DNA of 34,474 nucleotides, taken from positions 1 to 34,474 of the forward strand of contig JAIXVG010000259.1 in the NCBI GenBank assembly GCA_027483145.1, given 5' to 3'. A program made the translations under genes and the position numbers. Of the stretch, positions 1 to 34,474 are shown piece after piece. The notes under the pieces are model-generated. The model was given only the letters and a program-made list of their open reading frames with translations, was not told where the DNA came from and did no database searches. How positions within the stretch are numbered: the stretch's first letter is position 1; each line of letters opens with the position of its first letter. The stretch is from Planctomyces sp. GTDB lineage: Bacteria; Planctomycetota; Planctomycetia; Planctomycetales; Planctomycetaceae.

Positions 1-2
1 AA

Positions 3-2495
3 CGACAGGTTGATCGCTTGCGCAGTGTGGAACAGCAGCTTTCGGGAAGGCAACTCGATCACCAGAACGCACAGTCGGCCGTTCAAGAGCAGCAAAGCTT
101 GCTACTCGCTTTGACCGGTGAGCTGAAGGGGGCACAAAGTCGACGTCAGCATTTGCAGGCAACGGTTCAGGCAACCCAGCAGACTTTGTCGCAAGTTCGT
201 GAAGGACGAAGTGCGGCTCAGGCACGTAAAAAACTCCTGGAAGACCTGGAGCTTCAGCAAGAAGGTGTTGGTATCGGGGTACGCGATATTCTCAAGCGGG
301 CGAAGTCGATGTCGGCTCGGCCGTGGAGTACAGTCATTGGCCTCGTGAGTGACTTGTTGGACGTCAATCTCGAACAGGCGGCTCTGCTGGAAGTGGCATT
401 GGGCCATCGTGCACAGTGGATTGTGCTGCGTGATCTGGAGCCGATGATCGACTATCTTGAGTCGGGGGCGTCGGTCATTTCGGGGCGTGTTGGTTTTGTT
501 GAACTAAACTCCAAAACAACTGCATTCACAGCGCCGTCTTCGCTGAGCACCGGTTCGACGATTGCGGTTTCGTCGGCAACGAGCCAGATAGCTGACTTGA
601 GCGCTGAGCCGGGCGTGATCAGCAGGGCCGATACGTTAGCGACTGCTCACAGCGAGGTCCCTTCACTGGCTAGCCAGGTTCTTGCCGATACTTGGGTCGT
701 TGAATCACTAACGGTCGCGCGGCGACTGGCGGCGGGGATTGGGGAGGGGCAACGATTCGTCACACTGCAAGGAGAGGTACTGGAATCGGAAGGAACTCTC
801 TATGCGGGGACGATTCGTAATGAGTCGGCGGTCCTCCCTCGTAAAAGCGAACTGCGTCGACTGAAGTTGGAACTGGCGGAGCAAGAACGACAGATTCGGG
901 AGCTGGATGCAGAGCTAACGTCTTACACAGTATCGCTGGCGATGGCCGACAACGAGATTGACTCCGCCAGTCAACGGGTCGAGTCAGCAAACACGGCCTA
1001 CGTTCACGCTCAATCGGGGTTTGCGGCCTACGATACAGAGGTGACACGCCTTCTAGCTGAACGCCAGGAAATCGAAAAGAGATTGGCCCAGATTGAAACT
1101 GAGTCACAAGCGTTGACTGAAGCGCAAGCGAATGTCGAAGCGGCTTCGCAAGAGGCAGCCATCGAACGACGGGCACTCGACGCGATCCTGCATGAGAAAA
1201 CCGCTGCACTCCAGCAACTGGAAAATGAAGTCTTTGCCGCTGCCCAACTATCTGCCAATCACAAGTATGAGCGAGCCCAGCACGAACAGCGCATCACAAA
1301 CCTGCATGAGCAGCAGTTCCGCTTAACCGAGGAACTCCATCAGCGGGTCCTGCAACAGGAAGAAGCCGAGCGGCGGTATACTGCGGCGGTTGATAAGCGG
1401 TCGAGCATCGTCGAGCACCTGCTCGTCAATGACGAACAGCAGGCCGAACAACGACAAGCGGCCGAGATCATCGCCGGAGAGGTGATGGTTCATCAACAGC
1501 GGAAACAGAAACTACGAGCAGAGCGGGCAACGATTGTTGAAATAGAACAGGGGCTGCGAAAGGAGCGGCGCCAGCTTAACGATCATCTGCATACATTGGA
1601 GATCAGGCAGCGCGATCTGCAGCATGCTCTTCAAACGTTAATCGAGCGGCTGCGAGAAGAGGATAACCTCGAGATTGAGCGAGTGACGCAGGAAGCGCAG
1701 TCGGCGCTGAGCCTCTTGCAAGCTGAACAGGCCCCGGATGAAGAATCCGCCAGTTCCGTTGGTGATGGCGGGGATGCCCATTCGGATGGGTGGATTATGG
1801 CCTTCGAGGCGGCACGACCAGAGCTTGATGCGCGCGTCAGTCGTTTGCGGAAGAAGCTGAAGTTACTGGGAAATGTTGATACCGACAGCTTGCAGAAGCT
1901 CGAAGAGATTGAGTCCCGGTTCATTCACATGAGCGAGCAACTGCAGGATCTTGTCGAGGCGAAGACCACTCTTGAGGATATCATCCGCCGGATCAATCTT
2001 GAGAGTCGCCGATTGTTCCAGGAGACGTTTGATATTGTCCGAGGGCACTTTCAGGACCTCTTTCGCCGGGTATTCGGTGGCGGTGAAGGGGACATTGTGC
2101 TTGAGGATCCAAGCGATATCCTTGAATCGGGGATTGATATCAAAGCTCGCCCGCCCGGCAAGGAGCTGCGAAGCATCTCGCTACTGAGTGGTGGCGAAAA
2201 AACGATGACGGCGATTGCTTTGATCATGGCGATCTTCAAAGCGAAGCCGAGCCCGTTTTGTATTCTGGACGAAGTTGATGCGGCGCTCGACGAAGCTAAC
2301 GTCGAGCGATTCACCAGTGTTGTGCAGCAATTCAGGGACTCCACTCAGTTCATCATGATCACGCACCATAAGCGTTCGATGACTGTGGCCGACGTTCTGT
2401 ATGGCGTGACAATGGAAGAATCAGGGGTCAGCAAGAGGATGTCTGTCCGCTTCGAGGAAGTCACAGAAGACGGCCATTTCCGAACGGCCGCGTGA
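3..2495 (+). CDS. smc: Chromosome segregation SMC protein, C-terminal part (5' end outside window)
   Basis: SMC forms the ATP-driven DNA-compacting dimer that works with ScpA/ScpB. The frame is open from base 3, so the N-terminal ATPase half is missing here. Visible in order: coiled coil, a hinge domain beginning near base 260 ([10 protein letters not shown] and the following 170-odd residues), a long Gln/Glu/Ala-rich coiled coil (about 830-1900), then the C-terminal ATPase lobe. That lobe carries the ABC signature LSGGEK (near 2185), a Walker [15 protein letters not shown] (near 2260-2300) and the switch THHKRSM (near 2360-2375). The stretch [17 protein letters not shown] before the head is typical of bacterial SMC. 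The hinge has a Ser/Thr/Ala-rich insertion at about 510-690. The next gene starts 430 bp downstream on the same strand, so no tight operon is evident. Confidence 0.96.
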
Positions 2496-2926
2496 CGGTG
2501 GGGTTGACTATTGGCCTTTCGCGTAACGATCGAACACCTTCTCATCTTTCTGTGGGTGAAGTAAACGAAAGGGCGTTGCAGGCCATTTCTTTCGGCATTG
2601 CCATAGATCGCTAGCAAGAACCGCCAGGCGAGACCACTGAGTGTCGGCAGGCAAAAACTGTCACAAGTGCTCGCGTGAACCGGCGTTCATCCATTCGGTG
2701 GCTCGTCACGGCTGGTACAATCGGACTTGCCGGTCAATTCGCTCAAACCTGCACCCCCTCGTTGAATCAAAAAAGAAACAGGTCCCCGCAGGCGAATCCT
2801 TCGGCGTAGATTCTATCTGGGTACATCTCTCGTTTGCGGAGGTGCATTGACAACGAATCTGTCTTGTTGGCCGGCGAGAAACGGCTAATTGTTCTAAAGA
2901 ATGGGCGTAGCCGGGGTGATGCATTC
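2496..2926. other. Intergenic region between smc and the membrane protein gene
   Basis: No convincing gene. The plus-strand open frame at 2641-2850 has odd composition and no family resemblance. I see no strong terminator after smc. The upstream part of the next frame (2834-2926) is open from a TTG, but that stretch is not hydrophobic and looks unlike a protein start, so the downstream ATG at 2927 is preferred. Confidence 0.5.
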
Positions 2927-4618
2927 ATGACAGGTCTTGCCGTTGAAAACACAGTGTCACCTGCAGCCGAGGAGCCGGTTGTGAAGCCGCTGCATGGTCG
3001 CGGGGCTGGCCCAGATCTTGCGAACCTGATCGATCGTACCCCGGAAAAGTACAAGCTGTCATCAAGTACGGCTGGCTTAACGGCATTCTTCGGGCTTTTG
3101 TACCTTTACCTGTGCCAACGGCCGATTTGGCATACCGATATCTGGGGCCATCTGGTTTATGGGAAGGCTTTGGTAGCCGCTGGCCAACTGCCGGCGACCG
3201 AACCCGTTTTGCCACTTGGGAAAGGCTTGCCGTTTGTTGACACCGCCTGGTTGTCGCAGGTCGTTGGCTATGAAGTCTTCGCCTGGCTGGGATTAGCAGG
3301 CCTGCAAGGGGTAACGGCGATCGGCGGACTATTGATCGCCGCGTGTGCTTTTGTGAGCGTCGTTAAGGCGTCTGGCAGCCGCTGGGCAGGACTTGGTGCT
3401 GTGCTGGTGACGCTTGCCTTGCAGTGGGCCGATCTAATGGTCCTGCGACCTCAACTGGCTGGACTCGTTCTGTTTTCAATCACCCTGCTGGTGCTAACTG
3501 ATCCGAAGAAGCCGCTTTGGCCCTTGATTGGGATCCCTTGCCTGTTTGCTCTCTGGAGTAATTTGCATGGTTCCTTTCCGGTGGGCTTATTGCTGTTGGC
3601 GGCGTTTGCCGTTGGTCGGTGGCTCGATGTTTATGCGCGGTGCCGGTACCTGCTGGTCGCTGCTCGTGATCGCGAGTTCATCTATCTGGTCCTGCTTTTG
3701 CAACTTTCTGCGGCGGCCACCTTGCTCAATCCGTACGGCCTGAGCATTTATTCAACAGTAATGCAGTTCTCGGCTCACCCCAATCTGCAAGACCTAACCG
3801 AGTGGCAACCGCTCACTTTGCGAACAACGCTTGGGCAAATCACGGCTGTTGTCGCCTTCGGTCTGGCTGCCTGCTATCGGCACACGCGCCGCAAGATTCA
3901 AACCTGGGAACTGTTGTCCGTCGTCGGATTAGGGCTAATGGCCTTGTGGAGCCATCGGATGATCGTCTGGTGGGCGCCATTGGCCGGATACCTGTTGGGT
4001 TGGCACATCAGTTCACTGTGGACTCCAAAGCCGATTGCCAGTGCCGATGAAACCACTGCAGCAACAACCAGCCGCAGTGGAAAATGGACCGTCGTGACCG
4101 TTGGATTGATCTGGATCTTCTTTGGCTTCAGTTCGTTGGGAACGCGGCTCATTCATGGGAAGGTTGCCACCTACGATGTAGCCACGTCAGACTACACGCC
4201 GGTTAAGGCAACCCGTTATCTCGTGAAGAATCCCCCGATTGGTCAGGTATTCAACGTTTACGAATGGGGCGACTATTTGCAGTGGGCCGGTCCCGAGAAT
4301 CTGCAGGTTTTTGTGAATTCGCATGCCCATCAGGTTCCGCGCGAAGTGTGGCAGCATTATATGCAAATCATTGAGCAGAACGCGGGCTGGGATGATTTGC
4401 TTGATCGCTACAGCGTGAACACAGTCATTCTCGATACAGAATTTCGCCAAAGCTTCATCAGGCGTCTCAAAGACGAGGCCAAATGGAAGCTGACTTACGA
4501 AGACCAACGAGCTGCCATCTTTACGCGACGTAAGCCACTGGGTGCTGCGGCTGTTTCTGCGGCCAAACAAGCCGCTACTAAGGCCGCTTCCCCCGCAACG
4601 GCTGACGAAGCTCATTAG
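2927..4618 (+). CDS. Multi-pass membrane protein, GT-C glycosyltransferase-like architecture
   Basis: Predicted 563 residues. After a polar N-terminal stretch of about 40 residues there are roughly ten hydrophobic segments up to about residue 410, then a soluble C-terminal domain. The first external loop holds WHTDIWGHLVYG, with acidic and histidine residues placed as in the first loop of GT-C enzymes. The C-terminal domain (FNVYEWGDYLQW, then WDDLLDRYSVNTVIL) resembles the periplasmic tail of many bacterial GT-C-like membrane proteins. A glycosyltransferase role is inferred from architecture only; donor and acceptor are unknown. The ATG at 2927 is chosen over the TTG at 2834 because of a GGGGTG stretch upstream and better protein character. 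A 13-bp inverted repeat follows directly. Confidence 0.75.
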   Translation: MTGLAVENTVSPAAEEPVVKPLHGRGAGPDLANLIDRTPEKYKLSSSTAGLTAFFGLLYLYLCQRPIWHTDIWGHLVYGKALVAAGQLPATEPVLPLGKGLPFVDTAWLSQVVGYEVFAWLGLAGLQGVTAIGGLLIAACAFVSVVKASGSRWAGLGAVLVTLALQWADLMVLRPQLAGLVLFSITLLVLTDPKKPLWPLIGIPCLFALWSNLHGSFPVGLLLLAAFAVGRWLDVYARCRYLLVAARDREFIYLVLLLQLSAAATLLNPYGLSIYSTVMQFSAHPNLQDLTEWQPLTLRTTLGQITAVVAFGLAACYRHTRRKIQTWELLSVVGLGLMALWSHRMIVWWAPLAGYLLGWHISSLWTPKPIASADETTAATTSRSGKWTVVTVGLIWIFFGFSSLGTRLIHGKVATYDVATSDYTPVKATRYLVKNPPIGQVFNVYEWGDYLQWAGPENLQVFVNSHAHQVPREVWQHYMQIIEQNAGWDDLLDRYSVNTVILDTEFRQSFIRRLKDEAKWKLTYEDQRAAIFTRRKPLGAAAVSAAKQAATKAASPATADEAH

Positions 4619-4624
4619 AACCCG

Positions 4625-4668
4625 ATTACCCTGCAGCAAGTGGTCTTCGCCGCTAGCTGCAGGGTAAT
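4625..4668 (+). terminator. Perfect 13-bp inverted repeat, terminator-like
   Basis: ATTACCCTGCAGC (4625-4637) and its exact reverse complement (4656-4668) flank an 18-base loop. It starts 7 bp after the stop codon of the membrane protein gene. There is no T-run, so it may be a transcript-stabilising hairpin or a Rho-assisted stop and not a classic intrinsic terminator. Confidence 0.5.
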
Positions 4669-4812
4669 CACAATCATTATCAGAGAGCTAACCGAATACC
4701 CAAATCTATTGATGATCGAATCAGTGCCTCTGCCACTGCGTTCAGGCAGACGATTGCGATCGACCACGAATACCAGCAGCCTTGATACCTCAGTTCCTGT
4801 CGGACTACTCGC

Positions 4813-6045
4813 ATGTTTATTCGCCGCCAATCCGTTATTCAAATTGCGATCGTTCAGGTGTTGTGCCTGGTTCTGGTTGGGATTGGTGCGTTCCTACAAA
4901 CGTCATCAGCCGGTTTTCGTGAATCGACGGAAGTCACCTCAGCCAGCCACCTGGTCATTCCGCGAACAACTCCGCTCGTGATTGAACCGTTTTACGATGA
5001 CCTGGAAGTTGTCAGCGATGAGGAGTTGGCGATGGTTTTGCGAAAGATCCAGCCTCGCTTTTCGCACGATCAATTAAAGCCCAACTATGTTGAGCATGCA
5101 CTACGGGCCTGGTCGTTAAAGGCGAAGTTTCGTGATCCTGCGGTCCTTTCGGGTGCAGAGTTAGCCGAGTTTTTGACTGACCATGGAAAATACTTGTCTT
5201 CATGGGGAGAGAAGACTGCGCCACTCTTGGAAGAACGGCCCGGAGGGGTGGGAGTGCGGTGGGGTAAAGAGACTGGGGCATCCGTTCATCATGATCACTG
5301 GTTGGCCAGCCTCACGGAAGCGGGAATTTCGATCGACAGCGAAGTCTTCACCCCAACGCGTCGCGATCGCAAAATTCGGGACGTTCTGACTCAGGCGATG
5401 CTCGACTTTCGTGTTGATGAAACCGAAGTCGAATGGTCGGCCTTGGCATTTGGTCTGTGGACCCCACCCGCTTCGAAATGGATGAACGGCCAAGGACGCG
5501 TTGTCTCGTACGATCTGTTGGCCGAGCGATTGATGAGAGGTCACCAGAAGCAAGGTGTTTGCAGTGGCACGCATCGCGTTTACTCGCTGATGGTACTGGT
5601 GCGTCTGGATGAAATGCATCAGATTCTGTCCCCGGTTGTGCGTCAGGCATCGCTCGATCACCTCGCGATGATTCGGGACATGATTTCGGTCAGCCAGTTC
5701 GAAGACGGGCACTGGCCATCCAATTGGGCTGAGGGGAAAGATGCTATTGAAAAGCCGATTACTGATGAACTATTCAAACAGGTCATCGCGACCGGGCATC
5801 ACCTGGAGTGGCTGGCCATTGCTCCGAAAGAGCTCCATCCCGACCATGCACAAATTCTTAAGGCGTCCCGCTGGCTGATCAAAACCACAAGGGAGCAGTC
5901 GCAGGAAGACATTCTGCAAAAGTACACATTCTTCAGCCACGTTGGGAATGCCCTGTCGTTGTGGAGGAAAACTCATCCGTCCCGATTCTGGGCCGAATGG
6001 GAAGCGGACCACCCCGAAGAAGGGGTGGCCCAGCAGGCTGAATAG
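4813..6045 (+). CDS. Membrane-anchored, mostly helical protein, possible alpha/alpha toroid
   Basis: Predicted 410 residues. Residues 8-28 form one hydrophobic segment (signal anchor or signal peptide), and the rest is soluble and probably exported. The body shows repeated helical units with motifs such as FEDGHWPSNW and HLEWLAIAP. These recall the QxxDGxW/Gxxxx repeats of the terpene cyclase/prenyltransferase alpha-alpha toroid fold, so a toroid is a reasonable guess. I do not recognise catalytic residues and assign no function. GVCSGTHRVYSLMVLVRL near residue 250 is the most conserved-looking part. It follows the GT-C-like gene on the same strand, but 194 bp and a strong hairpin separate them. 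Confidence 0.72.
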   Translation: MFIRRQSVIQIAIVQVLCLVLVGIGAFLQTSSAGFRESTEVTSASHLVIPRTTPLVIEPFYDDLEVVSDEELAMVLRKIQPRFSHDQLKPNYVEHALRAWSLKAKFRDPAVLSGAELAEFLTDHGKYLSSWGEKTAPLLEERPGGVGVRWGKETGASVHHDHWLASLTEAGISIDSEVFTPTRRDRKIRDVLTQAMLDFRVDETEVEWSALAFGLWTPPASKWMNGQGRVVSYDLLAERLMRGHQKQGVCSGTHRVYSLMVLVRLDEMHQILSPVVRQASLDHLAMIRDMISVSQFEDGHWPSNWAEGKDAIEKPITDELFKQVIATGHHLEWLAIAPKELHPDHAQILKASRWLIKTTREQSQEDILQKYTFFSHVGNALSLWRKTHPSRFWAEWEADHPEEGVAQQAE

Positions 6046-6382
6046 CGGCTGTGAAGTGCTTCTGGATGGCGGAGCGCAATCTGCTTTCGACTCAGATCGT
6101 TTGTCTGTTGCTTCGCGCTAGAAAGCGACCGACGCAAGCCCGTCGTCCCATGCGACCGTGCGAAGAAGGGACCCTTGTTCGGTTCCCGCGAACCGAGACA
6201 ATTTTCTGTGTGTCAAGTAATCTGCAGGCGGTCATACTGGGCGGGAACCATTGAAACATGCCGCAAAATCGGCAGCGACTGAACTCCGTAACACTTTAAC
6301 AGTCAAGAATTAACGATTAGTCATCGTTTCATTTAGCCGCCGACTTGATTTCAACCGATGTTGGAAATAACCTTCATTCACC
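6046..6382. promoter_or_regulatory. Intergenic region with possible tRNA-Val promoter
   Basis: No believable gene lies here; the short plus-strand frame at 6051-6254 looks random. Just before the tRNA there is a TTGATT (6345-6350), then 17 bp, then a weak TAACCT (6368-6373). This is correctly placed for transcription to begin a few bases before 6383. The -10 matches the consensus at only three of six positions, so the call is weak. Confidence 0.3.
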
Positions 6383-6456
6383 GGACGATTGGCTCAGTTG
6401 GTTAGAGCGCCACGTTGACATCGTGGAGGTCACTGGTTCGAGTCCAGTATCGTCCA
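6383..6456 (+). tRNA. tRNA-Val (anticodon GAC)
   Basis: A complete cloverleaf can be drawn. Acceptor GGACGAT (6383-6389) pairs with ATCGTCC (6449-6455), with discriminator A at 6456. The D stem is GCTC/GAGC. The anticodon stem CCACG/CGTGG encloses loop TTGACAT with anticodon GAC at 6417-6419. The T stem ACTGG/CCAGT has loop TTCGAGT. CCA is not encoded. The 3' part from the T loop onward is the left copy of a 67-bp direct repeat and is the integration site of the neighbouring element. Integration has left the tRNA intact. Confidence 0.97.
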
Positions 6457-7689
6457 TCCGCCGGATGCATAAACCCCTGAAAGTAAGGGGTTTTTTGCTT
6501 TTCCGGGGTCGCCAGAGATCGCATTTACCCCCATTTTGGCGTCGAAGTGCAGCGCTTTTAGCAGCGCTTTTTCTGGTACACCGGCAGCCCGTTCAAAATG
6601 GTCGTCTGTCACGCTCAAATAATGGCGTTCGGCCACTTGAACCGAGTTCCCCATCCAGGCGGAAACAACGTGCGCGGGGTGCAGGTCGGTTAGCTCTGTC
6701 TGACGGCTGGCTCTCAACTGATGGAACAGCCTCGGCCAAGGCAATACCCCTGCCCTGCGAATGATTCGCTGGAATTGCGTCCGTAGATTCGATTGGGCGT
6801 CCCATCGCTTGTTGATGATCAGGTTGGCCCCCTCATCGGCCACATCGAAAGCGTCCTCCAGCACACGGGCTAATTCTGGAAACAACGGAATCCAGCGTTC
6901 TTCCCGGCCTTCGTGGTGGGCTGTCTTGGGGGACGGAATCCGCATCCGCCGACGATCCCAATCAACATCACTCCAACGGACGGCCAAGACTTCGCTGGGG
7001 CATCTCAAGCCCCCATAGCGGCATAGAGCCACTATCGAACGCCAACACACATCCGGGCACGCATCCAGAACCCGCTCGATATCGGCCGCGCTGACGAACT
7101 GCATCCGCTTGGGATTACCCCGAACAGCGGTTCGAATGCCATCCGCTTCGAAGGGGTTCGATAGGATCAGTCCAGCCCTCACCGCCGACTTGAACATTTG
7201 CCGGGCCACCCCACACATTTTGCGAACAGTTGCCTCGGCTAGTCCCGAGTCCTGCAGATACCGCTGCCAATCGCTGCAGTCCTCTTGGGTGATGGCTTGG
7301 ATTGGTCGGTCGTCACCGAAGTAGGTTTGGAGCCATTTCCCAGCTCGCTGCCAAACTAGCCGAGTGCTGGGCTTGGGGTGTCGCTTCTCAATCCAGTCGG
7401 CGACGAACACAGCGACGGTATGCGTAGCAGCCGACTCACGGGGTGGCATTAGCCCGACAGCCACAAACCGTTCATAGGCTTTGTCGGACAGGGATACGAG
7501 CCAGGCTTCCAAGGCTGGCGGGGTTGGCAGCCCATACTGGGCCGCATCAATAAGCCCTTGCACGGCTTCAAGGGTTCGCTTGGCGACTTTATCGCTAACC
7601 AGCCCCAGGTTCAGCGTTCGCCGCGTCCCATCCAGTGCACGGAACTGAATGAACTTGGAGCCGTTGGCTCGTTCGCTAATGTTGGCCAT
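6430..7689 (-). CDS. int: Tyrosine site-specific recombinase (integrase)
   Basis: Predicted 419 residues, starting at the ATG at 7689 with an AAGGA ribosome binding site about 10 bases upstream. An SAM-like core-binding domain covers about 88-190 and the catalytic domain about 195-365. Visible catalytic residues are Arg229 (GLR), Lys255 (SPKT), His323 and Arg326 (HQLR), Trp345 in the second-His position, and nucleophile Tyr357 (ERHYLSV). It would catalyse integration and excision at the tRNA-Val att site. A C-terminal extension of about 60 residues after Tyr357 ends in WTILDSNQ, and its last codons are read antisense from the tRNA T arm. The stop codon (6430-6432) is thus supplied by the chromosome and not by the element. 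A decayed relative lies at 12567-12790. Confidence 0.95.
   Translation of the reverse strand: MANISERANGSKFIQFRALDGTRRTLNLGLVSDKVAKRTLEAVQGLIDAAQYGLPTPPALEAWLVSLSDKAYERFVAVGLMPPRESAATHTVAVFVADWIEKRHPKPSTRLVWQRAGKWLQTYFGDDRPIQAITQEDCSDWQRYLQDSGLAEATVRKMCGVARQMFKSAVRAGLILSNPFEADGIRTAVRGNPKRMQFVSAADIERVLDACPDVCWRSIVALCRYGGLRCPSEVLAVRWSDVDWDRRRMRIPSPKTAHHEGREERWIPLFPELARVLEDAFDVADEGANLIINKRWDAQSNLRTQFQRIIRRAGVLPWPRLFHQLRASRQTELTDLHPAHVVSAWMGNSVQVAERHYLSVTDDHFERAAGVPEKALLKALHFDAKMGVNAISGDPGKAKNPLLSGVYASGGWTILDSNQ
6437..6503 (+). repeat. Left attachment repeat (att), 67 bp, in tRNA-Val 3' end
   Basis: This 67-bp stretch is identical to 12565-12631. It contains the tRNA T loop and acceptor 3' strand, a small ATCCGCCGGAT palindrome and the terminator-like hairpin. 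Beyond 6503 the two copies continue as diverged homology, because both run into integrase 3' coding sequence. Identity stops abruptly at 6436/12564, which marks the outer edge of the crossover region. Confidence 0.93.
6471..6496 (+). terminator. Intrinsic terminator of tRNA-Val
   Basis: AAACCCC (6471-6477) pairs with GGGGTTT (6487-6493) across a 9-base loop, and TTTTTT runs from 6491 to 6496. It lies 15 bp after the tRNA 3' end. It also sits within the antisense integrase coding frame and is duplicated in the right repeat. Confidence 0.85.
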
Positions 7690-7737
7690 GATGGGAATTC
7701 CTTGTGATGAGGCACCCACGGACGGCATATCGGCTCA

Positions 7738-7923
7738 TCACTTCCGATAGCGGCCGCCCGTAGGCAAGGTGAGGTAACAAGTACATCGGCATCCCAAGCG
7801 AATCAAGTGAACTTGATCCGCAATGGGGTTTACCCAGGCTGGTCGCTCAGGCTCGACGCTGAGTTGGCGGGGGCTGGTCGTTGCTCTTGTTCGGTGGATT
7901 GGCCGTTGAGTTGTGTTTGTCAC
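7738..7923 (-). CDS. Small hypothetical protein before the integrase
   Basis: Predicted 61 residues from a GTG at 7923, overlapping the end of the upstream gene by 77 bp in another frame. The C-terminal half (ADQVHLIRLGCRCTCYLTLP) has protein-like character with three cysteines. No better internal start is visible. I do not recognise a family. Its position between the replication genes and int, with no other gene able to fill 7738-7846, is the main support. Confidence 0.38.
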   Translation of the reverse strand: MTNTTQRPIHRTRATTSPRQLSVEPERPAWVNPIADQVHLIRLGCRCTCYLTLPTGGRYRK

Positions 7924-8749
7924 GTATGGCCGCCAAGCGGGCTGCGTCTGCTTGCGAGAGAGTTAGTTTCGGCCGGTCGATTGGCTGCGGCTCGGCTCGC
8001 TTAGGCTGCACGATGTGCGGCATCGCTGGAACGGGTTGGTCCAGCTCGGCCGACGTCGGCTTGGGTACATCGAACGATGCAGCGAGTGTGGCAATTGGGT
8101 TTGCGGGTAGCGCTCGAGGCTTGCGGACTGGCTCGGCAGTGGCAGGCTTAACATACTCGATTCGGGCTGGCTGGACGTTGACGGGCACGGCTGGGAGCAG
8201 TGGGGGAAGCTTGACGATGTTGGTCAGGCTGTACCCGTCGCGGCTGTGCTCAGCGTCATTGAGTCCCAGCAGCGGGGCAGCTTGGTCAGATGCAATTACC
8301 CCACATCGTGAGATAGATTCGTAGTTCTGCATGAACTCCTTCGCGGTCCATTTGGCGAGTTCGTCAGAGTCTTTGCCGCACAGTAGCATCCAGCCCCCCA
8401 TGCTGCGAATCGTGGCATTTGTGATAGGGTCGAAATCAACGCTGCCACGCTCGCCTTGCACCTTGATGGCTTTCAACACCCGGCCCCAGGCTTCTTTGGC
8501 TCGGTCGCTCAATGAGGCTGGGGCAGCTTGTGGGATGTGCTTCCAAATTGCCCAGGGAGCGGGCAATGTCTGCTCTTTCGAGAAGTATTGCGGTTCGCAC
8601 AAAGCCAGTTTCATCGCTCGCTTGAACACTGCGTCGTCGACATCCTTGAATAGCTCAAAGTAGGCATCGGCTTGTACTTTTGGAATGGGTTTACCCGTCG
8701 CTGCTTCAACGAACATGATGACGGCCGCAAACGTTCTTTCGCTTAGCAT
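7847..8749 (-). CDS. Phage-type replication accessory protein, candidate helicase loader
   Basis: Predicted 300 residues, starting at an ATG that overlaps the stop of the upstream replication gene by 7 bp, with a purine-rich GGGGGTGAAG just before it. The N-terminal half (FELFKDVDDAVFKRAMKLAL, then LPAPWAIWKHIPQ) resembles small phage proteins that load or control the replicative helicase. DPITNATIRSMGGWMLLCG resembles the MGGW-containing phage family annotated as DUF6475. After about residue 170 it becomes Pro/Ala-rich and probably disordered. Its place directly after a phage replication initiator supports a role in element replication. The helicase-loader assignment is inference from weak resemblance and order. 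Confidence 0.6.
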   Translation of the reverse strand: MLSERTFAAVIMFVEAATGKPIPKVQADAYFELFKDVDDAVFKRAMKLALCEPQYFSKEQTLPAPWAIWKHIPQAAPASLSDRAKEAWGRVLKAIKVQGERGSVDFDPITNATIRSMGGWMLLCGKDSDELAKWTAKEFMQNYESISRCGVIASDQAAPLLGLNDAEHSRDGYSLTNIVKLPPLLPAVPVNVQPARIEYVKPATAEPVRKPRALPANPIATLAASFDVPKPTSAELDQPVPAMPHIVQPKRAEPQPIDRPKLTLSQADAARLAAIRDKHNSTANPPNKSNDQPPPTQRRA

Positions 8750-9710
8750 GCTTCACCCCCTTCGTGGTCAATGGGGGAGAACGGGAGCACCATTTCCGGC
8801 GGCTCGGCTTGCTGTTCTGCTTGTCGACTTGCAAGCCATTCGGCGATGCCTGCCCCCAGTTGCGGCTGCTTCGGGCTTGTGGGTGCTCTCTGGTCGTATT
8901 GGCCTTCCAGCAGCTTTGCGACATTGCCCGGCTTGATGAACCAATCCAAGCAAGCCACCCAGCCCCGCTCCCCAGCGCCTTGGCAAAAGGGTGAACGCCT
9001 TACCCTGTCGATAGCTTGAAGCCAGTGCTCTCGAAAGAACGGTTCGGCCAGTCGGGCTTTGATGGCTGTGGTTCGCGCTGTAGTCAATTCCCTCGCTACT
9101 GATATGCCGACGATTGTGTTCCAGGTATCAAAGACCTGTTGAACATCCTCACTGGCCACCGCCGCCGCCTCCCCGCGTTTGCGGCGCTGTGGTGTCTTAG
9201 TTCTTTCCTCTTTCTCTAACTTCTTTCTTCTCTCTTCTAGAGGGCGGTCAGCCGCGCTTGAATCGCGTTCTGGGCGCGTCTGATCGCGCTTTGATCGCGT
9301 CTCATCGCGCACCTTACGCGACAGGGCGAGAATCGAATCGAGTTCGTCGACCGGAACCACCTCCAGCCAGCCAACTTGTGGCGATAAGAACAACGCGAAT
9401 GCCTTCTCGCAAGCTTCAACGGAAACCCCAGTTCGTCGAGCAATATCGGCTGGTTCAAGAGGTCCAGACGTGGTGAGAAGCACTCCTCGAACCGGGCATT
9501 TGGAAGCAATCTCGGTTGTTAGCTTCCAAATTCCATACATCCCGCCGCTGGTATCTGCTGCAATAACGCGACCAAATCCCGTTGTGTCGTGGCGAGTCCA
9601 AGATCGAACCCAGGGCATCCCTCCTAGGTACTTATCGCGGCTCTGGTGATGTTCGAAATTCTCGTCCCAATCGACGATTCGGTAGCAGACTGGCTTTGCG
9701 ACTGAGACAT
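8743..9710 (-). CDS. Phage-type replication initiator/organiser, apparent -1 frameshift near start
   Basis: The frame ending at 8743 encodes about 291 residues from an ATG at 9618, but the coding signal continues upstream. Codons 9619-9687 in the same frame read CYRIVDWDENFEHHQSRD, typical of the start of phage replication proteins. No ATG, GTG or TTG exists in that frame up to its TAG beyond 9738. The only plausible start is the ATG at 9710, with AAGGAGG 10 bases upstream, and it lies in the +1 frame (MSQSQSQS..., stop after 28 codons). A -1 shift between 9708 and about 9690 would restore the gene. The N-terminal part (KYLGGMPWVRSW, GIWKLTTEIASKCPVRGVLL) has the winged-helix replisome-organiser look; the centre is charged and low-complexity; the C-terminal part (WVACLDWFIKPGNVAKLLEGQYD) matches a motif common in phage initiators. 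Confidence 0.72.
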
Positions 9711-9712
9711 CC

Positions 9713-10009
9713 TTAGGCGCCCTCCTTAGCGCGGTCGCCGGCTACTGGTTTGGCTCGCTTCCACACATACATCAGATGGGCGCCACCCGCTGGGCGAGAC
9801 GTGGCGATACTGCCGACACGCTCAATAAGGCCGTCGCGGGCAGCTTCTCGAAACGCAACCCCGACGATACGGGGGTCGATGGTGGAAGGTATTGTCACGA
9901 TGCGCCGCACATCGTCGGCAGTCACGGTGTCTTGGTTTGACAGTACCGTAGAAATGGCTCTGCCTAGCTCGGCCAATACGTCGGCGCGGGTACGTGAAAT
10001 GGCTATCAT
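9713..10009 (-). CDS. Small possible winged-helix protein
   Basis: Predicted 98 residues. The ATG at 10009 is chosen because AAGGAA lies about 10 bases upstream; an open frame continues to 10111 but without protein character. The sequence has an N-terminal helical stretch (ADVLAELGRAISTVL), then TADDVRRIV and VGVAFREAARDGLIERVGS followed by a beta-like end (HLMYVWKRAK). This arrangement fits a small winged-helix DNA-binding or regulatory protein. It sits directly before the replication gene, whose Shine-Dalgarno sequence overlaps its last codons. Function is not known. Confidence 0.65.
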   Translation of the reverse strand: MIAISRTRADVLAELGRAISTVLSNQDTVTADDVRRIVTIPSTIDPRIVGVAFREAARDGLIERVGSIATSRPAGGAHLMYVWKRAKPVAGDRAKEGA

Positions 10010-10107
10010 GGATTGGGTTCCTTTGACGGGGCGGCTTTCTGTGATGGGATGGCCGCCCCTGTTTTGTTTACTTGGCGCGCATGGCCCAATGCCAACGCTG
10101 CTACCAG

Positions 10108-10374
10108 TCATTCGGGCGTTGCGCCTGTCGGGTCATTTTCCCGCTCGGGCCAGACGGTTTGCTGTGCCAGCCATTCCTGCATTTGGGCAATCGGGTACAA
10201 CCGCCGCTTCGCAAGCCAGACATGCGGGAGCGATTGTTTTTCCAAGTGAGCAAGCGAAACCGACAATGATTCTGCCAGTTCGGTTGCGCTTAGCGCCAAA
10301 CGCGGCACGTTCGGCGGCTTGGGCAGCAGGGCCGGGGGGAGGGGGCCACGATTGGGGTAGGGGTTAGACGGCAT
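10108..10374 (-). CDS. Excisionase-like helix-turn-helix protein
   Basis: Predicted 88 residues. After a Pro-rich N-terminus, residues 26-72 (LALSATELAESLSVSLAHLEK, then WLAKRRLYPIAQMQEWL) form the small winged HTH seen in excisionases and AlpA-type regulators of integrated elements: a recognition helix after SATELAESLSVS, a basic wing, and a final helix ending in the EWL signature. Expected roles are bending DNA at att to favour excision, or repressing or activating the element. The start overlaps the end of the upstream gene by 11 bp, which suggests translational coupling. Confidence 0.72.
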   Translation of the reverse strand: MPSNPYPNRGPLPPALLPKPPNVPRLALSATELAESLSVSLAHLEKQSLPHVWLAKRRLYPIAQMQEWLAQQTVWPERENDPTGATPE

Positions 10375-10561
10375 CTGTCACCCCCTTTTTTTCTAGGGCT
10401 ACAGATTGCTCTTGGCGGGCTTCTGCAATCGTTACGAGTGCTGCACGAAGCAGCTTCAAGTCTCTCAGTTCGTGCTCAGTTCGCGCCAATTGGGCTTCAA
10501 CGACTTCAATCGATGGCAACGTGGCGAGCGGGTCATACGGGGTATTGCGTTTCACTGACAT
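10364..10561 (-). CDS. Small helical (coiled-coil-like) protein
   Basis: Predicted 65 residues with a near-ideal ribosome binding site (AAGGAGG, 10563-10569) placed 1-2 bases from the start. Residues 18-56 form one long amphipathic helix (EVVEAQLARTEHELRDLKLL), likely a coiled coil. It overlaps the excisionase-like gene by 11 bp and probably shares its transcript. No family recognised. Confidence 0.6.
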   Translation of the reverse strand: MSVKRNTPYDPLATLPSIEVVEAQLARTEHELRDLKLLRAALVTIAEARQEQSVALEKKGVTDAV

Positions 10562-10606
10562 ACCTCCTTAAACGGTGGGGCTGAACGTCAGGATTTAAGC
10601 AAGGCC

Positions 10607-11533
10607 TCATGGAGCGTGTCGCGGTCGCGTTTGGACCTTTTTTGGACCTTTTTTGTATCGCGGCTTTTTCCTTGTTTTCTTGGCACTTTTGGGATCTTCC
10701 GCCAGCACTTCTGCTAGCTTCAGTCCGTTATTCATCTGATGAACCATCCACCCATAGCCGCAAAGCTCATCCTTTAGACGTCGGGCTGCTGACCTCGCTT
10801 GATTTTCGCAACCTGTGGGCCATTCCAGTTCTTTGACCAGCGTAAAGTCAGCAAAGCTTGCCCACCCATGTTCTGAACCAATCAGTCGTTCCAGTACGAG
10901 CCGCAGAACTTTCGGCAAAGCGCCTTGTGCGAGAAGCTTGCGAAGTGGACCGTAAACATCCCCATTTGTCGCGTCTGCGCGTTCACGACTTCTCTCGGAC
11001 GGGGGCCGTGGTGCTGGCTCGATGGCCGCGGTAGGTTCCAGCTTCAGCCGCTCAGCTTCCGCAGCTTCGGCCCGTTGCCGATTGATGTGATGGCGAACCT
11101 GATCCCACAATTCACCCCGCCCGTGATCTTTCAAGCAGTGCAGCACTTCGGGAAGGACGCCGGGATAAGTTGCCAGCTCTTCAAGTTGCAACTGAATGGC
11201 GGCCGGGTCAGTCGACAACGCTGCGATGGCGATTACTCGGGCTGCCAGCTTGCTTTTGCCAAGCTTGGACGCATCAACGGACGGCGGGAGTGAGCGAAGG
11301 GCATCTTCCCAGTACGTCCCCCTGATGAGGTTGGCCACCGCTACCAACGACTCAGCGACTTTGTCCAATCCGGCGGGGTTGGGTTCTCCGGACCGTTCGA
11401 CTTGGTCAATAGCCACATTGAGTTGGTTTAGTGCAGCCTGCCGCTGGTTGTGCTGGTCCCAAAACGCTGCTGCGGCTTGCTGTTGTGCTGCTTCGTCCTC
11501 AATGTCTTCACGAAACGACGGTACACCATCCAT
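10607..11533 (-). CDS. Hypothetical element protein with highly basic C-terminal tail
   Basis: Predicted 308 residues from the ATG at 11533, which has AAGGAG about 10 bases upstream. The N-terminal 200 residues are helical (QQQAAAAFWDQHNQRQAALN and others), followed by a Pro/Arg linker. A compact part then follows (YGPLRKLLAQGALPKVLRLVLERLI, WASFADFTLVKELEW) that could be a winged helix. The last 28 residues are extremely basic (KKTRKKPRYKKGPKK), pointing to nucleic-acid binding. It is the largest gene of the element without a recognisable role. Its ribosome binding site lies inside a predicted hairpin (see 11544-11582). An open frame reaches 11599, but the extra 22 residues lack support. Confidence 0.68.
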   Translation of the reverse strand: MDGVPSFREDIEDEAAQQQAAAAFWDQHNQRQAALNQLNVAIDQVERSGEPNPAGLDKVAESLVAVANLIRGTYWEDALRSLPPSVDASKLGKSKLAARVIAIAALSTDPAAIQLQLEELATYPGVLPEVLHCLKDHGRGELWDQVRHHINRQRAEAAEAERLKLEPTAAIEPAPRPPSERSRERADATNGDVYGPLRKLLAQGALPKVLRLVLERLIGSEHGWASFADFTLVKELEWPTGCENQARSAARRLKDELCGYGWMVHQMNNGLKLAEVLAEDPKSAKKTRKKPRYKKGPKKVQTRPRHAP

Positions 11534-11543
11534 CAGCCCAGGC

Positions 11544-11582
11544 TCCTTGTGGTGGGCCGGTGCAGGGAAGCGACCACAAGGA
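11544..11582 (-). promoter_or_regulatory. RNA hairpin predicted to hide the ribosome binding site of the 308-residue protein
   Basis: In the minus-strand transcript, TCCTTGTGGT (from 11582) is the perfect reverse complement of ACCACAAGGA (to 11544), a 10-bp stem around a 19-base loop. The 3' arm contains AAGGA of the Shine-Dalgarno sequence for the gene starting at 11533. Folding would block initiation, so this looks like a translational control site, opened either by upstream translation or by a factor. Confidence 0.5.
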
Positions 11583-11613
11583 AAGCCACTCCCCAGCACC
11601 TGATTTCAGCTTC

Positions 11614-11631
11614 AGCGGTTTCGAACCCGCT
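11614..11631. promoter_or_regulatory. 18-bp imperfect palindrome, operator-like
   Basis: AGCGGTTTCGAACCCGCT is symmetric around TTCGAA with a single mismatched pair. It lies in the 174-bp gap upstream of the 308-residue protein, the longest non-coding gap in the element, where a promoter and operator would be expected. It superficially resembles a tRNA T arm, but the loop would be 8 bases and no matching acceptor arm exists. Confidence 0.3.
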
Positions 11632-11707
11632 GGGCACCCATCCAGTTAGTTTACCAGCCGGGGACAATTCCGTCTTCCGCCTAGTCCGCAGTAGGGCCGC
11701 TGCGGGG

Positions 11708-11983
11708 CTAGTAAATCACCTGCCGCCCATAGTCCTCGGGTTTGTCCAACCAGTCTTCGTGAATCCAAAGTTCTCCGCCCAGCACTTCATGCACCTTGCG
11801 AACTCGCTGCTCAAAACTTGGATGCCCAGGCATGTAACCAGGTAGGCCATCGTCGCGGGGGTCGTTCACGCTATGGGCGTAGTGCATCGCATCGCCCCCA
11901 GTGACCACGATTGTTTGCTCTTCATCCTCCCCATCGAAGAACTCGGCTGTCCCGTCTTCGCTAACAAGCTTTGCGATCAGCAT
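11708..11983 (-). CDS. Small acidic hypothetical protein
   Basis: Predicted 91 residues from the ATG at 11983 (GGAG about 8 bases upstream); an in-frame TTG or other start up to 12019 is possible. The sequence is acidic at the start (VSEDGTAEFFDGEDEEQTIV) and ends with HEVLGGELWIHEDWLDKP. No signal peptide, membrane segment or known motif. It lies between two unrecognised element genes on the same strand. Confidence 0.5.
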   Translation of the reverse strand: MLIAKLVSEDGTAEFFDGEDEEQTIVVTGGDAMHYAHSVNDPRDDGLPGYMPGHPSFEQRVRKVHEVLGGELWIHEDWLDKPEDYGRQVIY

Positions 11984-12072
11984 TTCATCGCTCCCGATTA
12001 AACTGCACCATTGAAACACAACGGCCCCCCGAACCCCCCGGCTGTTTTGGGAGGGTCGAGTGGGCTGACGCC

Positions 12073-12267
12073 CTATTTGCGGCTCACCGTCGGCCGCATT
12101 CTAACGCAGTGTGGTCGCCCTACATTAGCAGCTTCGGCTGCCAGGAACGCTTGCCACAGACTGCGGAACTCCAGCATTGTTGCCAATGCCTGCTCCGGTC
12201 CATCACTTTCCTGCAGTTCTGCCAGCCTGTCGAGTTGCTGGGGGGTAAGGGGGGGAGTCCGCTTCAT
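12073..12267 (-). CDS. Small hypothetical protein
   Basis: Predicted 64 residues, starting at an ATG that overlaps the stop of the upstream frame in the arrangement ATGA, a common sign of translational coupling. The protein is helical (LTPQQLDRLAELQESDGPEQ and ALATMLEFRSLWQAFLAAEA). No family recognised. The coupling to the frame at 12264-12566 is the best evidence that both are expressed. Confidence 0.5.
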   Translation of the reverse strand: MKRTPPLTPQQLDRLAELQESDGPEQALATMLEFRSLWQAFLAAEAANVGRPHCVRMRPTVSRK

Positions 12268-12566
12268 GCTGGCACCGTCGCGCCCAGGGAGGAGAGTCCA
12301 TCCGGTTTGTCCAGTGGTGCGGTTTGTCGCATCGCTGCCAGCGTGTGGGCATGGTCGACCAAAGCTTGCTGGTCGTCGGCAGTGAGATTGGGCCATAGGT
12401 CGGCGAGTTCAGCCAAACCGGTTGCGGCATGAAGGGCCGATGAGGGGCCATGCGGGTACTGAACAGCAGCGCTTTTAGCAGCGCCTTGCGGGTTGCTGCC
12501 GGATGCGTACGGTACGTAAGGCTCTTGCTGGCATGGTCTTAGATGCGATTCTGGCTCGCCATTATT
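12264..12566 (-). CDS. Last element gene, open across the right att site, no own start seen
   Basis: This frame ends at 12264 with protein-like sequence (GLAELADLWPNLTADDQQAL, then DHAHTLAAMRQ). It has no ATG or GTG between the right repeat and that region; a TTG at 12416 has no ribosome binding site. Upstream the frame stays open through the att repeat into the integrase relic (to an ATG at 12662), ending there in GGWTILDSN and then reading NGEPESHL. In an excised circle the complete integrase would take the relic's place, so this stretch would become a 99-residue extension of Int. It may therefore be a true integrase tail in the circle, or a gene with a non-standard start. Confidence 0.45.
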   Translation of the reverse strand, partial: NNGEPESHLRPCQQEPYVPYASGSNPQGAAKSAAVQYPHGPSSALHAATGLAELADLWPNLTADDQQALVDHAHTLAAMRQTAPLDKPDGLSSLGATVPA

Positions 12567-12631
12567 CGAGTCCAGTATCGTCCATCCGCCGGATGCATAA
12601 ACCCCTGAAAGTAAGGGGTTTTTTGCTTTTC
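12565..12631 (+). repeat. Right attachment repeat (att), 67 bp
   Basis: Exact copy of 6437-6503. Here it holds only the tRNA 3' fragment from the T loop onward, plus the hairpin and T-run, and no functional tRNA. Sequence to its right is the 3' end of a second, related integrase gene, so this repeat probably also served as the left end of another element. Confidence 0.92.
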
Positions 12632-12790
12632 TGGGATCGCCAGAGGTCGCATTTACCCCCATTTTGGCGTCGAAGTGCAGCGCTTTTTCTGGCTCGCGGG
12701 CTGCTAGTTCGAAATGTTTGGTGGTTACGCTTGATTAGTAGCGTTTGGCGACGGCCACTGGGGCAACGCGCCATGCTCGCTGGTTGTCGC
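12567..12790 (-). pseudogene. Relic of a second tyrosine integrase (3' end only)
   Basis: Read in the integrase frame, this region gives RY, stop, SSVTTKHFELAAREPEKALHF and then MGVNATSGDPRKAKNPLLSG..., closely parallel to the end of the intact integrase (ERHYLSVTDDHFERAAGVPEKALLKALHF, MGVNAISGDPGKAKNPLLSG). A TAA (12735-12737) directly follows the codon matching the catalytic tyrosine. Similarity fades beyond about 12790 and no rest of the gene is present. It is a separate, diverged copy and not a simple duplication, which suggests an earlier element in the same site that has been mostly lost. Confidence 0.8.
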
Positions 12791-13412
12791 TTCAAGTCGC
12801 GCCATGCCCTTCGCTAACGCCCGTGCCTTGCCTTAACTTCCGTGCCCGTCGCTGACGATTCGGGGTTTGGAACTTTTCCTGCGACAATCTATCCGGAATA
12901 GCAGGTTGCTTGTAATTGCCCCCCCGGCCACCGAAGTAGGCCCGTTCAACCACTCATTGCCCGAAGCATGAGTTATGAAATTGTGCTGTTCCGGATGTCG
13001 ATCAACCAACCATGTGAAAACACGGCGAATCCGGTTTGTTCCTTCCTACCTCGAAGCGTTCGCGAGTGAAGTCGTTGGTTTGAACCTGAATGAGTTGTGA
13101 CTTCATTCGGCCATGTATTTTCTGAGGTTTCTTAGCAATGTAGACGCAAATCTCGCAACTTCAAAAAAGCTTGAACAAGGATGCTTCCGCATCAACACAT
13201 ATTCAGGAACCCTCTAACGCGAACTATTCATGGCTCGAATGGCCATTCTATGTCCATGCAACCTCTTATTTGGTAGCGGAAGGGTTAGTAGCGACAGCAC
13301 GCCAGCCCTCCGGTTCATCGCCATCGGTAGCACCTCTATCCGTCCGGCCGTTGCATGTGTCTGGTCAACAACTCTCTGGCCGTGCTGACCGGCTTGTACC
13401 GCCAATTGATGT
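12791..13412. other. Intergenic region right of the integrated element
   Basis: No gene can be supported. The first part (about 12800-12870) contains phrases such as CCGTCGCTGACGATTCGGG, of a kind I associate with repeated intergenic elements in planctomycete genomes, but only one copy is seen here. The plus-strand frame at 13171-13491 lacks protein character and overlaps the MFS gene end. The region may hold further remains of the second element. Confidence 0.4.
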
Positions 13413-14855
13413 TTACGGTCTCATTTGTAACGGAGCATTTAATTTTTTGTTCGTGCTGATGAAGAACCAACAAATAGCTGCAATGACGTAAACAATCGCA
13501 TAGGTATAGAAGACGGCCTGATACCCGTTCATCGCGGCCGAGAGGTTGAGCGGGTCGCCTGACGGCGAATTCACGGGTTGACCTTTCATGTAATGCTCAA
13601 CGATTGCGCCAGTAACGAAAGCCGCTAAAGCGGCACCAATGGTCCCAAACGTATTCATCCAGGCGGCAACCACACCTGCATATTGCTGGCCTAAGTCCTG
13701 ACACGTTGCCCAGGCAGCTCCCACGGTCAGGTCGACACAAAATGCCGCCAGGGAAATCAACACGCAAAATGTCGTCATATCATTCACCTGAGAAACTCCC
13801 AGCCATGACAAAGCCGCGACCGACATGGCAAGACAACCCACGACTTGACGGGCCAGTCCCCGGTTTGTCGTGTAGTGGCCAACAAAGTTCACGAGATAGC
13901 CACCAGTAATACAGCCGATGGCTCCGACCCAAAGCGGGGCACCAGTAAAAATCGCGCCCCACAAGTCGCCAGCCGGAAGCTGAAACCGCTCCCTCAGGTA
14001 TCCCGGGAAATAGGTGATATTGAAGAACCATCCATAAGTGATGAGAGAGTACATGCTGCAAAGTGCCCAAAGCGAGCGATTTGTCAGAATGGCTCGAAAT
14101 GGGATACGACCATCAGAATTGGGCCGCGCTGATGACCCGATCAACGCTCTCTCTGCATCGTTAACCGCTGAGTGTTGTGCAGGTCGATCACGAAATCGAA
14201 ACGCGAAAATCAAACACCAGATTAACCCCAGAGCACCAAACACAAAGAATGCACCACGCCAGTGAACCAGCGGTCCAGAGAAGCTGGTCCCCCCCACGAG
14301 GATAGCCCAAAGAAACGGAGTTATCCCACCGGCAATTCGGCCCGACATCCAGATGTATCCCTGGGCCATTTCCCAACGCTCTGGTGGAAACCAGTTGTGC
14401 AGTGAGCGAGTGATGTTCGGGTAGGCCCCGGCTTCACCGGCACCAAACAAGAATCGAACAACAACCAGAGTTCCAAGCCCCCCGAGGGCTATTCCGTTCA
14501 CGTACAGCCCTACAACACCCGTTAACATGGTGAATAGCGACCACCACACAACAATGCGCAGCAATGTGGCCTTCGGCCCCCACTTATCCCCCAGCCAACC
14601 GGCCGGAAGCTCAAACGCGCCGTAAGCAATTGCGAACGCGGTATGTGCCCACTTTAGCTGCTCTTTACTTTGCAGACCCAAATCGATGGCCAGCGCGGCT
14701 GCTGCAGACGCAAAGCAGACGCGATCAAAATAGGTAATCATCGAAAGACTGCACAACAGACCCAACATTTGGTACCTGACGCGCGTCGGCTTGCCGAGTG
14801 CCGCATCATTCAACTCTGGCTCAGAGGATCGTTCCGTCAGGACAGCGGACCTCAT
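13413..14855 (-). CDS. MFS transporter, anion:cation (sugar-acid) symporter type
   Basis: Predicted 480 residues from the ATG at 14855, which has GGAGAGG 8 bases upstream; the frame is open to a TTG at 14900, but that start has no such site. Twelve hydrophobic segments are present. After the first segment (TYFDRVCFA) comes the MFS motif A variant GDKWGPK between segments 2 and 3, and RFLFGAGEAGAYPNITRS, typical of the ACS family that takes up hexuronates, glucarate or galactonate by proton symport. The substrate cannot be read from sequence. The nearby enolase-superfamily gene makes a sugar acid or related carboxylate plausible. Confidence 0.85.
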   Translation of the reverse strand: MRSAVLTERSSEPELNDAALGKPTRVRYQMLGLLCSLSMITYFDRVCFASAAAALAIDLGLQSKEQLKWAHTAFAIAYGAFELPAGWLGDKWGPKATLLRIVVWWSLFTMLTGVVGLYVNGIALGGLGTLVVVRFLFGAGEAGAYPNITRSLHNWFPPERWEMAQGYIWMSGRIAGGITPFLWAILVGGTSFSGPLVHWRGAFFVFGALGLIWCLIFAFRFRDRPAQHSAVNDAERALIGSSARPNSDGRIPFRAILTNRSLWALCSMYSLITYGWFFNITYFPGYLRERFQLPAGDLWGAIFTGAPLWVGAIGCITGGYLVNFVGHYTTNRGLARQVVGCLAMSVAALSWLGVSQVNDMTTFCVLISLAAFCVDLTVGAAWATCQDLGQQYAGVVAAWMNTFGTIGAALAAFVTGAIVEHYMKGQPVNSPSGDPLNLSAAMNGYQAVFYTYAIVYVIAAICWFFISTNKKLNAPLQMRP

Positions 14856-14964
14856 TTGAACAGCCTCTCCGGGATCAGTTGCGAGCCAATGTGTCGTCAA
14901 GAAACTGCTTCATATTGACTTTGTTTCCGTCCGTTCTTGCAAAGATCGCACTATTTCAGCCCGA

Positions 14965-14974
14965 GGTGATCACC
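14965..14974. promoter_or_regulatory. 10-bp palindrome upstream of the MFS gene
   Basis: GGTGATCACC, flanked by CCCGA and GGGT, lies 110 bp upstream of the transporter start. It could be a regulator half-site pair of the GGT...ACC kind. It differs from the GntR-type sites near 23910, so the same regulator is not implied. Confidence 0.25.
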
Positions 14975-15000
14975 GGGTTGCAAGAATCTGCAGATAACCA

Positions 15001-15027
15001 AGGGCATTCCCCGTTCAAGAATGCCCT
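15001..15027 (-). terminator. Terminator-like hairpin after the DUF1559 gene
   Basis: AGGGCATTC (15001-15009) and GAATGCCCT (15019-15027) form a perfect 9-bp stem with a 9-base loop. It lies 40 bp past the stop of the minus-strand gene at 15067. On the minus strand it is followed by TTGGTTATCT, a weak T-rich tail. Confidence 0.55.
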
Positions 15028-15066
15028 CAGCATCAGCACACTTCGTACTCAATAAAATGTGGGCAT

Positions 15067-16044
15067 TTAGAACTCGCCCACAACCTGCCCGTCAGACTTA
15101 CCACCTAGATAGTTGTAGATGACAAAGTCCATATTTTCGCTGAGAAAGCGAACGCTTCCATCACCCATCACCGCTTGAACGCCACCCGTATGAAAGCTGC
15201 TGGCACCGCTGTTCTGCAGATAGGCGTCGTCATCATTGAGTACCAGGCCCGTGCGATTGATTCGCAATCCAGTCCACAACCCTTGATAATTATTGCTGAA
15301 GATTCCGGTATAGCGGCACAGTTCACCACGGCGTTCAACAACCATCAGCGTATTGCTGGTACCGTCGGTAATGTCGCGAATGCTACTGCTATAAGCACTT
15401 CGTCCGCCAAAAATGCCAGGGTTGTTTGCCGTTGCGGCTGAACCCCAATCATTGCCCACACTGCAATAGCTATTCGGTCCGGCAGCACAATCAGGTGCTA
15501 CGGCATCAACATACTGCGGTCCAACGCAGGGCGCGTAACTCATCATGGTTCCCATTTCAACGTAGTTCACGGTGCGATCGAGTACGCGGTACCGATTTCC
15601 ATTCCGGGCGGTTGTCGAGCCAGCAGAAGGATTACTGGGGCAGCTTTGAAAAGGGAGCCGCACAGCAGAGAGAATACTGAAGTTAGAAGGCGAGCCAGTT
15701 GAGTTGCAGTTGTCCACATTAAAGTTGATCTGATTGTATAACGGCGCTTGATCGATTTGTGGCAGCAAGAACTCATTCCAGGTATGAGCTGTCGAGTTCG
15801 GAACTCCTACCGAAGGGTGAATACCAATAAATGGAAAACGTTGAGCGATATCGTGATAGTTATGAAGTGCCAGGCCAATCTGCTTCATTTTGTTCTTGCA
15901 CTCAGTACGGCGAGCAGCCTCGCGAGCTTGCTGAACCGCTGGCAGTAACAGCGCAATCAGAACGGCGATGATGGCGATGACCACCAATAACTCAATGAGA
16001 GTAAACCCCTTGCGATCGACTTGTTGCACAATGTTGACTTTCAA
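15067..16044 (-). CDS. DUF1559 family protein with type IV pilin-like N-terminus
   Basis: Predicted 325 residues from a TTG at 16044; a GTG at 16029 is an equally possible start, giving MQQVDRKGFTL. The N-terminus carries the prepilin motif GFTLIELLVVIAI, a hydrophobic helix and AVQQAREAARR, as in all members of this family, which is hugely expanded in planctomycetes. The C-terminus has FHTGGVQAVMGDGSVRFLSE, the family's H-X9-DG signature. The role is unknown; surface or pseudopilus-like assembly is usually proposed. It is flanked by long gaps on both sides, so it probably has its own promoter, and a hairpin terminator follows. Confidence 0.93.
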   Translation of the reverse strand: MKVNIVQQVDRKGFTLIELLVVIAIIAVLIALLLPAVQQAREAARRTECKNKMKQIGLALHNYHDIAQRFPFIGIHPSVGVPNSTAHTWNEFLLPQIDQAPLYNQINFNVDNCNSTGSPSNFSILSAVRLPFQSCPSNPSAGSTTARNGNRYRVLDRTVNYVEMGTMMSYAPCVGPQYVDAVAPDCAAGPNSYCSVGNDWGSAATANNPGIFGGRSAYSSSIRDITDGTSNTLMVVERRGELCRYTGIFSNNYQGLWTGLRINRTGLVLNDDDAYLQNSGASSFHTGGVQAVMGDGSVRFLSENMDFVIYNYLGGKSDGQVVGEF

Positions 16045-16473
16045 GTAAGGAAAAGTTAATTCCCGACATCACAATCGCCGGGAGTTATGTCTATTCGATG
16101 TCATCGCGATATCAGTGAAACTCGCCGAGCGAGTTCAACTGGTGTGAACTGCGACAACAGCGAACAATTTGCGACTGATGAAACAAGACTAATTAAACAA
16201 CTCGACGTCCTGAGCTGTTATTGGCCACCAAGCGACGTGGCATGCGAACAAGTCACCTATAATGAAGGTTAGAAAATTACGCCTATTGATCCTCCTGCTT
16301 CTAAACGTGTGGGCGCACGATGGGTGTTAACGCCTGGCATTCAGCCCCGTTTAAACGGGTTGCTGATCGCCGACATCCGCAGTGAGACAGAACACCATCG
16401 ACGAGGCCGCTCGCAGCATTGCTAATGCGACGAGGTCGGTCGCGAGTGATCATCGATTCAGAAACAACAGAAA
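16045..16473. other. Intergenic region between DUF1559 and the enolase-superfamily gene
   Basis: No supported gene. It should hold the promoter of the DUF1559 gene and the 3' end of the operon to its right. A perfect 14-bp palindrome CCCGTTTAAACGGG lies at 16346-16359, 115 bp past the enolase-superfamily stop; it has no T-run. A single GTTAAC at 16326-16331 shares the core of the GntR-type sites near 23910 but lacks their flanks. Confidence 0.4.
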
Positions 16474-17595
16474 CTAGCGAGACTCTGTGATCAACGTTGA
16501 CTTCACGAAGTCTTCATTGAGCGTGACGCCCAGACCCGGTCCTTCTGGTGGACTCATCCAGCCATCGATGGCCTGAACTTTCTCTTGCGTCAGTTCGTGC
16601 CTTAGTGGCGAATCTTCGACGCAGTCTTCAAACAAGAAGGCATCCTTACATGTCACCAGCCAGTGAATGCTGGCGGAAACGGTGACGGGGCTGGTGTAAC
16701 AGTGGTTACACAGCCGGGCACCAATCTCTTCCACTCGGCCGCGAATGTAGGCCGAGTCGGTGAAACCGTTCCGGGAAAGATCGACCTGATAAACATCCAG
16801 GCAACGACCATCGATCAATGGTCGGAACGATTGGCGGCCGCACTCTTCTTCGCCTGACGCAATCGGTACAGGTGAGCGATCGCGTAGCCAGCGATATCCC
16901 TCGTAGTCATCGGGATGGAGTGGTTCTTCTAACCATCCAATGCGGTGTTGTTCGAACGCTTTTGCCCGGTCTAACGCAGTGCGTGCATCCCAGACACAAC
17001 CCGCATCAATCAGGACTGTCCCGTCTTCCCCAACTCCTTTCCGAGCGCCAGCTACCAGATCTCGGTCAACGGCTTCACTTTGTCCCATTGGTTCCCAGCC
17101 AAATTTGACCGCCTTGTAACCTGCTTCCCGCCAACGTTCTCCGATACGTGCGGTTTCGTCTCCATTCTTGCCGAACAAAATTGAGGCATAGGCTGGAATT
17201 CGGTCGTGGAACTTTCCGCCGAGAAGTTGATAAATCGGGACACCAAAGTGCTTCCCTTTGATATCCCAAAGGGCCATGTCGATGGCGGACATCGCCGTGA
17301 TTGTTACCGATCTTCGTCCTGCATACATCGTGCGGCGGTACATGGTTTGCCATAACCGCTCTGTATCCAGCGGATTTTGGCCGATCAGCAATGTACGAAG
17401 CCCGGTGGCCACGTTGTGACTAAATGGGGCATCAATCACAGCCTTCACCATTTCTGGTGAGGAGTCGGCCTCGCCGATTCCCTCAAGTCCAGTGTCGGTC
17501 TTCACCCGAACAAGCACAGAATCTTGACTACTGGCGGTCTTGGCCTCCACGTTCTTGATTCGCAGAATCTGACAGACGATTTCGGTGATTTTCAT
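16474..17595 (-). CDS. Enolase superfamily (mandelate racemase/muconate lactonising type) enzyme
   Basis: Predicted 373 residues. The family abstracts the proton next to a carboxylate with Mg2+; members are mostly sugar-acid dehydratases, racemases or cycloisomerases. Capping domain about 1-125, barrel from about 130. Metal ligands appear as Asp197 (LIDAG), Glu224 (WLEEP) and Glu249/250 (SGEEE). The base region reads YKAVKFGWEP, so the usual KxK has only its first lysine (Lys164) and Gly at the second. His298 (CNHCYTSP) is placed as the general base of the mandelate racemase subgroup. A dehydratase of an acid sugar is likely, but the exact substrate is unknown. It is the last gene of the run beginning with the DUF1553 gene. 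Confidence 0.86.
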   Translation of the reverse strand: MKITEIVCQILRIKNVEAKTASSQDSVLVRVKTDTGLEGIGEADSSPEMVKAVIDAPFSHNVATGLRTLLIGQNPLDTERLWQTMYRRTMYAGRRSVTITAMSAIDMALWDIKGKHFGVPIYQLLGGKFHDRIPAYASILFGKNGDETARIGERWREAGYKAVKFGWEPMGQSEAVDRDLVAGARKGVGEDGTVLIDAGCVWDARTALDRAKAFEQHRIGWLEEPLHPDDYEGYRWLRDRSPVPIASGEEECGRQSFRPLIDGRCLDVYQVDLSRNGFTDSAYIRGRVEEIGARLCNHCYTSPVTVSASIHWLVTCKDAFLFEDCVEDSPLRHELTQEKVQAIDGWMSPPEGPGLGVTLNEDFVKSTLITESR

Positions 17596-17707
17596 AGCTT
17601 CTAGTTCCGGTTTAGGAATTCAATCGACAAGGTGCCGCAAAAAGAGGACTTCAGTGGGCTCTTGAAATGCGAGGAGACTGGCGAAGGAGACCCCTGGTGA
17701 ACTGACA

Positions 17708-18736
17708 TCAATCGAGCTCGCGGCCGACAACCACACAGTGCTGGCCCTTGGGAATTGGAGCGACCCATGCCTGCGCAAGAACAACACCGTCAACCCCCGC
17801 GCGAGCAGGCCAGGGTTCCATATCGATGTGGTCGAAGTCGTGCAGGTAACCCACGATGTCACCCCGTTTCACACGGGTTCCACATTCAAGCACGCATTCG
17901 TAATGACCATCAAACGGAGCCACTGTGAAACAATCACGATCCACCATCTCCAATTTTCGTTGATCGCCGGCTGCGTGATGTGCAATTGGCTCGATCGTCC
18001 CATGCAGCAGTTTCTGTTTAATGAGGGCTGCTTTGACTCCATGTCGTCCGTAACGCACGCCATCGGCATTGACAGCGCACCCCCAGCCAAGCTCGGTGCC
18101 GACGGTAATCTTGCCTAACCGCTCTGCTTCACTGGGAAGCAAACCAGGTGTCACATTCTGATAGACCATCAGCGAAGGGGTTCCAAACCAGCGGGCTGTC
18201 TCTTCGATCTCAGCAGCCAGAGCCGGATCATCAACTGGGTGAAAGTTGGCACACAGAGAGAACCTTGCCACGTTCCCGCCCGAATGGAGGTCGATCACGA
18301 CATGGACACGCGGCCAAATGAATTCACGAACGAATGCAGCGATTCGGTGGGTGATTCCGCTAAGGGCGGGCACTTTGCCTGCTCCTTCCACGAAGGCCCT
18401 GTTCAGGTTGACTCGATCGTCTGGTGTGCTTTCCCGCGTCCCTGCGCGAAAGGCAGATGGATTGAGGACCGGGATAAAAATGATTCGCCCTCGCACATCT
18501 GTAAGCTCGATTTCACGCATCAGGTGCTTCAGCACCACTGGCCCTTCATACTCGTTCCCATGATTCGAGCCAAAAGCCACCAGCCCGCGATTGGGTTCAG
18601 CTTCGGGGCCAACCCAAACTGTCAGTGGAATCAAGTGGTCGCCCCAGATGCTGTCATGCTCTAAAGCAAGCCAGTAATCGCGACGCCCCGGCGAATCGAG
18701 ATCGAGCTGCTGTGGTCGGACAATCGTTCGAGTCAT
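17708..18736 (-). CDS. M14-like zinc deacylase (succinylglutamate desuccinylase/aspartoacylase family)
   Basis: Predicted 342 residues from the second of two close ATGs (18736), which has AAGG 7 bases upstream. Zinc-site residues are visible: His59 and Glu62 in GSNHGNEYEG, and His151 in VVIDLHSGG. The family marker DDRVNLNRAF follows at about 107-114, and Glu215 (GTELGWG) is a candidate catalytic acid. A C-terminal beta domain (from about 260) contains GTRVKRGDIVGYLHDFD, as in this family. Members hydrolyse amide bonds of N-acylated small molecules. No signal peptide is seen, so it is cytoplasmic. It lies 112 bp upstream of the enolase-superfamily gene, suggesting that the deacylated product feeds into that enzyme or the reverse. 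Confidence 0.87.
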   Translation of the reverse strand: MTRTIVRPQQLDLDSPGRRDYWLALEHDSIWGDHLIPLTVWVGPEAEPNRGLVAFGSNHGNEYEGPVVLKHLMREIELTDVRGRIIFIPVLNPSAFRAGTRESTPDDRVNLNRAFVEGAGKVPALSGITHRIAAFVREFIWPRVHVVIDLHSGGNVARFSLCANFHPVDDPALAAEIEETARWFGTPSLMVYQNVTPGLLPSEAERLGKITVGTELGWGCAVNADGVRYGRHGVKAALIKQKLLHGTIEPIAHHAAGDQRKLEMVDRDCFTVAPFDGHYECVLECGTRVKRGDIVGYLHDFDHIDMEPWPARAGVDGVVLAQAWVAPIPKGQHCVVVGRELD

Positions 18737-18866
18737 GGACATGCCTTGAATGGGCCATCGAATCAATGATCTGATGGCCTAACCCCTCACTTCGTCTCTA
18801 TTCTTCTGGCTTACAAGCCACCAGAGACGCTGCCGCTCAAGAACCTGATCGGTGCCAACGCCCCGG

Positions 18867-20288
18867 CTAAGCCAGCACTTCTCGAATTACGCTTCCGTGC
18901 ACATCGGTTAAGCGAAAATCACGCCCTGCATATCGATACGTCAGCCGTTCGTGATCGAATCCCAAAAGGTGCAAGATCGTCGCGTGTAAGTCATGGATGC
19001 TGGTTGGGTTCGTCACTGCCTTGAACCCAAAATCATCGGTGCCGCCGTGAACGGTCCCCCCCTTAATCCCTCCCCCTGCCATCCAGACGCTGAATCCGTA
19101 GTGGTTATGGTCGCGACCATCTCCCCCTTCTGAGACGGGGGTTCGGCCAAACTCGCCCCCCCACAGAATAAGTGTTTCATCGAACATCCCTCTTTGCTTC
19201 AGATCAGTCATGAGGGCAGCAATCGGCTGGTCCACCTCACCTGCCAGTTGGCGATGATTTGCTTCGATTTGCGCGTGGTTATCCCAAGGTTGGCCAGCTC
19301 CGTGCCACAGTTGGATGTATCGCACGCCCCGCTCAAGCAGGCGCCGCGCCATCAGTGTTTGCCGCCCATGCACGTGCGTGCCATACATTTGTTGGATGTG
19401 CTCTGGTTCTTTTGAAACGTCGAACGCATCCGTAGCCTCGGTCTGCATGCGGAAGGCCAGTTCGAATGATTCAATCCGTGCATTCAATCGCGGGTCGAGT
19501 TGGCGCAAGCGGCGTTCTTTGTCGAGAGTTTGCAGCAGTTGCAATTGTTCCCGCTGGACTGTGGTCGATGCATGACCGCTGCGAATATTCTCGATCAGCT
19601 TCTCAATCTTCTCCTGCTTGGGATCGATGTAAGTCGCTTGAAAACTTCCCGGCAAAAAGCCTGCCTGCCAGTTTTCGGAATCTTTCACTGGCATTCCACC
19701 CGGGCACATGGCTATGAACCCCGGCAGGTTTTTGTTTTCCGACCCCAGCCCATACATCACCCAGGCACCGACGCTTGGCCTTGCCTGCACCGAATCACCA
19801 CAATTCATGAGCATCAGCGATGGTTCGTGATTGGGAACCTGTGCATACATCGAGCGTATGACGGCGATGTCGTCGGCATGGGCTGCAGTCTTCGCAAACA
19901 GGTCGCTGATCTCCAGCCCGCTCGCGCCGTATTTCCGAAACTCAAACGGTGATGGTAGTGCGCCACCGGTTTTGCGTTCTGTGGTTAAAGAGACGGGTAG
20001 TGGCTGGCCCGCATACTGTTTCAGGGCCGGCTTAGGGTCAAACGTGTCAACATGCGAGGGCCCCCCATTGCAGAAGAAGTGAACAACTCTCTTCACACTT
20101 GGTGGAAAATGGGGGCCAGCCTGGAAACCTTGATCGTTGGAAGCACGCGGTACATCACCCGCCACTACCGCTCGCGGATTACCACCATCGCATAGCAATC
20201 CCGCAAGGCCAAGTGCACCAATCCCCATCCCGGAACGCTGCAGCATACAACGTCGGTCATACAGGTTCATCGCGTTGTTGTGTTTCAT
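18867..20288 (-). CDS. DUF1501 protein, Tat-exported
   Basis: Predicted 473 residues. The N-terminus has DRRCMLQRSGMGIGALGLAGLL, a twin-arginine-like signal (RR at 12-13 and a hydrophobic stretch). The body is DUF1501, related to the alkaline phosphatase/sulfatase fold: HFFCNGGPSHVDTFDPKP near residue 70, PNHEPSLML near 150, LWGGEFGRTP and DHNHYGFSVWMAGGG near 370-400, where metal-binding Asp/His would lie. The exact reaction is unknown. In planctomycetes it typically occurs next to a DUF1549/DUF1553 gene, as here, with only 54 bp between them, so both are probably co-transcribed. Confidence 0.93.
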   Translation of the reverse strand: MKHNNAMNLYDRRCMLQRSGMGIGALGLAGLLCDGGNPRAVVAGDVPRASNDQGFQAGPHFPPSVKRVVHFFCNGGPSHVDTFDPKPALKQYAGQPLPVSLTTERKTGGALPSPFEFRKYGASGLEISDLFAKTAAHADDIAVIRSMYAQVPNHEPSLMLMNCGDSVQARPSVGAWVMYGLGSENKNLPGFIAMCPGGMPVKDSENWQAGFLPGSFQATYIDPKQEKIEKLIENIRSGHASTTVQREQLQLLQTLDKERRLRQLDPRLNARIESFELAFRMQTEATDAFDVSKEPEHIQQMYGTHVHGRQTLMARRLLERGVRYIQLWHGAGQPWDNHAQIEANHRQLAGEVDQPIAALMTDLKQRGMFDETLILWGGEFGRTPVSEGGDGRDHNHYGFSVWMAGGGIKGGTVHGGTDDFGFKAVTNPTSIHDLHATILHLLGFDHERLTYRYAGRDFRLTDVHGSVIREVLA

Positions 20289-20342
20289 AGGGTGTTCTTT
20301 TTGCTGGCATTTCTGAAGAACATGCCGAACTCACCAAGTCAG

Positions 20343-23300
20343 TTATTCAACAAACAGAAACTCGTTAGAGATGAGAAGAACTTGCGTTAATTGCTCAAGC
20401 CGGCTCAGGTACTGGTTAAGAGGGCCCCGGAAATCTTGCTCTGAATCCCATAATGTGGGTTGACCGGGACTGACGGGGTCAGAAGTGCAGGCGATTCTGG
20501 GTGCCCACAAGAACTGGTCTGTATTCAAGTCACCATTTATGTGGACAACAAAATCAATTGTGTCTCCCTCGCCTAACGTGAGCAGAGGAATTGACAGGTC
20601 GGCATGACGGTTGTGAACGTCAGCCGACGCGACGATTCCGCCACTGCTACTAACGACAAAAGCTCGTACACCATTACCAACGGCGTGTTGATGCTTGATC
20701 GTCGAAGTCACAGAAAACTCGCCCCCATACGGAGCCTTCCAGCGACGAATGACAGCGTGTGCGTGATCATTTCCAGGATGGCCACCTGTTGCCGTAAGCT
20801 GCAACCAGCCCAAGTTGTCCGCCGGGTAGCTGGCAGCTCCTTGCCAGCCGTTCAAACTGAAGTAAGGCAAGGCTTGAAACACATTGATCTTACCAGTCGC
20901 TTCATTGAGCTCTCCCCAGCCATATTCCCACGCTAACGATTCAGCACGAGGCTGATCATTTGATTCCGGCTGACTGACCGACCGGAGAAACCCGGTCGCA
21001 GTTGCTAGTTCAGCCGCTTGTGGAAGACGTTGGTAAACTCGCTGATACAGTCGCTCCACGAGCTGTTGTTCATTTCCCTGCAACTGCTCCGCCATAACTG
21101 AGGCTGCCACTGTTTTCGCGATTTCCGCAATGAACGGATGGTTCAAGGCAAATAGAGATTGCTGCGGGACGATGGTTTCGCTGCGCTGGGGGATGTGTAA
21201 GTCGGGATTTGCAAAGTCGAACATCTTCATCAATGTTGGCAAAAACTGTCTGTCAATTCGACAATAAAGTGTCCGGCGGCGAGTTCCGTTTGACTGAGCT
21301 GTCCACAAATCGGTCGGCCGACCGCCGACCGAGCCGTCAAGTCGCGACGCAACATGCAGCAGGCTGTCACGAAACTCTTCAAACGTCAGTCGGTGAGTAC
21401 CGGCTCGCCACAACAACTGATTCCCAGGATCAACCTTCAATGCTGTTTCAACATCAGCAGGATTCTCAGGCCCAAATGCCGACTGTTGATAAGTACGAGA
21501 GGTCATGATCAGCCGATGAATCGATTTTGTGCTCCAACCAGAATCGATCAGTTGAGTTGCCAGCCAGTCGAGAAGTTCCGGGTGGCTTGGTGGAGCGGCC
21601 CGGACACCAAAGTCACTGGGCGTGGCCACCAACCCCTGCCCAAAGTGGTGCTGCCAAATCCGATTGACCCACACCCGAGCGGTCAATGGGTTCTGAGGAC
21701 TGACAATCGCCCGAGCCAACTCCAGACGACCGCTCCCCAGTTCAAAGGGCTTGGGTGAGTCACCTGCAATGGCAGTCAAGAAGTGGCGTGTCACCGCACT
21801 TCCCCGCGTCTTTGGGTTCCCACGCTTCAGGATATAGGCTGTTTCGTTCGACGGCCGGTCAATAAGAGGCATGACCACGGGAAAAGAGTCGGCTACGCTC
21901 AACAGCCAGCTATCTAACTCGTTAGAACTTTTCCAGAGTTCATCGCACGTGGCGCTATCGAATAAGTGTTCGGTAGCCGTCATGTTCCCGGGCGGAAACT
22001 CACATGGAGATTCTGGCCCATATAAGACTTTGCGAACATCTTCGCTGACGAACGACTCAGGTTTGCCGTCGACCACACTCTCAGACACGGGGCGTTCACC
22101 GCCACTAGTCGCAGACTCTTTGATTTCTTGTTGCACGTTAGCGAATAGCTGACCGTAACGCTCTGCGACTTCTTGCATGCTGCTGGGTGTCGCAGACAAA
22201 GCTGCCAGAACGCTCTGATTCACCGCTTCTGGTGCTTCTGCGGCGAGTTCGGCCAGAACCTGCTCGGCCCGTTCGGCGAATCCGTCTGTCGACAGTCGCG
22301 ATAGCAAAACCCACGGTCGGAAAATGGGGTCGTGTTCCCGTGCTGGATTGGCCAGGAACATTTCCCAGCGGCGTACCCGAGCGGGAATTATGGCGTCGCT
22401 GGCCAGAACCTGGTCGAACCCTTCCGCCGGGTATTTCTTTAGTTCCGTCTGCGCGATTAGATAGTCGGTAACCCTGGCCCGCGCACGGTCAGCTGCCTCT
22501 TGCTTTCTTTTCTGATAGAGACTTTCAAACTGACTTTGGCGGGTGCGAAATTCAGCCAGAAGTGGTTCGTTGGCATCGCCAGCAGCTTTGTCGGACTTCT
22601 TTAACGGAACGAAGTCTTCGTAACAGTTCTGAAACACCCCATACAAACTGTAGTAGTCGGCAGTAGGAATGGGGTCATACTTGTGATCGTGGCAGCGTGC
22701 GCAGGCCACACTCAGACCCATTGTTCCGCGAGTTACTACGTCGATTCGATCGTCGATGATATCGCGAGAGACTCCAATGAATCGACGGCCTAACGTCAAG
22801 AAGCCCATCGCGGCCCAATCGGCCGCCATATCGGGAGAGGCCTGGTCTGCAGCGATCTGCAATAATAAGAACTGGTCATAGGGGAGGTCTTGCTGAAACG
22901 CGTTGATCACCCAGTCTCGATAGTGTTGTGCGTGGACAAAATTCGCCTGTTCGCGAGCATAAACATAGCCTTTGGTATCCGAATACCGCGCAATGTCGAG
23001 CCAGTGCCGGGCCCAGTGCTCGCCATACTCGGGGGACTCCAGCAATCGCTCCAATAGTCTCGATATCGCTTCTTGATCTGATCCAGAATCAGCTTCAAAC
23101 GCCTCCACTTCAGCAAGCGTTGGAGGAAGCCCCGTCAAGTCGTAGGTCATCCTCCGAATAAGGGTTCGTCGATCTGCCGGGGAAGACTCAGCAAGACCGG
23201 CCACTTGCAGCTTCGCCAACACAAATCGATCGATGGGATGAAGCGTTCCGCTTGGATGATTCACGTCGGGGACCGACGGCCTTGAAATTGGCTGAAAGGC

Positions 23301-23804
23301 CCAGTGCTGATCTCTCTGCTTGACTTCTGGTCCGGTGACCGCTGCAGGTTCAGGCCAATAGGCACCTTGCAGTACCCACTTTTCCAGCGATTCAATCTCT
23401 CGGGGACTTAACTTTCCACGCGGAGGCATCTGCAGATCCCCCTCGTACCTAACTGCCTCCAGCAATCGGCTCTGGTCGGGGAATTCGAGATTTAACGCCG
23501 AACCGCTGTCGCCCCCTTTCAGAAGTGCTGATTGCGAGTCGAGCCGCAATCCTGCTTCTTGTTTTTTGGCCCCATGGCACTCCTGACAGTGTTCCACAAA
23601 AATTGGCCGCACAACCTGCTCGAAGTCGCGCTCAGCTTGGCCAACATCAGCCGCTTCGATCTGGTTACCGATGGCTGTCCGATGAAACGAGTTGACGACG
23701 ACGCAACAAACGAAGCCAACCCATAGAAGCGATTCGCACAAACCCGTTCGCCCGCCCGCACGCCAGTTGAGCCCGGCCCGACCATCGGTCTGGCGAAAAA
23801 ACAT
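20343..23804 (-). CDS. Planctomycete cytochrome c-type protein (PSCyt1-DUF1549-DUF1553)
   Basis: Predicted 1153 residues from the ATG at 23804; the frame is open to a TTG at 23951, but that stretch would overlap the operator region. A hydrophobic segment at about 23-37 serves as signal or anchor. A single haem-binding CxxCH (HCQECHG, Cys73-His77) is followed by the PSCyt1 pattern MPPRGKLS. DUF1549 (from PIDRFVLAKL, about 195, through LTGLPPT and YGEHWARHWLDIARYSDTKG) and DUF1553 (RVWVNRIWQHHFGQGLV, HPELLDWLA, MTSRTYQQS) follow. Before the final LTQVLLISNEFLFVE there is an inserted domain of about 170 residues (LGWLQLTATGGHPG, DTIDFVVHINGD) that looks like a beta-sandwich. Probably periplasmic and redox-active; the substrate is unknown. 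First gene of a minus-strand run with DUF1501, the deacylase and the enolase-superfamily gene. Confidence 0.93.
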   Translation of the reverse strand: MFFRQTDGRAGLNWRAGGRTGLCESLLWVGFVCCVVVNSFHRTAIGNQIEAADVGQAERDFEQVVRPIFVEHCQECHGAKKQEAGLRLDSQSALLKGGDSGSALNLEFPDQSRLLEAVRYEGDLQMPPRGKLSPREIESLEKWVLQGAYWPEPAAVTGPEVKQRDQHWAFQPISRPSVPDVNHPSGTLHPIDRFVLAKLQVAGLAESSPADRRTLIRRMTYDLTGLPPTLAEVEAFEADSGSDQEAISRLLERLLESPEYGEHWARHWLDIARYSDTKGYVYAREQANFVHAQHYRDWVINAFQQDLPYDQFLLLQIAADQASPDMAADWAAMGFLTLGRRFIGVSRDIIDDRIDVVTRGTMGLSVACARCHDHKYDPIPTADYYSLYGVFQNCYEDFVPLKKSDKAAGDANEPLLAEFRTRQSQFESLYQKRKQEAADRARARVTDYLIAQTELKKYPAEGFDQVLASDAIIPARVRRWEMFLANPAREHDPIFRPWVLLSRLSTDGFAERAEQVLAELAAEAPEAVNQSVLAALSATPSSMQEVAERYGQLFANVQQEIKESATSGGERPVSESVVDGKPESFVSEDVRKVLYGPESPCEFPPGNMTATEHLFDSATCDELWKSSNELDSWLLSVADSFPVVMPLIDRPSNETAYILKRGNPKTRGSAVTRHFLTAIAGDSPKPFELGSGRLELARAIVSPQNPLTARVWVNRIWQHHFGQGLVATPSDFGVRAAPPSHPELLDWLATQLIDSGWSTKSIHRLIMTSRTYQQSAFGPENPADVETALKVDPGNQLLWRAGTHRLTFEEFRDSLLHVASRLDGSVGGRPTDLWTAQSNGTRRRTLYCRIDRQFLPTLMKMFDFANPDLHIPQRSETIVPQQSLFALNHPFIAEIAKTVAASVMAEQLQGNEQQLVERLYQRVYQRLPQAAELATATGFLRSVSQPESNDQPRAESLAWEYGWGELNEATGKINVFQALPYFSLNGWQGAASYPADNLGWLQLTATGGHPGNDHAHAVIRRWKAPYGGEFSVTSTIKHQHAVGNGVRAFVVSSSGGIVASADVHNRHADLSIPLLTLGEGDTIDFVVHINGDLNTDQFLWAPRIACTSDPVSPGQPTLWDSEQDFRGPLNQYLSRLEQLTQVLLISNEFLFVE

Positions 23805-23906
23805 CTTTCTGCGGGGCCGAGAAATCAACAAGTTCGGGTCACTTTTCTGAGAAAATGGAGATCGCAAACGTGTCTGACCAGTTGAATATGCCAACGACTG
23901 GGCCGT

Positions 23907-23972
23907 AATTGTTAACAATTCAATCAGGAAGATCAAGTTAATTGTTGACAAAACAGGCTATCTTTTTGACAA
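23907..23972. promoter_or_regulatory. Tandem GntR-type operator-like sites between DUF1553 and gntR
   Basis: A perfect 14-bp palindrome AATTGTTAACAATT (23907-23920) and a near copy AATTGTTGACAA (23940-23951) have centres 33 bp apart, about three helical turns. A third half-site TTGACAA lies at 23966-23972. Both full sites fit the general GntR pattern GT-N-AC. They lie in the gap before the divergent GntR-family gene, so autoregulation and control of the DUF1553 run are likely. Confidence 0.62.
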
Positions 23973-24060
23973 TCATTAAAACTCTCGGCGGACTGATGCG
24001 TACCGAAATCTGCCGGAGAGTGATCTGGAACCTCGTTATCTTGTTGGGGAGCAGCAGCGG

Positions 24061-24696
24061 ATGTCTGTTACTGATCAGGCTGGATCGGCCGGCGATAGTC
24101 TGGGTTCGCCGCTCGTTGCGGATCAACTCAAGATGGAAATCTGGTCTGGCAGACTGCCTGATGGAGTGCGGCTAACGGAGGCGGACGTTTCAAAGAAATT
24201 TGACGTTAGTCGCGGCCAGGCACGTGAGGCGTTACAGCGTTTGGCTGTCCAAGGCCTGATTCGGTCGCGCCCGAATTGCGGGGCAATCGTTGCCCCGGCT
24301 GCTCCGTTACCTATCCGACGCTTGATTATTCCGATCAGGCGAACCATCGAATCATTCGCGCTCGATATGGTCTTTGAGGATCTCAAAGACGAAGACTTCT
24401 CTCGATGGCAAGAGAATCTCGCCAAAATGAAAGTCGCGTGCGAACAGCGTGACTTTTTCGCCATCGCCGAACTCGACATCGCTTTTCATCGGCAGATTGT
24501 TGATCGTTGCAACCAACCCGATCTCAGCCTGATCTGGGAGACGTTAGTCAGTCGCATTCGCTCGCACTTTCAGAAAGTGCAACGTCGCTGCAAGGACGTA
24601 ATGGACATTTATCGAGAACACTGCTTGTTGATTGACACATTTCGAGATGGAACTCGAGCCGAGGCACTTAAACTGTTAAAGGCAAAAATCGACTAG
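24061..24696 (+). CDS. GntR-family transcriptional regulator with FCD domain
   Basis: Predicted 211 residues from an ATG with GGGGAG 9 bases upstream. Residues about 15-85 form the GntR winged helix (LPDGVRLTEADVSKKFDVSRGQAREALQRLAVQGLI). The rest is an all-helical FCD ligand domain: ELDIAFHRQIVD supplies a metal-binding Asp and His, and YREHCLLIDTF a further His. FCD regulators usually respond to small carboxylates such as sugar acids, which agrees with the enolase-superfamily enzyme and the ACS-type transporter in the neighbourhood. It is divergent from the DUF1553 run and shares its operator region; the effector is unknown. Confidence 0.92.
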   Translation: MSVTDQAGSAGDSLGSPLVADQLKMEIWSGRLPDGVRLTEADVSKKFDVSRGQAREALQRLAVQGLIRSRPNCGAIVAPAAPLPIRRLIIPIRRTIESFALDMVFEDLKDEDFSRWQENLAKMKVACEQRDFFAIAELDIAFHRQIVDRCNQPDLSLIWETLVSRIRSHFQKVQRRCKDVMDIYREHCLLIDTFRDGTRAEALKLLKAKID

Positions 24697-25176
24697 AGGC
24701 TGCATCAGGCCCCAGCAAGTAGCAGGTTTCCCTCGGTAACTCATGGACCCCACCGTTCTAAATAGCGGGTTTTGGAACCATCCTTGCTCCCACATCACAC
24801 AGGGAATACGACAAGCCGATTGCCCTAAAGTTCTCGAAGGCGGCCTTTTTTTTGCGCTGTGCCACGTGGTCCACGTTTTCGTAAAATCCCTTTCGCGTGA
24901 TCAGTATCCGGCCGTTTGATTCAAAACAGGCCGTCTTCGAGGATCATCGCGAGGATTTTGGCAAAAAGGGATCCCTCATCGCAGCGTAGCAAAACGCAGC
25001 GAGCCGTCACTTGTAACGACAACTTTTGGACTTCATACAGCAGCCGATAGCGACGAACCAGATGGCATGAGACTCGCAGCTACTGTTCACGGGTCGTATT
25101 GTGACGGGTCATATTGAGGCAGAACGGCCAGCCGAGCCTGGTGTTTTCCGACCTAAAGCAGCGGCCGGTTCGGAAA
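24697..25176. other. Intergenic region after gntR
   Basis: No supported gene. It contains a hairpin candidate (CGGCC at about 24910 with GGCCG at about 24930, inner GTTT/AAAC), and a tandem pair of 15-bp repeats (ACGGGTCGTATTGTG at 25089-25103, ACGGGTCATATTGAG at 25104-25118, 13 of 15 identical). A T-rich tract at about 24844-24852 follows no clear stem. The tandem repeat lies beyond the stop of the minus-strand gene at 25177. Confidence 0.4.
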
Positions 25177-25593
25177 TCACCACAACTCTTCAATGGTCTG
25201 ATCATGGACTCGGACAACCCGTCCCGGCTCAAAAACCGAAGGGGCGCGATCCGGAACTCTGAGCCACACATGGTGTTCGCCGTAATAGCCTTCAAGCGAC
25301 AAATGCGAACCCAACTGCTCGCTATTGGAGTCAGCTCCGGCGTACCAACTACAGGAAATGACTTGCGAAAAGGCTTGCAACAGCAGCGGGACATCGACCA
25401 CAAATCTCGAGTAGGTTAATCGACCATCGGCCACACCACCAACGATCTCGGTAGCTGCGACAAAAAGAGTGATTTCCCAGATCGAACCGTCGCGGAAAGT
25501 GTGACACCCTAAAGGTGCCATCATATCTACGCCACTGATGGCGTGAGCGACTTCACTGGTCAATGCCTCGATCCAAGGGGCGGGAGACGGCAT
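25177..25593 (-). CDS. Conserved-looking hypothetical protein
   Basis: Predicted 138 residues from the ATG at 25593 (a TTG at 25605 is possible). The sequence has clear protein character: PLGCHTFRDGSIWEITLFVAATEIVGG, then DVPLLLQAFSQVISCSW and HVWLRVPDRAPSVFEPG. It is a mixed alpha/beta soluble protein without signal peptide, membrane segment or known catalytic motif. It resembles short unassigned proteins I associate with planctomycetes, but I cannot name a family. It stands alone, with long gaps on both sides. Confidence 0.68.
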   Translation of the reverse strand: MPSPAPWIEALTSEVAHAISGVDMMAPLGCHTFRDGSIWEITLFVAATEIVGGVADGRLTYSRFVVDVPLLLQAFSQVISCSWYAGADSNSEQLGSHLSLEGYYGEHHVWLRVPDRAPSVFEPGRVVRVHDQTIEELW

Positions 25594-26403
25594 TCGGAAT
25601 TGCAATCTGAATTGGAAGGAAGAACGAGTGCGGGCCCCCTCTAGCGCAAGGGTTTCTAGCGCAGCGACGTGCCGAATTCAGCTGTCTCTTTCCAGGCGCT
25701 GGCCCGCCAGACACGCCATAACGCAATGACGATGCCGAACAGTTCACATTCGCCCAGATTTCAAATATGCAGTTGACGCAATCTAGCCCTTGCCACGACG
25801 TAATCCTGTAAACCATTATCGCTTTAGGTCGACTTGCCGCTTAATGATTACAGAAAACCACTGTCCGTTTGCAGATTAGTAACCGATAGCCAATCTCATT
25901 CCGATTTTTGGTGATTCGGCCCAGAAGTGAACATATTCAATACTTGTTCACCTAGCCGAACATCTTTTAGCGCCAGGCGCTAAGCAGGCTTAACATCCTT
26001 CCGCTTCCGCTGTTGCGCTAGCTGATGATCGCGCCTTGTTGCGTTGCTTTACTTCAACGAGTAGTCCGTTGATGTGGCCGATCGTCACCAGACGTTTTGG
26101 ATTGGAACATGAACGACAACCACTTATGCATCGTGCAATTGATGGCAGGAAATGCGGCGATTGCGTCAAGGTCCACTTGCATTGTCTTTGCCGAGCCAGA
26201 CATCGCCGAACTCACTAAAGCGATCCCAGTTCAGTGCGCCAATCCATGCTGTACGAGTTAATGGTCGCTTCTAAAGAGACGACCGTCAGAAGTTGTCGTA
26301 TCACCTAAAAGTCCCCTGCCACTGCCGACCCAACAATCGCAATTTCACATCCTTCGAGACCGCAGCAATCACGAAAACGATTCGACATCCGCTCCCGGGA
26401 TTC
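25594..26403. other. Long intergenic region with two inverted repeats
   Basis: About 800 bp without a supportable gene on either strand; short frames at 25553-25816 and 26036-26218 have no protein character. It holds GTGAACA/TGTTCAC (25928-25934 and 25946-25952, 11-base spacer) and a 17-bp palindrome TTAGCGCC-A-GGCGCTAA (25968-25984) only 16 bp away. It is upstream of the hypothetical gene to its left and downstream of the mutase-like gene to its right. It may contain a decayed gene or an RNA. Confidence 0.4.
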
Positions 26404-27702
26404 TTAACCAAGAATCGCCTGTGAACACGTCCAGTCCTTCAGGCTAAGTCCCTGTGCAACAATCCCAAGTGTCGCCAGAGCATCGCAAATGGGTGTCGCT
26501 CCAACGAGCCAGCAGCGATGGTCGACCAACAGGCCAAGATTGGCTTCCACACGCCGCATCGTCGTAACGATTTCGTTCGGGCCTTTGCCTCCGTCGAGGC
26601 AGCGCCCTCCCAAATCGAATATCTGGGTGGATAAATGGGGTAGCAATGCCGACTCGACAACGACTGGGGACAAGGGAGAATTCAACAAACTGACCATTAC
26701 GAGCAGTCTGGCAAGGCCAACGGCCGTGGCTGGTTCGCCGCGCTCGGTGATTAATCCTGCCCGTTCGCCATCGGGATCGACAATCCAGCCGAGGCTCCCC
26801 TCCTGCTGGCGGACGATCTCTCCCACGCGGGCGACATCAGCGTCGGTGGCATCAGAAAGTCTTCGATGCCGAACGGGTAATTGTTCGACAATCAACTCGC
26901 AAGGGAGGCCCGCGAAGACGAGCCGAGCTGTGTCAAGCAGGCTGTTATCGGAGGAGGCAAACACGATTTTTAGTGGCCGAATTGCGTGATACCATAGCTT
27001 CAAACTATCCAAATATTGCTGCTGGCCAATCAAGTGCCGGACGTTGCCCGATGCACGACTCGGCCGCTGTTCCAGGTTGACATGCTCGATGGAGTCGGCA
27101 ATCTCTTGTAGACTAGACCATGGGACGCCATCAGCTTCACAGAAGTCGAAACCCGTTGCCAATGGGCCCCGTCCGCTTCCGGTAATGAGGACCCCGCCCG
27201 CGGCCTGCTGCTCGCTGACGACTGCTCGCCAGGCGGGTTTAGTAACCCGGCCGATGTCTAGGACATCAAGGCATGCGATCATCAGACCTTGCGCTATTCC
27301 TGCGGCGATCTCGGGTGATTCGGGGCGCTCGTCATACCCGACCACAACCGATCGTGATTCAACCTCAGAGCGGTTCTGCTCTTTCCAGACCAGTTGCCCA
27401 AATTGAAATCCCCAGCGAACGGCTACCTGACGAGTAATTACGTTCTGATAGGCCGCTCTGACGCCATCTGGCTGCAGTTCGATGCCGTCGGCTCTGATGC
27501 TGGCAGGACGCTCACTGCTACCTGACAGGTGAGTCAAGCGAGAGACGGGGGGATCAACAAATCCGCTCCCTGTTTCGTGCCGCCGATTGCAGGTGGCGCA
27601 AGGACCGTAATAGGCGGCCAGCCGGGCCAAGTGGACGGCACGCGATATGGCGATTGTTTCACCAGGGCAGATGAACTCGTTCGAATCGGCCATACTGGTC
27701 AT
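26404..27702 (-). CDS. Degenerate phosphohexomutase-like protein
   Basis: Predicted 432 residues. From about residue 70 it follows the phosphoglucomutase/phosphomannomutase fold: PDGVRAAYQNVITRQVAVRWG, VVVGYDERPESPEIAAGIAQGL, then AGGVLITGSGRGP in place of the usual TASHNP serine loop. The serine (Ser176) is kept but the His-Asn-Pro is lost. The metal loop reads DPDGERAG (309-316), close to DGDGDR. The sugar-binding GE-S-G loop of domain 3 and the phosphate-binding RxSGTEP of domain 4 are not seen. The N-terminus has a Cys pair (CATCNRRHETG). I infer a pseudoenzyme or altered activity. It is downstream of the GlcE-like gene on the same strand. Confidence 0.78.
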   Translation of the reverse strand: MTSMADSNEFICPGETIAISRAVHLARLAAYYGPCATCNRRHETGSGFVDPPVSRLTHLSGSSERPASIRADGIELQPDGVRAAYQNVITRQVAVRWGFQFGQLVWKEQNRSEVESRSVVVGYDERPESPEIAAGIAQGLMIACLDVLDIGRVTKPAWRAVVSEQQAAGGVLITGSGRGPLATGFDFCEADGVPWSSLQEIADSIEHVNLEQRPSRASGNVRHLIGQQQYLDSLKLWYHAIRPLKIVFASSDNSLLDTARLVFAGLPCELIVEQLPVRHRRLSDATDADVARVGEIVRQQEGSLGWIVDPDGERAGLITERGEPATAVGLARLLVMVSLLNSPLSPVVVESALLPHLSTQIFDLGGRCLDGGKGPNEIVTTMRRVEANLGLLVDHRCWLVGATPICDALATLGIVAQGLSLKDWTCSQAILG

Positions 27703-27773
27703 TTGCCAAGGACTTAAGAGCCTGCCTGCTGAACGGTAACTACCTTCAGTATAACTCTTTGCCGAAATCGTGC

Positions 27774-27804
27774 AGACCCAAATACTGAGTGACGAGATGG
27801 GTCT
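27774..27804. terminator. Hairpin between the GlcE-like and mutase-like genes
   Basis: AGACCCA (27774-27780) pairs with TGGGTCT (27798-27804) across a 17-base loop. It lies just after the stop of the minus-strand GlcE-like gene and has no T-run, so it may be a processing or attenuation hairpin. Confidence 0.35.
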
Positions 27805-27807
27805 CGT

Positions 27808-28986
27808 TTAGGCCTGATTCATGGCGCCGCCAGCTAGTCTTGAAAACGACGGGAAGCGTCCGTCCGCATCAAAACAGACTTTCACTTTCCGGCTTAATTG
27901 CCACTCGGCGTCAGTCAACCCTGCGAGCGTTGGTGGCCCACTTTGATTCGTCCATTGCCACCGGGCAGTGATCTTCATGCCGTAAATCAACTCGACAAGT
28001 TTCAGGCGCTGCTCGATTGATGATACCTCGGTCGCTAGACGTCCGCGAATGACACCAGTCCCGGCGTGGACGAGTAAGTGACCGTCGGCTGCCATCAGCG
28101 CTTCAGCTGCTCGCCAGACGTCTGCAGGTTTGCAAGACAGTGAAAATGAGCTCGGGCAACCACTCTTCGTCGTCGCTTCGTCGAGTGCTGCTTTCCACGC
28201 GACGGCGCTGTCAGATGACAAAACACCGATTGAAGCTGGCAAGCAACCTGTCAGTTCTCTCCGTAAAGTCTCCAGTTGCCAGTCAACGACATCGTTGGGG
28301 CCATCGACCATCACGCTGACAATCAGTGGACCACGCCCCGCACTGAAGGTCGTGCCGACATCTTTCGCTGCGACGACATCAACTGCAATCGGAACCGCTG
28401 CTGACTGCAGGAGCCGCGTCAATGCGTGCTCAACTTCGCCCCATGTCTCAAAGCTGGCAAGGACAAAACCAAATGCTGCAGGTACAGGCTTCAGCTTGAA
28501 GGTCATTTGAGTGATAACCGCCAGGGTACCGCATGATCCGGTCAATAGTTTGCACAGGTCGTAACCTGCGACGTTCTTAACGACACGCCCACCTGCCTTG
28601 AATTCGCGCCCTTGGCCGTCGACGGCACTAACCCCAATCAGATAATCGCGAATTGTGCCATAGCCATAGCGACGAACGCCCGAGAGGTTCCCCGCAACCA
28701 GTCCGCCGATCGAGACGCTATCATCGGCGCAATCGATTGGAAGCTGCTGCGATTCCGCCATCAAAGCAGTTCGTAGTTCGCGAAGAGTAACACCAGCTTC
28801 AACGGTGATCGTCATATCCCGAGCGGGATAGTCGACAATATGGTTCAGCTCGGCCAGCGACAAAGCAGAATGTGTGACTGCCTGTTCAACACGCCCGCCG
28901 GTTACAGTGACCGGTTGTCTGGATTGATTGAGATTCCGCAGAAACTCGCTCACCTCAGTTGCGGTCTGGGGAAAAGCCACGGTCAA
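27808..28986 (-). CDS. FAD-binding oxidase, glycolate oxidase GlcE-like subunit
   Basis: Predicted 392 residues from a TTG at 28986 (GTG at 28980 is an alternative; no ATG is available before the upstream stop). The N-terminal 180 residues are a PCMH-type FAD domain: PVTVTGGR, then VSIGGLVAGNLSGVRRYGYGTIRDYLIGVSAV, GRVVKNVAGYDLCKLLTGSCGTLAVIT and TFKLKPVP, a pattern diagnostic of GlcE. The rest matches the GlcE C-terminal domain (HLLVHAGTGVIRGRL). In other bacteria GlcE acts with GlcD and the iron-sulphur GlcF to oxidise glycolate to glyoxylate. Neither partner is visible within 5 kb on either side, so they are elsewhere or this subunit has another partner. Confidence 0.9.
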   Translation of the reverse strand: MTVAFPQTATEVSEFLRNLNQSRQPVTVTGGRVEQAVTHSALSLAELNHIVDYPARDMTITVEAGVTLRELRTALMAESQQLPIDCADDSVSIGGLVAGNLSGVRRYGYGTIRDYLIGVSAVDGQGREFKAGGRVVKNVAGYDLCKLLTGSCGTLAVITQMTFKLKPVPAAFGFVLASFETWGEVEHALTRLLQSAAVPIAVDVVAAKDVGTTFSAGRGPLIVSVMVDGPNDVVDWQLETLRRELTGCLPASIGVLSSDSAVAWKAALDEATTKSGCPSSFSLSCKPADVWRAAEALMAADGHLLVHAGTGVIRGRLATEVSSIEQRLKLVELIYGMKITARWQWTNQSGPPTLAGLTDAEWQLSRKVKVCFDADGRFPSFSRLAGGAMNQA

Positions 28987-29098
28987 CGGTCTGTTCCAGT
29001 CAATGCGGTAGTGAAATGGAGAATCTCACCCGAATCATACTGGCTGCAGTCAGTTGAACAAAGCGATTTACCTCTTCATCAGAGCAAACCATTCAGGA

Positions 29099-31402
29099 TC
29101 ATCTGCCAGAGCGACGACGCAACAGGCTGAACAAATTGCGATACTGGGCCTGCAGCGTCGGCCTTTCGGTCGGCTCAGATGGTTCGCTGATTTCTTGCAC
29201 AGGCTGCGACCACATACTCCCACTTGTTGCGTTTGGTTCGGAAACAGACTGGCCGTTACCGTATGGCGGATGGATCGACTGGGATGTGTTTTCAGAGAAT
29301 TGCTGAGCTGGCTCGACGGCAGACATTTCCTCGTGCTCGTCGTCTAAGCTGTCATCGTCTCCGTCCTCGGCATAAGCGATGCTCTCCGTCGGATAGTCTT
29401 CGTGAAGCAAGATATCCTCGGGACGGTTAGGCGTTAGCTTCGATGGATTGAATGGGAGGTCTGCACGTTCACTTAGGGCTGATTCGAGGTCCGAGCGAAG
29501 GTTGATCGCCTCAAATGCCAGATCAACTTCCGGGTCGTCGGAAGAATGAGCACGAATGGGCCGTTCGCTGCTGAATCCTGAATCCGACGAAGTGCCATTC
29601 GCACTTGTTGCAATTGAAGCAGTCTCAACATGTTCCGCCACATCAACCGCTGCCCGGTGCCAATGGTCGCCATCGAAGCTGCTGACCGGCGGGGCAGAAA
29701 AAGGCTCGTGACGAGCTGATCGCTGCACAACAGCTTCGGGTGGCAAAAGCGGCAGGCCTGCGTCAATTGCTGCATAACGATCAAATACGATTTCTTCGCT
29801 GGCCGCCGATTGCTGCTTAAGCTGTTGCACCTGCATACTGAGTCTTTCTTCCAGCCGGTGTTGCAACTGAACAGCAGCTTCGGCCTCCAGGAAATGATCA
29901 AGCCGGTCTTCCACCGACTTGTAATGAGCGGAATGAGTTTCGAGAACATTCTCTAGCTGTAATTCAGCCTCGTCTTGCCAATCGGCTTCGCTTTCAGCCA
30001 ATTCGTTACCTGAATCAACATGGACTTCTTGCAGCTCATGATCAATCAATTTTTCCAGCGAGATGCCTGCTACGTGTGACTCAATTTCTGGCTGCTCGAC
30101 CTGGTATTCCTGGCTATCCAAGACATCGTCATCATTCAGTTCACCAAACTCAATTGACGACGAAGACGCATTATTCGGGACGGTTGAATCAGACAGGTCG
30201 CTGCCCGAGTCCAGTTGAGCCACTTCAATTGGTGGTTGCTCGTTAGCAGTCATCGTTTGAAGTTCAGTACCTGCACCTGCCCCAAACTCAAAAACGGCGG
30301 TGTCTGCACGCATCTCCATTTCCTGGCCTGCGACTGCTTCCAAGTGAGACGCTTCGGCGGTGGCGGTCACCGCTGAAACTGCGAACTCTTCTGGCACCGC
30401 TGTCGATTCGCCATCGATTAGGAACTCGCTATCAAGGTTGTCTTCATCAGAGAATGGAGCCAGATCGCTTGCGTCATCGCCCAACTCGTCGATTGCGTCC
30501 GGTAGCTCGTCAAAATGGCCATGCCCATCTGATGGGAAGCTTGCCTCTTCAATTAGCAGAAGCCGCGAAATAGCAGGTTCGTTCCATGGAAGCGGCAATT
30601 GCCTCAGGTCGAGTAACGCCTCTTTGACGGTTCTAGCTGTAACTGGTTTTGTCTCGGCCACATACGCTAAAAGCAGGGCATGATCGCATAACTGATTCAA
30701 GCAGCGAGGCAAACCATCGGACACTTCGACAATTACGTCGAGCGCTTTGGGAGTAAAGATATCGCTTGTTCGCCCGTTACCCCATGTCAGCCGATAGTCG
30801 ATGTAATCGAGCGAATCAGCTCTGGTCAGTGGGCCTAGAACAACATGCTTCCCAATCCGTTGGCTGAAGGCGATCAATTCGGAGCCGATGATCCGCTCTT
30901 CAAACTCCAGTGTTCCGGCCAGTATTACATGTGCTAACGACTCACCATGCTCATTCGAGTCAGCTAGTATCCTTAGCTCCTCCAAAAGGATCGGCGACAA
31001 CTGATGAGCTTCGTCGCAGAGCAAGACGAACTTCTTCCCCTCGGCTTGGCATGACTTCAGGAGCGGTGTCAGTTCCAGCCGGAGCTCTTGTTCAGAAAGC
31101 CGACCATAAGGTTTGTCGAGTTGCCCCAGAATTGCCTGCAGCATCGCCCGCCGCGTTAGAAAGTTTCCATGTGGAAGCAACACCACAACGGCCGAATGAC
31201 TGAACTCGTCTGCCAGACTGGCTAGTAATAGCGTTTTGCCGACGCCTGGTGGACCGGTAATGACACCAATCCCTTGATTCCGCTCAATGCAGGCTTTGAG
31301 ATCGGACCGAGCGGTTCCCCAGTCGTGATGCGCCAGACAGCAGTCGGGATTAGGCGTCGAGACAAAGGGACGGCGAGCCAGCTCGAAAAAGGATTCGTAC
31401 AT
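29099..31402 (-). CDS. ExeA/GspA-like AAA ATPase with long acidic C-terminal region
   Basis: Predicted 767 residues from the ATG at 31402 (AAGGA 13 to 9 bases upstream; the frame is open to 31429). Residues 1-280 are an ExeA-type AAA ATPase: MYESFFELARRPF at the start, Walker A GPPGVGKT (50-57), Walker B LLCDEAH (127-133), sensor AGTLEF, and RIGKHVVLGPL. ExeA/GspA ATPases help type II secretion machinery assemble, and relatives act in transposition (TniB-like). Residues about 290-767 are very acidic and low-complexity (many Glu, Asp, Ser), with a short helical stretch of about 100 residues near 470-570 and a basic end (SLLRRRSGR). No membrane segment or peptidoglycan-binding domain is evident, unlike classic ExeA. 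Partner unknown. Confidence 0.85.
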   Translation of the reverse strand: MYESFFELARRPFVSTPNPDCCLAHHDWGTARSDLKACIERNQGIGVITGPPGVGKTLLLASLADEFSHSAVVVLLPHGNFLTRRAMLQAILGQLDKPYGRLSEQELRLELTPLLKSCQAEGKKFVLLCDEAHQLSPILLEELRILADSNEHGESLAHVILAGTLEFEERIIGSELIAFSQRIGKHVVLGPLTRADSLDYIDYRLTWGNGRTSDIFTPKALDVIVEVSDGLPRCLNQLCDHALLLAYVAETKPVTARTVKEALLDLRQLPLPWNEPAISRLLLIEEASFPSDGHGHFDELPDAIDELGDDASDLAPFSDEDNLDSEFLIDGESTAVPEEFAVSAVTATAEASHLEAVAGQEMEMRADTAVFEFGAGAGTELQTMTANEQPPIEVAQLDSGSDLSDSTVPNNASSSSIEFGELNDDDVLDSQEYQVEQPEIESHVAGISLEKLIDHELQEVHVDSGNELAESEADWQDEAELQLENVLETHSAHYKSVEDRLDHFLEAEAAVQLQHRLEERLSMQVQQLKQQSAASEEIVFDRYAAIDAGLPLLPPEAVVQRSARHEPFSAPPVSSFDGDHWHRAAVDVAEHVETASIATSANGTSSDSGFSSERPIRAHSSDDPEVDLAFEAINLRSDLESALSERADLPFNPSKLTPNRPEDILLHEDYPTESIAYAEDGDDDSLDDEHEEMSAVEPAQQFSENTSQSIHPPYGNGQSVSEPNATSGSMWSQPVQEISEPSEPTERPTLQAQYRNLFSLLRRRSGR

Positions 31403-31992
31403 AAAACCGTCATCCTTGTGGCGATGCATAGGCCACCTGCTGGACTGCCTGCCAACTCAATTAGTCTCTTCATCAATAAGGGAGACGCTCAACCGACCAA
31501 ATTGCCGTCCCGTTCTGTTTGGCCAACAACCTGATGAGGCGCAGCCGTCCGGGCAGGCGAACGCAAGCGAATTCCCTGTATCCAGTTGATCGAACCGCGA
31601 TAAACCGATTCTTGAGCACAACCCCTACCGACCACCCGTGAGAGGTCAAAACGGTTATTCGCCCCCAATTAAAACCTGCCACCGAAGCCCAAATTTTCCA
31701 GAAACGCTGCTCCAATCCTCAAAAAGACTCAATTTTGACGGAGCGTCTTGGCGCTGTTGCTAAACTACTAAGATGACTTTGGGTGGCAAAAGGCTCGCGG
31801 TTTTGTGTCCAGGGGTTTCCGGCGGTACACTTTCATCAGGCGGAAGGCAGTCCTTAGTGCAAGATCGACTGAACTTTTGATTAGTTCTGTGTGTCTGAGT
31901 GAGTGGCTGAACTATTAGCCTGGTTCCTGAATTGTCTGACACCAGATTGTGTGGCCAGCAAGTCAGGCTGAATTCCTCTGCGGCAATACCAT
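31403..31992. other. Divergent intergenic region between the ATPase gene and phoH
   Basis: The region should carry promoters for the ATPase (leftward) and phoH (rightward), but no clear -35/-10 pair stands out. A minus-strand frame at 31473-31715 (80 residues, TTG start, containing SHGWSVGVVLKNRFIAVRST) has some protein-like character, but no ribosome binding site or family match, so I do not call it. Confidence 0.4.
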
Positions 31993-33066
31993 ATGTCTGA
32001 CAAAAAGCTGCGGTTCGCGAACCAGGAACAGGTTCGCACGCTGTTCGGCACGAACGACCGAAATCTTAAGCGTCTCCGAGAAGCGCTGCAGATCAATGTC
32101 GTGCTGCGTGGAGACGAGCTGCGAATCACGGGCGAGCCCGAGCAGGTCGAAGCAGGCTCGGCCATGGTGACCGAGCTTCAGTCCATTATCGAGCGTCGTG
32201 GCTATTTGTCGGACGAGGACTTCGATCGTGTCCTGCTGCGCGGCCGGAACGGCGGCGAGGCTTCCATTTCTGATGTCGAAGTCTTTCAGGGGAAGGCCAA
32301 ACGAATTTACCCAATGGGGGCTGGCCAGCAAAAATACGTGCAGGCCATGCGCGATAACGATCTGGTTTTCTGCACCGGACCTGCTGGCTCGGGTAAGACG
32401 TATCTGGCAGTAGCAATGGCGGTCAACGCCCTCCGTCACGACCTGGTTCGCAAAATTGTGCTGGTGCGCCCTGCCGTTGAAGCGGGCGAGAAGCTGGGCT
32501 TTCTGCCGGGTGATATGATCGAGAAGGTCAACCCCTACCTGCGACCCCTGCTTGACGCAATGCAAGATATTCTCGACGTCGATACCGTCGCGCGTTACCT
32601 GGCGAAAGAGGTTATCGAGATTGCCCCGCTGGCATTCATGCGTGGCCGGACACTAAACGAGACCTTCATCATTCTGGATGAAGCGCAGAACACGACAATC
32701 ACACAGATGAAAATGCTCCTGACCCGGATGGGGCAGCGGTCGCAAATCGTCGTTACGGGTGATCCAACACAAATCGATTTACCCCAACATGTCCCCTCCG
32801 GTCTGACGGATGCCATTCGCAGGCTGAACCGTGTTGATGGAATTGGTTGTGTCGAACTGTCTGGTGGAGACATCGTTCGCCATCCGTTGGTCCGGAAGAT
32901 CGTTGATGCCTACGATGAACGTTCACAGCAGCAAGAAACACCCGCGCACGGTGCATGGCCACTCGCCGAGCCGTCTCGCGAACTCGATCCTCTCAGGCCA
33001 CTCGAACGGCCCCGGGCTGTCAACTGGATGGACGCACTGGCCGAAATCGATGATGATTTAGAGTAA
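31993..33066 (+). CDS. phoH: PhoH family ATPase
   Basis: Predicted 357 residues starting at ATG 31993; no good ribosome binding site is visible. The N-terminal 100 residues resemble a KH-like RNA-binding domain (INVVLRGDELRITGEPEQV). The PhoH ATPase core follows: Walker A GPAGSGKT (129-136), LVRPAVEAGEKLGFLPGD, FMRGRTLNETFIILDEAQN with Walker B Asp229-Glu230, and VTGDPTQIDLP. PhoH/YbeZ works with the ribosomal RNase YbeY in RNA quality control. A tail of about 45 residues after 310 is Pro-rich and not conserved-looking. The HD-type membrane protein gene follows 120 bp downstream on the same strand, an arrangement widespread in bacteria (phoH-pgpH-ybeY). Confidence 0.95.
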   Translation: MSDKKLRFANQEQVRTLFGTNDRNLKRLREALQINVVLRGDELRITGEPEQVEAGSAMVTELQSIIERRGYLSDEDFDRVLLRGRNGGEASISDVEVFQGKAKRIYPMGAGQQKYVQAMRDNDLVFCTGPAGSGKTYLAVAMAVNALRHDLVRKIVLVRPAVEAGEKLGFLPGDMIEKVNPYLRPLLDAMQDILDVDTVARYLAKEVIEIAPLAFMRGRTLNETFIILDEAQNTTITQMKMLLTRMGQRSQIVVTGDPTQIDLPQHVPSGLTDAIRRLNRVDGIGCVELSGGDIVRHPLVRKIVDAYDERSQQQETPAHGAWPLAEPSRELDPLRPLERPRAVNWMDALAEIDDDLE

Positions 33067-33186
33067 TCCAATCGCGGGTGCGATCCGGAACTTCCGAAAT
33101 GCACCCTCTAAGGAAGCACTCGATAACAGGCTGGGCCAGCCGAACTGCTCGAGAATTTGGTTTACAGACAGGTACAGAGAATCGTC

Positions 33187-34474
33187 ATGAAACTGTTTGG
33201 CACCAAACGATCACGTAGCGCAAAGGCGGCCAGCCTGAAGGCCGCGACTTCGCTGACAGGCAGGTTGGCCGAGCAGCTTAGTAATAGTGAAGTCCTGCTG
33301 AGGTTAGTTCTTTGTGCGGCTGCGCTCGTTGCAATTGTCCTGTCCGTTCAAGCGTGGCAAGCGCCGTTCCCTTATCGATTGGGTGGCTATTGTCCTGACG
33401 GAATCGTCGCCCGGACCAACTTCGAACGGGTGAATATCTATCGAACCGATTTAGCGCGGCTCGAAAAAGAAGAGAGTGTGCCGCTGGTCTTTGTTCACGA
33501 CGTTGCTCCGCTCAGAAAGATGATTAACTCGCTCCGCGAGCACCTTTTCTTTGTCGCAGGGATCGAGAACCTGTCCCAGCTTCCGGCCGAAGCACTCGCA
33601 GCGTTTGGCTTCGCTCAAACGACCGTCGGTTCTAACTTGAAGACCGTTAGCCCCGAGTTAGTCGCTGACTTCGACGCGCTGAAAAAAGCGGTTGGTCCAC
33701 GCGAAACGGCCGAGGGAGCCATCGGCGAAATCCTGGCCGAGTTCGAGCAGCTCGTGAAGCCGTTACAGCAGAACGGTATCCTCGATCCAGCCGAATTGAC
33801 TCGGCACGACTTGCGGGAAGGGGATGTGATTCAAATCCATGCCCCCGATAAGCCTAAAGCGACAAGCACGGTGACCGCCGCTGATGTTCTTCTTCAAGAA
33901 GCACTGAAGCCCAACTCGGGAATCATTGGTCGAGAATGGAAGAGCTTTCCGCGACTTGCCGAGATTCGAGCACCACTTGAGCGCTGGCTGGCCAATCGGG
34001 CACCTATCACCCTGCAGTTTGATCAGTCGGAAACCCGGCAAAGTCAGTTGCTGGCTCGTGAAGGGACCAGCCCGGTCACCGATAGTTTTAAGTTGGGTGC
34101 GCCTCTCGTTCTCCCCGGTGCGTACATCAATGAAGAAGCCTTAGGACTTTTGCGAGCACAGTATGACTCGATCGATAAAGATGTCCCCTGGTTCGAACAC
34201 ATTATTCGCCTCGCCACCAGCGTGCTACTGCTGCTCGTTCTGGCCATCATTATTGGCTATTACCTGGTTCACAACGAAAATCGGTTGGTCCATCACGCAG
34301 GCCGATTAGCCATCTATCTGACAGCCATCGTCCTCACCATTTTTCTGGGACAATTACTGTCGTTCGACCCATGGCGGGCTGAAGTGATCCCGGTACTCTG
34401 CACGGTGATGGTTCTGGCAATCGCTTACAATCAGGTGCTGGCCGCCCTCACTGGGTTTGCCATTTCTCTGGTCC
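33187..34474 (+). CDS. pgpH: 7TM-HD family protein PgpH/YqfF, N-terminal part (3' end outside window)
   Basis: The frame starts at ATG 33187 and is open to the window end (429 codons). Residues about 36-55 form the first membrane helix (LVLCAAALVAIVLSV). About 56-335 are an extracellular domain of the 7TMR-HDED type (PYRLGGYCPDGIVARTNFE, IYRTDLARLEKEES, and a repeat-like HDLREGDVIQI and AITLQF-like part). From residue 337 a cluster of membrane helices begins (SVLLLLVLAIIIGYYLV, LTAIVLTIFLGQLL). The HD phosphodiesterase domain that degrades cyclic di-AMP in the characterised homologue would lie beyond 34474. Position after phoH supports the call. Identity as a cyclic di-AMP hydrolase is by homology only. 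Confidence 0.88.
   Translation, partial: MKLFGTKRSRSAKAASLKAATSLTGRLAEQLSNSEVLLRLVLCAAALVAIVLSVQAWQAPFPYRLGGYCPDGIVARTNFERVNIYRTDLARLEKEESVPLVFVHDVAPLRKMINSLREHLFFVAGIENLSQLPAEALAAFGFAQTTVGSNLKTVSPELVADFDALKKAVGPRETAEGAIGEILAEFEQLVKPLQQNGILDPAELTRHDLREGDVIQIHAPDKPKATSTVTAADVLLQEALKPNSGIIGREWKSFPRLAEIRAPLERWLANRAPITLQFDQSETRQSQLLAREGTSPVTDSFKLGAPLVLPGAYINEEALGLLRAQYDSIDKDVPWFEHIIRLATSVLLLLVLAIIIGYYLVHNENRLVHHAGRLAIYLTAIVLTIFLGQLLSFDPWRAEVIPVLCTVMVLAIAYNQVLAALTGFAISLV

Follow-up and report, generated by a model that had tools for sequence, protein, structure and literature searches.

The window, as we call the whole 34,474-nucleotide stretch of Planctomyces sp. DNA that was analysed, carries a tRNA-Val(GAC) gene into whose 3′ end a tyrosine integrase gene (int) is read antisense (Table 1). 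The int stop codon (6432–6430) lies within the tRNA and, as originally predicted, outside a direct repeat whose copies (6437–6559 and 12565–12687) are 98% identical, with a spacing of 6128. On the right flank, integrase homology continues beyond the repeat to 12779, in a remnant of a second integrase; most of the 123 nt is therefore homology between two int 3′ ends. This rules out the whole repeat as att, which the original prediction had overstated. Because the remnant lies to the right of the element, strand exchange probably takes place within the roughly 20 nt of tRNA 3′ end that both sides share; in relatives, the shared cores are usually 14–28 nt of tRNA 3′ ends. The remnant is in frame with the tail described below, up to an upstream TAA, and we take it to be the trace of an earlier tandem insertion at the same tRNA-Val. 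Integrase remnants also adjoin attR in three relatives (L067, L074 and L222, the neighbour of the last being a C-terminal fragment of another integrase), so serial insertion at one tRNA is common. G433 showed a C-terminal remnant but no intact tandem int-tail fusion.

The integrated form of the integrase has 432 residues from the ATG at 7728, or 419 from that at 7689, and retains a complete catalytic domain; the Phage_integr_3 domain (PF16795) was absent among the Pfam hits. For a relative (L104), a Foldseek search with the AlphaFold2 model of the integrase gave the Tn1549 and lambda integrases as the nearest solved structures. The DnaD-like gene and its DUF6475 partner (7847–9618) adjoin int. 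No structural phage genes were found in the element with Pfam or PHROG, which suggests that it could be either a satellite or an integrative plasmid. The 64-codon ORF that follows int in the circle may be translationally coupled to it there, since the two overlap by ATGA; it has only sporadic counterparts in other elements.

Table 1. Features of the integrated element and its flanks (positions in the window)
Feature	Position	Strand	Basis or remark
Host tRNA-Val(GAC), integration target	6383..6456	+	ARAGORN
Tyrosine integrase, attL (integrated) form	6430..7728	-	Pfam PF00589 1.4e-10; PHROG integrase 5.8e-43
Probable attL core (tRNA 3′ end)	6437..6456	.	Direct repeat; relatives' cores span about the same 14–28 nt
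Left putative arm-type site GCAGCGCTTTTAGCAGCGC, within int coding sequence	6549..6567	.	19-nt direct repeat
DUF6475 protein, element replication region	7847..8749	-	Pfam 8.1e-9; PHROG 7.3e-24
DnaD-like helicase loader / O-like replication initiator	8743..9618	-	PHROG 2.8e-24
HTH protein, candidate excisionase	10108..10374	-	Weak match, Pfam HTH_17 E=0.058
64-codon ORF MKRTPPL...	12073..12267	-	Start overlaps tail stop (ATGA); follows int in the circle
99-codon tail, the 3′ end of int cut off by integration; contiguous with the integrase only after circularisation	12264..12564	-	Stop 12266–12264
Predicted three-helix tail domain (LHAATGLAELADLWPNLTADDQQALVDHAHTLAAM region)	12321..12443	-	AlphaFold2; conservation
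Right putative arm-type site, same 19 nt, in a different frame within the tail	12466..12484	.	19-nt direct repeat
Probable attR core (copy of tRNA 3′ end)	12565..12584	.	Direct repeat
Remnant of second integrase 3′ end	12565..12779	-	76% identity to int residues 356–431, E=1e-25

The integrase gene in the chromosome and in the circle

When the 6128-bp element is closed in silico, the int frame passes from GGWTILDSN across the junction into NGEPESHL and stays open until the tail stop, 99 codons past att. The translated product has 530 residues from ATG 7728, whatever the crossover point from 6437 to 6559, and from ATG 7689 the 517 that had been predicted; the other frames close after 8 codons (+1) or at once (+2, 0 codons). 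As read from the sequence, int is continuous in the free circle, where it would encode, in this order, the catalytic domain, a linker with the left arm repeat, the antisense tRNA 3′ end, the right arm repeat and the predicted three-helix tail. In the chromosome the gene is broken at the tRNA: the catalytic domain stays with the attL copy, while the tail is left behind at attR, in most cases lacking a start codon. This arrangement recurs in many unrelated planctomycete elements, and complete circular phage and satellite contigs show it as well. The 99-codon frame, first described as the last gene of the element, is instead the displaced 3′ end of int.

Related elements and free forms in viral contigs

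Homologues occur in 30 of the 294 Planctomycetota genomes searched, and int ends antisense inside a tRNA gene at 65 of the 80 planctomycete loci that come from named genomes; in both collections together, 70 integrases end in a tRNA, with thirteen tRNA types represented. A candidate in a cultured planctomycete is Lacipirellula limnantheis I41, whose integrase (L215) lies in tRNA-Arg. On a tree the trait is clustered but scattered. Host-derived antisense tRNA sequence, and not protein motifs, accounts for the C-terminal peptides GDEGFEPPT, TGLEPVT and ILDSNQ of planctomycete integrases. The genome from which the window comes holds further loci of this kind (L017, L019, L020, L021 and L022, on contigs C561, C495, C539, C102 and C222), several of them decayed: integrase genes or remnants that end at tRNA-Val(TAC), tRNA-Met (two loci) and tRNA-Ala, and a tail that follows a tRNA-like peptide and adjoins tRNA-Val(CAC).

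The duplicated tRNA 3′ end was located for 16 elements: that of the window, L059 (the same locus as L197), L062, L063, L067, L069, L070, L073, L074, L077 and L096, plus L192, L222, L223, L235 and L239. In the in-silico circles of all 16 the frame remains open for 42–100 codons past the core; the fifteen others, integrated at tRNA-Val, Met, Leu, Ala, Glu, Phe and Arg, have tails of 42–76 codons, most of them with a similar helix. Taken singly, the open frames have shuffle P values of 0.01–0.40, and jointly about 10^-13.7, a figure that includes some related and hence not fully independent elements. The common frame in 16 elements, together with the free forms described next, rules out chance and argues for att within int as a conserved design. 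Several candidates were set aside: a possible attR for L064 leaves only 8 codons open and, as a 15-nt match, is probably false, and tail matches in L025 (DUF433-like) and L024 are false positives. The attR tail of L116 was looked for and not found.

A tail HMM, for which the 16 reconstructed tails were combined with one attR tail (L022), matches the C-termini of complete integrases from viral contigs (L102, 3.6e-12; L104/L105, 5.9e-10; L107/L109, 9.9e-9; L117, 3.4e-7; L119, 2.8e-4; L114, 7.6e-4). Direct terminal repeats are present in the contigs, all metagenome assemblies, of L102 (25.6 kb, repeat of 119 nt), L105 (64.3 kb, 44 nt), L114 (43.8 kb, 80 nt), L117 (7.4 kb, 123 nt) and L119 (7.4 kb, 69 nt), which therefore probably represent whole genomes, either circular or terminally redundant; the L117 integrase spans the contig ends and becomes continuous once these are joined. 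All five encode tail and integrase in one ORF, which supports the proposal that only the excised state gives the integrase this tail, and the attP-form integrases do not stop at the attL-form position. A tRNA 3′ end is recognisable inside the free-form int of L102 (Glu, 21/21) and of L119 and L122 (Val, 20–21/22); for L105, L114 and L117, none matched among 128 tRNA ends. The tail-bearing L107 and L116, which ends in tRNA-Ser, share 81.8% DNA identity over 1300 nt, up to a point inside the tRNA-Ser 3′ end, and are one integrase in two states. In this pair, as in the 70 tRNA-ended integrases, the C-terminus is swapped and the catalytic domain intact. The plasmid and phage GenBank collections gave no match, 'phages' having been searched by tblastn with the 530-residue form at E 1e-5.

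The two 7.4-kb, probably circular elements, L119 (1–7355) and L117 (1–7437), are IMG/VR contigs; L119 encodes a head maturation protease, a terminase small subunit, an HNH endonuclease, a DnaB-like helicase and two excisionase-like genes, and resembles capsid-type phage satellites of planctomycetes.

The putative arm sites lie within the coding sequence. In the window, the two 19-nt copies translate as KALLKAL on the left and GAAKSAA on the right. Across the elements, the tail peptide GAxSGA overlaps a DNA repeat, GGYGCA-N6-GGYGCA or an element-specific variant, which recurs across the core 172–263 nt away; for 15/16 elements the best-matching 20-mers to the left and right agree at 16–20 of 20 positions, more than in any shuffle, and nine elements have the two copies in different reading frames. 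GAxSGA is therefore ruled out as a protein motif, and this part of the tail's conservation is driven by the DNA. Since these repeats, which flank the core, resemble arm-type attP sites, the integrase gene would contain its whole attP.

The tail domain and its possible role

AlphaFold2 predicts three helices for the window tail alone, with 10-residue means of 94–98 in the helical core, and for free-form L104 a catalytic part modelled with confidence, followed by a disordered linker (383–456) and a three-helix tail (458–498, pLDDT 87–89). Past the arm site comes a helical segment, L..L...WP.L....R..I, which is conserved at the protein level (0/1000 shuffles). In ten elements located by att repeats only, and with the anchor columns omitted, its amino-acid identity is 0.233 versus 0.083 ± 0.009 after shuffling, and the identities at codon positions 1, 2 and 3 are 0.43, 0.48 and 0.33. 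In one clade (L062, L063, L067, L073 and L074) the tail is shorter and lacks the WP motif.

The reading that we favour, at a probability of roughly four in five, is that of an integrated element of about 6.1 kb (6128 bp) with attP within its own tyrosine-integrase gene, two forms of the integrase, and a tail that marks the excised state. Both forms would be made: the full-length enzyme of the circle would perform attP x attB integration, integration would strip the tail, the resulting shorter enzyme would excise the element together with an excisionase, and excision would restore the full-length gene. By analogy with the reversible C-terminal exchange of the Mx8 integrase, the tail probably shifts the reaction towards integration or adjusts how the recombination complex assembles, and it is plausible that it sets the direction of recombination. 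The broader proposal is more tentative, and we hold it at slightly below even odds: that planctomycete elements and phages harbour a bacterial class of self-splitting integrases, in which the free-circle enzyme alone carries a dedicated three-helix C-terminal domain that recombination itself takes away and gives back, and that constitutes a genetically encoded direction switch.

The tail might instead act through stability, the excised form bearing a degron that integration removes, as with the ssrA-like tag of mycobacteriophage repressors. Integration-dependent mycobacteriophages do apply the same C-terminal logic to a repressor (PMC9934374), but the tails end without a common ssrA-like signal (VPA, VQD, PHA, IQR, GVD, GRD, QPE, GNR and others) and their conserved part is the internal three-helix segment, which makes a degron unlikely. 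Slightly less probable still is a functionless tail peptide, whereby the right half of attP needs the arm site and the frame stays open through the arm repeats and a high G+C content, with no selection on the protein. Such a view is consistent with GAxSGA being a DNA direct repeat in both arms, often in different frames, with the shuffle values of single elements, and with tail pairwise dN/dS (0.41, 0.96, 0.87, 1.55 and 0.71), which is near neutral in several pairs, the tail evolving faster than the catalytic domain; however, the helix past the arm site is conserved as protein (second codon position above first above third), folds confidently, recurs in free phage integrases, and belongs to a frame that is open in every one of the 16. 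A separate small gene, expressed while integrated and in frame with int in the circle by accident, is very improbable and largely refuted: a possible GTG, TTG or ATG precedes the helix in 6/16 tails, but 10/16 lack any start codon in the stretch from core to helix, all 16 frames are joined to int, and five circular genomes encode the tail as the integrase C-terminus. The window tail has no ATG, GTG or TTG there, and the earlier observation that this frame has no start of its own extends to the family as the lack of a conserved start codon.

Favouring the two-form integrase as we do, we see several consequences. It would offer a simple genetic way for an element to tell the integrated from the free state, and the direction of recombination becomes testable through one small domain. 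Planctomycete integrases as annotated are usually the shortened form, with antisense tRNA residues at the end, and the tail gives a marker for locating attR.

Comparison with known systems

The principle is already known from one bacterial phage, Mx8 of Myxococcus (IntP/IntR; Tojo 1996; Magrini 1999), and has been noted in island-finding software (PMC4383910). According to the passages on Mx8 in PMC4701971 and PMC6070905, the 112 C-terminal residues give way to 13 on integration and return on excision, and the modified integrase is described as less active (PMC4701971) or as altered in specificity (PMC6070905). As portrayed there, Mx8 shares with the present element a tyrosine integrase, attP inside int, a swapped C-terminus and a catalytic domain in both states; whereas Mx8 is a single delta-proteobacterial phage, here we see a large planctomycete group with many tRNAs, a three-helix tail and coding-embedded arm repeats.

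Other systems share single features with the element and differ in others: (i) Archaeal SSV-type 'suicidal' integrases also have att inside the integrase gene and are split by insertion into a tRNA, which leaves Int(N) and Int(C) fragments considered inactive (PMC8371274). However, their gene is split elsewhere and activity is lost, whereas in the attL copy described here PF00589 is complete and the catalytic domain is not broken from the N-terminal part. (ii) The streptococcal rumA ICE integrases also exchange their C-terminus on integration, but they are serine recombinases with a protein-coding target gene, in contrast to a tyrosine integrase and a tRNA (PMC4701971). (iii) In mycobacteriophage integration-dependent immunity, attP likewise lies in a coding gene and loss of the tail gives a state-dependent protein, but there it is the repressor gene that changes, and the tail is a degradation tag (PMC9934374). 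(iv) In ICEKp1 and ICEclc, integrase expression also depends on the integration state, although through the int promoter and not the protein (PMC13023037). (v) With lambda-type integrases the elements share repeated putative arm-type sites flanking the core (15/16).

In the open-access literature we found no description of an att-in-int integrase in planctomycetes; subscription journals may differ. Self-disrupting integrases have been called exclusively archaeal in a review (PMC8371274), whereas the design is common across Planctomycetota and is found in several complete circular viral contigs. What is new relative to Mx8 is its spread across this phylum and over many tRNAs, the conserved tail domain, the putative arm repeats embedded in coding sequence, and the intact forms in terminally repeated viral contigs.
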